Source: Halogeometricum limi (GTDB lineage: Archaea; Halobacteriota; Halobacteria; Halobacteriales; Haloferacaceae). From it: a stretch of DNA of 64,000 nucleotides. The position numbers were made by a program, and so were the translations under genes. Positions 1-64,000 of the stretch are shown here, one piece after another (position 1 is the stretch's first letter; every line of letters starts with the position of its first letter). The DNA is taken from positions 186,001-250,000 of the forward strand of contig NZ_FOYS01000002.1 of assembly GCF_900115785.1 (NCBI RefSeq), given 5' to 3'. A model generated the notes under the pieces. The model did not search any database and had not been told where the DNA came from. It saw only the letters and a program-made list of their open reading frames with translations.

Positions 1-235
1 GGTTGTCGAGGTGGTGCCGGACGTTCTGCAGGGAGGTGTCGACCGAGTCTGCGAGTTCCGAGGCGGTCGAGGGACGCCGTTGGAGGGCGGCGAACGTGTC
101 GCGTGCGGTGTCCGAGGAGAGACACCCGATGAGTTGCTCTGCCTCCTCGTCGTCCAACCAGAGGACCCGGAGGTCACCGTCCGCGTCCGCGTCGACGTCG
201 GAGACGTCCGCGTCAGACGGTAGCAACCCTGCCAT
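1..235 (-). CDS. HTH (ArsR-like) transcriptional regulator, 3' part cut off by window edge
   Basis: The frame opens with ATG at 235-233 on the minus strand and runs off the left edge, so only the first 78 residues are visible. After an acidic start there is a stretch typical of haloarchaeal winged-helix regulators: SSDTARDTFAALQRRPST, then ELADSVDTSLQNVRHHL, which fits the recognition-helix region of ArsR-type HTH domains. It probably binds DNA as a transcription regulator; the ligand and target are unknown. It is followed 72 bases further right by the stop of an MFS transporter gene on the same strand, so the two may be neighbours in expression, but nothing proves regulation of one by the other. 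Confidence 0.75.
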   Translation of the reverse strand, partial: MAGLLPSDADVSDVDADADGDLRVLWLDDEEAEQLIGCLSSDTARDTFAALQRRPSTASELADSVDTSLQNVRHHLDN

Positions 236-307
236 GCTTTACCGTTCAAACGTGCGAGTAGTAAATATTTCGGACGTGATACGACGGAGAGACCGCACAG
301 AGCGCCG

Positions 308-1489
308 TCACTCCGCCGCGGTCCGACGTTCGGTACCGGGGACGAAGCCGAGGACGTAGAGGACGGTGAGCAGGGCGACGACGGCGACGAGGCCGAGCGC
401 GAAGGTCCGGAACACGGCGTCGAACGCGTATCCGGCGTCTGTCAAGAACCCGACTGCACCGCTCCCGTTCGCTTCGAGCAGGAGCGACGCCCCGCTGAAC
501 ACGGCGTAGGCGCTTCCCCGAACGTCGGCCGGGAGCGTGTCGAGAAGCCACGCGTCGAGCGCCGGAAAGAGGCTGTGGATGGTGTAGCCGATGACCGTGG
601 TGACGGCGAGGACGGCGAGAAAGCCCGTCACCTCGGTGAGCGCCAACAGGGCGGCGACGTAGACGCTCAGGGTGACGATGATGTAGGGGACGCGGGGGAA
701 CCGGTCGGCGAGGCGGCCCGAGAGCCAGAACGCCGGGACGCCCGCCGCGAAGACGACGGTGAGCATCGTGCTCGCCTCCGTCGTCGTGAACGCCTTCGCC
801 GTCGTGAGGTAGACGACGTAGAAGTTGAACAGGCCCTGCCAGACGAACCCCGCCGTCGCTATCATCAGCATCCCGACGAGCATCAGTCGCCAGTGGCGGA
901 GCGCGCCGAGGAAGTCCCTGTCTGCGGCCGTCGCGTCCACGCCGTCGCCGTCGCGCGCGGCGTACGCGAGGACGGCGGTGACGACGGCGGCGAGGACGGC
1001 GAGCACCCAGAACGTCGCGCGCCAGTCGGCGAGGGTCACGAGGGCGACGGCTATCGGTGCCGCGGCGACGGCCGCGAGTTGGGCCGCCGTCCCGTGAACG
1101 CCGATGGCGCGGCCCACCGCCTCCGGGTAGAGTTCGCCGACGAGCGGGATGGCTGCGACGAAGTAGCCCCCCGAGGCGAGGCCGATGCCGAACGCGCCGA
1201 GTTGGAGCGTTCGAATCGTCGTCGCCGTGGCGGTGAACCCGGCGGCGACGGAGAGGAGCGCGCCCGTCGCGAGGACGACGCGGTGGCGGGGAACGCGCGT
1301 GAGGAGGTAGCCGACGGGGATTCGCGGGAGGGCGGTCCCGAGCCAGACGAGCGTGGTGACGACGCCGACGGCGGCGGTACCGACGCCGAACTCCGTCTGG
1401 AACGTCTCCACCAACGGCGCGAACACCGTCCGCCCGAGGCTGACGAGAAAGACCAACCCGCAGAGCGTCCCGAACAGTCGTCTGGTCAC
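308..1489 (-). CDS. MFS transporter
   Basis: This 393-residue protein is almost entirely hydrophobic, with about twelve predicted membrane spans and short loops, the usual size and layout of major facilitator superfamily carriers. Between the second and third spans there is a PRIPVGYLLTRVPRHRV stretch, matching the MFS loop-2 signature region (G-x-L-x-D-R-x-G-R type), here degenerate. A charged cytoplasmic loop near residue 190 separates the two six-helix halves. It sits in the cytoplasmic membrane. The substrate cannot be read from the sequence. It is divergent from nnr, with 149 bases between the starts that must hold both promoters. Confidence 0.85.
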   Translation of the reverse strand: MTRRLFGTLCGLVFLVSLGRTVFAPLVETFQTEFGVGTAAVGVVTTLVWLGTALPRIPVGYLLTRVPRHRVVLATGALLSVAAGFTATATTIRTLQLGAFGIGLASGGYFVAAIPLVGELYPEAVGRAIGVHGTAAQLAAVAAAPIAVALVTLADWRATFWVLAVLAAVVTAVLAYAARDGDGVDATAADRDFLGALRHWRLMLVGMLMIATAGFVWQGLFNFYVVYLTTAKAFTTTEASTMLTVVFAAGVPAFWLSGRLADRFPRVPYIIVTLSVYVAALLALTEVTGFLAVLAVTTVIGYTIHSLFPALDAWLLDTLPADVRGSAYAVFSGASLLLEANGSGAVGFLTDAGYAFDAVFRTFALGLVAVVALLTVLYVLGFVPGTERRTAAE

Positions 1490-1638
1490 GTCGACAGTTC
1501 TCCGACGGGGGTGAGGAAGGTTGTGGATGCGGCGAACGAGGCGGCTCGACCCAATCGCGACGGGCGGGACGAACCGGGCGGACCGGACCGACCGACTCGG
1601 GCGTCCCTTTTACCACGGCCCGCGTCGAACGGCCGTCT

Positions 1639-3072
1639 ATGATATCGAGTGACCGGATGGCCGCGGTGGACGAGAACGCCGCGGCGCTCGGCGTCCCGCG
1701 GAAGCAGTTGATGGAGTCCAGCGGAAACGCCGTCGCCCGCGCGGTTCGCGACCACGCCGACCCCGGCGCGAGCGTCGCCGTCGTCGCCGGACGGGGGAAC
1801 AACGGCGGCGACGCGTTCGTCGCCGCGCGCTTTCTCGACGACTACGACGTGACCGTCCACCTCCTCGGCCGCCCCGAGAGCATCAGCACGGACATCGCCC
1901 GCGAGAACTGGGCGGCCCTCGACGAAGCCGAGTACGACGCGCGCGTCGTGACGGACTCGAAGTCGCTCGAACTCGGGTCCCCCGACGTCGTCGTCGACGC
2001 GATGCTCGGAACCGGCGTCACGGGTGCCCTCCGTGAACCGGAGGCGACGGCCGCGGAGAGGATGAACGCGCTCGACGCGCCCGTCGTCGCCGTGGACGTT
2101 CCGTCGGGCGTCGACGCCGACACCGGCGAGGCGGAGGGCGTCGCCGTCGACGCGGACCACGTCGTCACCTTCCACGACGAGAAGCCCGGCCTCGCTTCGC
2201 TCGACGCCGAGGTGACCGTCGCCGACATCGGCATCCCGCGCGCGGCGGAACTGTTCACCGGTCCCGGCGACCTGCGGTCGCTCTCGCGGGAGTCAGAGAG
2301 CCACAAAGGGGACCACGGCGAGGTGCTCGTCGTCGGCGGCGGGCCGTACTCCGGCGCGCCCGCACTCGCCGCGCAGGCCTCGCTTCGGGCCGGGGCAGAC
2401 CTCGTCCGCGTCGCCTGTCCCGACTCGGTCGCCCGCGAGGTACAGGCCTACAGCGAGAACCTCATCGTCCGCCCGTTCGACGGCGACCACCTCCGGCCGG
2501 AGAACGTCGACTCGCTCGTGGAACTGGCCGGCGACCACGACGTGACCGTCTTCGGCCCCGGACTCGGCGGCGACGACGAGACGCTCGAAGCCGTCGCCGA
2601 GTTCCTCGCGGAGTACGGCGGAACCGCCGTCGTCGACGCCGACGCGCTTCAGGTCGTCCCCGAGGTGGACACCGAGGCGACGCTTGTCTGTACGCCCCAC
2701 CAGGGCGAACTCCGGAAGATGGGCGGGGAGACGGCCGACGACTGGCAGGACCGAGCCGAACTGGTCGAGTCGTTCGCCGCGGAACTCGGCCACGTCCTCC
2801 TCGTGAAAGGCGCGTACGACGTCGTCTCCGACGGCGAGGAGACGCGCGTCAACCGAACCGGCAACCCGGGGATGACCGTCGGCGGTACCGGCGACGTGCT
2901 CGCGGGCGCGACGGGAGCGCTCGCCTGCGTGCTCTCCCCACTGCACGCCGCCGCCGTCGGCGCGTACGCGAACGGACGGGCGGGCGACGACGCCGTCGCC
3001 GAGAACGGCTACGGCCTCCTCGCGACGGACCTCGTGGACAGACTGCCCGCGGCGCTCCGGAGGGAGGAGTGA
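1639..3072 (+). CDS. nnr: Bifunctional NAD(P)HX epimerase / ADP-dependent NAD(P)HX dehydratase
   Basis: This enzyme repairs hydrated NADH and NADPH. The N-terminal YjeF-type epimerase domain (about residues 1-215) shows GRGNNGGDAF at 51-60, and the C-terminal ribokinase-like dehydratase domain (about 220-470) shows GPGLG, TPHQGEL and NPGMTVGGTGDVLAG near residue 407. Both halves look intact at 477 residues, the normal size for the fused form. The gene ends in a 4-base GTGA overlap with moaC, so the two are probably co-transcribed. This is a housekeeping metabolite-repair protein of the cytoplasm. Confidence 0.93.
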   Translation: MISSDRMAAVDENAAALGVPRKQLMESSGNAVARAVRDHADPGASVAVVAGRGNNGGDAFVAARFLDDYDVTVHLLGRPESISTDIARENWAALDEAEYDARVVTDSKSLELGSPDVVVDAMLGTGVTGALREPEATAAERMNALDAPVVAVDVPSGVDADTGEAEGVAVDADHVVTFHDEKPGLASLDAEVTVADIGIPRAAELFTGPGDLRSLSRESESHKGDHGEVLVVGGGPYSGAPALAAQASLRAGADLVRVACPDSVAREVQAYSENLIVRPFDGDHLRPENVDSLVELAGDHDVTVFGPGLGGDDETLEAVAEFLAEYGGTAVVDADALQVVPEVDTEATLVCTPHQGELRKMGGETADDWQDRAELVESFAAELGHVLLVKGAYDVVSDGEETRVNRTGNPGMTVGGTGDVLAGATGALACVLSPLHAAAVGAYANGRAGDDAVAENGYGLLATDLVDRLPAALRREE

Positions 3073-3581
3073 CCGTGTCGAACGAGAACCACGGGGCCGA
3101 CGCCGACGAACGGGACCTGACGCACGTCGACGAGGAGGGGAACGCGCAGATGGTCGACGTGGGGTCGAAGCCGGACACCCAACGCCGGGCCGTCGCGCGC
3201 GGAACCATCCACCTCACGGAATCGACCATCGACGCGATTCGCGGCGACCAGATCGGGAAGGGAGACGTGCTGGCGACGGCGCGAATCGGGGCGATACAGG
3301 CGGTCAAGCACACGTGGGAGACCATCCCGATGTGTCACCAGATTCCGGTCACGAACGTCGAGACGGCGTTCGACGTCGAAGACGACCGGGTGACGCTCTC
3401 GGTGACGGTCGAGACGACGGGGAAGACCGGATGTGAGATGGAGGCGTTGGAGGGCGTCACGACCGGACTGAACGTCGTCTGGGACATGGTGAAAGCCGCC
3501 GAGAAAGACGCAGACGGGCAGTACCCCGACACGCGAATCTCAGACGTTCGCGTGGTGACGAAAGAGAAATCGCAGGCGTAG
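3069..3581 (+). CDS. moaC: Cyclic pyranopterin monophosphate synthase MoaC
   Basis: MoaC catalyses the second step of molybdenum cofactor synthesis, making cPMP from the MoaA product. The protein has 170 residues from the GTG at 3069; a second GTG lies at 3075. I chose 3069 because it gives the GTGA overlap with the nnr stop. The family motif PMCHQIPVTNV is at about residue 86, and the conserved KTGCEMEALEGVTTGLNVVWDM region with its Asp and following Lys is present. No other moa gene is adjacent. Pairing with nnr by overlap suggests translational coupling. Confidence 0.93.
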   Translation: MTVSNENHGADADERDLTHVDEEGNAQMVDVGSKPDTQRRAVARGTIHLTESTIDAIRGDQIGKGDVLATARIGAIQAVKHTWETIPMCHQIPVTNVETAFDVEDDRVTLSVTVETTGKTGCEMEALEGVTTGLNVVWDMVKAAEKDADGQYPDTRISDVRVVTKEKSQA

Positions 3582-3680
3582 GTCGTCTGCTGACCGGCGC
3601 TCTCTCGAAACGCATCCAGAGCGCCGCGTGCCGGTCCGAGGGCGGTTCGGCGACGGAGTCGCAGCAGTTGATACCACTAC

Positions 3681-3689
3681 ATAAATATT
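3681..3689 (+). promoter_or_regulatory. TATA box of the PGF-CTERM surface protein gene
   Basis: ATAAATATT stands in a locally AT-rich stretch inside an otherwise GC-rich intergenic region, with its centre 36 bases before the ATG at 3721. This fits a haloarchaeal promoter giving a leader of about 10 bases. Confidence 0.6.
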
Positions 3690-3720
3690 GAAATACTAGA
3701 CAGTCTCTATTTCTCACAGA

Positions 3721-6700
3721 ATGAAACAGAGAGACCGCGCGGTGGTCGTCACCGTCGCCGCGCTAGTCGTACTCGCGTCGTTGGGTCCCGTCGGATTCGC
3801 CGGACTCGCTTCGGCGAACGGTCCGACACCGACCGTTCCCGGACAGTCCCCCGGCGTGAACGCCACGACGACGACGTGGGACCCCGGTACCGACGCGAAC
3901 GTGACCGTCGCGTACAACGTCACCGGCGCGTCCGACCCGGCGAACACGACGCTTTGGCTCCTCAACGACTCCGGGTTCGCCACGGATTACGACACCGACC
4001 TGACCGGCGACACCGGCGAGCGAAACCTGACGTACGGCGGCGGCGCCGCGTTCGGCGACACGCCCGTGCAGGCCGACGGCGCGCGTCGCGTCTGGGTCCG
4101 AACGTACGACCAGGACGAGTCGGCGTTCGAGGCCGAGGGCGTCGCCGTCGTACACACGTCCTCGAACGTGACCGTCGACTCGTACTCGCTCTCGTCGACG
4201 CCCGTCGCGCCGGGCGTCACGACGGACCTCTTCGTCGAACTGAACAACACGGGCGAGACGGCGGAGACGTTCCGCGTCGCGGCCTACCCCGAGACGGGCG
4301 ACGCCGACGCACTCAACAGCACCGTCGTCTCCGTCCCGGCGAGTTCGACGCAGTTCGTCACGCTCCCCGTGACGTTCACCGAACAGTACCGCGGGCAGAC
4401 GGTGAACTTCACCGTCAACGACGAACCGACGACGACGGTGGCCGTGAACGACGCTGCGCCGACGCCGGACGTGTCCGGACAGTGTCAGTGGTACACGCCG
4501 TGTACCGGGATGCCGGACAAAGTGAACGCGAACCGCAACGCATCCGTCGACGTTCCCGTCCGCGTCAACCTCACCGGGAGCGTCTCGCTCGCCGACGCGA
4601 ACCTGACGCTCTCGGGTCCGAACGGCCTCGTGGCCTACAACGACTCTCTGACCACGCTGAACGGAACGACGACGTTCACGCTCCCCGCCCGCCCCGCCGC
4701 CGGGAGCTACCGTCTGGAGACGGACGTCGTGAACGACTCGACGGGCGACCGAGTCTCGGGCTCGTTCTCGATGGCGACGGTCCAGGTGGTCGGAAACACC
4801 TCCGTCGGGCGCGTGAACGTCTCCAGTACGACGCTCAAGCGAGCGCAGACGCACGAAGTGTCCGTCCGCGTCGACAACACGGGTGACGCGGTGGAGAACC
4901 ACACCGTCTTCCTCTACCCGAGCGAGTTCCGCACGACGCCGCTCGCACAGCGGACGTTCACCGTAAAACCGGGCCAGTCCGCCGAGGGAACGATAAACGT
5001 CTCTTTCCCGGCGCACTTCGACACCGACCGGACGTACAACCTCTCGACCGGCAACTTCGCCGGTCCCGAGATAACGCTCGAACCCCTCGTGACGATGGAG
5101 TCGCTGACGCACGTCGGCGGCACGGCGAACACGTCCGAACTCGGAACGAGCACCATCGCCCCCTCCGACGACGGGGGCCTCCTGCAGTTCGACCTGACGT
5201 ACGAGACGCTCGAGAGCGACCGACCGCAGAACCTGAACGGCTCCGGTCTCGACGAGTCGAGTCGGTTCGAAGTCGTCCTCTCGGTGCCGCACTCGTACGA
5301 ACCCGCGGTTCTCCTCGCGACGGCGCACAACGTCTCGTGGAGCGTCCAGAACACCTCCGACGACTACGAAGTGACCGTCGTCGGACAGCCGATAAACGCC
5401 GCGTACAAGGTCGACGGGCCGAAGTCGGTCTCTGACTGGGAGAACCTCTCCGCGGAACAGGACGTGGCGACGCACGCCTACACGCCGATGTTCTCCTTGG
5501 CGTTCCTCGACAACGAGTCCACCTCGATGGACGGAATCAGCGGAATGGTCGTCGCCAGCGACGCGCAGTCGGCGACGTTCCCGTACCCGGGGATGGTGAA
5601 CGGGTCGCCGACGCTGAACGTGGAACTCGCGGCCCCGCACGAGACCACGGACGGTGAGAACAACACCGGTCGCTACGAGGCACTCGTTCCCGCAGAACTC
5701 CTCGATACGTGGGGCGTCTCCGACCCGAACACGCTCGCCGGAACGTACAAAGGCGACGGCGTGGCGCTGTCTCCGACGGTCACGGACGACGGCGACGTTC
5801 GCATCTCGTTCCCGACGACGTACTCCACGGGGACGGTCCAACTCTCACCCGACGCGGCCGCTATCGGAGCGGACGACGGTTCGAGTGGTGACGGTTCCTC
5901 CGGCGACGATTCGTCCGGCGACACGGGAGACGACGGCGGCGACTCGACGAGTAGTCCGCCGAGTGACACCGATGACACAGACGACACCGACGACTCGGAC
6001 GATTCGACGGACACGCAACCCGTCGAAGAGACGCCCGACACGACGGACTCGAACGACACCGACGACCGACGCACCGTCGAGGCGACGCCCGCCGCCGACG
6101 GCCGGTCTGCGTCTGCGAAGGTGACGAACGCCTCGGCGAACGAGACGGTCGAGTTCCGAATTCCCGACCTGAACGCCTCCGAGACGGCGGTGAACGCGGC
6201 GGAGGCCGCCAACGCGACCGAAAACGTCGACGGCGAGTCGGAGAACGAGACGACGAATCGGTCGAACGAACGGTCACAGGTCCGGAAACTCGGACTGAAC
6301 CTCTCCGACGACGCCGCCGAAGTCGGCGTCAACGTCTCCTCGCACGAGGAGGTGCCGGAGGGAACGCCCGAACTGGACAGAGGCGACGCCGCCGAAGACG
6401 GTGACGGCGACGGCGCGTCCGGCGGTGCCATCGACTACGTCTCCATCGACCTCTCGGGGACGACGGACGACGCCGTCGAGAACGCGACCATCACGTTCGA
6501 CGTACCCGCGTCGAAACTCGACGCTCGCGGCATCTCGCCCTCGGAGGTGCGCCTGTACCGCTACCACGACGGCGAGTGGCAGCGACTGAACACGACGTAC
6601 CTCGGTAACGAGACGTACGAGGCGGAGACGCCCGGATTCTCCGTGTTCGCGGTCGGGTCCGAACGAGCGGACGGCGACAGCGAAGACGAGTCCGCGACCG

Positions 6701-6888
6701 AGACGCAGACGCCGGCACAGACCGCGACGCAGACGGCCACCGAAACCGCGGCGGAGACGGCAACTGCCACCGAATCGGCGTCGACCGACCGACCGACGGA
6801 GACGGAGACCGGCGTTCCCGGATTCGGCGCACCCGTCGCGCTGGTGTCGATTCTGCTGACGGCCGTGGTCGCACGGCTGAGACGGTAG
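3721..6888 (+). CDS. Large secreted PGF-CTERM surface glycoprotein
   Basis: This is a 1055-residue secreted protein. It starts with a signal peptide (charged start, hydrophobic core at about 8-30) and ends with a PGF-CTERM sorting signal: a Thr/Glu-rich spacer, then VPGFGAPVALVSILL and a short Arg-rich tail. Such tails are processed by archaeosortase A and replaced by a lipid anchor. The body has several beta-rich CARDB-like segments with many N-x-S/T sequons. A Ser/Asp/Thr-rich linker at about 718-775 leads into a PGF-pre-PGF-type domain ending near residue 980 at GFSVFAVGS. It probably sits on the outer face of the cell. Its ligand or substrate is not evident, and it seems monocistronic. 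Confidence 0.85.
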   Translation: MKQRDRAVVVTVAALVVLASLGPVGFAGLASANGPTPTVPGQSPGVNATTTTWDPGTDANVTVAYNVTGASDPANTTLWLLNDSGFATDYDTDLTGDTGERNLTYGGGAAFGDTPVQADGARRVWVRTYDQDESAFEAEGVAVVHTSSNVTVDSYSLSSTPVAPGVTTDLFVELNNTGETAETFRVAAYPETGDADALNSTVVSVPASSTQFVTLPVTFTEQYRGQTVNFTVNDEPTTTVAVNDAAPTPDVSGQCQWYTPCTGMPDKVNANRNASVDVPVRVNLTGSVSLADANLTLSGPNGLVAYNDSLTTLNGTTTFTLPARPAAGSYRLETDVVNDSTGDRVSGSFSMATVQVVGNTSVGRVNVSSTTLKRAQTHEVSVRVDNTGDAVENHTVFLYPSEFRTTPLAQRTFTVKPGQSAEGTINVSFPAHFDTDRTYNLSTGNFAGPEITLEPLVTMESLTHVGGTANTSELGTSTIAPSDDGGLLQFDLTYETLESDRPQNLNGSGLDESSRFEVVLSVPHSYEPAVLLATAHNVSWSVQNTSDDYEVTVVGQPINAAYKVDGPKSVSDWENLSAEQDVATHAYTPMFSLAFLDNESTSMDGISGMVVASDAQSATFPYPGMVNGSPTLNVELAAPHETTDGENNTGRYEALVPAELLDTWGVSDPNTLAGTYKGDGVALSPTVTDDGDVRISFPTTYSTGTVQLSPDAAAIGADDGSSGDGSSGDDSSGDTGDDGGDSTSSPPSDTDDTDDTDDSDDSTDTQPVEETPDTTDSNDTDDRRTVEATPAADGRSASAKVTNASANETVEFRIPDLNASETAVNAAEAANATENVDGESENETTNRSNERSQVRKLGLNLSDDAAEVGVNVSSHEEVPEGTPELDRGDAAEDGDGDGASGGAIDYVSIDLSGTTDDAVENATITFDVPASKLDARGISPSEVRLYRYHDGEWQRLNTTYLGNETYEAETPGFSVFAVGSERADGDSEDESATETQTPAQTATQTATETAAETATATESASTDRPTETETGVPGFGAPVALVSILLTAVVARLRR

Positions 6889-6945
6889 CGGCGGAGAACG
6901 GAAGAGAATCGTACCGAAACGCACCGAACGAACGCGAGACGCCGA

Positions 6946-8304
6946 CTACTCGCGATAGCCGCCGTCCGTCTCCGCTTCCGCCTCCGCCTCCGCCTCGGGG
7001 GTCGTCCCCGACTGCACGTCGGCGGCTTTCGCCCGCGCCTTCTCGACGATAGCGGGGCGCGCGGCGAACTCGACGAGGACGTTCTCGCCGTCGTACTCCT
7101 CGTTCTCGACGTGACCGTGGTCGTACAGCCACGAGACGAGACTCATCGCGTCGTCGGACATCGGGAGGAGGAGACGCTCTTCGCGCCACTCGGGGAGTTC
7201 GCGTTCGATGCGCGCGGCGAGTTCGGCGACGTTCTCGCCGGTCAACCCCGAGACGGCGACGGGATTCGGCGCGAGGGCGCGAAGCGCGTCCATCTTCCGG
7301 TCGAGTTCGCCCTCGTCGACGACGTCGCGCTTGTTCAGCACCGTCACGATGGGCGCTTCGTTCCGTTCGTACAGCGTGTCGTGACAGGTGACGAGTTTGT
7401 CCCGCATCTCCTCGACGGGTTCGGAGGCGTCGACGACGAGGAGCACCAGGTCCGCGCGGTACACCGAGTCGAGCGTGGACTTGAACGACTCCACCAACCA
7501 GTGCGGGAGGTTCGAGACGAATCCGACGGTGTCGGTGAGGAGGACGTCTCTCGTGCCCGTCTCGGCGCGGCGCGTCGTCGTTCCCAGCGTGGTGAACAGG
7601 CGGTCTTCGGACTCGGCGGTCGGGTCCAAATCGGGGTGCAGACCGTCGTTCTCGCCCACTTCGAGGTCCTCGGCGAGACGGCGCATCAGCGTGGACTTCC
7701 CGGCGTTCGTGTAGCCCGCGAGGGCGACCAGGTCGAACCCGGACTCGCGGCGTTGTTCGCGCCGCGTCTCCTCTTTCTCCGCGATGGCGTCGAGTTCGTT
7801 CTTGATGCGCGAAATCTGGGCCTTGATGTCCCGTTCGCGCGACTCGTCGTACTCGCCGAGACCCATGAACCCCGGTCGCTCGTCGCGTTTCGCGAGCGAC
7901 GCCTTCGCCTCCGCGCGCGGGAGTTCGTACCGGAGTTCGGCGAGTTCGACCTGCAGTTGCGCTTTCCGCGTGTTGGCCCGTTGGGCGAATATCTCTAAGA
8001 TGAGCGTGAAGCGGTCGATAACTTCGACGCCGTGCGGGAGTTTCCCGCCGATGTTGTACGTCTGGTACGGGCCGAGTCTGTTGTCGACGATGACCGCCGC
8101 CGCGTCCGTCTCCGCGACGAGGGCGGTCAGTTCGTCGACTTTCCCCTCGCCGAAGTGGAAGGCGCCGTCCTCGTCTCGCGACTGCGAGAGTTCGCCGACG
8201 ACGTCGTACCCCGCGGCGCGCGCGAGGTCGGAAATCTCCGTCAGGTCGGCCGACTCTCCGGCGTCGACGCGTTTGGCGACGACGGCCGCGGTGCCGTCGC
8301 TCAT
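6946..8304 (-). CDS. hflX: Ribosome-associated GTPase HflX
   Basis: HflX is a GTPase that binds ribosomes and helps split or rescue stalled ones. With the ATG at 8304 the protein has 452 residues. The N-terminal HflX domain (about 10-130) is followed by a charged coiled coil, then the G domain with GYTNAGKST (about 197-205), DTVGF (258-262) and NKRD (324-327). An upstream ATG at 8325 is possible but adds seven residues unlike the family start. The C-terminus ends in an EAEAEAEAE-type tail, an acidic extension common in halophiles. It is convergent with the surface protein gene. Confidence 0.92.
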   Translation of the reverse strand: MSDGTAAVVAKRVDAGESADLTEISDLARAAGYDVVGELSQSRDEDGAFHFGEGKVDELTALVAETDAAAVIVDNRLGPYQTYNIGGKLPHGVEVIDRFTLILEIFAQRANTRKAQLQVELAELRYELPRAEAKASLAKRDERPGFMGLGEYDESRERDIKAQISRIKNELDAIAEKEETRREQRRESGFDLVALAGYTNAGKSTLMRRLAEDLEVGENDGLHPDLDPTAESEDRLFTTLGTTTRRAETGTRDVLLTDTVGFVSNLPHWLVESFKSTLDSVYRADLVLLVVDASEPVEEMRDKLVTCHDTLYERNEAPIVTVLNKRDVVDEGELDRKMDALRALAPNPVAVSGLTGENVAELAARIERELPEWREERLLLPMSDDAMSLVSWLYDHGHVENEEYDGENVLVEFAARPAIVEKARAKAADVQSGTTPEAEAEAEAETDGGYRE

Positions 8305-8587
8305 CGAGACCACCCGCTCGACCACTGGACGCTCTGGTGCACGGTTGCTAGCTGTCCTACGCGACTGGCGTACTTGAACGCTCCTCGGGGGCGGTCAACG
8401 GAGATGTCGGTCCGTCACCCCGATTTCGCCGCTCGTCGTCTCCGCCCGTTCCATATCCCCGCGTTGGGCATCCGTGAACTTGTAAGTTCCCCGCGCCCCG
8501 GGTAGAATCTCTCCGAGCGTGACCAGTCCAGTTACAAACCTGTCTAATCGCACAAAGGTTATTACGGATGACGAACCACGTCGGGCT

Positions 8588-8920
8588 ATGCCGGACCCGC
8601 TACAACTGTCCATCGACCCAACCTCCCTCGGACTCGAGTTCGGGAGCGGTGCGGTCATCGGCGGTATCATCGGTTTCGCGGCGAAGAAAGTCGCGAAGAT
8701 AGTCGCCGTCATCGTCGGTCTCGAACTGGCGCTGTTCAAGTTCCTCGAATCCCGCGAGATACTGACCGTCGACTGGGAGAAACTCAGCGCCGGTCTCCTC
8801 AAGACCACGGAGTCGGCCACCACCGGAACGCCGCCGAGTTGGGTGTCGACCATCCTCTCGACGCTCTCTATCTCCGCGGGGTTCACCGGCGGCTTCCTCG
8901 TCGGCTTCAAGAAGGGATAG
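8588..8920 (+). CDS. FUN14-like small membrane protein
   Basis: This 110-residue protein has a glycine-rich first membrane segment (GSGAVIGGIIGFAAKKVAKI), a second hydrophobic segment (about 38-50) and a C-terminal one (SISAGFTGGFLVGF). The pattern of Gly-rich helices and a GF-x-G-F-x-x-G-F-K-K end matches FUN14-domain proteins, which occur in many haloarchaea and are of unknown function there. An ATG at 8588 follows an AT-rich TTATTA stretch near 8559, consistent with a TATA box. It is convergent with the SBDS gene, 33 bases away. Confidence 0.7.
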   Translation: MPDPLQLSIDPTSLGLEFGSGAVIGGIIGFAAKKVAKIVAVIVGLELALFKFLESREILTVDWEKLSAGLLKTTESATTGTPPSWVSTILSTLSISAGFTGGFLVGFKKG

Positions 8921-8953
8921 TCGTCGTCGGGTCGTCGTTCGATTTTCGCGCCG

Positions 8954-9679
8954 CTATCGCGTGCTGAGTTCGTCTTTGTCCTTCACGATACGCGTCTCCG
9001 CCTCGCCGGAGGTGTAGTCGTTCACCATGTCGTAGAAGTCGTTCTGCATCCCCGCCGGGAAGGTGACGACGCCGACCCACGACCCGTCGTTCTGCCACTC
9101 TTCGCGCTCTAACTCGCCGTACTCGCGGACCTGCGCCTGCGTCTTTCCGGCGTAGTTCGCGGGTATCTGCACGGCGATGGTCACCTCGTCGAACCGGATG
9201 GGGATGACCGGACGCAGGGCGTCTAAGGCCTCGTCGACCTGTGTCTCGACTTTCTCCATCGGGTCGACCTTGAACCCGGCCTGTTCGAGGGCGCGTTCGA
9301 TTCGGTCCGGCGGGTGCGGCGCGTTGTCCATCTGCGGGTTGACGGCGTTCCGCGCGATGGTGTTGATGAGCTGTTTTCGTTTCTGCTCTTGCATCTCCTT
9401 TCGCTGCTCGGAGGTGATCTGAATCTCGCCGCGCTTGACGACTTCCGGGATAATCTCCATCGGGTCCGTCGTCCCGAACACCGTCTCTAAGTCCTCTTCT
9501 GCGGGTCGGTCGCCGCGCGAGGCGTCCTCGAAGACGTCTTCGGCCGCGATGACGTCTTCTAGCTCCCCGTCGAACTCGCCTCGCTTGATGGCGAGTGCCG
9601 CGTCGGGGTCGACGAGTACCTCGAACCGTTCGCCGTGGGATTCGAGTCGGGCGGTCACCGCTTCGTCCAGTGAAATCAT
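8954..9679 (-). CDS. SBDS ribosome maturation protein
   Basis: This is the archaeal orthologue of the Shwachman-Bodian-Diamond protein (Sdo1), which acts in 60S/50S subunit maturation together with the translocase EF-2. The 241-residue length and three-domain layout are usual. The FYSH domain begins MISLDEAVTARLES and includes the segment around ASRGDRPAEEDL. A helical middle domain carries QRKEMQEQKRKQLI. The C-terminal ferredoxin-like domain includes IPIRFDEVTIAVQIP and ends near WVGVVTFPAGMQ. The ATG at 9679 was chosen because upstream in-frame sequence is Ser/Arg-rich and unlike the family. Confidence 0.93.
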   Translation of the reverse strand: MISLDEAVTARLESHGERFEVLVDPDAALAIKRGEFDGELEDVIAAEDVFEDASRGDRPAEEDLETVFGTTDPMEIIPEVVKRGEIQITSEQRKEMQEQKRKQLINTIARNAVNPQMDNAPHPPDRIERALEQAGFKVDPMEKVETQVDEALDALRPVIPIRFDEVTIAVQIPANYAGKTQAQVREYGELEREEWQNDGSWVGVVTFPAGMQNDFYDMVNDYTSGEAETRIVKDKDELSTR

Positions 9680-9827
9680 AGAGCACGATACTCGCTCCGA
9701 ATTAAAAAGCCCTCCCCGAACTGCACCGCCTGCGGTCGGTCGGTCGGTGCCGGCGGTTCGTCGCTCCCACGCGCACCGCCGTGCCGCGGAGCGAAACGCT
9801 ATATCTCCCGACCGCATCCCTCCCGGC

Positions 9828-10151
9828 ATGAGTACCGACACGGCGGGCGGCGAACCCTCCCTCGAAGACCGACTGGACCGATTCATGCAGCGGAACTTCC
9901 CGCAGATACAGATGCACGGCGGGAGCGCGGGCATCGACGCCATCGACGAGGAGTCCGGCGAAGTCTGGATATCACTCGGCGGTGCCTGCTCGGGATGCGG
10001 TATCTCTCCGATGACGGTCCAAGCCCTGAAGTCGCGGATGGTGACGGAGTTCGACGAGATTTTGGAGGTGCACGCGACGACGGGCGGGTCGTTCGACTAC
10101 GACACGCCCGAGGACCCCTTCGCCCGGAGTCGCGAAGACGCGCCGTTCTGA
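9828..10151 (+). CDS. NifU C-terminal domain protein (Fe-S scaffold/carrier)
   Basis: This 107-residue protein matches the NifU C-terminal (Nfu) domain, which carries an Fe-S cluster on a CxxC pair for delivery to apoproteins. The key motif GGACSGCGISPMTV has Cys54 and Cys57, preceded by a conserved helix containing RNFPQIQMHGG. The start at 9828 follows an ATAT-containing promoter-like stretch near 9800. It stands alone, divergent from the SBDS gene, and no other suf genes are in the window. Confidence 0.88.
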   Translation: MSTDTAGGEPSLEDRLDRFMQRNFPQIQMHGGSAGIDAIDEESGEVWISLGGACSGCGISPMTVQALKSRMVTEFDEILEVHATTGGSFDYDTPEDPFARSREDAPF

Positions 10152-10377
10152 CCGTCCGAACGCCGGTCTGACTGCCCGAATGCATTCTCCCCGTCCGAGC
10201 ACTGTTCACCCCCGCCCGAACCCCGTTCCGACCGCGTGACGCCGAACGCGCCGGTTCCGGTCGACGGAATACTACATAAATCGATCGCTCGTTACCGCCC
10301 GTTTACCGCCCGAAGTCGGTGATTAAACCCGCGATAGCCCAGTCGTATCTATAGGGACGTACCCGGTTTGTGTGGGT

Positions 10378-10551
10378 ATGGAAGAGACGACCCGAAATTC
10401 ACCGGAGACTCGAACGCGCTATCACGTCGTCTGTCGCGACTGCCCGACCGAGTCGGTCGAACGGGACGGGAACGCCGCAGAAGAAGTCGCGCACCGTCAC
10501 GAGTCCGAGACGGCGCACCGCGTCGTCGTCGGCGCCGTCGCCGCCGAGTGA
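10378..10551 (+). CDS. Small CxxC/His-rich haloarchaeal protein (57 aa)
   Basis: A 57-residue frame opens with ATG at 10378 after a TATA-like stretch (TATCTATAGG near 10346). It contains HVVCRDCPTE (Cys19, Cys22), then AHRHESETAHRVVV with His39, His41 and His47. A CxxC followed by spaced histidines is the layout of a small zinc-binding domain, and similar short proteins are widespread in haloarchaea without a known role. Codon use and acidity fit the genome. Its TGA stop (10549-10551) directly abuts the thioredoxin stop on the other strand. Confidence 0.7.
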   Translation: MEETTRNSPETRTRYHVVCRDCPTESVERDGNAAEEVAHRHESETAHRVVVGAVAAE

Positions 10552-10890
10552 TCAGTTCGAGAGTTCCTCGACGATGGCGACGAGGTCGGATTTGTCCTGC
10601 ACGCCGATGACGCGTTTGGCCTGTTCGCCCTTCTCGTAGAACTGGAGCGTGGGTACCGACCGGATTCCCTCGTCGCGGGCGAGTTCCTGCAGTTCGTCGA
10701 TGTCCACCTTCAGGACGAGTGCGTCCGTCTCGGCGGCTATCTCTTCGACGGTCGGTTCGAGCATCTTGCACGGGCCGCACCAGTCGGCGTGGAAGTCGAC
10801 GAGAACCACGTCGTTCTCGGCGACGAACCGTTCGAGTTGGTCGGCGCTCTCGACGTGGACGGGTTTCCCCTTCGTTTCCGGTGTACTCAT
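10552..10890 (-). CDS. trxA: Thioredoxin
   Basis: This 112-residue protein has the classic thioredoxin fold and active site: VDFHADWCGPCKMLEP with Cys38 and Cys41. Further on are KVDIDE, the cis-proline in RSVPTLQFYEKG and the closing G-x-x-D helix. It reduces disulfides in the cytoplasm, fed by a thioredoxin reductase that is not in this window. The start at 10890 precedes an AT-rich promoter region (10896-10925). It converges with no gap on the 57-residue zinc protein. Confidence 0.93.
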   Translation of the reverse strand: MSTPETKGKPVHVESADQLERFVAENDVVLVDFHADWCGPCKMLEPTVEEIAAETDALVLKVDIDELQELARDEGIRSVPTLQFYEKGEQAKRVIGVQDKSDLVAIVEELSN

Positions 10891-10993
10891 CGGTGAACAA
10901 TAGTTACTCGATGCCCTTAACTATTGAGAGGAGGTGTCGCTCGGCCGCACGACCGGCGGAGTTCGTCGGTGGGGCGTCGTCCTCCCGCCTCCG

Positions 10994-11656
10994 TCACGAC
11001 GCGTCGTAGGTGAGGAGGACGCCGTCGTCGATTCGCTCGACGCCGGTGAGTTCGAGCGACGGAAACGACTCGACGAACCCCTCGCCGTCGGCCAGCGTCG
11101 GGGCGTCGCGGCCGCCGAGGACGAGGGACCCGACGTACAGCGAGAGTTCGTCCACGAGGCCCGCCTCGAACAGCGAGAAGATGACCTCGCCGCCGCCTTC
11201 GACCATCAGTCGGTCGATACCGCGACGTTCCAGTTCGGCGAACGCCGAGGGAAAGGAGACACGAGACTCGCCCGCGACGACGACAGTCGCGCCCGCGGTT
11301 TCGAGCGCCGAGCGTCGGTCGTCGGGCGCGGATTCGCTCACGAGGAGGTACGTCGTCGCCGCGTCGTCGAGGATGCGAGCGTCCGTCGGCGTCCGCGCGC
11401 GCGAGTCGGCGACGATGCGGGCCGGGTGGGCGGGGCGTCCCGCCGCCGCCCTCTCGGTGCGGAAGTCGGCGTCGTCGACCGTCAGGTGCGGGTCGTCCGC
11501 GAGGACGGTGCCGACGCCGACGAGGACGGCGTCGCTGTCCGCGCGGAGCCTGTCGACGCGAGCGAAGTCGGCTTCGCCGCTTATCTTCACCTGTTCGCGC
11601 CGCCGCGTCGACAGTTTTCCGTCGACGCTCGTCGCGGCGTTGACGACGACGTGCAT
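10994..11656 (-). CDS. arfC: 2,5-diamino-6-ribosylamino-pyrimidinone 5'-phosphate reductase (riboflavin synthesis)
   Basis: This 220-residue protein is a stand-alone RibD C-terminal reductase of the archaeal type. It reduces the ribosyl side chain of the pyrimidine intermediate with NAD(P)H before deamination in archaeal riboflavin synthesis. Supporting motifs are NAATSVDGKLSTRRREQVKIS at the start, DSDAVLVGVGTVLADDPHLTV (about 41-61) and the nucleotide-binding VEGGGEVIFSLFEAGLVDEL near residue 150. The length is normal. It is divergent from the GT4 gene, with 84 bases between them. Confidence 0.9.
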   Translation of the reverse strand: MHVVVNAATSVDGKLSTRRREQVKISGEADFARVDRLRADSDAVLVGVGTVLADDPHLTVDDADFRTERAAAGRPAHPARIVADSRARTPTDARILDDAATTYLLVSESAPDDRRSALETAGATVVVAGESRVSFPSAFAELERRGIDRLMVEGGGEVIFSLFEAGLVDELSLYVGSLVLGGRDAPTLADGEGFVESFPSLELTGVERIDDGVLLTYDAS

Positions 11657-11707
11657 ACACGTCCGTGGATAGCCCGCGGGAAGCGAATTTCGGTCGACGG
11701 ACGGGAG

Positions 11708-11715
11708 TTATATAT
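11708..11715 (+). promoter_or_regulatory. TATA box of the GT4 glycosyltransferase gene
   Basis: TTATATAT lies 26-33 bases before the ATG at 11741. This spacing predicts a nearly leaderless transcript and argues against using the in-frame ATG at 11714, which lies inside the TATA box. Confidence 0.65.
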
Positions 11716-11740
11716 GCCTCCGTGGTATTTCCTGACAGTA

Positions 11741-12790
11741 ATGCCGCCGAAAGTGTTGATGCTGGGCTGGGGTTTCCCGCCCAACGTAAGTGGTGGTCTC
11801 GACACCCACGTTGGAGAGATGTTCGACGGGTTGCAAGCGCGCGGCGTAGATATCGAACTGGTCCTCCCCGCGGAGTACGCGCCGGAGGACCGAGACGGAA
11901 TACACGGCGTTCCGACGGGTGAAGGCGACATCATCACCCGCATCGGACGGCTCAGTTCGGCGTTCGCCGAACACGCGCAGGACGCCGACATCGTCCACAC
12001 GCACGACTGGTTCGGCTACGGCCCCGGGTCGCGCGCGAAGTCGAACGCGGACGTGGAGTGGGTGACGACGTTCCACTCGCTGTCGTCGGACCGGAACCTC
12101 GACCCACCGAAGCGCGAAGTCGAGACGGAACGCCGAATCGCCGAACGCTGCGACCACCTCCTCGCGGTGAGCGAACTCACGGCGGGACGGGTCAGAGACC
12201 TCTACGGCGGCGACCCCGAGGTCATCTACAACGGCTTCTCCGAGTGTGAGACGACCGGCCGGGATTTGAAAGAGGAGTTGGACATCGACGGTAGCATGCT
12301 CTTTTTCGTCGGGCGACACACCGACCAGAAGGGCATCTCTCACCTCGTCTACGCGATGGAGAAACTCCGCCGCGACGACGTGACGCTCGTCGTCGGCGGG
12401 TCGGGCCACCTGACGGCGCAACTGAAGAAGTTCGCCGAACTCCTCGACGTCGAAGACCAGATAGAGTGGGTCGGCTACATCCCCGAGGAGGCGCTCGGCG
12501 ACTACTACGCCTCGGCGGACCTGTTCGTCTCCCCCTCGCTGTCGGAACCGTTCGGAATCACCATCACCGAAGCGCTCTCGGCGGGCACGCGCGTCGTCGC
12601 CACCGAGAGCGGCGTGAACGAAGTGCTCCCGGACGACTGCGTCATCGAAGTCGAACCCGCGTCGGACTCGCTGGCCGACGGTATCGACTACGGCCTCTCG
12701 CTCGAGGGGCCGCCGGAGTACGACCCCGTCACGTGGGCGGACGTCGTCGACGACACCATCGACTTCTACGAGCGAATCGCCGGCGAGTAA
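11741..12790 (+). CDS. GT4-family glycosyltransferase
   Basis: A 349-residue glycosyltransferase with two Rossmann-like halves (GT-B fold). The N-terminal half begins VLMLGWGFPPNVSGGLDTHV, the usual glycine-rich acceptor-side loop. The C-terminal half has FVGRHTDQKGISHLV and the nucleotide-sugar site SLSEPFGITITEALSAG near residue 267-283, the E-x7-E motif of family GT4 retaining enzymes. It may act on a storage polysaccharide, compatible solute or surface glycan; glycogen-synthase-like GT4 proteins look similar, but the product cannot be decided here. An upstream in-frame ATG at 11714 overlaps the TATA box. Confidence 0.85.
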   Translation: MPPKVLMLGWGFPPNVSGGLDTHVGEMFDGLQARGVDIELVLPAEYAPEDRDGIHGVPTGEGDIITRIGRLSSAFAEHAQDADIVHTHDWFGYGPGSRAKSNADVEWVTTFHSLSSDRNLDPPKREVETERRIAERCDHLLAVSELTAGRVRDLYGGDPEVIYNGFSECETTGRDLKEELDIDGSMLFFVGRHTDQKGISHLVYAMEKLRRDDVTLVVGGSGHLTAQLKKFAELLDVEDQIEWVGYIPEEALGDYYASADLFVSPSLSEPFGITITEALSAGTRVVATESGVNEVLPDDCVIEVEPASDSLADGIDYGLSLEGPPEYDPVTWADVVDDTIDFYERIAGE

Positions 12791-12882
12791 CCGCGTTCGC
12801 GCCGGCCGCCTGTCCGCTACTCGCCCGTCGTTTCCGCCCGGTATCTGTGGGATATATCGCCCGAGCAGTGGTACGTGCTAGC

Positions 12883-13320
12883 ATGTTCGAGGTACTGATG
12901 CCGATAGACGGGAACGAGGAACGGGGGTACGCACAGGCCGAGGCGGTGGCCGCGTTGCCGGCGGCGGCGGAGATTACGGTGACGCTCCTGCACGTGTTCT
13001 CCGACAGGGATAGAGCGGAGACGACGAATCCCCGACAGATAAACGGCGGACGCGCGGCGTACGAACGGCTCACAGAGGCGGAGATAGGCGTCGAGGAGTT
13101 GGTCCGCGTGGGCGACCCGGCGACCGAGATTCTGGCGGCGGCGAAGGAACTGAACGTCGACGCCGTCGTCCTCGGCGGCCGCAAACGCTCCCCGCTCGGG
13201 TCGTTGCTGTTCGGCAGCGTCACGCAGGAAGTGGTTCTGGACGCCGACCGGCCGGTGACCATCACGGGCGGCGTGCGACGGGTCGACGGCGTCCGCGGCG
13301 AAGCGACTGAGGGAGTGTGA
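12883..13320 (+). CDS. UspA-family universal stress protein
   Basis: This 145-residue cytoplasmic protein fits a single UspA domain. It starts MFEVLMPIDGNEERGYAQ and ends with the nucleotide-binding pattern GGRKRSPLGSLLFGSVTQ (G-x2-G-x9-G-S type), implying an ATP-binding Usp. The linker between the beta4 strand and this motif reads LNVDAVVLGG. Haloarchaea carry many such genes. The ATG at 12883 comes 28 bases after a GATATAT promoter-like element (12851-12857). Confidence 0.88.
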   Translation: MFEVLMPIDGNEERGYAQAEAVAALPAAAEITVTLLHVFSDRDRAETTNPRQINGGRAAYERLTEAEIGVEELVRVGDPATEILAAAKELNVDAVVLGGRKRSPLGSLLFGSVTQEVVLDADRPVTITGGVRRVDGVRGEATEGV

Positions 13321-13351
13321 GTCGGACGAGAGGACGGCGGGTCGAGCGTCG

Positions 13352-13732
13352 TTAGCGGAGGAGTCGAACGTCCGTGACCGGTTCCGGATGTCGGATGCGG
13401 TAGCCGTCGGCCGTCGGGACGAGTCCCTCGCGCGGGAGACTCTGTCTGGCCGCCTGGTACGGCGAGTCGTCGCGCGCGGACTGGTACGGGCTATCCTCGC
13501 GTGCGGACTGATACGGACTGTCCTGTCGTGCGGACTGGTACGGACTGTCGTTCGGTCGGCGCGCGTCGCGTTCGAAGTCCTCGGGCGGGAGGTAGATACG
13601 CTCTCCAACCTCAGACTCGACGACGACGGCGGTGTCTCTGTCGCCGCGCATCGTGATGACCGTCTCGCCGTCTTCGATGTTCACCGAGAGCGAAACCTGT
13701 TCTGCTCCGGAGTCGGTGGCCGCGTCACTCAT
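13352..13732 (-). CDS. Unrecognised acidic protein with four SPYQ-type repeats
   Basis: I do not recognise the family with certainty. The 126-residue protein starts with an acidic stretch, then an amphipathic beta-rich segment (SLSVNIEDGETVITMRG, then AVVVES and ERIYLPPEDFERD). Residues 61-96 are four 9-residue units of the form x-D-S-P-Y-Q-S/A-A-R, followed by a beta-like tail (LVPTADGYRIRHPEPVTDV). There is no signal peptide or membrane segment. The ATG at 13732 is used because the in-frame extension to 13831 crosses the rpa promoter. The gene is divergent from the RPA operon with 81 bases between starts, so shared regulation is possible. The repeats suggest a flexible binding tail or phospho-site region, which is inference. 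Confidence 0.7.
   Translation of the reverse strand: MSDAATDSGAEQVSLSVNIEDGETVITMRGDRDTAVVVESEVGERIYLPPEDFERDARRPNDSPYQSARQDSPYQSAREDSPYQSARDDSPYQAARQSLPREGLVPTADGYRIRHPEPVTDVRLLR
13445..13552 (-). repeat. Four tandem 27-bp units encoding SPYQ repeats
   Basis: Four consecutive 27-base units (13445-13471, 13472-13498, 13499-13525, 13526-13552) lie inside the coding frame. Each encodes two variable or acidic residues plus the core SPYQSAR (SPYQAAR in the last unit). The units are similar in DNA but not identical; the protein core is better kept, pointing to selection at the protein level. Confidence 0.9.
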
Positions 13733-13781
13733 GTCTCGGTGTGAGACGGCATCGCACTTAGCAGTTCGTACTCCGGGAACC

Positions 13782-13788
13782 CTTTTTA
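13782..13788 (+). promoter_or_regulatory. TATA-like element of the RPA operon
   Basis: CTTTTTA, about 26-32 bases before the ATG at 13814, is the only AT-rich element in this short divergent region. It supports a short or absent leader for rpa. Confidence 0.5.
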
Positions 13789-13813
13789 CCGAACGGGACG
13801 CTATCTCCGAGCG

Positions 13814-15088
13814 ATGGACATCGACGACCACGCCGAGGAACTCGCCTCCACCCTCGGGGTAGACAAAGCGGAGGTCAAATCCGACCTAGAGAACCTGATA
13901 TCGTACAGCGTGCCGATAGACGAGGCCAAACAGAGCATCCGCCGGAAGCACGGCGGGGGCGGCGACGGCGCGAGTGCGACGCCGACGGCGAAAGACGTCG
14001 CGGACATCTCCACCGAGGACGGCAACGTCACGGTGACCGTCCGCGTCCTCACCGTCGGACAGCGGTCGATTCGCTACCAGGGCGAAGAACAAACGATTCG
14101 AGAGGGCGAACTCGCCGACGCGACGGGCAAGATATCCTACACCGCGTGGGAGGACTTCGGCTTCGAACCCGGCGACTCGCTCACCATCGGCAACGCCGGC
14201 GTGCGCGAGTGGGAGGGCGAACCCGAACTGAACCTCGGACAGAGTTCCACCGTCGCCGTCGAGACGACGCCCGTGGAGACGGCGTACGAGGTGGGCGGCG
14301 ACACGGACCTGATGGACCTGCGCGCGGGTGACCGCGGCCGCAACGTCGAGGTTCGCGTCCTCGAATCCGAGGAGCGAGTCATCTCCGGGCGCGACGGTGA
14401 CACCACCATCCGGTCGGGCGTCGTCGCCGACGAGTCCGCCCGACTCCCCTTCACCGACTGGGGCGCGCGCCCCGAACTCCGCGAGGGCGAGGCGTTCCGG
14501 TTCGAGGACGTCTACGTCCGCGAGTTCCGCGGCGTCCCGCAGGTGAACCTCTCGGAGTTCTCGACGGTCACACCCCTCTCGCGCGACGTGGAAGTGAACG
14601 AGGACGCGCCGCGGATGCGCGTCGGCGAAGCCGTCGGGTCCGGCGGGATGTTCGACGTGGAAGTCGTCGGCAACCTGCTCGAAGTACGCGACGGTTCCGG
14701 CCTCATCGAACGCTGTCCCGACTGCGGACGCGTCCTCCAGAACGGTCAGTGCCGGACGCACGGCGACGTGGACGGCGACGACGACATGCGCGTGAAGGCG
14801 ATTCTCGACGACGGCAGCGGAACGGTGACCGCCGTCCTCGACCGCGACCTCACGGAGGAACTGTACGGCGGGACGATGGCCGACGCGATGGACGCCGCCC
14901 GCGAGGCGATGGACAAGGAAGTCGTCGCCGACGAGATTCGAAAGCGCGTGGTCGGCCGGGAGTTCCGCGTCCGCGGCAACCTCTCGGTGGACGACTACGG
15001 CGCGAACCTCGAAGCGACCGAGTTCGAGGAGACCGACGACGACCCGGCCGCGCGTGCGACGGCCCTGCTCTCGGAGGTGACGGCATGA
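13814..15088 (+). CDS. rpa1: Single-stranded DNA-binding protein, replication factor A (RPA1-type)
   Basis: Archaeal RPA coats single-stranded DNA in replication, recombination and repair. The 424-residue protein has an N-terminal helical region (1-45), OB-fold-type segments from about 65-160 and 170-262, a further beta segment and a C-terminal zinc finger. The finger ligands are C301, C304, C313 and H316 (motif CPDCGRVLQNGQCRTH). It is first in an operon with the RPA-associated protein and a calcineurin-like phosphoesterase, the order described for Haloferax rpa1-rpap1-rpe. The stop overlaps the next start by ATGA. Confidence 0.9.
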   Translation: MDIDDHAEELASTLGVDKAEVKSDLENLISYSVPIDEAKQSIRRKHGGGGDGASATPTAKDVADISTEDGNVTVTVRVLTVGQRSIRYQGEEQTIREGELADATGKISYTAWEDFGFEPGDSLTIGNAGVREWEGEPELNLGQSSTVAVETTPVETAYEVGGDTDLMDLRAGDRGRNVEVRVLESEERVISGRDGDTTIRSGVVADESARLPFTDWGARPELREGEAFRFEDVYVREFRGVPQVNLSEFSTVTPLSRDVEVNEDAPRMRVGEAVGSGGMFDVEVVGNLLEVRDGSGLIERCPDCGRVLQNGQCRTHGDVDGDDDMRVKAILDDGSGTVTAVLDRDLTEELYGGTMADAMDAAREAMDKEVVADEIRKRVVGREFRVRGNLSVDDYGANLEATEFEETDDDPAARATALLSEVTA

Positions 15089-17073
15089 GCGTCGTCGAGA
15101 ACCGCCGCGAGGTGGCTTACCGACTGTTCGCCGCCGAGTTCGACGACGCCTCGCTGTCGTACTCGGAGGGCGACGAAGAACGCGCGCCGAACTACGTCGT
15201 CACGCCGACGGGCGCGCGAGTGAACCGCCTGTTCGCCGTCGGCGCTCTGACGGAAGTCGAGTCGGTGAACGAGGAGGTTCTCAGAGGCCGCATCGCCGAC
15301 CCGACGGGCGTGTTCGTCACCTACGCCGGACAGTACCAACCGGAGGCGATGAACTTCTTGGACCGGGCGACGCCGCCCATGTTCGTCTCCATCACGGGGA
15401 AGGCGCGGACGTACGAACCCGACGACTCCGACCGCGTGTTCACCTCGGTTCGACCGGAGAGCATCAACGAAGTCGACGCGAACACGCGCGACAGTTGGGT
15501 CGTCTCCGCGGCGCGGGCGACGCTCGACCGCGTCGCGACGATGAAAGAAGCGCTCGCGATGGACCGCCGCGGCGACGACTTGCGCGTCGCCCTCGAAGCC
15601 CGCGGCGTCGCCGAGTCGCTGGCGACGGGCGTCCCCCTCGCAATAGACCACTACGGGACGACCGAACACTACCTCGAAGCGGTCCGAACGCTCGCCGTGC
15701 AAGCGCTCGAACTCGTCGCCGGCGAACGCGACTCGGTGGACTCGCTCACCGTCGCGCCCGGCGACACCGGCCCGGACGAACTCGGTCCGGTTCCGACCGT
15801 CGCGGCGGCGTCCGCTCCGGAGGGAGGCGCCGTCGCCGTCACGGAGACGCGCGCCGACGACGCGGACGACACCGTCGCGGAAGTCGAGACGGCGGCCGAG
15901 TCGGGGACGGACGAACCGCCGGCGGCCGAATCGACGGCGAGCGAACCGACGGCGGACGAGTCGACGGTGAGCGACTCTGAGACGACTCCCGATGCGAACG
16001 ACGACCCGCAGTCGGCCGGGAAAGTCACAGACGACGCGGGCGCGCCGTCGGAGTCGACGGACACGCTCGACACGCCGTCGATGTCGGAGACGGGGACGGA
16101 GACGGACGCGACGGCGACGGACGCCGAGTCGGTGGCGACGGAAGCCACGGAGTCGGCCGTCGAGTCGGACTCCGACGACGAGACGACCGGCGGCCTCAGC
16201 GACTTCGACGCCGACGACGCGGACGCCGAGACGGCGGGCGAATCGGAGACGACGAACGAACCGGAGACGGCGGACGCGGCGTCCGCGGAGACGGACGCGG
16301 GCGGACTCGGCGACTTCGACGCCGGCGACGCGGACGCGCAGACGACGAGCGAACCGGCCAGCGTCGACTCCGAGACGCCGCAGACGAGCGACGACGAGAC
16401 GACGCCGACGACGGAAGCCGCGGCGTCCACCGGCGAGATGTACGAGATGGACGACGAGGAACGCGCCGAGATAGAAGAAGAGTTCGGCGCGGAGTTCTCC
16501 ACCGGCAACGAAGTCGACGACGCCGGCGAGGCGGACATCGACGTCCCCGACGCCGACGAGTTGGAGGCGCAAGCGACGGAGGCGAACGCCGAGACGAACG
16601 GCGAGGCGCCGTCGGAGACGGCCGCCGAATCCGAACCGACGGCGGAGAAACCGGCCGCGACGCCGGACGACGCGCGTCCGGACACGCAGTCGCCGACGGC
16701 GGCCGCGGAATCGTCCGAGGGGAGCGTCGCGGACGACGTGGAGACGCCCGCGGAGGCAGAGACGGCCGCGGACGACACCGTCCCCACCGCGGACGCCGAC
16801 GGCGACGACGACGCCGGTGACGCCGCTGACGACGCCGCTGACGCCGCCGCCGACGCGGACGCCGAACCGGCCGAAGACGTGAACCTCGAAGACGCCGTGG
16901 TCGAGTTGATGGCCGAGTTGGACGACGGCGACGGCGCGGACCGCGAGACGGTGGTCTCGACGCTCGTGGACCGACACGGTGCCGACGCCGACGACGTCGA
17001 GGACGCGATTCAGAGCGCGCTGATGGGCGGCCGGTGCTACGAACCCACCGAGGGGACGCTGAAGTCCATCTGA
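15085..17073 (+). CDS. rpap1: RPA-associated protein (COG3390 type) with very long acidic linker
   Basis: This 662-residue partner of RPA starts at the ATG overlapping the rpa stop. An N-terminal OB-like domain (about 1-220; VTYAGQYQPEAMNFLDRA, PPMFVSITGKARTY) is followed by a low-complexity Asp/Glu/Ala/Thr/Ser region of roughly 375 residues, probably disordered. A compact C-terminal winged-helix-like segment begins at VNLEDAVVELMAEL (about residue 599) and ends MGGRCYEPTEGTLKSI. The linker holds two near-identical 15-residue motifs (369-383 and 406-420) with a GGL-x-DFDA core, and a conserved-looking MYEMDDEERAEIEEEFG block near 452. The last domain resembles the RPA32 C-terminal type. The rpap1 label rests on the operon order. 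Confidence 0.85.
   Translation: MSVVENRREVAYRLFAAEFDDASLSYSEGDEERAPNYVVTPTGARVNRLFAVGALTEVESVNEEVLRGRIADPTGVFVTYAGQYQPEAMNFLDRATPPMFVSITGKARTYEPDDSDRVFTSVRPESINEVDANTRDSWVVSAARATLDRVATMKEALAMDRRGDDLRVALEARGVAESLATGVPLAIDHYGTTEHYLEAVRTLAVQALELVAGERDSVDSLTVAPGDTGPDELGPVPTVAAASAPEGGAVAVTETRADDADDTVAEVETAAESGTDEPPAAESTASEPTADESTVSDSETTPDANDDPQSAGKVTDDAGAPSESTDTLDTPSMSETGTETDATATDAESVATEATESAVESDSDDETTGGLSDFDADDADAETAGESETTNEPETADAASAETDAGGLGDFDAGDADAQTTSEPASVDSETPQTSDDETTPTTEAAASTGEMYEMDDEERAEIEEEFGAEFSTGNEVDDAGEADIDVPDADELEAQATEANAETNGEAPSETAAESEPTAEKPAATPDDARPDTQSPTAAAESSEGSVADDVETPAEAETAADDTVPTADADGDDDAGDAADDAADAAADADAEPAEDVNLEDAVVELMAELDDGDGADRETVVSTLVDRHGADADDVEDAIQSALMGGRCYEPTEGTLKSI
16189..16344 (+). 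repeat. Two copies of a GGL-x-DFDA acidic motif in the RPA-associated protein
   Basis: Copy 1 (16189-16233) reads GGLSDFDADDADAET and copy 2 (16300-16344) reads GGLGDFDAGDADAQT. They share 12 of 15 residues and are separated by 22 residues of Glu/Thr/Ala linker. They are the only hydrophobic islands in this part of the linker. Confidence 0.85.
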
Positions 17074-17074
17074 G

Positions 17075-17866
17075 ATGGCGCGGCGAGACGGCCCGATAGT
17101 CGAACCCGTCCCGGGCGACCCGGCGGCCGTCGCCCGCCTCGGCCCCGACGCGGACGACGAGACGGCGCTCGTCGTCGCCGACTACCACGCCGGTATCGAG
17201 GCGGGCCTGCGCTACGAACGCGGTATCGAACTGGAGAGCGACGCGGACGTTCGCCTCGCGCGACTCACCCGACTGCTCGACCGCACCGACCCGGACAGAC
17301 TGGTCGTCCTCGGCGACCTGGGACACCGAATCGGGAACCCGAAAGGCGACGAGTCCGAGGAGTTGCGAATACTCGTCGACAGAGTCACGCCGCGAGTGCC
17401 CGTCACGCTCGTTCGCGGGAACCACGACGGCGGCATCGCCGAGGCGTTCGGCGACCGAATCGACGTGACCGACGGGTCCGGCGTCCGACTCGGACGCGTC
17501 GGCTTCGTCCACGGCCACACGTGGCCCGCCCGCGAGGTGGTCGAGAGCGACGTCGTCTGCGCGGCGCACGAACACCCCGCCGTCAGACTCGAAGACGACG
17601 TCGGCGGCGGGCGGAAGGAACGGGCGTGGCTTCGCGGGCCGATGAACCCCGAACCGTTCGCCGACCACCTCGGTATCGACGTGAGCGAACTGGACTGGCG
17701 GGCGCCCGAACTCGTCGTCTTTCCGGCGTTCAACGACCGGTCCGGCGGAACGTGGGTGAACGTCGAGGGGCAGGGCTTCCTCTCGCCGTTCCTCCCCGAC
17801 GGGGTGTTCGACGCCGACGCCTACCTCTTGGACGGGACGCGACTCGGGCCGTATCGGTCGGTGTAG
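17075..17866 (+). CDS. rpe: Calcineurin-like phosphoesterase of the RPA operon
   Basis: This 263-residue metallophosphoesterase has the expected motifs in order: DYHAG (36-40), GDLGH (80-84), GNHDGG (115-120), and VHGHTW near 144, then AHEHP. These supply the two-metal site. It starts one base after the RPAP stop, so it is the third gene of the RPA operon. The family (COG1407) is linked to RPA in haloarchaea by gene order; the in vivo substrate is not known, and a role on DNA or nucleotide ends is inference. Confidence 0.88.
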   Translation: MARRDGPIVEPVPGDPAAVARLGPDADDETALVVADYHAGIEAGLRYERGIELESDADVRLARLTRLLDRTDPDRLVVLGDLGHRIGNPKGDESEELRILVDRVTPRVPVTLVRGNHDGGIAEAFGDRIDVTDGSGVRLGRVGFVHGHTWPAREVVESDVVCAAHEHPAVRLEDDVGGGRKERAWLRGPMNPEPFADHLGIDVSELDWRAPELVVFPAFNDRSGGTWVNVEGQGFLSPFLPDGVFDADAYLLDGTRLGPYRSV

Positions 17867-17951
17867 ACGCGACGCTCGCTCGTTCACCGTCTGGCGACTC
17901 TCAGCCGAACGGCGAATACACCTAACATCGGCCTCCGAGTAGCCCCGTGGT

Positions 17952-18077
17952 ATGCGAACGTCGACACTCATCGTCTTGGTCGGTATCGTCCTGTTCTTCG
18001 TCCCGGAACCGATAACGTCGGTTCTCGCGCCAATCCTGATTCTCGCGGGTATCGCCTACCGGTTCCTCGTCGAGTAA
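17952..18077 (+). CDS. Small membrane protein (41 aa)
   Basis: ATG at 17952 opens a 41-residue frame made of two hydrophobic stretches (TLIVLVGIVLFFVP and VLAPILILAGIAYRFLV) split by EPITS, ending in TAA. A two-helix hairpin in the cytoplasmic membrane is likely. An AATACACCTAAC stretch upstream (about 17913-17925) could serve as promoter. Short proteins of this form are common in haloarchaea; no function is known. The frame lies cleanly in the gap between the RPA operon and the helicase gene. Confidence 0.6.
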   Translation: MRTSTLIVLVGIVLFFVPEPITSVLAPILILAGIAYRFLVE

Positions 18078-18134
18078 CGCGACGAGACCACCGCGAGCGG
18101 TGTGCTTAATCCGCTCGCGCCGTTACGAGGGACG

Positions 18135-20981
18135 ATGGGAGACGCGAGTGCCGCGCGCGGAATGGACGCGTTCACCGCGCTCGGCGACACGGTTCGGGCG
18201 GCGCTCTCGGAACGAGGCTTCACCACCCCCACGGAGCCACAGCGTCGCGCGATTCCCCCGCTTTCGGCCGGGAACAACGCCCTCGTCATCGCCCCCACCG
18301 GGACGGGGAAGACGGAGACGGCGATGCTTCCCGTCCTCGACTCGATAGTCGAATCCGACCCCGAAGACCGCGAGGGACTCTCCGCGCTGTATATCACGCC
18401 GCTCCGGGCGCTGAACCGCGACATGCGAGAACGACTCGACTGGTGGGGCGAGGAGTTGGACGTCGACGTGGACGTCCGTCACGGCGACACGACGCAGTAC
18501 CAGCGACAGAAACAGGCGAACGACCCGCCGGACGTGTTGGTGACGACGCCGGAGACGCTACAGGCGATGCTGACCGGCAAGAAGTTGCGGAAGGCGCTGT
18601 CCGACGTGCGCCACGTCGTCGTCGACGAGGTGCACGAACTCGCCTCGGCGAAACGCGGCGCGCAACTGACCATCGGCCTGGAACGCCTTCGGCGGGTCGC
18701 GGGTCCCTTCCAGCGAATCGGCCTCTCCGCGACGGTGGGGTCACCCGAGGAAGTCGGCAAGTTCCTCACCGGCGACAGGGGCTTCGAGATAGTCGAAGTC
18801 GACGCCGGGAGCAAAGTGGAGTTCACCGTCGTTCGCCCCGACGTGACGCGCGAAGACCAGCAACTCGCCGGGAAACTGGCCACCGACGACGAGATAGCGA
18901 GTCACGTCCGCGTGGTGCGCGACATCGTCCGCGACCACGAGTCGACGCTGGTGTTCGTCAACACCCGTCAGACCGCGGAGGCACTCGGGTCGCGCTTTAA
19001 GACGCTCGATGAACCCATCGAGGTCCACCACGGGTCGCTCTCGAAGGACGTCCGCATCGACGTGGAAGACCGGTTCAAGGCGGGCGAGTTGGACGCCCTC
19101 GTCTGTACCTCCTCGATGGAACTCGGTATCGACGTGGGGCGGGTCGACCACGTCGTCCAGTACGGGAGTCCCCGAGAGGTGTCGAGACTCCTCCAACGAG
19201 TCGGCCGCGCGGGTCACCGCCGCGACCAGACCTCTCGCGGGACCATCGTCACGTCCTCGCCGGACGACACCCACGAGGCACTCGCCATCGCGCGGAAGGC
19301 CGAGGCCGGTGAGGTCGAACCCGCGCGCATCCACCACGCGAGTCTCGACACCGTGGCGAATCAGGTCGTCGGCGTCGTGATGGACGAGGGCGAGGTGTCG
19401 GCCCGAGAGACGTACGAACTAGTTCGGGCGGCGTACCCGTTCCGCGATTTGGAGGAGGAGACGTTCCGCCAAATCGTCCGCGAGTTGTCGAAGAACCGTC
19501 TCCTCTGGGTCGACGAGGAGAAGGACGTCTTAGAGAAGTCGAGTGGAACGTGGCAGTACTTCTACGCCAACCTGTCGATGATTCCCGACGAGGAGACGTA
19601 CGACGTGTACGATATGTCCTCGCGTCGGCAGATAGGGACGCTGGACGAACGGTTCGTCGTCAACTTCGCCGAACCCGGCGCGTCGTTCATCCAACGCGGC
19701 GAGATGTGGCGCATCAACGACATCGACGACGACGAGGCGGAGGTGAACGTGACGCCCATCGAAGACCCCGGCGGCGAGGTACCGTCGTGGACCGGGTCGG
19801 AGATTCCCGTCCCCGCGCACGTCGCCGGCGAGGTGGGCGAGATACGCGAGACGGCGGCCCGTCAGTTCGAACGCGGCGGCGAACGGTCCGCCGTCGCCCG
19901 CGACTTCCTCCACCGGTATCCGACGGACGAACGCACCGTCTCGAAGTCGCTGAAGCCGACGGAGCGACAGGTCGAGACCGAGTTGCCGGTTCCGACGGCC
20001 GACCGTCTCGTTCTCGAAGGACAGGGGCGGACCGTCGTGCTCAACTCCTGTTACGGCCACCGCGTGAACGAGACGCTCGGGCGGATGCTCGCGGCACTGG
20101 TCGGCCAGCGAACCGGGTCCTCCATCGGTATCGACACCGACGCCTACCGCGTCGAGTTCGAGATTCCGCCGAAGGCGTCGGTCCACGACTTCGCGGAGGT
20201 GTTGGAGACGACGGACCCCGAACACGTCGAGGGTATCCTCGAACTGGCGTTGAAACACTCCGAGTCGCTGAAGTTCACGCTGGCGCAGGTGGCCGCGAAG
20301 TTCGGCGCGCTCAAACGCTATCAGGGGAACAAACGCTTCGGCGGCGACCGACTGATGGCCGCCCTCGAAGACACGCCGATCTACGACGAAGCCGTCAGAG
20401 AGGTGTTCCACGTGGACCTCGCGGTGTCGGAGACGGCGGCCCTCCTCCGGAAGCTACGGGCCGGCGAGGTGTCGCTTGAGACGGCGCGCGAACGGACGCC
20501 CATCGGCATCGACGGGCAGTCGAGCGGGAGGGAACTGCTCGTCCCCGAGAACGCCGACGCGAGCGTCATCCAGGCCATCCGCGAGCGCATCCAGAACGAC
20601 CGGGTCATCCTCCTCTGTCTGCACTGTACGGACTGGAAGACGACGCGGAAGGTGCGCCGCGTCCGCGACCAACCGGAGTGTCCCGAGTGCGGGGCGACGC
20701 GCATCGCCTGTCTCAACCCGTGGGACGACGAGACGGTGAAAGCCGTTCGCGCGAACGACCCGGACGAGGAACAGGACCGACTGAAGAAGCGCGCGTATCG
20801 CTCGGCGAGTCTCGTCCAGAGCCACGGCCACCAGGCCGTCGTCGCCCTCGCGGCCCGCGGCGTCGGCCCCCACAACGCCGCCCGCATCATCGGGAAACTC
20901 CGCGAGGACGAGGACGACTTCTACCGCGACATCCTCGAACAGGAGCGACAGTACGCCCGGACGCAGTCGTTCTGGGACTGA
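18135..20981 (+). CDS. Lhr-like DExH-box ATP-dependent helicase
   Basis: This 948-residue superfamily 2 helicase has the first RecA domain with APTGTGKTE (about 54-62) and the DEVH box at 164-167. The second RecA domain follows (FVNTRQTAEALG; QRVGRAGHRRDQ as motif VI). The Lhr-type winged-helix and core domains end with a Cys cluster (CLHC near 829 and CPEC near 849), typical of the archaeal aLhr2 class with a zinc end. It probably unwinds DNA or RNA:DNA hybrids in repair. The start at 18135 follows a TTAAT element at 18107; an in-frame TTG and earlier codons would cover that promoter. Confidence 0.88.
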   Translation: MGDASAARGMDAFTALGDTVRAALSERGFTTPTEPQRRAIPPLSAGNNALVIAPTGTGKTETAMLPVLDSIVESDPEDREGLSALYITPLRALNRDMRERLDWWGEELDVDVDVRHGDTTQYQRQKQANDPPDVLVTTPETLQAMLTGKKLRKALSDVRHVVVDEVHELASAKRGAQLTIGLERLRRVAGPFQRIGLSATVGSPEEVGKFLTGDRGFEIVEVDAGSKVEFTVVRPDVTREDQQLAGKLATDDEIASHVRVVRDIVRDHESTLVFVNTRQTAEALGSRFKTLDEPIEVHHGSLSKDVRIDVEDRFKAGELDALVCTSSMELGIDVGRVDHVVQYGSPREVSRLLQRVGRAGHRRDQTSRGTIVTSSPDDTHEALAIARKAEAGEVEPARIHHASLDTVANQVVGVVMDEGEVSARETYELVRAAYPFRDLEEETFRQIVRELSKNRLLWVDEEKDVLEKSSGTWQYFYANLSMIPDEETYDVYDMSSRRQIGTLDERFVVNFAEPGASFIQRGEMWRINDIDDDEAEVNVTPIEDPGGEVPSWTGSEIPVPAHVAGEVGEIRETAARQFERGGERSAVARDFLHRYPTDERTVSKSLKPTERQVETELPVPTADRLVLEGQGRTVVLNSCYGHRVNETLGRMLAALVGQRTGSSIGIDTDAYRVEFEIPPKASVHDFAEVLETTDPEHVEGILELALKHSESLKFTLAQVAAKFGALKRYQGNKRFGGDRLMAALEDTPIYDEAVREVFHVDLAVSETAALLRKLRAGEVSLETARERTPIGIDGQSSGRELLVPENADASVIQAIRERIQNDRVILLCLHCTDWKTTRKVRRVRDQPECPECGATRIACLNPWDDETVKAVRANDPDEEQDRLKKRAYRSASLVQSHGHQAVVALAARGVGPHNAARIIGKLREDEDDFYRDILEQERQYARTQSFWD

Positions 20982-21030
20982 CTCGCACACCTATCGAACG
21001 CTTATCACGTTCCCCGTTCGAGTTCCGGGC

Positions 21031-21744
21031 GTGGCCGACGACGCCCTCGGGACGGCGATGTGGGACTTCCTGCACGACGACTACGACGGGTCGTGCGTCC
21101 ACTACGACCCCGAGTCCGGAGAGACGTGGGACGCGTCCATCGAGGAGTTCTACTTCACGCCGTACGAGGAGTGGTCGGCGGGAGAACGGGCGTTCGTCGA
21201 CGGCCTCCGGACGCCGATGCTCGACGTGGGATGCGGTTCCGGAAGCTACGCCCGACTCGTCGGAAAACGCGGCCGCGTCGTCGCCTTCGACGCGAGTCGG
21301 ATGGCCGTTCGGACGACCCGCGCCCGCGGCGTCGACGCCTTCGTCGCCGATATGTTTCACCTGCCGGTCCGTGACGAGATGTTCGAGACGGCGCTGGTGA
21401 ACGGCACGCAGGCAACGCTCGCGGAGTCGAGGACGGAACTCCGCGACTTCCTCAGAGAACTCGCTCGCGTCACGACGACGACGGGTGAAGCGTCGATAGA
21501 CTCGTACGACCCCGAGCGAACCGGCCGCTCACACGGTAATCGTCCGACGGACAAGGACGGTATCGGGCGTCGACGGTTCCGAGTGGAGTACCGCGGCCGC
21601 GACTTGGTCGGACCGCTCCTCGAATTTCGCCCGTTCTCGCCCGAGAGACTCCGCGACGCATGCGAGGGGACGGCGTGGAACGTCACCGAGGTAACCTACG
21701 GCGACGGCGGAACGGGATACTACAGAGCGCGACTGGAGAAGTGA
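21031..21744 (+). CDS. Class I SAM-dependent methyltransferase
   Basis: This 237-residue protein carries the SAM-binding motif MLDVGCGSGSYARLV (about 63-77), the motif II acidic end VVAFDAS, and a methyltransferase-like post-motif around DMFHLPVRDEMF. The start is the GTG at 21031, 30 bases after a CTTATC promoter-like element; an ATG at 21058 is the alternative. The C-terminal part (EVTYGDGGTGYYRARLEK) resembles small-molecule methyltransferases. The substrate is unknown. Confidence 0.78.
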   Translation: MADDALGTAMWDFLHDDYDGSCVHYDPESGETWDASIEEFYFTPYEEWSAGERAFVDGLRTPMLDVGCGSGSYARLVGKRGRVVAFDASRMAVRTTRARGVDAFVADMFHLPVRDEMFETALVNGTQATLAESRTELRDFLRELARVTTTTGEASIDSYDPERTGRSHGNRPTDKDGIGRRRFRVEYRGRDLVGPLLEFRPFSPERLRDACEGTAWNVTEVTYGDGGTGYYRARLEK

Positions 21745-21749
21745 ACCCC

Positions 21750-22073
21750 TCAGCGCCACGCGCCGGGACGCGACGGGTCGCGCCGGGGGAGAAACGGGAG
21801 CACGAACGAGACGACGGCGACGAAGAGGAACGCGCCCAACAGTATCGGCGTCGTGACGATGGCGACGAGGAGCGCCCACCACGGTTCCGACCCCGCGATG
21901 ACTCCTTCCAGCACCTCCGGCCGCGTGTTCAATAGCATGATGAACATGAAGATGGCCTCCATGAACGCCACGCGGAGGACGGCGCGGGTGAGCCACCACG
22001 TCGCCGAGAGCGGACCGCCGGTCAACTGTCCCCACTCGTCTCCGACGCGTCGTCGCCATCCGGAGGTGCTCAC
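21750..22073 (-). CDS. Hypothetical two-span membrane protein
   Basis: A 107-residue protein with a Trp-rich soluble start and two hydrophobic segments (about 30-50 and 64-93, the second VAIVTTPILLGAFLFVAVVSF). It ends in a short basic tail (LPRRDPSRPGAWR), consistent with the positive-inside rule. I do not recognise the family. It is convergent with the methyltransferase, five bases apart. Confidence 0.6.
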   Translation of the reverse strand: MSTSGWRRRVGDEWGQLTGGPLSATWWLTRAVLRVAFMEAIFMFIMLLNTRPEVLEGVIAGSEPWWALLVAIVTTPILLGAFLFVAVVSFVLPFLPRRDPSRPGAWR

Positions 22074-22179
22074 GGCCGACCCTCTCTCTCATCGGTTACT
22101 GTGTACATACCGCATACTAGCGAGAAGGTCAGATAACTCCGTATTGCGCGGCGGCGAGACAGTCTCGGGAGGCGAGCAG

Positions 22180-24327
22180 TCAGTCGTCGGCCGCCGAGAC
22201 GACGCCGAGGGCGGCGTCGAAGTGTTCCTGCGTGACGAGAATCTCGTCGGCGTGGTCGTTCGCTTCCGCGCCCTCGTACGCTTCTGCGACGTCCTCTATC
22301 GCGCGCATCGTCGCCTCGCGGCAGACGGCCTGGATGTCCGCGCCGGAGAACCCGTCCATGTGCGCGGCGAGTTCGTCTAAGTCGACGTCCTCGGCGAGGG
22401 GTTTCTCGCGGGTGTGGACGCCGAGGATGGCCCGTCGGGCGTCCACGTCCGGGTCGGGGACGAGGACGTGCGACTCCAGGCGGCCGGGCCGGAGGAGGGC
22501 CGGGTCGAGCGCGTCCTTTCGGTTCGTCGCCGAGAGGACGACGACGTTCGGGTTGTCCGCGAGGCGGTCCAACTCGGTGAGCAGTTGCGAGACGACGCGT
22601 TCGCCGACGCCGGAGTCGGACCCCATGGAGTCGCGGTTCGCCGCGATGGCGTCTATCTCGTCGAAGAAGACGATGGCGGGCGCGGCCTGTCGGGCGCGTT
22701 CGAACACCTCGCGGACGGACTTCTCGGACTCGCCGACGTATCTGTCGAGGAGTTCCGGTCCGGCGACGTGGATGAAGTTCACCTCGCTCTCGCCCGCGAT
22801 GGCGCGCGCGAGAAGCGTCTTGCCCGTTCCCGGCGGCCCGTGGAGGAGGACGCCGGAGGGCGGCGAGGTGTTCGCCGCCTCGAACAACGGCGCGTAGGTG
22901 AGCGGCCACGTCACCGCCCGTTCGAGCGTGCGTTTCGCCTCCTCCAGACCGCCCACGTCGTCGAACGTCGTCGTCGGGGCTTCGGCGACGTACTCGCGCA
23001 TCGCGGAGGGTTCGACCGCCGCCATCGCCGCCTCGAAGTCCTCGCGGGTGACTTCGAGGTCCGTGAACTCGACTCTCTCGCCGCCGCGGCGGACGCGCCG
23101 GAGTGCCGTCATCGCCGCCTCCTTCGAGAGCGATTCTAAGTCGGCACCGACGAAGCCGTGGGTCCGCGCGGCGAGTCGGTCCACGTCCACCTCGTCGGCA
23201 AGCGGCATCCGCCGGGTGTGGACCTCCAGAATCTCGCGGCGGCCGACTTCGTTCGGGACGCCGATTTCTATCTCGCGGTCGAACCGCCCGCCTCGGCGGA
23301 GGGCCGGGTCCAACGAGTCGACGCGGTTGGTCGCGCCGATGACGATGACGTCGCCGCGGGCGTCCAAGCCGTCCATGAGGCTGAGCAGTTGGCCGACGAC
23401 GCGGTTCTCCACGTCGCCGCCGTCGTCCCGCTTGGTGGCGATGGAGTCTATCTCGTCGAAGAAGACGATGGCCGGGGCGTTCTCTCTCGCCTCCTCGAAC
23501 TTCTCTCTGAGTTTCTCCTCGGACTCGCCTTTGAACTTCGACATTATCTCCGGGCCGGAGATGGTGATGAACGTCGCGTCCACCTCGGTGGCGACGGCTT
23601 TGGCGATGAGGGTCTTGCCCGTTCCCGGCGGGCCGTGAAGCAGGACGCCTTTCGGAGGGTCGACGCCGAGGTGCGCGAACACCTCGGGTTCCGAGAGGGG
23701 GAGTTCGATCATCTCGCGGACGAGGTCCAACTCCTCGTCGAGTCCGCCGATGTCCTCGTAGGTGACCCCAGTCGGGGCGTCCTCGTCCTCGCCGCCGGAG
23801 ACGCTGGTGACGACGCGACTGACGGTCCCCTTCTTTCCGAGTTTCAGTCGGGTGTCGCCCGTGACGCGGACCATCCCGTCGGGACTCGTCTCGCTGACGA
23901 CGAACGGGTCCGCGCTCAGCGACTCGAAACGAATCTGGCCGCCCGACTGGATGGGTCTGTCCTGAATCGCCCGCTTGATGAGTTCGACCGCTCTGTCGTC
24001 GTCGGTGAACGCCACGTCGTCGGGCATCGACAACGTCACCGACCGGGCGTCTTCGACGTCGACTTTCCGGACCCGGACCGTCTCGCCAATCTTCGCGTCG
24101 GCGTTCGTGCGCGTGTCGGCGTCGATGAGGACGACGCCGTCGGGCGTCCCACCGCCTGCGGGCCACACTTTCGCCACCGTCTCGCGGGACCCCTCGACGA
24201 CCACGGTGTCGCCGCTGAGGACGCCGAGTCGCTGTCTGGCCGACTCGGGGAGGCGGGCGATTCCCCGACCGGCGTCGCGCTTCTCGGCACCGCGGACGGT
24301 GAGTTCGAGACCCTCGTCGTCTGGCAT
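22180..24327 (-). CDS. cdc48: Cdc48/VCP-type AAA+ ATPase
   Basis: This 715-residue protein has the Cdc48 layout: a double-psi N domain (1-180, LELTVRGAEKRDAGRGI), then two AAA modules, each with HGPPGTGKTL (first at about 231-240, second near 505) and FFDEID boxes, plus arginine-finger regions. The hexamer unfolds or extracts proteins, often feeding the proteasome. The D1-D2 linker and C-terminal sensor motifs are intact. The ATG at 24327 is followed by the usual MPDDEGLELTV start. A TTTATTGTAG stretch near 24352 on the opposite strand fits its TATA region. Confidence 0.93.
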   Translation of the reverse strand: MPDDEGLELTVRGAEKRDAGRGIARLPESARQRLGVLSGDTVVVEGSRETVAKVWPAGGGTPDGVVLIDADTRTNADAKIGETVRVRKVDVEDARSVTLSMPDDVAFTDDDRAVELIKRAIQDRPIQSGGQIRFESLSADPFVVSETSPDGMVRVTGDTRLKLGKKGTVSRVVTSVSGGEDEDAPTGVTYEDIGGLDEELDLVREMIELPLSEPEVFAHLGVDPPKGVLLHGPPGTGKTLIAKAVATEVDATFITISGPEIMSKFKGESEEKLREKFEEARENAPAIVFFDEIDSIATKRDDGGDVENRVVGQLLSLMDGLDARGDVIVIGATNRVDSLDPALRRGGRFDREIEIGVPNEVGRREILEVHTRRMPLADEVDVDRLAARTHGFVGADLESLSKEAAMTALRRVRRGGERVEFTDLEVTREDFEAAMAAVEPSAMREYVAEAPTTTFDDVGGLEEAKRTLERAVTWPLTYAPLFEAANTSPPSGVLLHGPPGTGKTLLARAIAGESEVNFIHVAGPELLDRYVGESEKSVREVFERARQAAPAIVFFDEIDAIAANRDSMGSDSGVGERVVSQLLTELDRLADNPNVVVLSATNRKDALDPALLRPGRLESHVLVPDPDVDARRAILGVHTREKPLAEDVDLDELAAHMDGFSGADIQAVCREATMRAIEDVAEAYEGAEANDHADEILVTQEHFDAALGVVSAADD

Positions 24328-24530
24328 GGTGTCGGCTTGGAGTCCGCCGGCCTTTATTGTAGCGTCTACGACGTGTTCGCCGCGCGACCGCCCGACTCCG
24401 ATGGCGCGACTGCGACGGACTGACCGCGACGAGGCGACGCCACTCCGGACGACCGCGACGGGTCGGACGACGCGGTCCGAGGCCCCGAGTTGGCAGAAAC
24501 GTTATCATTCGTGCTACCACATCTCAACGT

Positions 24531-24671
24531 ATGGTGTCCACGACTCAGAAAGACGACGCGACGTGGTACCGTTGCGAGGAGTGCGGACTGCTGTTCGACT
24601 CGCAGACTGACGCGGAGATGCACGAGGAGAACTGCGACAGCGATGACGACACCCCGTCGTACCTCCAGTAG
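24531..24671 (+). CDS. Small CxxC zinc-finger protein (46 aa)
   Basis: ATG at 24531 opens a 46-residue frame with YRCEECGLLFDSQTDAEMHEENC, a CxxC plus His/Cys pair spaced as in a single C2H2/C2HC finger. A GTTATCATT promoter-like element lies at 24501-24509. Similar tiny zinc-finger proteins are frequent in haloarchaea, where some control gene expression; the target here is not known. Next to it are the divergent cdc48 gene and the small minus-strand pair. Confidence 0.7.
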   Translation: MVSTTQKDDATWYRCEECGLLFDSQTDAEMHEENCDSDDDTPSYLQ

Positions 24672-24715
24672 ACGCCGACCGACGACGCGGCAGTCGGCGT
24701 CGGCGGCCGCGATAA

Positions 24716-24946
24716 CTACAGGTCTGCGAGCAGTCGCTCGGCGTGGTCGGCCGACTGCGCGCGCTTCCAGCGCACCTTCGTCGCGTCGCCGTAGGAGAGT
24801 TCTTCGCGCAGTTCGTCCGGGAGGAACCCGGCGGCGGCCCGAAGCACGTCGCCGTCGTCGTCGCCGAACTCGACGACGCCGTAGGCGTCCGGTGCCGCGC
24901 CCACCGTCTTGCGTTCGAGCGACCGCCAGCGTTTTCGGAGCGCCAT
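24716..24946 (-). CDS. Small conserved haloarchaeal protein (DUF7508-like)
   Basis: This 76-residue protein begins MALRKRWRSLERKTV and holds DAYGVVEFGDDDGDV and LPDELREELSYGDATKVRW. That arrangement, with an alternating small alpha/beta domain, recalls a haloarchaeal family annotated as DUF7508. The start ATG at 24946 overlaps the stop of the preceding gene (TGATG), so the pair is translationally coupled. No function is known. Confidence 0.65.
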   Translation of the reverse strand: MALRKRWRSLERKTVGAAPDAYGVVEFGDDDGDVLRAAAGFLPDELREELSYGDATKVRWKRAQSADHAERLLADL

Positions 24947-25374
24947 CACTCGGTCACGAACTCGTAGGAGGACTCCCCCCAGTCGTCCTCCTCGAAGACG
25001 AACACGCGGCCGCGGGCCACCTCGGGGTCCGCTTCGATTTCGGTTCGCATCCCGCCCGTTCGGCGGACGGTGACGCCGGGGAACAGTTCCTCCTCTTCGT
25101 CGGGTTCGAGGACGACGCGCCCGACGCCCGTGGATTCGAGGATGTCGTCGTGCGTCTTCAGGTCGTTCACGTACATCATCACGCCCTCCGTCTCCGTCGG
25201 GTCCGTCACGAGGACGTGCGTCTCCTTCGCGGGACGCGTCGTGAGCGTCCCCGTCACCGCTTCCGGGACGCCGTGATAGAGCGTCGTTCGCCCGTCGAGG
25301 TACTCGACTTGCACGCCGTGGTCGAGGAGTTCGACGCCGAGCGTACTCGGCGGAACGTCGTTTCGCGCACTCAT
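24946..25374 (-). CDS. DUF5796-family protein
   Basis: This 142-residue protein starts MSARNDVPPSTLGVELLD and contains VQVEYLDGRTTLYHGVPE, THVLVTDPTETEGVMM and a closing RGRVFVFEEDDWGESSYEF. The pattern matches a halophile-specific family (DUF5796) of unknown role. It is soluble and acidic. It leads the two-gene unit with the 76-residue protein. Confidence 0.75.
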   Translation of the reverse strand: MSARNDVPPSTLGVELLDHGVQVEYLDGRTTLYHGVPEAVTGTLTTRPAKETHVLVTDPTETEGVMMYVNDLKTHDDILESTGVGRVVLEPDEEEELFPGVTVRRTGGMRTEIEADPEVARGRVFVFEEDDWGESSYEFVTE

Positions 25375-25488
25375 TGGTCGAGATTACGCCGGTGCGGTGA
25401 AAAGATGCGCGGTACGGTCGGTCGAAGGCGTGGACGGCACCGACGTCGAAAGCGGAGCCGATTTGTCGTTCGTCGTGTCGAAGGAGGT

Positions 25489-25959
25489 ATGGACGCTTCA
25501 TCGGCCGCCACCGAGACGACGCTCACGTACGACGAACTCGCCGTCGGCGACACGTTCGAGCGGGGGAGTACGACGCTCACCGAAGCGGAGATTACGTCCT
25601 TCGCCGGCGAGTACGACCCGCAACCGTTCCACCTCGACCACGATGCGGGAGCCGACTCGATGTTCGGCGGCCTCGTCGCCAGCGGCCTCCACACCTACTG
25701 CGCCTGCAACCGTCTGGCGACGGAGGCGTTCTTCTCGCGCGTCGCGTTCATGGGCGGCCGCGGCGTCGACGAGTTGCGCTGGCACCGACCCGTTCGGCCG
25801 GGCGATACGCTCTCGGTTTCGGTCGAGGTGACGACCAAGCGCGTCTCCGAGTCGAACCCCGACCGGGGGTACGTCGACGTGGACGTCACGGGGACGAACG
25901 CCGACGGCGACGTCGTCGTCACGTGGACGGTGCTCGGGATGGTTCGTATCGCGGCGTGA
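25489..25959 (+). CDS. MaoC-like dehydratase / (R)-enoyl-CoA hydratase family
   Basis: This 156-residue single hotdog-domain protein has the MaoC catalytic dyad region EYDPQPFHLD (Asp43 and His48), and a MaoC-typical GGLVASGLHTYC and RWHRPVRPGDTL. Such enzymes hydrate or dehydrate enoyl-CoA esters, for instance in PHA or fatty-acid-like metabolism. The ATG at 25489 follows an AAGGAGG purine-rich stretch. No acyl-CoA genes are adjacent, so the substrate is open. Confidence 0.87.
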   Translation: MDASSAATETTLTYDELAVGDTFERGSTTLTEAEITSFAGEYDPQPFHLDHDAGADSMFGGLVASGLHTYCACNRLATEAFFSRVAFMGGRGVDELRWHRPVRPGDTLSVSVEVTTKRVSESNPDRGYVDVDVTGTNADGDVVVTWTVLGMVRIAA

Positions 25960-26043
25960 GGGGTCGCACAGACCGACCGCGCAGACAGAGGCCAATACGG
26001 CGGGGACCGCTACACCTTTGACTCCGCTCGATTCCGTACAGGT

Positions 26044-26898
26044 ATGCACGGCCGCGCAGTCGCCCTCGGTGCCGGGACGGTTCTGAACGCACTCGCCACG
26101 GGCGTCGGGTCCGCGTTCGCTATCGACGCAGAGACGACTGCGACCGTCGAACTCGACGACACCGACGCGGTTCGCGGGTCGGTCGCCGAAGACGAGGACG
26201 CCGACACGCGCCTGATAGAGCGCTGCGTCGAACTCGCCGTCGAGCGATACGGCGACGACGACTACGGCGGCACCGTCCGCACCGAGAGCGACCTGCCGAT
26301 GGCCGCCGGGTTGAAGAGTTCCAGCGCCGCCGCGAACGCCGCGGTGCTCGCCACCGCGGACGCACTCGGCGTCGACCCCGACAGAGAGGAGGCGTGTCGG
26401 CTCGGAGTCAGAGCGGCCCGCGACGCGGGCGTGACGGTGACGGGCGCGTTCGACGACGCCTCGGCGTCGATGCTCGGCGGCGTGACGGTGACGAACAACG
26501 CCGAGGACGAACTGCTCTCCCGGGACTCGGTCGAGTGGGACGTCCTCGTCTGGACGCCCCACGAACGCGCCTACAGCGCCGACGCCGACGTCGACGCCTG
26601 CGCGAACGTCGCGCCGATGGCCGAACTCGTCGCCGAACTCGCCTTAGACGGCCGGTACGCCGAGGCGATGACGGTCAACGGCCTCGCGTTCTCGGCGGCG
26701 CTGGACTTCCCCACCGACCCCGCCGTGGAGGCGATGCCTCACGCGGCGGGCGTCTCGCTCTCGGGGACGGGACCGAGCGTCGTCGCCGTCGCGGAGAGTG
26801 AGAGCGGTGCGCTGGACCCCGTCCGCGACCTGTGGGGCGACCGACCGGGGGCGACGTGGCTGACGACGACGCGAAACGACGGAGGACGAATCCGATGA
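26044..26898 (+). CDS. aroK: Archaeal shikimate kinase (GHMP family)
   Basis: This 284-residue protein is the archaeal GHMP-type shikimate kinase, which phosphorylates shikimate in chorismate synthesis. The N-terminus MHGRAVALGAGTVLNALATG and the ATP loop LPMAAGLKSSSAAANAAV (about 86-103) are diagnostic, with ALSGTGPSV-type motif (LSGTGPSVVAV) toward the end. It overlaps the chorismate mutase start by ATGA, so the pair is an operon. Confidence 0.93.
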   Translation: MHGRAVALGAGTVLNALATGVGSAFAIDAETTATVELDDTDAVRGSVAEDEDADTRLIERCVELAVERYGDDDYGGTVRTESDLPMAAGLKSSSAAANAAVLATADALGVDPDREEACRLGVRAARDAGVTVTGAFDDASASMLGGVTVTNNAEDELLSRDSVEWDVLVWTPHERAYSADADVDACANVAPMAELVAELALDGRYAEAMTVNGLAFSAALDFPTDPAVEAMPHAAGVSLSGTGPSVVAVAESESGALDPVRDLWGDRPGATWLTTTRNDGGRIR

Positions 26899-27191
26899 CA
26901 CAGAACGAGACACGACCCGAAGAGATGGACCTGGACGAACTGCGCGAAGAGATAGAGGACATCGACCGCGGCATCGTCGAACTCATCGCGCGGCGGACGT
27001 ACGTCGCCGACACCGTCGCGCAGGTGAAAGCCGAGAAGGACCTGCCGACCACCGACGAATCCCAAGAGGAGCGTGTGATGGAACGCGCAGGAAAGAACGC
27101 GGCGCACTTCGAGGTGGACTCGAACCTCGTGAAGGCCATCTTCCGGTTGCTCATCGAGATGAACAAGGTAGAGCAGCGGGAAAGCAGGTAG
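26895..27191 (+). CDS. aroQ: Chorismate mutase (AroQ)
   Basis: AroQ converts chorismate to prephenate. The 98-residue all-helical protein shows the AroQ-type signature: MDLDELREEIEDIDRGIVEL, RRTYVADTV, KAEKDLPTTDESQEE and the active-site end helix ending MNKVEQRESR. It is fused to nothing and sits as the second gene after aroK. Its last 39 bases (from 27153) are mirrored by two diverged copies downstream, described under repeats. These suggest that the gene end may have been replaced by recombination. Confidence 0.92.
   Translation: MTQNETRPEEMDLDELREEIEDIDRGIVELIARRTYVADTVAQVKAEKDLPTTDESQEERVMERAGKNAAHFEVDSNLVKAIFRLLIEMNKVEQRESR
27153..27191 (+). repeat. aroQ 3'-end repeat, copy A (functional gene end)
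   Basis: These 39 bases encode I-E-M-N-K-V-E-Q-R-E-S-R-stop. They are the reference copy for two downstream repeats at 28450-28488 and 29450-29482, in the same orientation. Confidence 0.8.
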
Positions 27192-27564
27192 TAGGGACCC
27201 GGACGTCCCGTTTACGCACCTGTATCTACGGAGCTAACGAGTACAACATCGGCCTCGAGTCACTGGACGGGACCCTCCTGCTGGGCCCCGACGCAACCGT
27301 CGGTCGGTCGACTGCCTGACTCATCGACTGGCGGGGCTCGACTGGCGACTCACGAGTCAGGGACGCCAGCGGTATCGAGTCCCTGCCGAGGGGCCTCGAC
27401 AAGACGGTCGGATTGCGACCGTATTCCGTTCAATCAGATGTCGTTCAGTGGCCAACATCCCCTGACGCAGAATCGCTGTTCGTGGACAACCGCGAGCGGC
27501 ACGCGACGACGAGTTTCGATTTCGTACACGAACTGATACAACCCTGGAGCCTCCCTAGTAGTGT
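27192..27564. other. Intergenic region without a recognised gene, aroQ to hydrolase
   Basis: No intact gene is seen. Just after the aroQ stop is a GGGAC/GTCCC hairpin-like pair (about 27194-27209). Short open stretches, such as the frame reading NIGLESLDGTLLLGPDATVG around 27246-27308, end in stops and look like decayed coding sequence. Base composition is less strongly GC than in the core genes around it. Confidence 0.5.
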
Positions 27565-28350
27565 ATGGAGATGAATCACGTCTGTCGCGGGTCCGGTGAA
27601 CCGTTACTCTTGATCCACGGACTGGGCGGGAGTTGGCGGACGTGGACCCCCATCCTCGACGGGTTGGCCGCCGAACGGGAAGTCGTCGCAGTGGACCTCC
27701 CGGGTCACGGGGAGACGCCGGCGCTCTCCGGTGAAGTATCCATCGACACCCTTGCCAATGCCGTCACTTCGTTTCTCGATGCGAACGACCTCGCCGGCGT
27801 CGACGTGGTCGGCAACTCGATGGGAGCGCGACTCGTCCTCGAACTCGCGCGCCGCGGGGAGGTCGGCACAACCGTTGCACTCGATCCCGGTGGGTTCTGG
27901 AAGGGGTGGGAGCGGTACTTCTTCTACGCGACGCTCGCCCCCTCGATACGTCTCGTTCGCCTCCTCCAACCCGTGATGGACCGGCTGATGGGGAGTGCCG
28001 TCGGTCGGACCATGCTCCTGATTCAGCTCTCGGCACGGCCCTGGGACCTCTCCGCCGAGGTCACACGGGAGGAGATGCGGACCTTCGCCGACTCGCCGTC
28101 GTTTGACGAACTACTTCGTCGGTTGGCGTTCGGCCCGAGCCAACCGGGGACGGACTCCACACCGGGATCGGTCGTAATCGGATGGGGGCGCAAGGATCGA
28201 GTTACCCTGCCCAGGCAGGCAAAACGCGCGCTGGACAGGTTCCCCAACGCTCAGTTGTACTGGTTCGAGGACAGTGGGCATTACCCTCATTGGGACGCTC
28301 CCGACGAGGCGACCGAACTAATCCTTACGAGCACTGCGAACGACGAGTGA
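27565..28350 (+). CDS. Alpha/beta hydrolase
   Basis: A 261-residue alpha/beta-hydrolase fold protein with LLLIHGLGGSW (oxyanion loop), the nucleophile elbow VVGNSMGA (Ser85), a late acidic position in GWGRKD (near 211) and the histidine in EDSGHYPHWD (near 238). The triad looks intact. The cap between about 125 and 190 is helical and hydrophobic. The substrate is unknown. It lies alone in the 1.3-kb segment between aroQ repeat copies A and B, which suggests acquisition with that segment. Confidence 0.85.
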   Translation: MEMNHVCRGSGEPLLLIHGLGGSWRTWTPILDGLAAEREVVAVDLPGHGETPALSGEVSIDTLANAVTSFLDANDLAGVDVVGNSMGARLVLELARRGEVGTTVALDPGGFWKGWERYFFYATLAPSIRLVRLLQPVMDRLMGSAVGRTMLLIQLSARPWDLSAEVTREEMRTFADSPSFDELLRRLAFGPSQPGTDSTPGSVVIGWGRKDRVTLPRQAKRALDRFPNAQLYWFEDSGHYPHWDAPDEATELILTSTANDE

Positions 28351-28721
28351 ACACAACTGTTCGGACGCGAGAGAGATGAACGATCACCAACTACCACAGA
28401 AGGGATACTTGGATACCGGAAAAGTACACGCGACCGTGTTACGTGAGTTATTGAACTGAACAAGGCCGAGCAACGCGAGTCTAGATAGCACTAAACGGAT
28501 GTGAGTCGGCGTTTCATTCCCGATTCAGATGTGGTGTTCCGGTTTGGGCCTTCCTCTGGTTCTGACCGATGATTGGCCAAGGATTAACGTCGGACGCCGG
28601 CATCGATTACGTACTCGAATCGGAGGGCGTGGTGGCGAATTTCTCCTTTACGGGCCTCTTCGTCGGACTCGTGGTTGTAGTCTCGACTCACAATGTGGTC
28701 CGGCAGTGAGTCGAATCAAAC
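28351..28721. other. Intergenic region holding aroQ-end repeat B
   Basis: No intact gene is supported. The stretch contains repeat copy B at 28450-28488 and is AT-richer than neighbouring genes. A 27-codon frame at 28376-28459 (ending VLRELLN) runs into the repeat in a different frame and is not supported as a gene. Confidence 0.5.
28450..28488 (+). repeat. aroQ 3'-end repeat, copy B
   Basis: Read in the frame starting at 28450 these bases encode I-E-L-N-K-A-E-Q-R-E-S-R-stop, ten of twelve residues identical to the real aroQ end. Only 27 of 39 bases match copy A, because most codons differ synonymously. That pattern is what a diverged coding end would show. Matching stops just upstream of the IE codons. 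Confidence 0.8.
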
Positions 28722-29108
28722 TCACTCCTCGTCGGTCGGTTCCAACTGGATTCTCGACACGTCGATGTCTTCGTAGTCTTTCTCTGACGAGAGTACGTCC
28801 ATGCCTCGCGTCTCCGCTGTCGCCGCGTGGAACGCATCGAACGGTGTCATCCCTTCGTCGTAGTAGTTGACTCCCTTCAGGACGATTTGTTTCTCTTCTT
28901 CGTCTCGCACTGGGACGAGTTCGAGCAGGTTCGCCACCAGCGGAACGAAGTCGAACTCGTAGCGTTCGCGGGCGAGGACGAGTTCGAGATACGAGAACGC
29001 CGACGTTTCGACCTCGTATTTATCGAGTGCTTCTTCCGTCGACCCCTGCAACCAATCTGAATCTTTGGCAAGTGCGAGTAAGAAGTCCGTCTCGACGTAC
29101 ACCGTCAT
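28722..29108 (-). CDS. PIN-domain ribonuclease toxin (VapC-like)
   Basis: This 128-residue PIN-domain protein has the acidic metal-site residues expected of VapC toxins: Asp8 (YVETDFLLAL), Glu42 (FSYLELVLA), Asp91 (TPFDAFHAAT) and Asp104, followed by SSEKDYEDI. VapC toxins cleave tRNA or rRNA when the antitoxin is lost. The start overlaps the stop of the upstream AbrB-like gene by ATGA, the usual antitoxin-toxin order. The pair sits between aroQ-end repeats B and C. Confidence 0.88.
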   Translation of the reverse strand: MTVYVETDFLLALAKDSDWLQGSTEEALDKYEVETSAFSYLELVLARERYEFDFVPLVANLLELVPVRDEEEKQIVLKGVNYYDEGMTPFDAFHAATAETRGMDVLSSEKDYEDIDVSRIQLEPTDEE

Positions 29109-29350
29109 CTATCGCTATCCTTCTCTCCGGCGTTGGCTTTCGCCTCCGATTCGACGTTTTCTCGAATCTCCTCGATGGACGCATCACGGAGGCCACCTGC
29201 CGCCTCTTGGACTGCAGCGAGCGGGTCGTCTGCGACCGGGATGAGTTCGATTCTATCTTCGTACGTCACGATGTGATACTTCTCACCGTACTTCTTCCGT
29301 ACCTCTTTGGGGATGTACAGTCGCCCCTGTCGGTCCGTCTCTGCTGACAT
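29105..29350 (-). CDS. AbrB/SpoVT-type antitoxin (VapB-like)
   Basis: This 81-residue protein carries an AbrB/MazE swapped-hairpin DNA-binding start (TDRQGRLYIPKEVRKKYG, then YHIVTYEDRIELIPV). The acidic helical C-terminus (EEIRENVESEAKANAG) should wrap around the PIN toxin. I chose the ATG at 29350 because it gives the normal antitoxin size and leaves the palindrome at 29384-29408 upstream. It probably represses its own operon. Confidence 0.85.
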   Translation of the reverse strand: MSAETDRQGRLYIPKEVRKKYGEKYHIVTYEDRIELIPVADDPLAAVQEAAGGLRDASIEEIRENVESEAKANAGEKDSDR

Positions 29351-29383
29351 AGGATAGACTACGATGGCACGAGAGTTGAACGT

Positions 29384-29408
29384 TACCACTAGATATATCT
29401 CTATGGTA
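29384..29408. promoter_or_regulatory. Palindromic TATA region / possible autoregulatory site of the toxin-antitoxin pair
   Basis: AGATATATCT (29391-29400) is a perfect palindrome flanked by TACCA (29384) and TGGTA (29404), which are inverted to each other. It lies 34-58 bases upstream of the antitoxin ATG at 29350 on the minus strand. It could be both the TATA box and the operator bound by the AbrB-like protein; the operator part is inference. Confidence 0.45.
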
Positions 29409-29449
29409 CGGAGTGTGACTCGTGACAACCCATGATAGACTTCACTGTC

Positions 29450-29482
29450 CTGAACAAGGCCGAACAGGGTGAGAACCGATAG
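29450..29482 (+). repeat. aroQ 3'-end repeat, copy C
   Basis: These bases encode L-N-K-A-E-Q-G-E-N-R-stop, matching copy B at eight of ten residues and copy A at six of ten, plus the stop. At the DNA level it matches copy B at 25 of 33 bases. It follows the toxin-antitoxin promoter and marks the right edge of the repeated block. Confidence 0.7.
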
Positions 29483-29595
29483 TTCGAGGTGGTGTTTGGT
29501 GACGCGTACCGACCGACAGCACGTCACTCCCTCGTGACCTGTCAACGATAACTCTTGGAACCCTTATGCTCCGCCGTCGCTACGGCTGAGTAGCC

Positions 29596-30198
29596 ATGAG
29601 CGAGTCAGGGGAACGCTCTCACGGGTATACCCCGAGAGACTACGACGAAGATAGTGCGGCGGACGAGGCGTACCAGACGTGCGTGTCGTACGCCGTCGAA
29701 CACACCCCTATCCGCCGCGAAGACACTGTCGTCGACGTGGGGACCGGAACCGGAATCGTCGCCTTCGAACTCGCACCGAACTGCGAACGCGTCCTCGGGC
29801 GCGACGTCAACGACGAGTGGCTTCGATACGCTCGGCAGAAGGCGACGGAGAGAGGCGTTGAGAACGTCTCGTTCGGCCACGGGTCGTTTCGGGAACCGAA
29901 CGTGGACGAGGCGGTGGACGTGGTCGTCGCGAGTTACGCGCTCTACATGGCGTACGACGAGGGCGGCGAAGAGGAGTTGCGGGCCGCAATCGAAGGCATC
30001 TCGTCGCTGAATCCCCGCCATCTCGTCGTCGCCGACAAGATGTTCTTCGGGCCAGCGGAACCCCGCGGCGACTACGAGAGACTCCCGCAGATGGGAACTG
30101 TCGCGAATCTGCTCGCCGATGCGGGCTTCACGCTCACGGACGTGGAAATCGTCAGTGGCTCCGTGGGCGTCCTCGTCGCTTCTCGAACGACTGGATAG
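29596..30198 (+). CDS. Class I SAM-dependent methyltransferase
   Basis: A 200-residue methyltransferase with SAM motif VVDVGTGTGIVAFEL (about 44-58), acidic motif LGRDVNDEW, and VDVVVASYALYMAYD as motif IV region. It begins MSESGERSHGYTPRDYDEDSA. Family assignment beyond class I is not possible, and the substrate is unknown. It is the first gene to the right of aroQ repeat C. The next 276 bases (30199-30474) hold no recognised gene. Confidence 0.83.
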   Translation: MSESGERSHGYTPRDYDEDSAADEAYQTCVSYAVEHTPIRREDTVVDVGTGTGIVAFELAPNCERVLGRDVNDEWLRYARQKATERGVENVSFGHGSFREPNVDEAVDVVVASYALYMAYDEGGEEELRAAIEGISSLNPRHLVVADKMFFGPAEPRGDYERLPQMGTVANLLADAGFTLTDVEIVSGSVGVLVASRTTG

Positions 30199-30474
30199 GC
30201 AGACGGACAGGCCACAGCATACGCGGCGACGACGTTCCCTCGCTGGCCCCCTTCCGTGGGAGTTCCGGAATCCGGTCGAGGATATGCACGAGGCGAGCGA
30301 AGGTGCGCTCGAACGACTGCCGCGCCGTCGCCCGCTCTCACGACCGAACGCACGTTCGCGAGTCTCTCTTCCTCGTCCGCCGACTCCGCTTCGTCGCCGC
30401 CCCGTGAGTCGTCGCTCGCTCCCGCTACGCACGTATTTGTCCCCGCGCGTCCTCTCTCTAGTGGGGGTGTGAGT

Positions 30475-30903
30475 ATGCAACCGAAAGCGACTCGAAGCGT
30501 CGAGCAAACCGTCCGAGCGTACGTCGGACTCTGGAACGACAGGGCGTACGACGATATCTCGGACCTCGTCTCGACGTCGTTCGTCATGGTCGAATCCGGT
30601 GCACCGGGGAGAGAAGTACGCGGCAGAGACGGCCTGAAGTCGCTCGTCGAGCGCTACGCGACGGGGTTCCCCGACTTCGAGTTGACGATAGACGAACTCG
30701 TCGTCGGCGACGGCGTCGCGATGTTCGAAGGTACGTTCCGCGGGACGCACGACGGCGTGTTCGACGGCGTTGCGCCGACCGGACGGCCCGTCGAAATCGG
30801 GTACGCCGACGCGCTGACGGTCGAAGACGGGCGAATCCAGCGCGAACGGGTGTACTACGACCCGAGGGAGATGAGCCGTCAGGTTGGTCGCGAGAACGAC
30901 TGA
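30475..30903 (+). CDS. SnoaL-like (NTF2-fold) protein
   Basis: This 142-residue protein has an NTF2-like cone fold signature: VRAYVGLWNDRAYDDISDLV at the start, GRDGLKSLVERYATGFPDFEL in the middle and FEGTFRGTHDGVFDGVAPTG later, the pattern of SnoaL-like ester cyclases. Many such haloarchaeal proteins are of unknown use. The ATG at 30475 follows a short GTGAGT stretch. A second SnoaL-like gene lies 0.7 kb downstream. Confidence 0.82.
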   Translation: MQPKATRSVEQTVRAYVGLWNDRAYDDISDLVSTSFVMVESGAPGREVRGRDGLKSLVERYATGFPDFELTIDELVVGDGVAMFEGTFRGTHDGVFDGVAPTGRPVEIGYADALTVEDGRIQRERVYYDPREMSRQVGREND

Positions 30904-31010
30904 CCGGAGACGGGTGCGGCCGACCGGTCCCAGAGCGACTCCGCTTTCGGACCCGATCTAACACGTATCAGTCTCTCTTGATGCCGAGACGATGCGTTCT
31001 CTTCTTTGCG

Positions 31011-31520
31011 ATGGCACGAGCACAGTACCCAGGAGACGAGGGCGCGGTTCCGTTCGTCCGCCGCGCCGACGAGGGGGACCGGTTCAACATGTTCGGCGGC
31101 CTGACGTTCGTCAAGGCCACCGGCGAGGAGACGGCCGGTGCGTACGGACTCATCGAACAACGGGCGAACGCCGGAATGCAGACGCCGTTGCACGTCCACC
31201 ACGCCGAGGACGAACTGTGGGTCGTCGTCGACGGCCGCCTCTCCGTCCACGTCGACGGAGAGACGATGGACGTGGGGCCGGGCGACGTCGCGTTCGGACC
31301 TCGTGGAAAGCCGCACGCCTTCCGCGTCGAGGAGGACGCGAGCAGATACTACATCGTCCGGAACGCGGGCGGCGAGTCGTTCTTCGAGGCCGTCGGCGAC
31401 CCGGCACACGACCTCTCGCTTCCGGACCCGACCCCGACAGACGCGCAACTCGAACGGCTGAACGACGTGTTGGAGACGTACGAACTGGAGATTCTCGGGC
31501 CGCCGCCGTTCGAGGCGTAG
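31011..31520 (+). CDS. Cupin-domain protein
   Basis: This single-domain cupin (169 residues from ATG 31011) has the metal ligand pattern PLHVHHAEDELWVV, followed by GDVAFGPRGKPHAFRVEE. It is likely a metal-binding isomerase, dioxygenase or regulator-like protein. An in-frame ATG at 30981 and a TTG at 30978 would add residues (PRRCVLFFA) unlike the family. There is no signal peptide. Confidence 0.82.
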   Translation: MARAQYPGDEGAVPFVRRADEGDRFNMFGGLTFVKATGEETAGAYGLIEQRANAGMQTPLHVHHAEDELWVVVDGRLSVHVDGETMDVGPGDVAFGPRGKPHAFRVEEDASRYYIVRNAGGESFFEAVGDPAHDLSLPDPTPTDAQLERLNDVLETYELEILGPPPFEA

Positions 31521-31639
31521 TCTCCCGAACGGGACGTTCTCCCGCCCAAACGAGTGGAGGTAGAGTGATGACGGCGACTAACGTACGTTTACTGATAGCT
31601 CGTGCCACGCGCGAGGGCTGTCGATGCAGGGGTGAGAAC

Positions 31640-32083
31640 ATGTCAACGATAGAATCGGAGGCGGAGAACAGAGCGGTCGTACGGCGAGAGATAGACGAGG
31701 CGTGGAACGGAGACGACCTGGACGTTCTCGACGAGTTGTACGCCGAGAGCGTGGTCGTCGGAACGAAGCGAACGGGTTCGGAAGGTCCCCTCGTGGGACG
31801 TGAGGACATCAAATCGGTCCACGCGGAGTGGGACGAGGGATTCCCGGACGCGAGCGCCGAGGTGAACGAACTGGCGGCCGACGGAGACGTGGTCTTCGTC
31901 TGGTGGACGCTCCGCGGGACTCACCGCGGAACGTTCCGGGGCGTCGAACCGACGGGCAACGAGATAGCCGTGGACGGGTTCTCGTTCCGACGCCTCCGCG
32001 ACGGGCGCGTCGTCGAACTGAAGGACGCGGCGAGCATGGCGACGCTCGTCGAGCAACTCGGTCTCGAACTCCCACTGGGGTGA
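31640..32083 (+). CDS. SnoaL-like (NTF2-fold) protein, second copy of the fold
   Basis: This 147-residue protein resembles the SnoaL-like gene at 30475 in layout: REIDEAWNGDDLDVLDELYA at the start, GREDIKSVHAEWDEGFPDAS, and WWTLRGTHRGTFRGVEPTG. The two are not close duplicates, but they share the same fold and the same TFRG-x-x-x-G-V-x-PTG element. The ATG at 31640 is the natural start. It lies between the cupin and an alpha/beta hydrolase, all in one direction. Confidence 0.82.
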   Translation: MSTIESEAENRAVVRREIDEAWNGDDLDVLDELYAESVVVGTKRTGSEGPLVGREDIKSVHAEWDEGFPDASAEVNELAADGDVVFVWWTLRGTHRGTFRGVEPTGNEIAVDGFSFRRLRDGRVVELKDAASMATLVEQLGLELPLG

Positions 32084-32146
32084 GGTGGGCGTCGAGACGC
32101 CGCTTTTTCCTGCACGTTCATGCCCTCAGCGCGCGTCTTCTCCCCG

Positions 32147-33004
32147 ATGCCGACGGTTCGAACGGACGACATAGACACCTACTACGAACGACGCGGGGAC
32201 GGCCCCGCGATAGTGTTCGTCCACGCCTCCATGCTGGACCACTCGCTGTGGGACGCGCAGGTCGAGGCGCTGAGCGACGACTACACGACCGTCGTCTACG
32301 ACGTTCGCGGGCACGGGATGACCGGCGGTTCGTCGGCGGCGAGGTACTCCGTGGCGCGCTACGCCGACGACCTGCGTGCGCTTCTCACCGCGCTGGAACT
32401 GGACCGTCCCGTCGTCTGCGGCCTCTCGATGGGTGCGATGGTCGCCCAGACGTACGCGGCACAGTACCCCGAGGACGTCTCGGGGGTGATACTCGCCGAA
32501 CCGTTCACCGCACCCTTCGTCGGGGCGGGCGATTGGCTGCTCCGTCGCGTGGTTCTGAACGCCCTCGTCCTCCCGGTTCGGCTGTTCGGCCTCGAACGCG
32601 TCGAACGGGCCAACGTCTGGCTGACGGAGCGATTCGCTCCCGGTTCCGGCGGCGACTACGACAACGTCCAGCGACTCCGAGACTCCGGACCGTCGATGGC
32701 GACGGCCGAGTTCGCCAAGGTGGCGAAGTCGATGGCCCGGTTCCACGAGGAGTCCGTCGACCTCTCGGCGATACGGGCTCCCAGCCTCGTGCTGTTCGGT
32801 GAGCACGGCCTCCCGGCCGTCAAAGCCCACGTCGCCCGGTTGGCGGCGTCGCTCTCGGACGTGGACGTCGACGAAGTTCCCGGCGCGGGACACGCCTGCA
32901 ACCTCGACGACCCGGAGTACTTCACCGCGAGCGTGCGACGGTTCCTCGAAGCGGTGTCTCGTCCGACCGAGGACACCGAGGTGGACGCCGACCCGTCGGA
33001 GTAG
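32147..33004 (+). CDS. Alpha/beta hydrolase, second
   Basis: A 285-residue alpha/beta hydrolase with IVFVHASMLDHSLW (oxyanion loop region), the elbow VCGLSMGAMVA (Ser94) and a terminal histidine in PGAGHACN near 249. The usual acid position reads FGEHGLP rather than a GEHD-type motif, so the third catalytic residue is unclear and may be the glutamate. The start MPTVRTDDIDTYYE at 32147 is preferred to the in-frame ATG at 32120. Substrate unknown. Confidence 0.82.
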   Translation: MPTVRTDDIDTYYERRGDGPAIVFVHASMLDHSLWDAQVEALSDDYTTVVYDVRGHGMTGGSSAARYSVARYADDLRALLTALELDRPVVCGLSMGAMVAQTYAAQYPEDVSGVILAEPFTAPFVGAGDWLLRRVVLNALVLPVRLFGLERVERANVWLTERFAPGSGGDYDNVQRLRDSGPSMATAEFAKVAKSMARFHEESVDLSAIRAPSLVLFGEHGLPAVKAHVARLAASLSDVDVDEVPGAGHACNLDDPEYFTASVRRFLEAVSRPTEDTEVDADPSE

Positions 33005-33019
33005 CGAACCTCGCGGCCG

Positions 33020-33451
33020 TCACACGCGGCGGTCCTCTCGGTTCGAGTCCGCCGCGTCGTCGACCGACCGGTCCGCGTCGACCACTTCGGAGAACACGAG
33101 GCGGTAGCCGTCCGGGTCAGTGAGAACGAGTTCGCGGGTGTTCCACGACGTCTCGTACGGCCCCTCGCCTCCCGAGACGGCGGCGTCGGCTACCCGTTCG
33201 GCCACGTCGTCGACCGACTCGCCGTCGAGGGTGAGATAGACGGCGACACCGCTGCCGCGCGGTGTACCGGTCGTTCCGGAGACGAGCATCACGTCGGCGT
33301 CCGCTCGGTACCGAAGATGCGCCATCTTGGGACTCTCTGACACCGTCTGGAAGCCGACCGCACGGTACCACGCCACCGAGGCGTCGAGGCGGCCGACGGT
33401 CAGTCGGACGAACAGTGAAGTCGGGTACGTCTCCGTCACCGAAGGGTCCAT
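33020..33451 (-). CDS. VOC-family (glyoxalase/bleomycin-resistance fold) protein
   Basis: This 143-residue protein has the VOC pattern: LFVRLTVGRLDASVAWYRAV at the start, then MLVSGTTG, and RELVLTDPDGYRLVFSEVV at the end, a repeated beta-alpha-beta layout. It probably binds a metal or small ligand; the activity is not decided by sequence. The ATG at 33451 is preferred over an extension to 33490. It is divergent from the small membrane protein at 33539, with about 87 bases between them. Confidence 0.8.
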   Translation of the reverse strand: MDPSVTETYPTSLFVRLTVGRLDASVAWYRAVGFQTVSESPKMAHLRYRADADVMLVSGTTGTPRGSGVAVYLTLDGESVDDVAERVADAAVSGGEGPYETSWNTRELVLTDPDGYRLVFSEVVDADRSVDDAADSNREDRRV

Positions 33452-33510
33452 GAGGGACAGACGTGAGTCCCGACGATGAAAGTGATTCATGAATGGACTG
33501 ACACGAACTG

Positions 33511-33518
33511 TTTTATAG
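33511..33518 (+). promoter_or_regulatory. TATA box of the 67-residue membrane protein gene
   Basis: TTTTATAG at 33511-33518 is followed 21 bases later by the ATG at 33539, suggesting a leaderless transcript. It lies in the divergent region with the VOC gene. Confidence 0.6.
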
Positions 33519-33538
33519 CCGTTCGTGATAGTCTGCGT

Positions 33539-33742
33539 ATGCGTACGAAACTCGCCGTCGGCGTCGGCCTCCTCGTCGCGGTCGGAGGCGTCGCCTCGGC
33601 GGTGACGACCGGTGCCGGACCCGCCGAACTACTCATGTGGACGGTCGTCGCCCTGATACCGGCCGCTATCGTCGCACTCGGGGGCGTCCCGTCGGGGTAC
33701 TCGTCGGTGGACGACGACCGGGAAGAACCGACCGACTCGTAG
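33539..33742 (+). CDS. Small two-span membrane protein (67 aa)
   Basis: This 67-residue protein has two hydrophobic stretches (LAVGVGLLVAVGGVASAV and LLMWTVVALIPAAIVALGG) and an acidic end. I do not recognise a family. The start at 33539 is set by the TATA box. The last codons and stop lie inside a 35-base tandem duplication, so the end of the gene may have been altered by that event. Confidence 0.6.
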   Translation: MRTKLAVGVGLLVAVGGVASAVTTGAGPAELLMWTVVALIPAAIVALGGVPSGYSSVDDDREEPTDS

Positions 33743-33795
33743 CCGACAGGCCCCTTAGTCAACCGACCGACTCGTAGCCGACGGGCCCCCTATCC
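33726..33795. repeat. 35-bp tandem duplication across the stop of the membrane protein gene
   Basis: Two copies of a 35-base unit (33726-33760 and 33761-33795) share the first 22 bases exactly and nearly all of the next ten. The unit includes the coding end EPTDS-stop, so the second copy repeats a PTDS-stop stretch. Such a duplication is probably recent, arising from slippage or unequal recombination. Confidence 0.9.
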
Positions 33796-33798
33796 GAC

Positions 33799-34602
33799 TC
33801 AGTCGGCGCCGTCGTACGACGCCACCAGCGAGTCCAGCGCGTCGTGCCGTTTCGTCGTGTGCGGTGCGGTCAGCGGTGACACCGACACCCGGCCCTCGAC
33901 GACGGCGCGACGGTCGGTGCCGTCGGGGTCGGGGAAGTCGCTCTCGCGCATCCGTTCCCAGACGCCGTCGTGGAGCGTGATTCGGCCGTTCTCGCCGTCG
34001 TGACGCGCGGTCATCTCGTACATCGTCGACGGCGTCGTGACCTGCAGGGGGACGGGGCCGTCGCCGTCGACCATCGGGGCGTTCACGTTCAGGTACTCGG
34101 CCTCCTCGAAGACGCCCGCAGCAGGCGCGTTCTTCGCGAGATACGTCGCCGCCGCCGTCGCGTGGCGGTAGTCGTGGACGTCCTCGGCCTTCTCGGACCA
34201 CGGCACGTCGCCGTCGCCGGGGACGTACAACGAGACGGCTATCGCGGGGACGTCGAAGAACGCGGCTTCGACGGCGGCGCTCACGGTTCCGGACCGTCCG
34301 AGGACGTACGCGCCGAGGTTCGCGCCCTTGTTACATCCGGCGACGACCATGTCGACGTCCGGACAGAGGGCTTCGAGACCGACGACGGTGCAGTCGGCGG
34401 GCGTCCCGTGGACGGCGTACCCCCACTCGTGTTCGGTCACGTCCACGTCTCTGGACAACTGTCGTCCCACCGCGCTCTGGTCGTCGGCGGGGGCGACGGC
34501 CGTCACGTCGGCGAACCCGTCGAACGCCTCGTACAGCGCTCGAAACCCCGTGCTGTCGATGCCGTCGTCGTTCGTCAAGAGGATAGAGAGCGAATCGCTC
34601 AT
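33799..34602 (-). CDS. surE: SurE-type 5'/3'-nucleotidase
   Basis: SurE removes phosphate from nucleoside monophosphates. The 267-residue protein starts MSDSLSILLTNDDGIDSTGF (metal ligands Asp11-Asp12 of the TNDDG motif). It also has VVAGCNKGANLGAYVLGRSG, with the catalytic Asn, and AVHGTPADCTVVGLEAL. The length is normal. It marks the return to core genes to the right of the accessory block. An interval with short GTCCGTC-like motifs lies between its start and the next gene, with no gene in it. Confidence 0.92.
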   Translation of the reverse strand: MSDSLSILLTNDDGIDSTGFRALYEAFDGFADVTAVAPADDQSAVGRQLSRDVDVTEHEWGYAVHGTPADCTVVGLEALCPDVDMVVAGCNKGANLGAYVLGRSGTVSAAVEAAFFDVPAIAVSLYVPGDGDVPWSEKAEDVHDYRHATAAATYLAKNAPAAGVFEEAEYLNVNAPMVDGDGPVPLQVTTPSTMYEMTARHDGENGRITLHDGVWERMRESDFPDPDGTDRRAVVEGRVSVSPLTAPHTTKRHDALDSLVASYDGAD

Positions 34603-34754
34603 GTGCTTCGGTACGGCGGACCGCGCAAAGGTGTACCGCTCGCGGCGGTCTGTCGTCGGCCGCGGCGGACGGTCCTCACCGACTCGTCCGCGACCGAATC
34701 GTCTGCACCCGTCCGTCTACCTCCGTCCGTCTGCGACCGACCGGCGTCCGACCG

Positions 34755-36194
34755 TCACGCCACTCGGTCGACGACAGTCTCCGCGTCCACGACGAGGTTG
34801 TACGCGCCCTCGTCGTCGTTCCACAGACAGAGCACGTTCTCGAACGCGATGACGTCGCCGTAGTCCGCGCGGGCGACCCACTCGTTCAGCGAGTCGCGCT
34901 TCGTCAACACGGCGTAGTGTTCGACCTGCTCGCTCCCGTCGCCCACCTTGAACAGCGGGTTCGACCCCTCGCGTTCGGCGAGGTTGTGGCTCAGTTTCAC
35001 CGCGAGGAGGTCGATGCGGTTCGTGACGTGCCGTTCCATCTCGGCCATCTTCGCGTACCGGCCGGCGTCGGCCGTCACGTCGAGGCGGCGTTTCCCGTCG
35101 TGCCGGAGGACGAACGAGGAGAACTGCACCGTCTCGTTCGTGAACGTGCCGTCGCCGGGTTGGCGACTCTCCGTCGCCTCGCCCGCCTCGTCGAGTCGCG
35201 TCTGGAACGGCGGCGCGGCGACGTCCTCGCCCACGTCGAACGACCACCCGTGGTCCGACGGGGCGTACCCGGGCCACAGACGGAGCGTCGGCGAGTAGAC
35301 GGTCACGTCGCCGTCGGCGGGGGCGAGTTCGCGTTCCACCTCGCGGAGTTGCATGCTGGTGTTCAGGTCCGCCGGCGCGATGCCGACGAACGACCCGTCG
35401 TCGGCGACGGCGTCGAGGTACCGGTCGGCGACGGCGACGGGGTCGTCCAACTCCGAGAGGACGTTCGCGAAGCAGACGAGGTCGAACCCCTCGCCCTCGG
35501 GGAGGACCGACTCGGGGTCGAACGCCTCGGCCGTCTCGCGGTGGACGGTGGTCCGGAACGTCTGTCGGGTCTCCGAGAGGACGTGTTCGAGGACGTCCGC
35601 CGATGCGGAGGGTTCGACGGCGTGGTACTCGACGAGACTGTCGTCGGGCAGGTAGTCGTGGAGGCCGAGGGCGGGGCCGCCGGTGCCCGCGCCCACGTCG
35701 AGGACGCGGAGGACGCGCGGCAACAACCCGCGCTCCGCGATGTCGTCGAGGACGTAGCCGACGGCAGCGTAGTAGTCCGGCAGGTGGTAGATGCCGTAGC
35801 CGAGGGCGGCGTCGCCGTCGTAGGCCACGTCGTTCTGGTAGTAGTAGTCAGTTTTCAGACGTCGAATCGCCTCTCTGAGCGTGTCTCCAGAGTCGCCGCG
35901 GTGCCAGTTCACGCCGTATCGCTCGACGAGGAGGTCCTCGAACCGGAAGGCGTGGTCCTCGGGGAACTCGGTCGGTCGCCAGTCGCGGAACGGCGCGGGG
36001 TCGTCGGGGACGGGGACGAACGTGCCGTCCTCGCGTTCGACCAGTTGGAGGTCGAACGCCTCCTCGCGGAGTGCCTCGCGGACGACGGCGGGGTGTGGCG
36101 TCCCCTCGATGTACTCACAAATCTCCTCGGGGTCGATGGGCCGAACACTTCGCAGATACTTGGCGTTCGACCGCACGGCGTCTCTGTCTATCAT
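34755..36194 (-). CDS. Small ribosomal subunit Rsm22-like methyltransferase
   Basis: This 479-residue protein resembles the Rsm22 family, which contains an iron-sulfur-containing methyltransferase-like fold linked to small-subunit ribosome assembly. The SAM-type motif VLRVLDVGAGTGGPALGLHD is near residue 163. The N-terminal half is helical (EEICEYIEGTPHPAVVREAL), and later stretches include FDLVCFANVLSELDDPVAV. The start overlaps the tyrA stop by ATGA. Whether the archaeal form is catalytically active is not known to me. Confidence 0.75.
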   Translation of the reverse strand: MIDRDAVRSNAKYLRSVRPIDPEEICEYIEGTPHPAVVREALREEAFDLQLVEREDGTFVPVPDDPAPFRDWRPTEFPEDHAFRFEDLLVERYGVNWHRGDSGDTLREAIRRLKTDYYYQNDVAYDGDAALGYGIYHLPDYYAAVGYVLDDIAERGLLPRVLRVLDVGAGTGGPALGLHDYLPDDSLVEYHAVEPSASADVLEHVLSETRQTFRTTVHRETAEAFDPESVLPEGEGFDLVCFANVLSELDDPVAVADRYLDAVADDGSFVGIAPADLNTSMQLREVERELAPADGDVTVYSPTLRLWPGYAPSDHGWSFDVGEDVAAPPFQTRLDEAGEATESRQPGDGTFTNETVQFSSFVLRHDGKRRLDVTADAGRYAKMAEMERHVTNRIDLLAVKLSHNLAEREGSNPLFKVGDGSEQVEHYAVLTKRDSLNEWVARADYGDVIAFENVLCLWNDDEGAYNLVVDAETVVDRVA

Positions 36195-37027
36195 CGTTGG
36201 TCTGACTCCTCGTCTCCTGCGGCCTCGTCTCTCGCGTCGTCGCCTCTCGCATCCTCGTCGCCCGCGTTCCCGCCTCTCGCGTCGTCGCCTCCGTCTCGCA
36301 CGCTCGCCTCGCGGTAGAGTCGCTCGAACGCCTCGGCGTCCGCGTCGGCGAGTTCGGCCGCGGCGTCGGCGACTCGGTCCGCGCCCGCGAACGACTCCTG
36401 TATCTCCCGGTAGACGCGTGGCGTTCCGCCCGTCACCGTCCGGACGAGGGCGTCGAGGGCCTCCGAGACGGGCGTGGCGAACTCGTCGCGCACGTCGTCG
36501 GCCGCGAGCGCGTACGCGAGGACGGCGGCGTGAGCGCTCGATTGCACCGTCTCCATCGCCTCGTCGTGTTCGGCGGCCGTCGTCTCGAACACGCGGTTTC
36601 CGGTCGCCGAGAGGGCGTCGCAGACGCGGTTCGTCACCGGCCCCTCGGCGTCGCGGACGGCGGCGACGTTGCCCGGCGCGTTCGCCGCGGCGAAAAGTGG
36701 GTGGAGACTGAGGCGCTCTCGGTCGGGCGCGGCCGCTCGCATCGCGCGAACTGGCGTCTCCATCACGCCCGTCACGTCGAACACGGCGCGTTCGGCGTTC
36801 GGCGCGTGGTCGTCGACGGCCTGCGCGACGGCCGAGATGGGAACGGCGAGGCAGACGGCGTCGAACGTCTCGTCCGAATCGAGCGGCACGGCTCGGCCGT
36901 CGTGGGCCGTCGCGGCGACCCGCGCGGCGTCCGAGTCGCGGTCCGCGTACGCAACGTCGAACTCGCGAGCGAGCGTCGACCCCACCCAGCGACCCATCTC
37001 ACCCGCGCCGACGACGAGTACCTCCAT
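36191..37027 (-). CDS. tyrA: Prephenate dehydrogenase (TyrA type)
   Basis: This 278-residue NAD(P)-dependent enzyme oxidatively decarboxylates prephenate toward tyrosine. It has the Rossmann start MEVLVVGAGEMGRWVGSTLA, AVCLAVPISAV, and catalytic-region stretches HPLFAAANAPGNVAAV and ETVQSSAHAAVLAYAL. The last ~30 residues are an acidic, Asp/Arg/Gly-rich repeat-like tail (DDARGG, GDEDARGDDARDE) outside the normal domain. It overlaps the Rsm22-like gene and probably forms an operon with it. Confidence 0.85.
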   Translation of the reverse strand: MEVLVVGAGEMGRWVGSTLAREFDVAYADRDSDAARVAATAHDGRAVPLDSDETFDAVCLAVPISAVAQAVDDHAPNAERAVFDVTGVMETPVRAMRAAAPDRERLSLHPLFAAANAPGNVAAVRDAEGPVTNRVCDALSATGNRVFETTAAEHDEAMETVQSSAHAAVLAYALAADDVRDEFATPVSEALDALVRTVTGGTPRVYREIQESFAGADRVADAAAELADADAEAFERLYREASVRDGGDDARGGNAGDEDARGDDARDEAAGDEESDQR

Positions 37028-37145
37028 CGCCGCCGACTACGCGCCGAGACCGACAAAAGGGGTTCGGTGGCCGCGTCGCGCCCGACCCACACTCGCCCGC
37101 TGTCGCATGAGGAAACGTGAAGTATCCGGCCGCGGTAGGTGAGCT

Positions 37146-37991
37146 ATGGACGAGAATAAACTAGACGGGCGTGTAGCGTTTATCACCGGGACGAGTCGCG
37201 GTATCGGGAGAGCGTTGGCGCTCGAACTGGCCGACGCGGGCGTGAAAGTCGTCTCGACGGGCAAGACCGTCGAGGAGAAGGAGACGCTCCCGGGAACCAT
37301 CGTCGAGACTACAGAAGAGATACGCGAGGCGGGGGGGGAGTCCATCTGGCGACAGATAGACGTCCGCGACGAGGAGTCCGTGCAGGCGGCCGTCGACGAC
37401 ACCGTCGAGGAGTTCGGCGGCATCGACTTCGTCGTCAACAACGCCGGGGCCATCCACATCGCGCCGTTCGAGGAGACGCCGCCGAAGCGGTTCGACCTCC
37501 TGACGGACGTGAACGTGCGCGGGACGTACGTGACGACGCAGGCGGCCCTGCCGCATCTTAGAGAGAGCGACCACGCGCACGCCCTCGCGTTCTCGCCGCC
37601 GGTGACGAACCCGTCTCGGCCGGGAATGGCCGCCTACGCCGTCTCGAAGTACGGGATGACCGTCGTGATGCAGTCTCTCGCACAGGAACTCGCCGGCGAC
37701 GAGATAGGCGTGAACAGTCTCTGGCCCGTCGCGGCCGTGGAGTCGGAGGCGACGCGACACTTCGGGATGGGGTCCCCTGAGGATTGGCGGACGCCCCAAA
37801 TCGTCTGCGACGCCGTGACCGAACTGCTCTCTCGGGACCCCACGGAGTGCACGGGCAACGCGTTCTACGACGAAGACGTCCTGCGCGAGGCGGGCGTCGA
37901 AGACTTCGACCGGTACAACGTCGTCGAGGGGTCGGACCCCGGACCGACGTCCGCGCAGTTGTTCGACCCCGAGTACGAACGACCGACGTAG
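37146..37991 (+). CDS. Short-chain dehydrogenase/reductase
   Basis: A 281-residue SDR with the cofactor loop TGTSRGIG (about 15-22), the NNAG motif (DFVVNNAGAI), a Ser at the catalytic position (ALAFSPPV) and YAVSKYG (Tyr-x3-Lys). The C-terminal part (DPTECTGNAFYDEDVLREAG) resembles the HSDL2-like group acting on fatty-acyl or steroid-like substrates, though the actual substrate is not evident. It lies 118 bases from tyrA, divergent. Confidence 0.83.
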   Translation: MDENKLDGRVAFITGTSRGIGRALALELADAGVKVVSTGKTVEEKETLPGTIVETTEEIREAGGESIWRQIDVRDEESVQAAVDDTVEEFGGIDFVVNNAGAIHIAPFEETPPKRFDLLTDVNVRGTYVTTQAALPHLRESDHAHALAFSPPVTNPSRPGMAAYAVSKYGMTVVMQSLAQELAGDEIGVNSLWPVAAVESEATRHFGMGSPEDWRTPQIVCDAVTELLSRDPTECTGNAFYDEDVLREAGVEDFDRYNVVEGSDPGPTSAQLFDPEYERPT

Positions 37992-38265
37992 GTCGCGCGG
38001 CGGCTCCGAATTTCAATTTTGATAGTTGGCACCGTAGAACTATATGGCTCGGTTCTCACTGCGCACCTGGGGAATGCACGCGGACGGAGAGCTGTGAGTG
38101 GGCGACCACGACTTCTCCAAGAAATTATGTTCTCTGACTCCCTTCGAGGTTCGGCGACCTGACTACGTAATATCCCATTTAGGAGCAGTATAACGGCCGC
38201 ATAGTTCGTTATTGGTCGCTGACTAGTGCGTAGATTTATAGTGGTCTGGACAGATGTTCCTGGTG

Positions 38266-38778
38266 ATGAAATTCCCCTCGGTCCCCGGGCGAACCACGGA
38301 CGGTCGACGAGTCCACCTCCCCGTCGACTTCGAGGGGGAGCAGACGCTCGTCGTTCTCAGTTTCCACCGGCGTCAGCAGTCGCTCGTCGACTCCTGGCGC
38401 GGGTTCGCGAAGGAACTCCGCGAGAAGTACGACCACTTCGACTACTACGAACTCTCCGTCACGGGTGGAAACAGTGGGATGCTCCCACCGACGACGATGG
38501 GCGGCCTCGCTCCCTCCAACGCTCGCAACCGCCTCGACGAGAACACAGTGTTCGTGCCCGTCGACAAGAACGCCTTCCAGCGCCGCCTCGGTATCGTCGG
38601 CGAACAGACGATATACGCCTTCCTCGTCGAGGACGGCGACGTCGTGAGACAGGCGGCGGGCGTTCTGACACCGAAGACCGCAGAAGCTCTCGAATCGCTC
38701 CTCTCGGAGTACGAGACTGCACAGAGCCGATGGTCCGAACTCGGCAGCGAGTCCGTCGAAGAGCAGTCAGAGAGCTGA
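38266..38778 (+). CDS. Thioredoxin-fold protein resembling the ATP10 group
   Basis: This 170-residue protein (ATG 38266; ATG 38254 is also in frame) looks like a redoxin fold without a Cys pair: MKFPSVPGRTTDGRRVHLPV, TLVVLSFHRRQQSLVDSW, YDHFDYYELSVTGGNSG and QRRLGIVGEQTIYAFLVEDG. The order of elements recalls the ATP10/thioredoxin-like family. The TTTATA at 38235-38240 fits a start at 38266. The cells' role is unknown. The 274 bases to its left (37992-38265) are AT-richer and hold no clear gene. Confidence 0.6.
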   Translation: MKFPSVPGRTTDGRRVHLPVDFEGEQTLVVLSFHRRQQSLVDSWRGFAKELREKYDHFDYYELSVTGGNSGMLPPTTMGGLAPSNARNRLDENTVFVPVDKNAFQRRLGIVGEQTIYAFLVEDGDVVRQAAGVLTPKTAEALESLLSEYETAQSRWSELGSESVEEQSES

Positions 38779-38787
38779 CCGGACGGC

Positions 38788-39960
38788 TCAGACGACCAGT
38801 TTCACCGGGTACGACGTCAGGTTCTCGTAGCCGTCTTCGGTCACCACGACGATGTCCTCGATACGAACCCCGCCGACCGACGGGTCGTACAGTCCGGGTT
38901 CGACCGTGACGACGTGTCCGGGCTTCAGTTCCTCACCGCCCGGCGCGATGCGCGGTAGTTCGTGGACGTCCAGTCCGACGCCGTGTCCCGTCGAGTGGAT
39001 GAACCCCGTCTCCGCCGTCGGGTTCGCTCGCAGGGTGTCGTGTCCGGCCGCCTCGTAGATGTCGCACACCACGTCGTGCACTTCCTCGCCCGTCACGCCC
39101 GGTTCGAGGGCGTCGAGGGCGGCGTCTAACGCCTCGTGGGTCAGGTCGAACCACTCGCGAATCTCGTCGCTCGGGGCCCCCTTCACGAACGTCCGCGTCA
39201 TGTCGGCGTGGTAGCCCGTCGTCTTCGAACGCGGGAAGATGTCGACGATGATGGCCTCGTCCGCGCGGAGGGGGCCGCTTCCTTGGTCGTGCGGGTCCGC
39301 GGCGTCGGCACCGCAGGCGACGATGGTGTCGTCCAGTCCACAGCCGTGCCGGAGCAACGTCACCTCTATCTCCTCTTTCACCCGTTCGCTGGTCAGCGGT
39401 TCGCCCTCGTAGACGAGGACGCCGTCGTCCACCTCGGCGGCGACGAGGAGGTCCTCTGCGGCCCGCATCGCCTCCTCGTTGGCCGCCTGCGCGTCGCGGA
39501 CGTGTCGTCTCTCCTCCTCCGTCTTCGTCGCGCGAATCTCGGTCACGCGGTCGCTCTCCTCCGGGGTGACGGTCACGTCGCGTTCGCGGAGGCCGTCCGC
39601 GGGTCCGAGCGGGAATCGCTCGGGCGTCAGCACCGACGACACGTCGTAGTCGGCGAGGAAGGCGGCGTGGACGCGAGCCTTCGCCTCCGCTGGACCGTAC
39701 TCCGCGCGGAGTTCTCGGTAGTCGTAGTCGGCGCTCCGGCGAACCTCGTCGGCCCGGCTCTGTTTCTTCGCGCGGCCGTACTCCAGCGCGGAGACGAGAA
39801 GGACCGTCCGTTCGGGCGTGTACAGCGTCACGAACGGGTCGTGCGCGTCGAATCCGGAGAGATACTTCTGCGTGGAGTTGTGACTGGTGTCGTCGACGAG
39901 GTAGCCGTCGGCGTCTTCCTCGGCGAGGAGGTCGTCGAGACGGGAGAAGTCCGGGTCCAT
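38788..39960 (-). CDS. Xaa-Pro dipeptidase-type peptidase (M24)
   Basis: This 390-residue M24 peptidase has the five metal-ligand regions in order: IIVDIFP (Asp), [10 protein letters not shown] (Asp), [12 protein letters not shown] (His), TVEPGLYDP (Glu) and VRIEDIVVV (Glu). A creatinase-like N-terminal domain comes first (about 1-165). It probably cleaves the bond before a proline in short peptides. The ATG at 39960 is used because upstream extension covers Arg-rich, unlike sequence. It is divergent from aroA with 121 bases between. Confidence 0.87.
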
Positions 39961-40081
39961 GCGACGGGGTTCGCCGCGATGCTTGATAAGCGTCCGCGTC
40001 GCGGAACGGACGCCGGGACGCGTCGGGGGAATCCTCGCCGCGTCCGGTACCCTCATGCCCACCCCCACGCCAACGAGATGC

Positions 40082-41380
40082 ATGGACGTCACCATCTCGC
40101 CGTCGCGCGTCGAAGGGCGCGCGCGTGCGCCGCCGTCGAAGAGTTACACGCACCGAGCCATCCTCGCCGCGGGCTACGGTGCCGAGGCGACCGTACTGAA
40201 CCCCCTCGTGAGCGCGGACACGAAGGCGACGATGCGCGCCGTCGACGCGTTCGGCGGCGAGACCGACCTCTCGGCGGACGAGTCGCGCCTGACCGTCGCG
40301 GGGTTCGACGGCCGCCCCGACGTCCCCGACGACGTGGTGAACTGCGAGAACTCCGGGACGACGATGCGTCTGGTCACCGCCTGCGCCGCCCTCGGCGACG
40401 GTCTGACCGTCCTCACCGGCGACGACTCGCTCCGCTCGCGTCCACAGGGTCCGCTTCTGGAAGCCGTCTCGGAGTTACACGGACGCGGCGAGTCCACCCG
40501 CCGGAACGGGCAGGCACCCCTCGTCGTCGGCGACGGGATGACGGGCGGAACCGTCTCCATCCCCGGCGACGTCTCCTCGCAGTACATCACGGCGCTCCTG
40601 ATGGCCGGCGCGGTCACCGACGAGGGCATCGACATCGAGTTGGAGACGGAACTGAAGTCCGCGCCGTACGTGGACATCACGCTCGAACTGCTGGCCGACT
40701 ACGGTATCGAGACGACGACGACAGACGAGGGGTTCTCCGTCCCCGGCGGGCAGTCGTACGACCCCGCGGGCGGCGAATACGAGGTGCCCGGCGACTTCTC
40801 CTCTATCTCGTACCTCCTCGCCGCCGGTGCCGTCGCCGCCGCGGACGGCGAACGGGTGGTCGTCGAAGGCGCGCGGCCGAGCGCACAGGGCGACTCCGCC
40901 ATCGTCGACGTCGTCCGCGAGATGGGCGCGGACGTGGCGTGGGACCACGACGCGGGCGAACTCACCGTCTCGCAGGCGTCGCTCTCCGGGACGACCGTCG
41001 ACGTGGGCGACACGCCGGACCTCCTGCCCACCATCGCCACCCTCGGGGCCGTCGCCGACGGCGACACGGTCATCGAGAACTGCGAGCACGTCCGGTACAA
41101 GGAGACCGACCGCGTGCGCGCGATGGCCGAGGAACTCGGAAAGATGGGCGCCGAGGTGACAGAAGAGGAGGACCGCCTGACGATTCACGGCGGCCGGACC
41201 GACCTCGCGGGCGCGACGGTGGACGGCCGGCACGACCACCGAATCGTCATGTCGCTGGCCGTCGCCGGACTCGTCGCCGACGGCGAGACGACGGTGACGG
41301 GGGCCGAACACGTCGACGTGTCGTTCCCGAACTTCTTCGAGACGATGGCGTCGCTCGGCGCGTCGGTCCAGCGGTCGTAG
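40082..41380 (+). CDS. aroA: 5-enolpyruvylshikimate-3-phosphate synthase
   Basis: AroA makes EPSP from shikimate-3-phosphate and PEP. The 432-residue protein shows [21 protein letters not shown] at the start, [14 protein letters not shown], and the later [15 protein letters not shown] and [10 protein letters not shown] segments, all normal. The start is ATG 40082; an in-frame ATG at 40055 would add nine residues. It follows the peptidase divergently and precedes a DUF6653-like gene, then aroC. Confidence 0.93.
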
Positions 41381-41468
41381 TCGGGCGTCGGTCGCCGACT
41401 CGTCACCCGTCCGTCGCCGACTCGCCGACCGACCGTTCGCCGCCTGAGTCGTCGCCAGTCGCGGCCAC

Positions 41469-41942
41469 TCAGTCGCGCGTCGCCTCGGCCGTCGACCGCT
41501 CGCCGGTGACGCCCGTTCGGCGGACAACGGCGTCCACCCACCAGAGTTTCAGCCCCATCGCCGCCGCCGTCCCGAGCACCGTTCCCCGTCGGTCGCGCCT
41601 GACGGCGGAGACGACGGCGTACAGCGTCGTGGGGGCGTTGAGCAGGTTGAGGACGTTCGGGTACGACGGCCCCATCGTCCCGTTGCCCGCGGCCAACCAC
41701 TCGCGTTCGGCGAGGACGATGCGGCTGAGGTACGAGTCCGTCCGCTTCGGCGGCGGGAACAAGACGGGGTTGAGGACGACGAACAGGAGCGTCGCAGCGA
41801 GGAGTCGGGCGTCGCGGCGGTAGATGGCGGTCATCAGCGCCGGGAGCAGGACGAACCGCGTGCCCACGCTCCACGGGTTCGCGTGTCGCTCCCAGAACGC
41901 CTCTTCGAGCGTCTCCCGGAGCGTCTCCGGTGGTGTGGTCAT
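41469..41942 (-). CDS. DUF6653-like membrane protein
   Basis: This 157-residue protein has a WERHANPWSVGTRFVLLPAL start and two or three membrane segments, including LLAATLLFVVLNPVLF. It ends with a more soluble, charged tail. The pattern resembles DUF6653, a family found in haloarchaea. It lies on the minus strand between aroA and aroC and starts at ATG 41942. Confidence 0.75.
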   Translation of the reverse strand: MTTPPETLRETLEEAFWERHANPWSVGTRFVLLPALMTAIYRRDARLLAATLLFVVLNPVLFPPPKRTDSYLSRIVLAEREWLAAGNGTMGPSYPNVLNLLNAPTTLYAVVSAVRRDRRGTVLGTAAAMGLKLWWVDAVVRRTGVTGERSTAEATRD

Positions 41943-42113
41943 ACGGACGGGTACGGCCACCCGAAGTATAGTAACTCCCCGCAGACCGACCCTCGCCCGA
42001 CGCGCGACGGCGCGCGTCGGGCGAGCGAACCTCTCGGTCCCCACCTCGCTCTCGGGTCCCCACGATTGCGGCTTTCTGCAACCTCTAAATGTCCGCGCCA
42101 CAGAGCGACGAAC

Positions 42114-43265
42114 ATGAACGGTAATCGTTTCGGCCGCCTGTTTCAGGTGACCACGTACGGTGAGAGCCACGGGGACGCGATGGGCGTCACCGTCTCGGGG
42201 TGCCCGGCCGGACTCGAACTCGACGCGGACGACGTGCAGAAGGAACTGGACCGGCGAAAACCGGGGCAGTCGATGATAACCACCTCCCGCGGCGAACCCG
42301 ACGCCGTCGTCCTCAACTCCGGGACCCAAGACGGCTACACGACGGGGACGCCCATCGGGATGGTCATCGAGAACAAGGACGCGCGGTCGGGCAAGTACGA
42401 ACCGTACGTGACCGCGCCGCGTCCGTCTCACGGCGACTTCACCTACTCGGCGAAGTTCGGGACGCGAAACTGGGGCGGCGGCGGGCGGTCCTCCGCGCGC
42501 GAGACGGTGAACTGGGTCGCCGCCGGCGCTATCGCCGGGAAGATTCTCGACGAACACGACGTGCAGGTGAAAGCGCACGTCAACCAGATCGGCGACGTGG
42601 AGGCGCCGCCGGTGACGTTCGAGGAGATGCTCGAACACACGGAAGAGAACGACGTCCGCTGTGCGCACCCCGAGACCGCAGACCGGATGATGAAGAAGAT
42701 AGAGCAGTACCAGAAGGAGGGCGACTCCATCGGCGGGTCCATCTACTTCGAGACGCGCGGCGTCCCCCGCGGACTGGGCGCACCGCGGTTCGACTCCTTC
42801 TCGGCGCGACTCGGACAGGCGATGATGGCCATCCCGGCGACGACCGGGTTCGAGTTCGGTCTGGGCCGCGAGGCGCGCGAGTGGACCGGCAAGGACCGAA
42901 ACGAGGACTGGACGTTCTCCGAAGAGGGCGACCCGGTTCCCGTCGGCAACAAACACGGCGGCATTCAGGGCGGAATCACCACCGGCCAACCCGTCTTCGG
43001 CGAGGTGACGTGGCACGCGCCCACCTCCATCCCGAAAGAGCAGAAGACGGTCGACTGGGAGACGGGCGAGGAGAAAGACATCCAGGTCGTCGGCCGGCAC
43101 GACCCCGTGTTGCCGCCGCGGGCCGTCCCCGTCGTCGAGGCGATGCTCAACCTGACCGTCGTGGACTTCATGCTCCTGGGCGGGCACATCAACCCCGACC
43201 GGATGGACGGACAGGTGGGTCAGTACGACACCGACTACCACCCTCGCAGTCCGGACAACGAATAG
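42114..43265 (+). CDS. aroC: Chorismate synthase
   Basis: AroC makes chorismate from EPSP with reduced FMN. This 383-residue protein has MNGNRFGRLFQVTTYGESHG, RRKPGQSMITTSRGEPDAV, RPSHGDFTYSAKFGTRNWGG (FMN/substrate region) and a later GGIQGGITTGQP. The length is normal. The start at 42114 is preferred over an upstream extension because the family begins at this MNGNRFG-type sequence. The upstream region holds a CTCTAAAT stretch as possible TATA. Confidence 0.94.
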   Translation: MNGNRFGRLFQVTTYGESHGDAMGVTVSGCPAGLELDADDVQKELDRRKPGQSMITTSRGEPDAVVLNSGTQDGYTTGTPIGMVIENKDARSGKYEPYVTAPRPSHGDFTYSAKFGTRNWGGGGRSSARETVNWVAAGAIAGKILDEHDVQVKAHVNQIGDVEAPPVTFEEMLEHTEENDVRCAHPETADRMMKKIEQYQKEGDSIGGSIYFETRGVPRGLGAPRFDSFSARLGQAMMAIPATTGFEFGLGREAREWTGKDRNEDWTFSEEGDPVPVGNKHGGIQGGITTGQPVFGEVTWHAPTSIPKEQKTVDWETGEEKDIQVVGRHDPVLPPRAVPVVEAMLNLTVVDFMLLGGHINPDRMDGQVGQYDTDYHPRSPDNE

Positions 43266-43362
43266 CCGCCTCTCCGACCGAGGGTTCACTCGGAGACGGA
43301 TACAGACGCACCCCCTTCACGCGACGGAGAAGTTCACGTCTGTCCAATTATCTCCCCCTCTC

Positions 43363-43418
43363 GGAGGAACCTCCTATGGATATTAGGTCCTTCATCATCT
43401 TTCCTTGTTAATCCATAG
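43363..43418. promoter_or_regulatory. Hairpin-forming element upstream of porAB
   Basis: Two dyad elements occur in the 219-base gap between aroC and porA. GGAGG-AA-CCTCC is at 43363-43374. CTATGGAT (43374-43381) and ATCCATAG (43411-43418) form a perfect 8-base inverted pair with a 29-base loop. The region could be an aroC terminator, an operator or a leader structure for porA; only the dyads are seen directly. Confidence 0.45.
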
Positions 43419-43484
43419 CAAAGGCTTTAATCAAGTCCTCACGAAAATATCCGTTAGTGGCCCACACGGGCCTGAGTTGAAGAT

Positions 43485-45383
43485 ATGACTAACGACGAAC
43501 TTATCTGGCGCATCGCAGGCGGTTCTGGGGACGGTATCGCCTCGACGAGTCAGAACTTCGCAAAGGCCCTGATGCGGTCGGGGCTCCACGTATTCACGCA
43601 CCGTCACTACCCGTCGCGCATCCGCGGCGGCCACACGTACACGGAGATTCGCGCCTCCGCCGACCCCGTCAAGTCCCGCGGGGACGGTTACAACTTCCTG
43701 CTCGCGTTGGGTGACTCCTTCGCTCGGAACCCGCAGGAGAACGCGTACTACGGCAACGAGGAGATAAAACCGCTCTCGGAGAACCTCGACGAACTCCGCG
43801 AGGGCGGCGTCATCATCTACGACTCCGGTCTCCTCGACGCCAGCGAGATAGAGGACTTCGACGAACGCGTCGAAGAGAACAACTGGCACGTCTACGACCT
43901 CGACCTGCGCACGATGGCCCGCGAACACGGCCGCGAAGTCATGCGCAACACGGCCGGCGTCGGCGCGACGTGCGCACTCGCCGGCATCGACACCGAGTGG
44001 ATCGAGGAACTCATGGAGGACGCCATGCCGGAGAAGATTCTCGAACCCAACCTCGAGATTCTCCACGAGGCCTACGACATGGTCTCCGAGGACTACGACG
44101 TGGACGCCCACGACGTGAAGGTCCCCGAGGGCGAACACGACGAGGAACAGGTGCTCCTCTCCGGGTCCGACGCCATCGCGTACGGCTCTCTCGACGAGGG
44201 CTGCCGCTTCATCGCGGGCTACCCGATGACGCCGTGGACCGAAGTGTTCACCATCATGTCGCAGAACCTGCCGGAGGTCGGCGGCATCTCCGAACAGGTC
44301 GAAGACGAAATCGCGGCGGCGGCACTCGCCATCGGTGCCTCCCACGCCGGCGTGAAGGCCATGTCCGGGTCGTCCGGCGGTGGCTTCGCGCTGATGTCCG
44401 AACCGCTCGGCCTCGCCGAGATGACCGAGACGCCGGTCGTCCTCGTCGAAGCCATGCGCGCCGGCCCCTCGACGGGGATGCCGACGAAGCCCGAACAGGG
44501 CGACCTCGAACACGTCCTGTACACCTCGCAGGGCGACTCGCACCGCGTCGTCTTCGCGCCCTCGGGCGCGGAGGAAGCCTACCGCCAGACGCGGCAGGCG
44601 TTCAAGATCGCGTACGAGTACCAGATTCCCGCCATCGTCCTCTACGACCAGAAGAACGGTGGGGAACTCCAGAACATCCCGGCCAGCGTCTTCGACGAGG
44701 AGCCGAACGGTGACCTCGGTTCGGTCCTCTCCGAAGAGGAACTCGCCGAGGCGTCCCACGACGCCTCCGGGAAGTTCAACCGCTTCCAGCACGACGTCGA
44801 GGACGGCGTCAGCCCGCGTTCCATCCCCGGTCAGAAGGGCGGCCGCTACCTCGCGACGGGTAACGAGCACATGCCCGCCGGTCACATCGCCGAAGACCCG
44901 GACAACCGCGTCTTCCAGGTGAACCGCCGCATGCAGAAGCTCGAGGCCATCCGCGCGGAACTCGACGGCTCCGACGTGCCGAACAACACGCACTACGGCC
45001 CCGAGGACGCCGACTACGGCCTTATGACGTTCGGCTCCCAGCAGGGAACCGTCGAGGAAGCCGTCGACCGACTCAACGAACGGGGCCACTCCGTGAAAGC
45101 GCTCGGCGTCAGCGAGATGGCTCCGTTCCCGGTCGACCAGGTGTCGGAGTTCTTAGAGAGCGTCGACGAATGTCTCGTCGTCGAGATGAACGCCTCGGCG
45201 CAGTTCCGCGGCCTCACGCAGAAGGAAGTCGGCCGCTTCGGCGAGAAGATGTCGAGCCTCCTGAAGTACAACGGCAACCCGTTCGAGCCCGAGGACATCA
45301 CCGAAGGCTTCGTCACAAGCATCGTCGAGGATGGAGAGCTCTCCAGCCACGAGACCAAGTTCGTTCCCGCAGCGAGTGACTAA
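43485..45383 (+). CDS. porA: Pyruvate:ferredoxin oxidoreductase, fused gamma/alpha subunit
   Basis: This 632-residue subunit pairs with PorB to oxidise a 2-oxoacid to acyl-CoA with ferredoxin as acceptor. The N-terminal gamma-like domain (about 1-190) contains the haloarchaeal RIAGGSGDGIASTSQNFA start, and the alpha part follows with FIAGYPMTPWTEVF and ALMSEPLGLAEMTETPVVL. The length pairs with a 312-residue PorB, which matches the haloarchaeal pyruvate enzyme better than the 2-oxoglutarate one. A 2-oxoglutarate activity (KorA) cannot be excluded by eye. Confidence 0.86.
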   Translation: MTNDELIWRIAGGSGDGIASTSQNFAKALMRSGLHVFTHRHYPSRIRGGHTYTEIRASADPVKSRGDGYNFLLALGDSFARNPQENAYYGNEEIKPLSENLDELREGGVIIYDSGLLDASEIEDFDERVEENNWHVYDLDLRTMAREHGREVMRNTAGVGATCALAGIDTEWIEELMEDAMPEKILEPNLEILHEAYDMVSEDYDVDAHDVKVPEGEHDEEQVLLSGSDAIAYGSLDEGCRFIAGYPMTPWTEVFTIMSQNLPEVGGISEQVEDEIAAAALAIGASHAGVKAMSGSSGGGFALMSEPLGLAEMTETPVVLVEAMRAGPSTGMPTKPEQGDLEHVLYTSQGDSHRVVFAPSGAEEAYRQTRQAFKIAYEYQIPAIVLYDQKNGGELQNIPASVFDEEPNGDLGSVLSEEELAEASHDASGKFNRFQHDVEDGVSPRSIPGQKGGRYLATGNEHMPAGHIAEDPDNRVFQVNRRMQKLEAIRAELDGSDVPNNTHYGPEDADYGLMTFGSQQGTVEEAVDRLNERGHSVKALGVSEMAPFPVDQVSEFLESVDECLVVEMNASAQFRGLTQKEVGRFGEKMSSLLKYNGNPFEPEDITEGFVTSIVEDGELSSHETKFVPAASD

Positions 45384-45386
45384 CCA

Positions 45387-46325
45387 ATGAGCGCATTCAA
45401 CGCAATCGGCGAAAACGTCGAACGAGACCGCAACGAGTACACGCCCGGCCTCGAACCCCAGCCCACGTGGTGTCCCGGCTGTGGTGACTTCGGGGTCCTC
45501 AAGGCCCTGAAAGGTGCCGCGGCGGAACTCGGCCTGTCGCCCGAGGAGATGCTCGTCACCACGGGCATCGGCTGCTCGGGCAAACTGAACAGCTACTTCG
45601 AGAGCTACGGCTTCCACACCATCCACGGCCGTTCGCTCCCCATCGCGCGCGCCGCGAAGCTCGCGAACCCCGGCCTGACCGTCGTCGCCGCCGGTGGCGA
45701 CGGCGACGGCTACGGTATCGGTGGCAACCACTTCATGCACACCGCTCGTGAGAACCACGACTTCACCTACATCGTGTTCAACAACGAGATCTTCGGCCTG
45801 ACGAAGGGGCAGACCTCGCCCACGTCGCCGAAGGGTCACAAGTCGAAGACGCAGCCTCACGGCTCCGCGAAACAGCCGCTTCGACCCCTCTCGATGTCCC
45901 TCAACTCGGGCGCGTCGTACGTCGCCCGCACCGCCGCGGTCAACCCGAACCAGGCGAAGGACATCATCGTCGAGGCCATCCAGCACGACGGCTTCTCGCA
46001 CGTCGACTTCCTGACGCAGTGTCCGACGTGGAACAAGGACGCAAAGCAGTACGTCCCGTACATCGACATCAACGAGTCCGAGGACTACGACATCGACATC
46101 ACCGACCGCAAGTCCGCCGCGGACATGATGTTCGAGACCGAGGACGCACTCCACGAGGGCACCGTCCTCACCGGTCGGTACTACCACGACGCGGACCGAC
46201 CGTCCTACCAGCAGGAGAAACAGCAGATCGGCGAGATGCCCGAGGAACCGCTCGCAGAGCGGTACTTCGACGAGGACTACGAGTGGGAGCGGACCCACGA
46301 CCTGTTCCTCGACAAGCACAAGTAA
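45387..46325 (+). CDS. porB: Pyruvate:ferredoxin oxidoreductase, beta subunit
   Basis: This 312-residue TPP-binding subunit begins three bases after the porA stop. The cluster ligand region TWCPGCGDFGVLKAL is near residue 27-41, followed by GIGCSGKLNSYFE, with TPP-binding GGDGDGYGIGGNHF around 107. It forms the heteromeric enzyme with PorA. There is no separate delta ferredoxin subunit nearby, as expected for the haloarchaeal two-subunit type. Confidence 0.88.
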   Translation: MSAFNAIGENVERDRNEYTPGLEPQPTWCPGCGDFGVLKALKGAAAELGLSPEEMLVTTGIGCSGKLNSYFESYGFHTIHGRSLPIARAAKLANPGLTVVAAGGDGDGYGIGGNHFMHTARENHDFTYIVFNNEIFGLTKGQTSPTSPKGHKSKTQPHGSAKQPLRPLSMSLNSGASYVARTAAVNPNQAKDIIVEAIQHDGFSHVDFLTQCPTWNKDAKQYVPYIDINESEDYDIDITDRKSAADMMFETEDALHEGTVLTGRYYHDADRPSYQQEKQQIGEMPEEPLAERYFDEDYEWERTHDLFLDKHK

Positions 46326-46330
46326 CGGCC

Positions 46331-46376
46331 CGAACGCGGCCGTTCGCGGCCGCAATCGCGGACCGGCACGCTGTTT
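46331..46376 (+). terminator. Possible terminator after porB
   Basis: CGAACG and CGTTCG (46331-46346) form a 6-base inverted pair, and a short T-run (GCTGTTTTCTG) follows about 25 bases later. This is a weak candidate; haloarchaeal termination mostly relies on T-rich tracts. Confidence 0.3.
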
Positions 46377-46420
46377 TCTGATTCGGAAGATATTTTTTCG
46401 GTGAAGCAAAAGACAGAGCC

Positions 46421-46849
46421 ATGGAAGCCACCTCCACGGAGGGACGTATCCTCGCCGTCCTCGAACAGGATGCGCAGGCGTCCTACGCCGAGATCGCCGA
46501 CCGGGCGGGCGTCTCGAAGCCCACGGTCAGAAAGTACATCCAGAAACTGGAGTCCGACGGCGTCATCGTCGGCTACTCGGCCGACGTGAACCCGAAGAAA
46601 CTCTCCGGACAGTCCATCGCGTTCGTCGGCATCGACGTGGCGTCCGAACGCTACGTCGAGGCGACGCGCGCGCTGAAATCGCTCGACGACGTGGAGTCGC
46701 TGTACTCCTCGTCGGGCGACCACATGCTGATGGCCGAGGTGCGCGCCGCCGACGGCGACGCCTTGGGCGACGTCATCGCAGAACAGATTCTCTCTATCGA
46801 GGGCGTCACCGCCGCGCACCCGTCGTTCCTGCAAGAGCGACTGAAGTAA
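46421..46849 (+). CDS. Lrp/AsnC-family transcriptional regulator
   Basis: This 142-residue protein has an N-terminal winged HTH (AEIADRAGVSKPTVRKYIQK) and a RAM ligand-sensing domain (SIAFVGIDVASERYVEATRAL, then SSGDHMLMAEVRA). Such regulators sense amino acids or related acids. It follows porAB on the same strand, 96 bases downstream, with a GATATTTTTT promoter element at 46388-46397. Regulation of porAB or itself is plausible but inferred from position. Confidence 0.88.
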   Translation: MEATSTEGRILAVLEQDAQASYAEIADRAGVSKPTVRKYIQKLESDGVIVGYSADVNPKKLSGQSIAFVGIDVASERYVEATRALKSLDDVESLYSSSGDHMLMAEVRAADGDALGDVIAEQILSIEGVTAAHPSFLQERLK

Positions 46850-47022
46850 TCGAACCGCTGTCTCGTCCCACGCTGCCCCACCCTGTTGCATCCCATCCGC
46901 CCCGCCTGCCCCCTCCGACCTGCTTCGCCCACCCGTCTCGTCTCTCCGTTCTCTCCCCGCCGCGCATCACTTTCGCCCCGCTTTGCGAACACTAACGAGT
47001 CTGCACCGCCCACGGTCTGGTG

Positions 47023-48336
47023 ATGGCGGGAGAGACGCTCCCTGGCGTGGCGCGCGAGGACGACTCCGACTCGCGTATCGTCCTCCACGTCGATATGGAC
47101 TGCTTTTACGCCTCCTGCGAACGCCTCCGCGAACCCGAACTCGTCGGCGAGCCCCTCGTCGTCGGGATGGGGTACGAGGACGGCGAGTCGTTCGGGGCCG
47201 TCGCCACCGCGAGTTACGAAGCCCGCGAGTACGGCGTCGAGAGCGCCCAGCCCATCTCGCAGGCGCTCGAACGCCTCCCTCGCATCGACGCCGCCGCCGC
47301 CGCCGCCGACGAACCCGCCGGCCACTACCGCCCCGTCGACATCGAGTTCTACAAGTCCGTCGCCGGCGAGGTAAAGGAGATTCTGCACGACTGCGCCGAC
47401 GTGGTGCGGGAGGTGAGCGTCGACGAGGCGTACCTCGACGTGACCGACAGCAGTTCCTGGCGGACCGTCGACGGCGAGGACCGAACGCTCGCGGAGGGCG
47501 TCGGCCGCTACCTCAAACAGCGCATCCGCCGCGACGTCGGCGTCCCGGCGAGCGTCGGCGTCGCGCCCAACATGTCCGCGGCGAAGGTGGCGTCCGACTA
47601 CGACAAGCCCGACGGGTTGGTCGTCGTCCCGCCGGGGTCGGTTCGGTCGTTCCTCGAGTCGCTCCCCGTCACGGAGGTTCACGGCGTCGGCCCCGTGACG
47701 GCGCGAAAGATGGGCGAGATGGGTATCGAGACGGCGGGCGACCTCGCGGTGGCGGACCCGGCCGCGTTGGAAGACCGGTTCGGGTCGCGCGGCCGAGAAC
47801 TCCACGAACGGGCCCGCGGGAACGACGACAGAGAGGTGACGCCGACGGGGCGTCCGAAGAGCCTCTCCCGGGAGTCGGCGTTCGCCGACGCGACGGACGA
47901 CCACGAGGAGAAATCACAGGTCGTCGCCGCACTTGCCGCGGACGTCGCCGAACGGGCGCGGAGCCGCGGCGCGATGTACCGGACCATCGGAATCAAGGTC
48001 GTCGTCCCGCCGTACGAGGTGAACACGCGAGCGCGGTCGCTGTCGGGACCCGTCGACGACCCCGAACTGGTCCGAGAGGTGGCACTCGACCTCCTCTCGG
48101 AGTTCGAGTCGGACGCGGCGCGGAAAGTCGGCGTCCGCGTCTCGAACCTCTCGTTCGCCGACACGGACCAATCGCGTCTCGACGGATGGGAGGGGGCGGA
48201 TGCGACGAGGGACGAGAGCGGAAGTACCGGTGCGAGACACGACGACGAGGTGACCGACGACGCGGGCGCGTCACGGCAGCAGCGCGAGACACAACCCTCG
48301 CTCGGTGACTTCAGCGGCGACTTCGGCGGCGACTGA
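47023..48336 (+). CDS. dinB: Y-family DNA polymerase IV (DinB)
   Basis: This translesion polymerase has the Y-family start IVLHVDMDCFYASCERL, the SVDEAYLD catalytic acidic pair, PASVGVAPNMSAAKVASDYDK and the HhH-type VHGVGPVTARKMGEMG. The protein is 437 residues from ATG 47023. Its C-terminus ends QPSLGDFSGDF after a disordered acidic stretch, a PCNA-interacting (PIP) motif, Q-x-x-L-x-x-F. The GTG at 47020 is a possible earlier start. The left neighbour region 46850-47022 is C/T-rich. Confidence 0.92.
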   Translation: MAGETLPGVAREDDSDSRIVLHVDMDCFYASCERLREPELVGEPLVVGMGYEDGESFGAVATASYEAREYGVESAQPISQALERLPRIDAAAAAADEPAGHYRPVDIEFYKSVAGEVKEILHDCADVVREVSVDEAYLDVTDSSSWRTVDGEDRTLAEGVGRYLKQRIRRDVGVPASVGVAPNMSAAKVASDYDKPDGLVVVPPGSVRSFLESLPVTEVHGVGPVTARKMGEMGIETAGDLAVADPAALEDRFGSRGRELHERARGNDDREVTPTGRPKSLSRESAFADATDDHEEKSQVVAALAADVAERARSRGAMYRTIGIKVVVPPYEVNTRARSLSGPVDDPELVREVALDLLSEFESDAARKVGVRVSNLSFADTDQSRLDGWEGADATRDESGSTGARHDDEVTDDAGASRQQRETQPSLGDFSGDFGGD

Positions 48337-48349
48337 GTCGGAGCGGCGA

Positions 48350-49825
48350 CTACTCCGAGGGCCCGTTCCACGTCACGACTTCGACGCGCGCGCCGCCGTC
48401 CGTTCCGGTCGTTGCGGTGACCTGCCAGCCGTGCGCTTTCGCGATGTCGTGGACGATGGCGAGACCGTACCCGGTTCCGTCTTTCGCGGTCGTGTATCCG
48501 CGGTCGAACACCGCCTCTCGTTCCGACTCGGGAATCCCCGGGCCGTCGTCTTCGACGTAGAACCCCGCGCCGTCGTCGAGTCGACCGACCGAGATTGTCG
48601 GGCCGGCGCGCGGGCCGTCGTCCTCGCTCGAATCGTGCCCGTGTTCCACGCAGTTCCGCAGGAGGTTCTCCACGAGACGGACGAGACGGACCCGGTCACA
48701 CCGCACGTCGCCGAGTTCGTCCGAGACGTCGAGCGTCGCGTCCGGAGCGTCGACGGACGCCCACGCCTCCTGCACCGCGTCGGCGACGTGGACCGGTTCC
48801 CGGTGGAGGACCGTCGCGCCGCCCCGAGCCAACGAGAGCACGTCGTCGACGATGTGCTCGATGCGGTCGAGGGCGTCGGCGACGGTGTCGAGTCGGTCGT
48901 CGTCGCCCGTCTCTCGCGCGAGTTCGAGGTTTCTCCGGGCGACGTTCAGCGGGTTCCGGAGGTCGTGACTCACCACCGAGGCGAACTCGTCGAGTCGTTC
49001 GTTCTGTCGTTCGAGTTCCTCGACGGCCTCCTTTCGCTCGGTGATGTCGCGGGAGACGCCGACGAGTCCGACGACTGTTCCCTCCTCGTCGTGCCACGGG
49101 ACCTTCGAGGTGAGGTTCCACTGTTCGCGAGACGGGAGGTACTCCTCTTTGTCGAGGATGGACACGTCCCCGTCGAGGACGCGCCTGTCGTCTTCGGAGG
49201 CCGCGGCCGCCGCCTCGTCCGAGACCAACTCTTCGCCGAGTTCCGTGTCCCGCCGCCCGACGAGGTAGTCGGGGTCGTCGACGAACGCCGAACTCACCCG
49301 GAGATGTCTCCTCTCGGCGTCTTTGACGAAGATGTGGACGGGGAGGTTCTCGAACAGCGAGTTCAGTATGGTCTCGGGGTCTCCGAGGTGGTCGTCGTGG
49401 CCGTCGTCCGCGCGGCCATCGGCGCGGCCGTCATCGGCGCGGCCGTCATCTGCGCGGCCGTCTTTTGCGCGTCGGTCAGCGACGGCGCGTCTCACCGCGT
49501 CGGCGAGGAGTGGCCACTCGGCCCCGTTCGCGCGGGGGATAACGTCCGTCGCGCCCGCCTCGAAGGCGGCGGCGATGCTCTCCTCGTCGGGGTCCGAGAC
49601 GAGTGCGACCACGCTTGTGACGTCGCTCTCGGCGGCCCGCCGAATCTCTCCGAGTGCGCCGGCGACGACGAGGCAGTCGAACGATTCCGCCTCCACTGTC
49701 GCCGGCGCGACCCGTTCGACGCGCAGCGACAGTCTCTCGGTCAGTTCGTCGGCGACGGTCGAATCGAATCGGTCGTCCGCGCCGACGACGCCGACTCGGG
49801 GGTGGCCGTTCTGGACTCCTGTCAC
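48350..49825 (-). CDS. Cytoplasmic histidine kinase with degenerate receiver and PAS domains
   Basis: This 491-residue protein has no membrane segments. The N-terminal ~115 residues look like a receiver domain, but the position after CLVV where the phospho-acceptor Asp should be is Ala55, and the usual conserved Lys is Arg98. A repeat linker (GRADD units, about 123-142) leads to a PAS domain (150-270). The HisKA box SVVSHDLRNPLNVARRNLE comes near 286, then an HATPase with LVENLLRNCVEHG and VEDDGPGIPE. It probably senses a cytoplasmic signal and phosphorylates an unknown receiver. Confidence 0.87.
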   Translation of the reverse strand: MTGVQNGHPRVGVVGADDRFDSTVADELTERLSLRVERVAPATVEAESFDCLVVAGALGEIRRAAESDVTSVVALVSDPDEESIAAAFEAGATDVIPRANGAEWPLLADAVRRAVADRRAKDGRADDGRADDGRADGRADDGHDDHLGDPETILNSLFENLPVHIFVKDAERRHLRVSSAFVDDPDYLVGRRDTELGEELVSDEAAAAASEDDRRVLDGDVSILDKEEYLPSREQWNLTSKVPWHDEEGTVVGLVGVSRDITERKEAVEELERQNERLDEFASVVSHDLRNPLNVARRNLELARETGDDDRLDTVADALDRIEHIVDDVLSLARGGATVLHREPVHVADAVQEAWASVDAPDATLDVSDELGDVRCDRVRLVRLVENLLRNCVEHGHDSSEDDGPRAGPTISVGRLDDGAGFYVEDDGPGIPESEREAVFDRGYTTAKDGTGYGLAIVHDIAKAHGWQVTATTGTDGGARVEVVTWNGPSE

Positions 49826-49952
49826 ACGTACTCGCGGGTGGGGATGCGGCCTCTTAAATCAGTAGGGGGCGTTCGCCTCCGAGTCTCGACCGTCGGTCGC
49901 GTGTCGGACGCGAGGGGAGGAACTATGAGGCGGGGCGCTGAGAAACCGATAG

Positions 49953-51710
49953 ATGACGGAGGATACGGAGACTATCACCGTCGCGGACGTACGCGACGGC
50001 GTGGGGGGAGACGCGAACGCCGACCCGGGGACGCCGGTGGACCTCCCCGTGGTCGACATTCTGACCGGTCGCGGGTTCGTCACCGGCAAGTCCGGGTCGG
50101 GGAAGTCGAACACGGCGTCGGTCATCATCGAGAAACTGCTGTCGAACAACTTCCCGGTGCTCATCGTCGATACCGACGGCGAGTACTACGGGTTGAAAGA
50201 GCAGTTCGAACTCCTGCACGCCGGCGCGGACGACGAGTGCGACATCCAGGTCAGCCCCGAACACGCCGAGAAACTGGCGCATCTCGCACTCGAACAGAAC
50301 GTCCCCATCATCCTCGACGTCTCGGGCTACTTGGACGAGGACGACGCGCAGAAACTCCTCACCGAGGTGGCGAAGAACCTCTTCGCGAAGGAGAAGAAAC
50401 TGAAAAAGCCCTTCCTCATGCTCGTCGAGGAGTGTCACGAGTACATCCCGGAGGGCGGCGGGATGAACGAGGCGGGCAAGATGCTCATCAAAATCGGCAA
50501 GCGAGGGCGGAAACACGGCCTCGGCATCGTCGGCATCTCGCAGCGACCGGCCGACGTGAAGAAGGACTTCATCACCCAGTGCGACTGGCTCTGCTGGCAC
50601 CGACTGACGTGGAACAACGACACGAAAGTCGTCGGGCGCATCCTCGGGTCGGAGTACGCCGACGCAATCGAGGACATGGGCAACGGCGAGGCGTTCCTCG
50701 TCACCGACTGGTCCGAGTCGATTCGACGGGTGCAGTTCCGAAAGAAGAACACGTTCGACGCGGGCGCGACGCCCGGACTGGACGACTTCGAACGGCCCGA
50801 CCTGAAGTCCATCGACGGCAACCTCGTCTCGGAGTTGCAGGGTATCTCCGACGAGAAAGCCCGCCGGGAGAGCGAACTCGCCGACCTGCGACAGGAGTTA
50901 GAGAAGAAGGAGGCGACGATTCGCGACCTGAAACGGGAGTTAGAGGAGGCCCGCGACCTCTCGCGGATGGCCGACCAGTTCGCGCAGGCGATGTTCCAAC
51001 GCGGCGAGTCGCCGTACCGCGGCGGGCAGGGACGGAACCTCAATCGGCCGACGGAGAAACAGGCCGCGCTCGGCGAGTACGACGCGTCGGCGGCGAGTGC
51101 GGAGGGTCCGACGCCTGAAACCCTCGAACCAGACGGCGACACGTCAGGCGAAGGCCGGACCGACACCGGGTCGGACGGCGACAGAGAGACGGAGGAAGAA
51201 GACGCCGTCACGGCCGCGGCCGCCGACGCCTACCCCGGACTGGACGCGTCGGTCGGCGAGGTCGGTGCCGACACGGACCCGGCCGTCGCCCCCGAACGCG
51301 CGCACCGCGAACTCGCGGGCGTCTCCGGCCGAGAGGACGTGATAGAGCGTCTCACGAGCGTCGTCGACGCCCTCCCGCCGGTGTCGCGCCGGATGCTCGC
51401 GTTCTACCGGGAACTGGACCGCTCGTGCGACCCGGTGGACGCGCACGTCGCGGCGGGCGCGGTCGGCGACAGACAACTCGCGTACAGTCGGAACGCGCCG
51501 CTTCGCAGAGCCGAGTTCGTCGAACACGTCGGTCGCGGCCGGTACGCCTACGCCCTCCCCGAACTCGTCCGCGAGACGTTCGCCGACAGACTCGACGACG
51601 ACGAACTCGCCGCCGTCGTCGCCGCCGTGGAGTCGTCGTTCGTCGTGGAGACGGGCGGGGCCGAGGAGACGGCCGAGCGAGACGAAGACGCCGCCGAAGC
51701 GGACGACTGA
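49953..51710 (+). CDS. HerA-like DUF87 ATPase with coiled coil
   Basis: This 585-residue ATPase has Walker A GKSGSGKSNT (45-54), a LIVDTDGEYYGL strand and Walker B FLMLVEECHEYIPEGGG (about 152-168), all of the HerA/FtsK type that pumps DNA. A charged coiled coil (about 293-345) is followed by a low-complexity acidic region and a C-terminal alpha domain (EDVIERLTSVVDAL). HerA normally pairs with the NurA nuclease, but no nurA gene is visible nearby, so this may be an orphan or a different DUF87 branch. Confidence 0.8.
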   Translation: MTEDTETITVADVRDGVGGDANADPGTPVDLPVVDILTGRGFVTGKSGSGKSNTASVIIEKLLSNNFPVLIVDTDGEYYGLKEQFELLHAGADDECDIQVSPEHAEKLAHLALEQNVPIILDVSGYLDEDDAQKLLTEVAKNLFAKEKKLKKPFLMLVEECHEYIPEGGGMNEAGKMLIKIGKRGRKHGLGIVGISQRPADVKKDFITQCDWLCWHRLTWNNDTKVVGRILGSEYADAIEDMGNGEAFLVTDWSESIRRVQFRKKNTFDAGATPGLDDFERPDLKSIDGNLVSELQGISDEKARRESELADLRQELEKKEATIRDLKRELEEARDLSRMADQFAQAMFQRGESPYRGGQGRNLNRPTEKQAALGEYDASAASAEGPTPETLEPDGDTSGEGRTDTGSDGDRETEEEDAVTAAAADAYPGLDASVGEVGADTDPAVAPERAHRELAGVSGREDVIERLTSVVDALPPVSRRMLAFYRELDRSCDPVDAHVAAGAVGDRQLAYSRNAPLRRAEFVEHVGRGRYAYALPELVRETFADRLDDDELAAVVAAVESSFVVETGGAEETAERDEDAAEADD

Positions 51711-51719
51711 CCGACAGTC

Positions 51720-52019
51720 GTGTTCGACGGACCCCGTCGCTCGGCGGTGCTCGGTGCCGAGACGGTGCTTCTCGTTCTCGGTTTCAACTTCGCGGAGTTC
51801 ACGATGCTTCCGTGGACGTTCCCCGAGTACGGTCCGCTCGCGACGTTCTCGTTGGCCGTAGTCGGCGGTCTCGCGGTCCTCGCCGGCGTCGTCGCCGCAC
51901 CCTTCTCACTCCGGCGAGCGAAGTCGCTCGTCGCGTTCGGCGCGGTATCACTTGCCGGATTCGTCCCGACGTACTTGCTGTTCGGATGCGTGTTCTACGG
52001 GTGTGTGGGCGGTGTCTGA
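51720..52019 (+). CDS. Hypothetical membrane protein (99 aa)
   Basis: GTG at 51720 opens a 99-residue frame with three or four hydrophobic stretches (ETVLLVLGFNFAEFTML; LATFSLAVVGGLAVLAGVVA; VAFGAVSLAGFVPTYLLFG). It ends in CVFYGCVGGV. It follows the HerA-like gene by 9 bases and may be co-transcribed. No family recognised. Confidence 0.6.
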   Translation: MFDGPRRSAVLGAETVLLVLGFNFAEFTMLPWTFPEYGPLATFSLAVVGGLAVLAGVVAAPFSLRRAKSLVAFGAVSLAGFVPTYLLFGCVFYGCVGGV

Positions 52020-52069
52020 CCGCGACGAGAGAAGAGTGGAGACCGTCTGTCGACGCCGGACGCCTCACC

Positions 52070-52714
52070 TTACAGCGGTGCGACGAGGTCTTCGAGTGCC
52101 GCCCGGGGGTCGTCGGCCTTCGCGACGCCGGAGGCGAGGAGGATGCCCGTCGCGCCGAGGTCACCGGCGGCGGCCACGTCGTCGCCCGAGGAGATGCCCG
52201 CGCCGCAGAACACGTCGACGTCCTCGTCGACGTTCGCGGCGGCGGCGACGGCGTCTTCGACGATGTCGGGGTCGGCCGTGGAGACGGAGACGTCGCCGCC
52301 GATGAGTTCCGGCGGTTCGACGGCCACCGAATCGGGGCCGAGTGCGGCGACGGCACCGATCTGCGCGGGGTTGTTCGCGCAGACGCACGTCTCCAGTCCG
52401 GCGCGTTCCGCGGCGCGGACGGAGCCGTCAATGTCGGCGAGTTTCATGCGCTTCTCCGAGTGGTTGACGAGCGTTCCCTCCGCTCCAGCGTCGGCGACGG
52501 CTTCGGCGAGCGTGCTCCCGGTGTGACTGCCGTAGTCGTTCGGGTCGACGTGCTGGGCCCACGTCTCGACGCCCGTCTCGGCGACGCGGCGAACGTCGGC
52601 GGCCTGCGGGGAGACGGCGATGCGGACGCCGGATTCCTCGGCGACGTCCTTCGCCGCGGTCGCTACTTCGATGGGGTCGCACGGGTACGCTTTGAGGTTG
52701 ACGAGGATGAACAC
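52070..52714 (-). CDS. tpiA: Triosephosphate isomerase
   Basis: Archaeal-type TpiA of 214 residues from the GTG at 52714, interconverting DHAP and glyceraldehyde-3-phosphate. Diagnostic parts are [29 protein letters not shown] (catalytic His), [14 protein letters not shown] (catalytic Glu) and a [14 protein letters not shown] phosphate loop. The family is normally short like this in archaea. The GTG start is set by the TATA element 24 bases beyond it. Confidence 0.92.
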
Positions 52715-52737
52715 GAGAACGAGTACTCGGTCCCGAG

Positions 52738-52746
52738 CAAAATAAG
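52738..52746 (-). promoter_or_regulatory. TATA box of tpiA
   Basis: Read on the minus strand, CTTATTTTG stands 24-32 bases before the GTG start at 52714, in a short AT-rich island. It also lies within the divergent region with the gene starting at 52794. Confidence 0.6.
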
Positions 52747-52793
52747 TTGAGCATCCCCCCTCGTATTTACGGCCCGAGCGAGACGAACTCGAC

Positions 52794-53234
52794 ATGAACG
52801 ACCCGGACGAATCGGGGCCGGCGGACGACCCGGCGGGGGTCGCCGAGACGCTCCAGCGACACCTCGACGGACCGGACACGGAGACGGTGGGCGCGCTCCA
52901 ACCCGTCGTCGAAGCCGTCGCCGGGTGGCGCGACGCCGACGACGTGACGCCCGCAGACTGGCTGACCGCGCTCGAGGTGACGCCGGACGTGCTCTATCTC
53001 CGGACGGACGACGGCGTCCTCAGACACCGCCCGGAGACGGCGGACGCGGACGCGGACGACCGTTTCGACCCCGAGAGGGAGCCGTTCCGCTTCGCTCGAA
53101 CCGGAGCGGAGGGCCCGGCCGAACCGGTCGACCGCGAGGCGGCGGCGACGCTCCTCGAAGACAGGGTGATTCGAATCGGGACGGTGGAGACGCTCTCGAC
53201 CGAGACGAGGACGCGATTTCTCTCCGAACAGTGA
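52794..53234 (+). CDS. Hypothetical acidic protein (146 aa)
   Basis: This soluble, very acidic 146-residue protein has no motif I recognise. It starts [20 protein letters not shown], has a helical-looking [20 protein letters not shown] and a beta-like [19 protein letters not shown] stretch, and ends [19 protein letters not shown]. Codon bias and acidity match neighbours, so the frame is credible. It is divergent from tpiA and convergent with aMBF1. Confidence 0.6.
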
Positions 53235-53270
53235 GCGGCCGCGAGAAGAGACGAGCCGCGGGCGTCCGAG

Positions 53271-53801
53271 TCAGTCTTTCCGCTTGACGACGTCGCCGAG
53301 CGTCGTCGTGGTTGACGACCCGCTGGACCACTCCTCGTCGTCGTCGTCCGCGCCTTCGACGAGCGTGATTTCGAGCTTCCGTTCCAGTTTCTTCCGGACG
53401 GTGTCCGGCGGGAGGATGTCGCCGCGTTCGAGTTTACGGATGAGACTCGCCTTCTCGTTGAGCGACTGTGCGAGGTCCTCCTGGCTCATCCCGCGGTTCT
53501 CGCGGGCCTGTCGGATTCGGTCGTCGTAGTCGGTCGCTATCTCGTCCATGTCGTCGAACATATCGCGACGACGCCGAGTGGACCCGCCCGACCCGGACGA
53601 GGCCGACGAAGCACTCGACGAACCCGACGACTTCCCGGAGGAACTGGACGTCGAGTACTTGGTCGAGCTGGACGAACTCGACTCGGTGCGGACTTCGGTT
53701 CCGAACTGCGAACAGTCGTCACAGAGTTCGAGTTCGGCCCCTTCGACTTTGACCGTCGTCAGCGACGGTCGCTCTTTGCCGCACATTTCGCACTGGGGCA
53801 T
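53271..53801 (-). CDS. Multiprotein bridging factor aMBF1 with Ser-rich linker
   Basis: This 176-residue archaeal MBF1 has an N-terminal zinc ribbon (C4, C7, C27, C30) and a C-terminal HTH XRE-like domain (RQARENRGMSQEDLAQ, then KASLIRKLERGDILPPD). They are joined by a Ser-rich stretch at about 41-74. aMBF1 binds ribosomes and may link to translation or transcription. The ATG at 53801 is the natural start for the zinc ribbon. The linker is unusually rich in serine, whereas most haloarchaeal linkers are acidic. Confidence 0.88.
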   Translation of the reverse strand: MPQCEMCGKERPSLTTVKVEGAELELCDDCSQFGTEVRTESSSSSSTKYSTSSSSGKSSGSSSASSASSGSGGSTRRRRDMFDDMDEIATDYDDRIRQARENRGMSQEDLAQSLNEKASLIRKLERGDILPPDTVRKKLERKLEITLVEGADDDDEEWSSGSSTTTTLGDVVKRKD

Positions 53802-53868
53802 ACCCTGTCGTAATCGGAGCCGCGATATAAAAGGCACGACGCGGTGAGACGCGGTGAGAGCCGGCGCG

Positions 53869-54471
53869 TCAGGAGAGGTCCGACCACGCGCCCCAGAACC
53901 GCTGGAGCGCGGTGAAGTGGCCGATGACCGCGAAGAACGCCAACAGCCACCCCACCGGGTGGAGGCCGAACACCGGACGCGGGACGAGGGCCGCGACGAC
54001 GGCGAACAGGCCGATGAGCGCCAGTCGGTCCGCACGGCCGACGAGTCCGCCGTAGGCGCGGCCGAGGCCGACCGCTTGAATCTGCGTCCCCAGATACGAG
54101 GTCATGAGGACGCCCGTGACGGCGGCGAGACCGAGTCCGAACGAGTCGATGCCGGCCGCGAGGCCGACGAGCATCGCGATGTCGGCGTAGCGGTCGAGGA
54201 CGTGGTCCAACAGGTCGCCGCCCTCGCTGGCGACGCCCTGCGCTCTGGCGAGTGCGCCGTCGACGAGGTCCAACCACCCGTTCGCGAAGACGAAAAGCGC
54301 CCCGACGGCGTACCAGAGGGGGTCGCCGAGGTAGAACGCCGCGCCGGCGGCGACGGCGAAGCCGAAGGCGACGACGCTGACGCCGTCCGGCGAGAGGCCG
54401 AGACGGTCCGCGGCGCCCACGAACGGGTCGAGCAGTCGGTCCGCGACGGAGCGGTACTGGTCGAGCGTCAT
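53869..54471 (-). CDS. CDP-alcohol phosphatidyltransferase
   Basis: This 200-residue membrane enzyme has the complete family motif: D68, D71, G72, A75-R76, then G85, D89 and D93, fitting D-x2-DG-x2-AR-x8-G-x3-D-x3-D. It transfers a CDP-archaeol-type lipid to an alcohol such as inositol phosphate, serine or glycerol phosphate; the alcohol is not resolved by eye. About five or six membrane spans follow. It is followed in the same direction by the kinase-like gene and hisC. Confidence 0.86.
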   Translation of the reverse strand: MTLDQYRSVADRLLDPFVGAADRLGLSPDGVSVVAFGFAVAAGAAFYLGDPLWYAVGALFVFANGWLDLVDGALARAQGVASEGGDLLDHVLDRYADIAMLVGLAAGIDSFGLGLAAVTGVLMTSYLGTQIQAVGLGRAYGGLVGRADRLALIGLFAVVAALVPRPVFGLHPVGWLLAFFAVIGHFTALQRFWGAWSDLS

Positions 54472-54495
54472 GGCTGGCGGGTCATTGGTGGTGGG

Positions 54496-55011
54496 TCATA
54501 GGTAGTCGATGAAGCTCACGGTTCCGACGCGGGGACTCATCTCGCCCTCTACGGCCGCCACCACGTCGTCGGCGACGGCCGCTGGCGGTCGGTCCGTCGT
54601 GTCTATCTCGTACACGCCGTCCTCGCCGAAGCGTTCGACCGTCTCGGAGAGAATCACGTCCAGCGCCTCCGACTCGGCGTTCTCGGCGATTTTGCTCTCT
54701 GCTTCGCCGCGTTCGCGGAGCCGACTCGTCAACTCCTCGGGGTGACACCGCAAGACGACTGCTTCCTCGGCGTCGAGGAGGTGCGAGAGGTGCGACTCCA
54801 CGATGCCGTCCCAGTCGCCCAACCACTCGGTGATGGCCTCGACGTCGGCGACCAGCGAGTCGCGTTCGACGTCGCGTTCGGTGTACAACTTCTCGTCGGC
54901 GATGGCGTCGTTGAGGTGGACCACGTCGAGACCGGTCCGCTCCGCGACGAGCGTCGACACGGTGGTCTTGCCCGTTCCGGGCGTCCCCGTGAGGACGATT
55001 CGACGGGTCAC
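54496..55011 (-). CDS. Fap7-like adenylate kinase (AK6 family)
   Basis: This 171-residue NMP kinase has Walker A LTGTPGTGKTTV (about 5-16), HLNDAIADEKL, and VLRCHPEELTSRLRERGE as the lid region, typical of Fap7/AK6 proteins that act in 18S/16S rRNA maturation. The start is GTG at 55011 because it overlaps the hisC stop (GTGA). A role in ribosome assembly is the family expectation; activity here is not tested. Confidence 0.82.
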   Translation of the reverse strand: MTRRIVLTGTPGTGKTTVSTLVAERTGLDVVHLNDAIADEKLYTERDVERDSLVADVEAITEWLGDWDGIVESHLSHLLDAEEAVVLRCHPEELTSRLRERGEAESKIAENAESEALDVILSETVERFGEDGVYEIDTTDRPPAAVADDVVAAVEGEMSPRVGTVSFIDYL

Positions 55012-56099
55012 GCCTCGGGCACTCCCACGTCGGCGACGACGTCGTTCAGCACCTCGACGGCGCGTTTCGTCTGCTCGCGGGTGCCGCAGGAGACACGGAC
55101 GCACTCGGGCAGACCGAAACTGCTCGTGTCGCGGACGATGATGCCGCGTCGCTTGGCCGCCTCGGCGACGGCGGTGGCGTCGCCGACTTCGGCGAGGACG
55201 AAGTTCCCGCCGGAGGGCCACGTCTTCGCGTCGAGTTCGTCGTGGAAGTACCGTCGCGCCCACTCCGCGGAGTCGACGGAGCGTTCGACGTGGTCGTCGT
55301 CGGAGAGGGCCGCGAGCGCCGCCCGACAGGCCACCTCGTTCGCCGCGAACGGCGTGTTGACGCGGGCGTAGGCGTCCGCCCACGACTCGGGGACGGCGGC
55401 GTAGCCGATTCGCAGTCCCGCGAGGCCGTACGCCTTCGAGAACGTCCGCGTGACGGCGAGGTTGTCGTGGTCGTCGAGGAGCGAAATCGCGGACGGCTCT
55501 CTGGCGTACTCGCCGTACGCCTCGTCGACGACGACGAGCGTGTGGTCCGCGACGGATTCGAGCAGTTCCACGACGTCGGCGCGGGCCATCTCCGTCCCGG
55601 CGGGGTTGTGCGGCGTCGTCACGTAGACGATGCGCTCGCCGTCGTAGGCGTCGAGAACCGTCTCCGGCGTCTGCGCGAAGTCGTCGGCCTTCGAGAGGTG
55701 GTACGTCGCCACGTCGCCGTGGTGATAGCGCGCGGACATCGGGTAGTAGGAGAAGCCGGGTTCCGGCGCGAGGACGCGGACCCCCGGTTCGAGAAACGCC
55801 CGCGAGAGGTAGTCGAGCGCGCCGTCGGCGCCGGCGCTCACCCACACCTGTTCGGACGCGAGGTCCCACCGCTCGGCGAGGGCGTCGGTCAGGTCGGCGT
55901 GCGACGTCTTCGGGTAGACGTGCACCTCCGGCGCGGCGTCCTCGATGGCGGCCACGGCGTCCGGACTCGGGCCGTGGGGGTTCTCGTTCGACGACAGCTT
56001 CGTCAACTCGTCGGGGTCCATCCCGAGTTCGCGGGCCACCTCCTCGGCTCCGCGCCCGGGCACGTAGGCTTCGTGCGCGGAGAGGTCCCTCGGTTGCAT
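55008..56099 (-). CDS. hisC: Histidinol-phosphate aminotransferase
   Basis: HisC transfers an amino group in histidine synthesis. The 363-residue PLP enzyme has KLSSNENPHGPSPDAV, GADGALDYLSRAF, FSYYPMSARYHH, and the PLP-lysine region TRTFSKAYGLAGLRIGY near 212. It starts the unit that runs into the Fap7-like and CDP-alcohol genes. No other his genes are in the window. Confidence 0.9.
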   Translation of the reverse strand: MQPRDLSAHEAYVPGRGAEEVARELGMDPDELTKLSSNENPHGPSPDAVAAIEDAAPEVHVYPKTSHADLTDALAERWDLASEQVWVSAGADGALDYLSRAFLEPGVRVLAPEPGFSYYPMSARYHHGDVATYHLSKADDFAQTPETVLDAYDGERIVYVTTPHNPAGTEMARADVVELLESVADHTLVVVDEAYGEYAREPSAISLLDDHDNLAVTRTFSKAYGLAGLRIGYAAVPESWADAYARVNTPFAANEVACRAALAALSDDDHVERSVDSAEWARRYFHDELDAKTWPSGGNFVLAEVGDATAVAEAAKRRGIIVRDTSSFGLPECVRVSCGTREQTKRAVEVLNDVVADVGVPEA

Positions 56100-56150
56100 G
56101 GTCGAACGATGCCGCTCGCGGTTCTTAAGGGTGCTTACACCGGACGGCGG

Positions 56151-57095
56151 TCAGTCGTCGCCGCCGGACGCCGAGTCGGGACCGTACTGCGCGAAGTCCG
56201 GCGACTCCGAGAGCGCGTTCGGGACGAACAGCGGGTCGCCGTCCACGCGGAACGAGCGAATCACGTCCTGCCCGTCCGGCCCCGTGAGGTAGCCGACGTA
56301 CAGCATCGCGAGTTCGTACGCCACGTCGTGACGGGCGGGGTTGACCGGGATGACGCCGTACTCGTTGAGCAGTATCTCGGGGCCGCCGCCGAGCGGTCCC
56401 TCCACGAACGCGGCCAGCGACGAGTCGTCACCGAAGACGCGGTACGTCCCCCTGTCGACGAGGGTGTACGCGCCCCGCCGTGCCGCGTGTCGGAGGGTGT
56501 CACCCATCCCGTCGCCGGTGGCCTGGTACCAGCGTCCGCCGGGTGCGGCGTCGGCGGCCGACCACAGACGGCGTTCTCGGACGTGCGTCCCCGAGTCGTC
56601 GCCGCGAGAGAGAAAGAGTGCTTCTTCGGCGGCGATTCGCTCGAAGGCGTCCGTCGGGTCCGCCGTCCCGGTGACGCCCGCCGGGTCGTCCGCCGGGCCG
56701 ACGACGAGGAAGTCGTTGTGCATCAGGTCGCGTCGGTTCACGCCGTGTCCCGCGCGGACGAACTCGGCTTCGGCCTCGCGTGCGTGTGCGAGAACCACGT
56801 CGGCGTCGCCGTCGCGTGCCGTCCGGAGGGCCGCACCCGTCCCCCGCGAGAGCGTCTTGACGCGGACGCCGAACCGCGCTTCGAAGCCGGCGTGGAGTTC
56901 GTCCAAGAGGCCGGTGTCGTACGCCGTCGTCGCCGTCGCGAGGGTGAGGAAGTCGTCGGACGACGACCGAGGCGACTGCGAACCGCTCGTCGCCGAACCC
57001 GCTCCGGCGGCCGAACGCTCCCTGTCGGCGACGCACCCGGCGGTAGCGGCGACGCCCGCCGCACCGGCCGCCCGGAGAAACCGTCGGCGTCTCAT
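56151..57095 (-). CDS. Tungstate/molybdate-type ABC transporter substrate-binding lipoprotein
   Basis: This 314-residue protein starts with a twin-arginine-like RRRRFLRAAGAAGVAATAGC, whose lipobox Cys would be lipidated after cleavage. The mature part has [45 protein letters not shown] and GDDSGTHVRERRLW, matching TupA-like tungstate-binding proteins. No permease or ATPase gene is next to it, so its transporter must be elsewhere or it acts alone. It would sit outside the membrane. Confidence 0.82.
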   Translation of the reverse strand: MRRRRFLRAAGAAGVAATAGCVADRERSAAGAGSATSGSQSPRSSSDDFLTLATATTAYDTGLLDELHAGFEARFGVRVKTLSRGTGAALRTARDGDADVVLAHAREAEAEFVRAGHGVNRRDLMHNDFLVVGPADDPAGVTGTADPTDAFERIAAEEALFLSRGDDSGTHVRERRLWSAADAAPGGRWYQATGDGMGDTLRHAARRGAYTLVDRGTYRVFGDDSSLAAFVEGPLGGGPEILLNEYGVIPVNPARHDVAYELAMLYVGYLTGPDGQDVIRSFRVDGDPLFVPNALSESPDFAQYGPDSASGGDD

Positions 57096-57165
57096 GAGTC
57101 ACCGATTCGCACGGAACCGACATACAACTTCGGTTGCGCTCGTCCGAGAGCGAAACCATCCGTGG

Positions 57166-58794
57166 TTACATCGACGACTCGATGGCCGACGCCGCCCGGA
57201 GAGAGAGCGCGGCGATGGTGAGCGTCGGATTCATCGCCCCGCCGGTCGGGAAGACGCTGGACCCGACGACCCAGAGGTTCGACAGGTCGTGCGCCCGCAT
57301 CTCCGCGTCGACGACGCTCGACTCGGGGTCGGAACCCATGCGCGTCGTCCCCATCTGGTGGTACGCGGGGCCGGTGTTCTCGGGTCCGACGACCCAGTCG
57401 ACCGTCGCGTCGAGTTCGTCGAACACGCGTCGCTGTATCTCGTTGGCCCGGCGGAGCGCCCGTCTCGTCTCGCTATCGAGCGACCACTCGACGTGCGGGA
57501 CGGGGTTGCCGTGGTCGTCCGTCCGCGAGGGGTCGAGCGTGATTCGGTTCTCCGCGCGCGGGAGTTGTTCGACCAACGCGCCCATCGTCAGGTGCGTCCC
57601 GTACGACTCGCGCAACTGGCCGAGGAGTTCGTCGCCCCACGTCTCCGCGTGGGTCGCATCGATGACGGGCGAGGGACCGGCGTAGTTCAGAAACTCCAGT
57701 TTCAGCCCGTTCACCGGCGAGTCGTCGTCGTAGAACTGGTGGCACTCGCTGGTGTTGAAGCCGACGTGGTTCTGTCTCGTCCGCCTGTCGACGCGGCCGC
57801 CGACGCCCGCGAACAGGTGGTCCATGAAGTATCGCCCGACCGCACCGCTGGTGTTCGCGAGGCCGTCGGGGTACGTCTCCGAGCGCGAGAGGAGCAGGAG
57901 TCGCGCGTTCTCGACGCCGCCGCAGGCGACGACGAAGCGTCTGGCCGACTGGACGTGTTCCGCGCCGTCGGGCGTCGCGTAGACGGCGCGTTCGACTCGT
58001 TCGCCCGCGTCGTCGTGTTCGAGTCGCTGGACGGGCGCGCGGTCCACGAGTCTCGCGCCCGCGGCCACGGCTTTGTCGACGTGCGACTCGGCGGTGTACT
58101 TCGCTCCGGACGGACAGACCGGTTTGCACGTCCCGAACCCCTGACAGGGCGCCCGGCCGTCGTACGGTTCGGAGTTGCGCGCGTTCGGCACCGAGTGCAT
58201 GTCCAGGCCCAGCGACTCGCACGCCTCCGCGAAGATGGAGTCCGAGTGCGACGGCGGGAACGCCGGGAGGGGGAACGGTTCGTCCCGCGGCGGCGCGTAC
58301 GGGTTGTCCAGTGCGCCCGCGACGCCGAACGCCGTCTCCGCCTCGCGGTAGTGTGGTTTCAGGTCGTCGTACGAGAGGGGCCAGTCGGCGCCGACGCGGT
58401 GACGACTCCGCATCTCGAAGTCGCGTTCGTGCAGGCGCATCACCATCCCCTGCCAGTGGAGCGTCGTCCCGCCGACGCCCTTCACCCGCGCGGCGTTCAG
58501 CGGGTAGTGTCGCCCCGCGGTCGTGTAGGCGTCTCGCTCGCCGCCCATCTCCCAGGGGTTCTCCATCCCCGCGCGGAGGTGCGTCTCCATCTGTGCCGCG
58601 CGACGCGAGAAGTCGAACCGCGGCCCCGCCTCCAGAATCACAACGTCCGCGCCCGCCTCGGCGAGTCGGTGCGCGACCAGCGCACCCGCCGGCCCGGACC
58701 CGACGACGCACACGTCCGCCCGCGGCGATGGCGTCCGGTCGACGCCGTCGCCGACGCCGCCGTCCTCGTCTGCGGGTGTGCCCGTCTCAGCCAT
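57166..58794 (-). CDS. GMC-family FAD oxidoreductase (gluconate dehydrogenase-like large subunit)
   Basis: This 542-residue flavoprotein has the FAD-binding start ADVCVVGSGPAGALVAHRLA (about 27-46), a long GMC middle with RVKGVGGTTLHWQGM, and CGGVENARLLLLSRSE. The active-site C-terminal part is MGTTRMGSDPESSVVDAEM and NLWVVGSSVFPTGGAMNPTL. The pattern is that of the gluconate 2-dehydrogenase large subunit; the sugar or alcohol substrate is not proven. It follows the small subunit with an 8-base overlap. Confidence 0.88.
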   Translation of the reverse strand: MAETGTPADEDGGVGDGVDRTPSPRADVCVVGSGPAGALVAHRLAEAGADVVILEAGPRFDFSRRAAQMETHLRAGMENPWEMGGERDAYTTAGRHYPLNAARVKGVGGTTLHWQGMVMRLHERDFEMRSRHRVGADWPLSYDDLKPHYREAETAFGVAGALDNPYAPPRDEPFPLPAFPPSHSDSIFAEACESLGLDMHSVPNARNSEPYDGRAPCQGFGTCKPVCPSGAKYTAESHVDKAVAAGARLVDRAPVQRLEHDDAGERVERAVYATPDGAEHVQSARRFVVACGGVENARLLLLSRSETYPDGLANTSGAVGRYFMDHLFAGVGGRVDRRTRQNHVGFNTSECHQFYDDDSPVNGLKLEFLNYAGPSPVIDATHAETWGDELLGQLRESYGTHLTMGALVEQLPRAENRITLDPSRTDDHGNPVPHVEWSLDSETRRALRRANEIQRRVFDELDATVDWVVGPENTGPAYHQMGTTRMGSDPESSVVDAEMRAHDLSNLWVVGSSVFPTGGAMNPTLTIAALSLRAASAIESSM

Positions 58795-59392
58795 CGGTCT
58801 CCTCCTCCTCTCCGGTCCCGTCCGCTCCCGCGTCGGGCATCGTCGCTCGCTGGTAACTCTCCGTCCCTCCGGGGTAGCCGACGGGGTTCTCGATACCGAC
58901 GAGTCGGCCGCCGGTGGGCGTGGAGTAGAACGCGTACAACAGGTCGTTCACGACGTAGAACCGAATCCGCTCGGAGACGGTGCCGTCGGGTTCGGGGTCC
59001 GCCGTCTCCACGCCGAGTCCTCGCAGTATCTCGTCCCGCGTCTCGACGGAGAGGTCGGCGAACGCCGCGTCTCGCCAGTCGCGGGCGATGGCGTCCAGTT
59101 CGGCCGCCGTCTCCGTCAGTCCCTCGCGGTAGGACGCCCTGTCCTCGGTTCGGCCGACGACGTAGCGTTCCACGAACGTCCGGCGGCCGTCGACGTCCGA
59201 CGGGAAGACGGCGGCGGCGGCGGCGTCCATCACGTCCAGGAGGTCGGCGGAGGCGGCCGACGCGTCGGCGCCCGCCCCGTCCCAGTCCCCGTCTCCCGCC
59301 CGAGGCGCGTCGAACCGCGCGGCGACGGACGACGCGCCGACCCCACCGACGGCCGCCAGAGCGACCACCGCGTCGCGTCGCGTCAGTTTCAC
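58787..59392 (-). CDS. Gluconate 2-dehydrogenase subunit 3-like protein (Tat substrate)
   Basis: This 201-residue partner subunit begins MKLTRRDAVVALAAVGGVGA, a twin-arginine signal without an evident lipobox. The body has FPSDVDGRRTFVERYVVG and RIRFYVVNDLLYAFYSTPTGG, typical of subunit 3. It opens the operon with the GMC subunit, and no cytochrome subunit is present, so electron transfer to another carrier is open. The iron-box-like palindrome is just upstream at 59402-59415. Confidence 0.82.
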   Translation of the reverse strand: MKLTRRDAVVALAAVGGVGASSVAARFDAPRAGDGDWDGAGADASAASADLLDVMDAAAAAVFPSDVDGRRTFVERYVVGRTEDRASYREGLTETAAELDAIARDWRDAAFADLSVETRDEILRGLGVETADPEPDGTVSERIRFYVVNDLLYAFYSTPTGGRLVGIENPVGYPGGTESYQRATMPDAGADGTGEEEETDG

Positions 59393-59401
59393 GAACTCGG
59401 A

Positions 59402-59415
59402 TTAGGTAGGCCTAA
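59402..59415. promoter_or_regulatory. Iron-box-like palindrome upstream of the GMC operon
   Basis: TTAGGTAGGCCTAA carries an inverted TTAGG/CCTAA pair, with TAGGCCTA nested as a perfect palindrome. It lies 10-23 bases before the ATG of the subunit 3 gene. It resembles sites bound by DtxR/SirR-type iron-dependent repressors. Whether such a repressor binds here is inference. Confidence 0.5.
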
Positions 59416-59544
59416 ACTTATGGGTTGTCGTTCGAGGCGGAAGCTCTCGCCGTCGGGATAGACGGGTGACGTCGTGGTTGGCGGCGCGGACGCTCCCCTC
59501 ACATCGCGTCCGGGGAACCGCGCGAGAGCGAAGCGGCGAGACGG

Positions 59545-59928
59545 TCAGAGGAGGCCGACGAGCGAGAACGTGACGACGAGGAAGACGCCGGTTACGGGCA
59601 GGATGGCGTAGAGGACGTTGAAGCGATAGCCGAGGTTCCACGCGAGGACGACGCCGTGGACGTACGCGAGGAAGGCGGCGAGTGCGAGAAGGAACGCGTC
59701 CGGAATCGGGTCGGCGGGCGTCGATACCTGTTGCATCACGCCGAGGACGACGAGGCCGACGACGGGGACGACGAGGACGCCGAACAGACGCGGCGCGTAG
59801 CCGTCGGGTTGGCCGCCGACGCCGAAGTGGACGGCCATCCGTTCCGGGAGCGAGGGATACGCGAGGAGGCCCGCCACGGTGGCGACGGCGAGGACGGCGT
59901 ACGCAGCGGTGACGAACGTCGAAGCCAT
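59545..59928 (-). CDS. DUF1648-like membrane protein
   Basis: A 127-residue membrane protein with four hydrophobic segments. After the first one is the DUF1648 signature LPERMAVHFGVGGQPDGYA, then VVPVVGLVVLGVMQ and a DAFLLALAAFLAYVHGVVLA segment. Function is unknown; relatives are often next to SdpI/SdpR-like proteins or stress genes, but none is seen here. ATG 59928 was chosen as the natural first Met. Confidence 0.75.
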   Translation of the reverse strand: MASTFVTAAYAVLAVATVAGLLAYPSLPERMAVHFGVGGQPDGYAPRLFGVLVVPVVGLVVLGVMQQVSTPADPIPDAFLLALAAFLAYVHGVVLAWNLGYRFNVLYAILPVTGVFLVVTFSLVGLL

Positions 59929-59960
59929 AGGCGGACGGACGCCGCCGGAAGGGAAAGCCG

Positions 59961-60695
59961 TTACTCGGCGGCGCGGACGTCGTGTTCGAGGACACCGACG
60001 CCCTCGACTTCGATTTCGACGTGGTCGCCGTCGGAGAGTGCGCCGACGCCGGCGGGCGTCCCCGTCGATATCACGTCGCCGGGTTCGAGCGTCAGGTACG
60101 TCGTTATCTCCGCTATCAGTTCGGGGACGGAGAACATCATGTAGTCCCGCGAGGAGGATTGCTTCGTCTCGCCGTTCACGCGCAGTTCGATGCTCGCGTC
60201 CTCGGGCACCTCGTCGGGCGTCGCGAGGACGGGTCCGAGCGGTGCGGAGTTGTCGAACGCCTTCCCGCGCACCCAGTTCTGCTCTCGGTTCTGGTCGTCC
60301 CGGTTCGACACGTCGTTCATGCAGGTGAACCCGGCGACGTAGTCCATCGCATCGTCTTCCGCGACGTTCCGGGCCTGCGCGCCGACCACGACGGCGAGTT
60401 CGGCCTCCCAGTCGACGCGTTCCTTTCCGGCGGGGAGGGGGACGGTGCCGCCATGCGAGGCGAGGGCGTTCGGAGCCTTGAGGAACAGCAGCGGTCGGTC
60501 CGGAACCTCGTTCTCCATCTCGTCGGCGTGTTCGGCGTAGTTGCGGCCGATGCAGACGATTTTCGTCGGTTCGCACGGCGGGAGGATGTCTACCTCGTCG
60601 AAGGAGTACGTCTCACCGGCGAACGAGACGTGGTCGTCGTGCCAGTGGCCGTCGCGGACTGACCCGGCAGGGTCGCGGAAGCGGACGCGGTGCAT
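59961..60695 (-). CDS. Fumarylacetoacetate hydrolase-family protein
   Basis: This 244-residue FAH-family enzyme has KIVCIGRNYAEHADEMENEV, FLKAPNALASHGGTV, ERVDWEAELAVVVG (metal-ligand acidic residues) and VISTGTPAGVG near the C-terminus. Such proteins hydrolyse or decarboxylate 2-oxo or acylpyruvate substrates in aromatic or carbon metabolism. The actual substrate is not known. It lies 32 bases upstream of the DUF1648-like gene on the same strand. Confidence 0.85.
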   Translation of the reverse strand: MHRVRFRDPAGSVRDGHWHDDHVSFAGETYSFDEVDILPPCEPTKIVCIGRNYAEHADEMENEVPDRPLLFLKAPNALASHGGTVPLPAGKERVDWEAELAVVVGAQARNVAEDDAMDYVAGFTCMNDVSNRDDQNREQNWVRGKAFDNSAPLGPVLATPDEVPEDASIELRVNGETKQSSSRDYMMFSVPELIAEITTYLTLEPGDVISTGTPAGVGALSDGDHVEIEVEGVGVLEHDVRAAE

Positions 60696-60760
60696 GAGCG
60701 GTGTGTCACCGCGTGGCGGTTTCGTTCTTTCCCTCGCGGAAATCGCCGACTCGACGGAAC

Positions 60761-61441
60761 CTACTGCGACGTGGACGGCTGACGCGGTATTTTCGGAAGG
60801 AGCCACGCGAGGAACGCGTCGGGGCTTCGCGACTGAACCCAGACGGTCCCGGACCCGGCGAACTCGCAGACGAGTCCCTCACCGCTCGTGAGCGTCGAGC
60901 GCAGTCCGCCGACGCGTCGAACGGTGAAGTCCGCCGTCTCCTCGAACGCGACGACGTGGCCGGTGTCGACGACGAACGACTCTCGGTCGTCCAGCGAAAT
61001 CTCTTCGATGGCCCCGTAACTGGAGAGAAACAGCGGGCCGGTCCCCGAAATCTTCAGTAAGAACAGCCCTTCGCCGCCGAAGAACGTCCGCGCGCCGCCG
61101 AACTCGGTGTCGACGTCCAACCCGGCGTCGCCCGCGAGATACGACCCCGACTGGACGTACAGCGTCTCGCCGGCCAGGTCGACGTGGGCGATATCGCCGG
61201 GGAGGGGCGGCGCGAACTGCACGTCGCCCGGCGCCGTCGCGTGGAACGTGTTCTGAAAGAAGCTCTCGCCGCCGAACGCCCGTTTGATAGAACTGAGGAA
61301 CCCGCCGGTGGCGTTCGTCTCCATCTCCACCGTCGTGTCGTGACTTACCATCGCCCCCGCCTCGGCGCGTATCGACTCGTCGGCGTCGAGCGAGACGGTC
61401 AACAGAGCGAACGACGGTCTGGAACCGATTTCGAACTCCAT
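60761..61441 (-). CDS. AIM24-family protein
   Basis: This 226-residue beta-rich protein has MVSHDTTVEMETNATGGFLS, GGESFFQNTFHATAPGDVQF and LAGETLYVQSGSYLAGDAGL, followed by a G-rich FGGARTFFGGEGLFLLKISG segment. It matches the AIM24/TIGR00266 group, named after a mitochondrial protein; the role in prokaryotes is not well defined. ATG 61441 is the start. It faces the metal-dependent hydrolase, divergent, with 148 bases between. Confidence 0.85.
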   Translation of the reverse strand: MEFEIGSRPSFALLTVSLDADESIRAEAGAMVSHDTTVEMETNATGGFLSSIKRAFGGESFFQNTFHATAPGDVQFAPPLPGDIAHVDLAGETLYVQSGSYLAGDAGLDVDTEFGGARTFFGGEGLFLLKISGTGPLFLSSYGAIEEISLDDRESFVVDTGHVVAFEETADFTVRRVGGLRSTLTSGEGLVCEFAGSGTVWVQSRSPDAFLAWLLPKIPRQPSTSQ

Positions 61442-61589
61442 ACGGCCGACTCGTCCTGTCAGGTGAAGAATCAGTGTCCCGGCGTCGAAGACGTTCCCTT
61501 TCGAGACAGTATCCGACCCGCGTGAAAGAAGCAGACGTGTCTGTGGACTGTTGGCTTTAAGCGCCTGACGCGACAACGACGAACTGGCT

Positions 61590-62312
61590 ATGACGATGGA
61601 ACTCACCTGGCACGGCCACTCCACCTGGCACGTCGACGTCGACGGCACGACGTTCCTCATCGACCCGTTCTTCGATAACCCGTTCACCGACCTGTCGCCC
61701 GAGGACGTTGACACTCCCGACTACGTCCTCTTGACGCACAGTCACGCGGACCACATCGCCGACGCGGGGTCGTTCTCGGACGCCACCGTCGTCGGCGTGC
61801 CCGAACTGACGGGCTACATGGAGGACGAGGAGGGCTTCGAGAACAGTATCGGGATGAACCTCGGCGGCACCGTCGAGTGCGGCGAGGCGTTCGTCACGAT
61901 GCACCGCGCGGACCACACGAACGGTCTGATGACCGGCTACGAACACGAACTCGGGATGCCGGGTGGCTTCGTCATCAGCGACAAGAAGCCCACACAGGAG
62001 TCCGACGCGGACGCGACGACGTTCTACCACGCGGGCGACACCGGACTCATGTCCGAGATGAAAGACGTCATCGGGCCGTACCTCGAACCCGACGCGGCCG
62101 CCCTCCCGTGCGGTGACCACTTCACGATGGGACCGGTTCAGGCCGCCATCGCCGCCGACTGGTTGGACGTCGACCACGTGTTGCCGATGCACTACGACAC
62201 GTTCCCGCCCATCGAAATCGACATCCGCGACTTCGAGAAAGAGGTCAAAGCCACGGGGTCGAACGCCGACGTCCAGATTCTGGACGGCGACGAGACGTTC
62301 ACGCTGGAGTAA
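61590..62312 (+). CDS. Metallo-beta-lactamase-fold hydrolase (UPF0173-like)
   Basis: This 240-residue metal-dependent hydrolase starts [19 protein letters not shown]. It has [26 protein letters not shown] (metal ligands) and later [15 protein letters not shown], with [15 protein letters not shown] near the end. The UPF0173 family is of unsettled activity. A TTGGCTTTAA element at 61551-61560 fits its promoter. Confidence 0.88.
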
Positions 62313-62518
62313 CGGCGACACCTGCCGCTGAACTCACCCGTCCGTTTTTCGACGCTGGGTTCGCGTCCCGTCTCGCGAAGACACTCGTCACGCCTCCGCG
62401 TTCCGCAATCTCGAACTCCAGTCCCGCGAGTAACTACAAGCGATACTGAAAGTACTCCTATACGATAGGTTCATGACGGTTCACGGAGACGGTTGGTAAC
62501 AGACCTGTCCCACCGCCG

Positions 62519-64000
62519 ATGAAACTCCGAACGAAGTTCGCCCTCGTCCTCGTCGTTCTGACACTCGTTCTCGGGAGTGCAACGTACGGCGGACTCGAAC
62601 TGTACAAACAGCAGGCGCTCTCGCAGAGTCAGTCGAGCGTCGACGAGTCGGCGACCATCGCCGCGGTCCAGATACAGTCCGCGCTCGACGAACGGGCCGA
62701 CTACGTCGGCTACGTCGCCTCGCAACCCGAGACGGCCGACTTCTCGAACGCGAACGGGGTGATTCGGGGGGTGGTTTCGAACAGTCGCTTCTTCGCGGCG
62801 CAAGTCGTCGCGGCCAACGGCACCGTCGTCGCCTTCGACGGACAGATAGACGAGTCGGTCCGACGGGACGCTATCGGAACCGACGTGAGCGAGGAGTCGT
62901 ACTTCCGGTCGGCGCGCTACCACAGTGCGTCCGTCTCCGACCCCGAGTACGTCGAGTCGCGAGACCAGTATCTCGTCGTCGTCAGCGCGCCCATCATCCG
63001 GAACGGTTCGGTTCGCGGCGTCCTCGCGGCGTCCATCTACGTCTCCTCGGACACGTTCCTCGAACCGGTCGAACCGCTCTCGCGAGAGAACCAGCGCGTC
63101 ACCGTCCACGCGGACGACGCGACGCTGTACGAGAGCAGAACCGAGTTCGAGCAGTCGATAACGGGCCGTGCGACCGTCGACTCCTACGGGTGGACCGTCA
63201 CCGTGCAACGGGACCGCGGACCGCTGAACACCCGACTGCAACAACTCGCGTTCGCGCAGGGCGGCGGACTCTTCTTGATACTCCTGCTCATCGTCGCCCT
63301 GTGGGTGTTGGAGTACGTGTACAACAGCAGGCAGACGAGACTGCTTCTCGACGGGTTCGACGCACTCCGACGGGGTGACCACGGCCACTCGCTCCAGTTC
63401 GACTCCGCAGAGGAGTGGGAGCGAATCAGCGAGGGGTTCAACGCGCTCGCGACGGGACTCGACGAACGCGAGAAGGCCGTCAGAGAGCGCGAACAACGGC
63501 TGGACGTCCTGAACCGCGTCCTCCGACACAACGTGCGAAACGAGATGAACGTCGTCCTCGGCTACGCGGAACTCGTCGCCGACCGCTCGGACGACGAACA
63601 GACCGCGAACGCCGCCGAGACGATTCTCGACAGGGGCGAGCGTCTCGTCTCGGTGAGCGAGAAGGCGCGGTGGTTGGACGGCGAGTTCGACACCGGCGAC
63701 GGTCGAACGGTCGACGCCGCGGACGCGGTGAAGGAAGTCGTCTCCGACGCCCGGAAGGCGTACCCCGACGTCGACGTCTCGCTGTCCGTCGACGGTGACG
63801 CTCACGAACCGACTGCGCCGTCGATAACTCCGGCCGTCAGGAACGTCGTCGAGAACGCCTGCCTCCACAACGACAACGGTGCGCCGACGGTCGACGTCCG
63901 CGTCACACCGGACGGCGACGACGTCGTCGTCTCCGTGGCGGACGACGGCCCCGGCATCCCCGAGCACGAACGGGCGGTTCTCGAGGAGGGCGAGGAGACG
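62519..64000 (+). CDS. Membrane sensor histidine kinase, 3' part beyond window
   Basis: The frame from ATG 62519 stays open to the window end (494 codons). It has a first membrane segment (KFALVLVVLTLVLGSATYGG, about 6-25), an extracytoplasmic sensor domain of about 210 residues (dCache-like; includes GVVSNSRFFAAQVVAANGTV), and a second segment (GGGLFLILLLIVALWVLEYV, near 247-267). A HAMP-like region, the H-box LRHNVRNEMNVVLGYAEL (near 339) and the start of an HATPase domain (VVENACLHNDNG, DDGPGIPE) follow. The partner regulator is not in the window. Confidence 0.88.
   Translation, partial: MKLRTKFALVLVVLTLVLGSATYGGLELYKQQALSQSQSSVDESATIAAVQIQSALDERADYVGYVASQPETADFSNANGVIRGVVSNSRFFAAQVVAANGTVVAFDGQIDESVRRDAIGTDVSEESYFRSARYHSASVSDPEYVESRDQYLVVVSAPIIRNGSVRGVLAASIYVSSDTFLEPVEPLSRENQRVTVHADDATLYESRTEFEQSITGRATVDSYGWTVTVQRDRGPLNTRLQQLAFAQGGGLFLILLLIVALWVLEYVYNSRQTRLLLDGFDALRRGDHGHSLQFDSAEEWERISEGFNALATGLDEREKAVREREQRLDVLNRVLRHNVRNEMNVVLGYAELVADRSDDEQTANAAETILDRGERLVSVSEKARWLDGEFDTGDGRTVDAADAVKEVVSDARKAYPDVDVSLSVDGDAHEPTAPSITPAVRNVVENACLHNDNGAPTVDVRVTPDGDDVVVSVADDGPGIPEHERAVLEEGEET

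Follow-up and report, generated by a model that had tools for sequence, protein, structure and literature searches.

A VapBC toxin–antitoxin pair probably carried by a mobile gene cassette behind haloarchaeal aroQ

Integrative elements with attachment sites at the 3' ends of genes, tandem islands included, carry a copy of the gene end, so that the gene survives integration, and they usually encode their own integrase. The dif and pdif sites consist of two 11-bp inverted arms around an overlap of 6–8 bp, and neighbouring pdif sites alternate in orientation. In Acinetobacter, small modules, which are often toxin–antitoxin (TA) pairs, are found at such short recombinase sites (PMC13141974 and PMC6449649, both in part). 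Archaeal elements integrate in the 3' regions of protein genes (PMC6563490, in part), and integrons include chromosomal ones rich in TA pairs as well as archaeal ones (PMC9668308, in part).

The 64-kb stretch of DNA analysed here (the window; features in Table 1) carries a vapBC pair. It resembles described type II VapBC systems in that a PIN-domain toxin and an AbrB-like antitoxin are encoded by overlapping genes, antitoxin upstream of toxin, with an inverted repeat upstream; what is unusual is its cassette context. Judging from the flanking repeats, the pair makes up the second cassette in an array that begins at the aroQ 3' end. We consider it highly probable that a mobile gene cassette carries VapBC here and that it entered behind aroQ by conservative site-specific recombination.

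The aroQ arrays look like an archaeal counterpart of bacterial gene-capture systems. As with the Acinetobacter pdif modules, the units are small, often carry TA pairs, appear shuffled, lie at short sites with inverted arms and would be served by a recombinase in trans. Unlike pdif sites, the aroQ-end copies are all on one strand in the loci fetched, and the target is the end of an archaeal protein gene that would be restored by each cassette. With integrons the arrays share a single platform, mostly small cassettes, fixed orientation and frequent TA cargo. They differ from integrons in that the platform is the end of a housekeeping gene, in that no integrase gene was found in the arrays with tyrosine recombinases of the window's own genome as queries, and in that attC-like folding is absent, the 112 sites having a mean z of −0.46 compared with −0.30 for 110 cassette interiors. 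They resemble integrative elements in that the unit carries a copy of the gene end. Literature searches, subscription papers and preprints aside, found no description of cassettes or integration at haloarchaeal aroQ; three haloarchaeal terms did not occur in the main text of PMC9668308, and haloarchaeal and chorismate terms had no match in PMC2958812.

Table 1. Positions of the features discussed, numbered from the first base of the window.
Feature	Positions	Strand	Basis
aroQ (chorismate mutase); 3' end is the proposed recombination target	26895–27191	+	Pfam CM_2, 66.3 bits
Repeat A, the aroQ 3' end; proposed crossover core TGAACAA at 27160–27166	27159–27191	+	
Cassette 1 (1264 bp); its 99.7% identical counterpart in Halogranum rubrum (L039) also comes first behind aroQ	27192–28455	+	
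Alpha/beta hydrolase gene, cargo of cassette 1	27565–28350	+	Pfam Abhydrolase_6, 89.6 bits
Repeat B, aroQ-end copy at the boundary of cassettes 1 and 2	28456–28488	+	
Cassette 2, 961 bp, VapBC, antisense orientation as in relatives	28489–29449	−	
vapC, PIN-domain toxin	28722–29108	−	Pfam PF01850; acids conserved in 42 homologs
vapB, AbrB-like antitoxin	29105–29350	−	TIGR01439, below cut-off; adjoins vapC in relatives
Block that reads GGTAAGATTCT in 23 of 42 relatives, diverged in the window	29377–29388	−	Alignment and count, 42 vapB upstream regions
Inverted TACCA/TGGTA, operator candidate; AGATATATCT centre unconserved	29384–29408		42 vapB upstream regions
Arm at the right end of cassette 2; by eye similar to the consensus GTATGGTGGATTTCAGCTAC	29428–29449	+	Downstream copies aligned
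Repeat C, aroQ-end copy that closes the VapBC cassette on the right	29450–29482	+	
SAM methyltransferase gene, probable cargo of a third cassette	29596–30198	+	85% identical protein in congener L186

The existence of the VapBC pair was confirmed, and the sequence agrees with the first description. The initial annotation had reported a PIN toxin with intact active-site acids whose gene overlaps that of an AbrB-like antitoxin by ATGA. The overlap is present, and VapC matched the Pfam PIN model (PF01850) with 34.4 bits (cut-off 23.6). Among 42 VapC homologs the acids were kept at E6 (42), D8 (40), E42 (41) and D91 (42), and position 109 was acidic in 41. The first acid of the PIN site is usually Asp; here it is Glu. 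The label given to the antitoxin is fair but weakly founded, since VapB scored 24.1 bits against the AbrB model TIGR01439, below the cut-off of 28.3, and had no match in a Pfam search. By sequence, the best match of VapC to a solved structure had an E-value of only 0.41, and defence-system models gave no match to three proteins of the window.

Each of the three aroQ-end copies of the window is 33 nt long. They scored about 45 with a profile among whose source sequences were copies B and C themselves; the next-best score on their own strand was 4.2, and the opposite strand reached 11.3. A degenerate pattern that does not depend on this profile matched, with up to three mismatches, these three places only in the 3.6-Mb genome, and the reversed control gave one match. 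The three copies are therefore far above chance. Across the order the pattern was present in 165 of 195 genomes and at least twice in 55 of 195, as counted from the match table, with no match for the reversed control; with up to two mismatches, all 39 of 39 selected genomes matched, compared with four matches in total for the reversed control. In the loci fetched around aroQ, copies scoring at least 22 lie at or downstream of the aroQ end, and none with such a score was found on the strand opposite aroQ (75 + 40 loci fetched). Single copies far from aroQ occur in at least two genomes (G051 and G102). Copies away from aroQ were seen in two genomes at L182 5934–6243 and L183 5418–5450; in the former (the G051 stretch), a copy and a cassette-type right-end arm stand beside a MazF gene, with no aroQ match in 12 kb. 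Sites of this kind are also present on haloarchaeal plasmids (NZ_CP084320.1, NZ_CP031307.1, NZ_CP149790.1, NZ_CP101460.1 and others), including 160–400 kb plasmids of several Natrialbaceae, which carry aroQ and the shikimate kinase gene where inspected.

Downstream of repeat C, a profile scan of 30196–31600 found no right-hand aroQ-end copy. In the congener L186, the methyltransferase is the only gene between a repeat and aroQ, which it follows directly. This suggests that 29596–30198 is a truncated third cassette; probably its right end has been lost beyond recognition. Behind aroQ, each of the five genomes examined in the window's genus carries one or more additional copies, in one case a degenerate copy (score 23.9), and the content between the copies differs among the five.

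Homologs of VapC (68–97% identical) were collected from 40 loci, fetched as 20-kb stretches except for one of 8989 bp. aroQ was present within the stretch in 32 of them, VapC being antisense to aroQ in every one, and vapB was found beside vapC in relatives. A right-hand aroQ-end copy scoring at least 22 bounded 26 of these 32 loci; the other six had no copy with that score, some showing a degenerate one only. Two (L076 and L103) of the eight loci without aroQ in the stretch keep an aroQ-end copy, at the right end, and at six loci with off-aroQ VapBC copies no other repeat pair plainly bounded the module.

In 105 distinct aroQ loci (107 minus the duplicates L149 and L152), 112 intervals between successive copies were found in 80 loci, and a TA family member was present in 69 of the 112, both proportions overstating prevalence because loci had been chosen for carrying VapC (L070–L109) or at least two copies (L121–L160). 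Loci L171 and L182–L190 are outside these counts. The intervals span 136–5555 bp, with a median unit below 1 kb. In the named scan, where loci were taken by similarity to the window's aroQ (L032–L065; a methanogen with a weak aroQ match, L066, was left out of the 35), 16 of 34 loci had at least one downstream copy scoring at least 30, and 10 of 22 cassettes held a TA gene. The TA families were VapBC1, MazF/PemK, RHH-RelE/ParE, PIN_2, PIN with VAPB_antitox and other PIN genes, each with a fixed orientation apart from a single RHH-RelE cassette. Other cargo comprised the alpha/beta hydrolase and an HTH_10 regulator and, named only from the look of the sequence or from the record, a methyltransferase, an FAD enzyme and an ATPase. 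The orders V–A, M–A, Q–A, A–R, R–P, M–P and A–R–M were seen, and on an annotated plasmid of Haloterrigena alkaliphila aroQ is followed by four TA pairs (V–A–A–P), with aroQ-end copies at aroQ and between the pairs. Certain lengths recur: RHH-RelE cassettes were 713–720 bp in 7 of 11 single R+ cassettes, and MazF cassettes, which range from 680 to 2949 bp, were 680–681 bp in 3 of 13; some cassettes reach 4–5.5 kb. VapBC cassettes were 740–752 bp in 10 of 27 and 914–923 bp in 8 of 27, the spacing on the vapB side being nearly constant between these classes and that on the vapC side differing.

The uniform orientation of VapC could also mean that VapBC is ancestral behind aroQ and vertically inherited, the repeats having arisen by local duplication. 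The correlation of VapC with the host gene was significant (Mantel r 0.34, p 0.001), and vertical descent may account for part of the distribution. However, cassette and host genes are decoupled, mean identity being 0.88 for VapC and 0.69 for shikimate kinase (Spearman 0.14, n = 34), and MazF pairs reach 0.97 identity where the host gene is at 0.62. Other cassettes occupy the same site, and the variable content in the window's genus likewise speaks against inheritance in place, which we regard as very improbable.

Mobility of the unit as a cassette was examined at the points where identity changes between related loci. Cassette 1 of the window is 99.7% identical to its counterpart in Halogranum rubrum over exactly 1264 bp, compared with 80% for the DNA of aroQ and shikimate kinase; the rows of the cassette comparison from which these values come are not mutually independent. 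Near-identity sets in at TGAACAAGG in repeat A and does not extend past CTGAACAAGG in repeat B; it thus starts and stops in the repeat core TGAACAA(GG). These switches, on both sides, fit a site-specific recombination that swaps in a new AroQ C-terminus, and an identity of this degree indicates that the 1264-bp unit, which is without integrase, was shared recently. A second pair consists of a site occupied by an RHH-RelE cassette in Haloferax denitrificans (ATCC 35960) and an empty one in Haloferax sulfurifontis. There are three differences in the 175 bases up to ATGAACAA; past ATGAACAA the left copy of Haloferax denitrificans has nine differences from the empty site in the 30-base tail, and its right copy departs from the tail of the empty site at only 3 of 30 bases, with the flank of the empty site coming next. 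In 49 pooled pairs, which are not mutually independent, identity at −20 to −9 was 0.57 at left copies and 0.91 at right copies, and beyond the copy (+33 to +44) it was 0.71 and 0.33, respectively. Conservation at the right ends reaches as far as the core, and past the copy the sequence is random; left flanks are unconserved. As core positions 1–7 are near-invariant in all sites, the pooled pairs alone cannot place the crossover.

Haloarchaea recombine freely, and homologous recombination following mating or transformation might spread whole blocks of aroQ plus cassette, with the repeats serving as short homologies and no site-specific enzyme involved. The repeats would offer 33 bp of partial homology. 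One genome (G027; L136 and L137) has two aroQ loci, the plasmid one with an ATPase cassette of 5.5 kb, which shares 99.98% identity over 3948 bp with a cassette in the genome of another family (G163, L141); in this pair the aroQ region itself is 89% identical, as homologous exchange of a block would allow. It is less readily reconciled with identity that switches inside a core of 7–10 bp in both the Halogranum and the Haloferax comparisons, with the divergence of the aroQ sequence directly upstream in the former, or with the many cassette right ends that have their own arm, unrelated to aroQ. We therefore judge homologous recombination to be distinctly improbable as the explanation.

The copies themselves carry traces of past coding. 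Relative to the aroQ tail of their own locus, the 112 copies show 145, 105 and 484 changes at codon positions 1, 2 and 3; an in-frame stop ends 103 of them, and the motif xNK[VAI][EH]QR is kept in 78. The excess of third-position changes, the stops and the kept motif make the copies look like former working aroQ ends. A casposon- or transposon-like insertion that duplicates its target would also leave each unit flanked by direct repeats, as observed, and casposons do use the 3' ends of protein genes (PMC6563490, in part). The repeats would then be target-site duplications, against which it speaks that, of the 112 copies, just one matches the present aroQ tail of its locus exactly; on average copies match their own tail at 25.9 of 33 positions and all tails at 24.7 of 33. 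Insertion moreover replaces the tail in the Haloferax pair, with no copying of it. The probability of such an origin is close to negligible.

Under the preferred reading, insertion by conservative site-specific recombination, an incoming cassette would enter at the aroQ 3' end by strand exchange in or beside TGAACAA, flanked by imperfect inverted arms as in the sites of tyrosine recombinases. It would bring a new AroQ C-terminus, typically LNKVEQRESR-stop, and push the old end downstream, where this would form the next repeat. Since each insertion would replace the tail and displace the old one, arrays of uniform orientation would grow while aroQ stays intact. We infer that a tyrosine recombinase acts in trans and that cassettes pass through a circular intermediate. 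TA cargo would persist since its loss harms the cell, and this would damp loss of the array; stabilization of the array by the toxin is plausible. The proposal of a selfish module between repeats B and C was right and reaches further than first put forward: these repeats resemble the recombination sites of a cassette array that is widespread. What can be read directly in the DNA are the repeats, the arrays, the orientation of each family, the exchangeable order, one cassette-sized transfer, one tail replacement and the points where identity switches; recombination is the proposed process behind them, and the array is probably mobile.

The anatomy of the site is consistent with this scheme. Cassette right ends share an arm near GTATGGTGGATTTCAGCTAC, which 38 of 70 distinct ends match at 11 or more of 17 positions, and a second type is found in 12. 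Complementarity around TGAACAA, compared with a sliding null, was 4.61 of 11 at cassette right ends (null 2.64, sd 0.32, maximum 3.27) and 6.51 at aroQ sites (null 2.77, sd 0.94, maximum 4.76). The signal is modest: the best fit was a 5-bp overlap at the same centre (5.4), and an unrelated centre reached 4.24. Imperfect inverted arms flank TGAACAA, above the null yet far from perfect, and this arrangement points to a tyrosine recombinase as the class of enzyme. A hairpin suspected by eye after the stop codon was unsupported by the folding comparison.

No intact recombinase was found in the 112 cassettes, either by tblastn with tyrosine recombinases of the window's own genome (nine ORFs from its integrase loci, giving seven distinct proteins, with one duplicate and one out of frame) or with a profile made from them, which had no match; the enzyme therefore probably acts in trans. 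Two tyrosine recombinases can be put forward, both as candidates only. The first (G000:C4:79216-80265), single-copy and Xer-like by eye, is present in 70 of 79 genomes and in all 64 of those of high quality. The second, of the L117 type, is present in 129 of 195 genomes. By its coordinates it lies hundreds of kb from aroQ or on another contig in many genomes, and about 9 kb downstream of aroQ in L053, L057 and L156. In all three genomes fetched from one genus it is intact and closer (L188 6058–7137, L189 6508–7587 and L190 8583–9521): in L188 and L189 it follows a MazF cassette, about 1.8 kb past the right-hand copy, and in L190 it stands about 2.2 kb past a bare aroQ end, with no second aroQ-end copy beyond it in any of the three. 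This vicinity is what makes it the second candidate.

A decayed tyrosine recombinase was observed in Candidatus Halobonum tyrrellensis (L049, about 11485–11993), with a right-end arm on one side and, on the other, a weak aroQ-end copy (25.4) outside the set of 112. Possibly it is left over from the family of enzymes that act on the site. The fragment would also be expected if the cassettes were remnants of larger integrative elements, each once with its own integrase and since reduced to TA genes, and so would the cassettes of several kb and the variable size of TA cassettes such as those of MazF. This reading overlaps with the cassette explanation, because the site would be the same. In comparison with integrase-carrying elements, the units here are short by their median, and the queries above found no integrase in them, apart from the decayed fragment of L049. 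The recurrence of compact sizes in the VapBC, RHH-RelE (7 of 11) and MazF cassettes, and the recent sharing of a near-identical 1.26-kb unit without integrase between the window's genome and Halogranum rubrum, argue against reduction from larger elements, which we consider rather unlikely.

The wider proposal, to which we give even weight for and against, is that Halobacteria have a gene-cassette capture system of their own, distinct from integrons and dif modules. It would use aroQ as docking site and a recombinase in trans, possibly the near-universal Xer-like one, to insert circular cassettes at TGAACAA, each re-supplying the AroQ C-terminus; TA cargo would help to hold the array, and cassettes would pass between genera and families of the class. 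If cassettes move in this way, haloarchaea, a group known for extensive gene exchange, would have a dedicated platform for acquiring small genes, paralleling integrons. This would explain the clustering of diverse TA pairs behind aroQ, would offer a defined site for genome engineering of halophiles and would make the capture of archaeal gene cassettes directly testable with a short DNA site. As to a viral carrier, pattern scans of viral contigs and phage collections returned nothing haloarchaeal. By eye, the viral matches L110 and L161–L170 resembled chance matches in bacterial phages; L161–L170 have a GC content of 0.41–0.60 and no match to aroQ, cassette or integrase queries.

The region upstream of vapB was compared in 42 relatives. 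It had been described as carrying AGATATATCT flanked by inverted TACCA/TGGTA, serving as TATA box and operator at once. The arrangement is exact in the window (TACCA at 29384–29388, AGATATATCT at 29391–29400 and TGGTA at 29404–29408), and TACCA-N8-20-TGGTA occurs there only once in 64 kb; 10-bp palindromes are common in the window, 113 compared with 62.5 expected for equal base use. Of the 42 upstream regions, that of the window alone has AGATATATCT, and its role as a conserved TATA box or operator was rejected; in this alignment the palindromic TATA centre is a local feature of the window. The inverted TACCA/TGGTA was present in 25 of 42 by the strict pattern, and ACCA/TGGT in 33. The flanks of the palindrome are thus kept in more relatives than its centre, and the inverted pair is a reasonable putative operator. 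Between the inverted pair and vapB, GGTAAGATTCT is exact in 23 of 42 relatives and found with at most one mismatch in 29; this block is a possible core promoter of vapBC.
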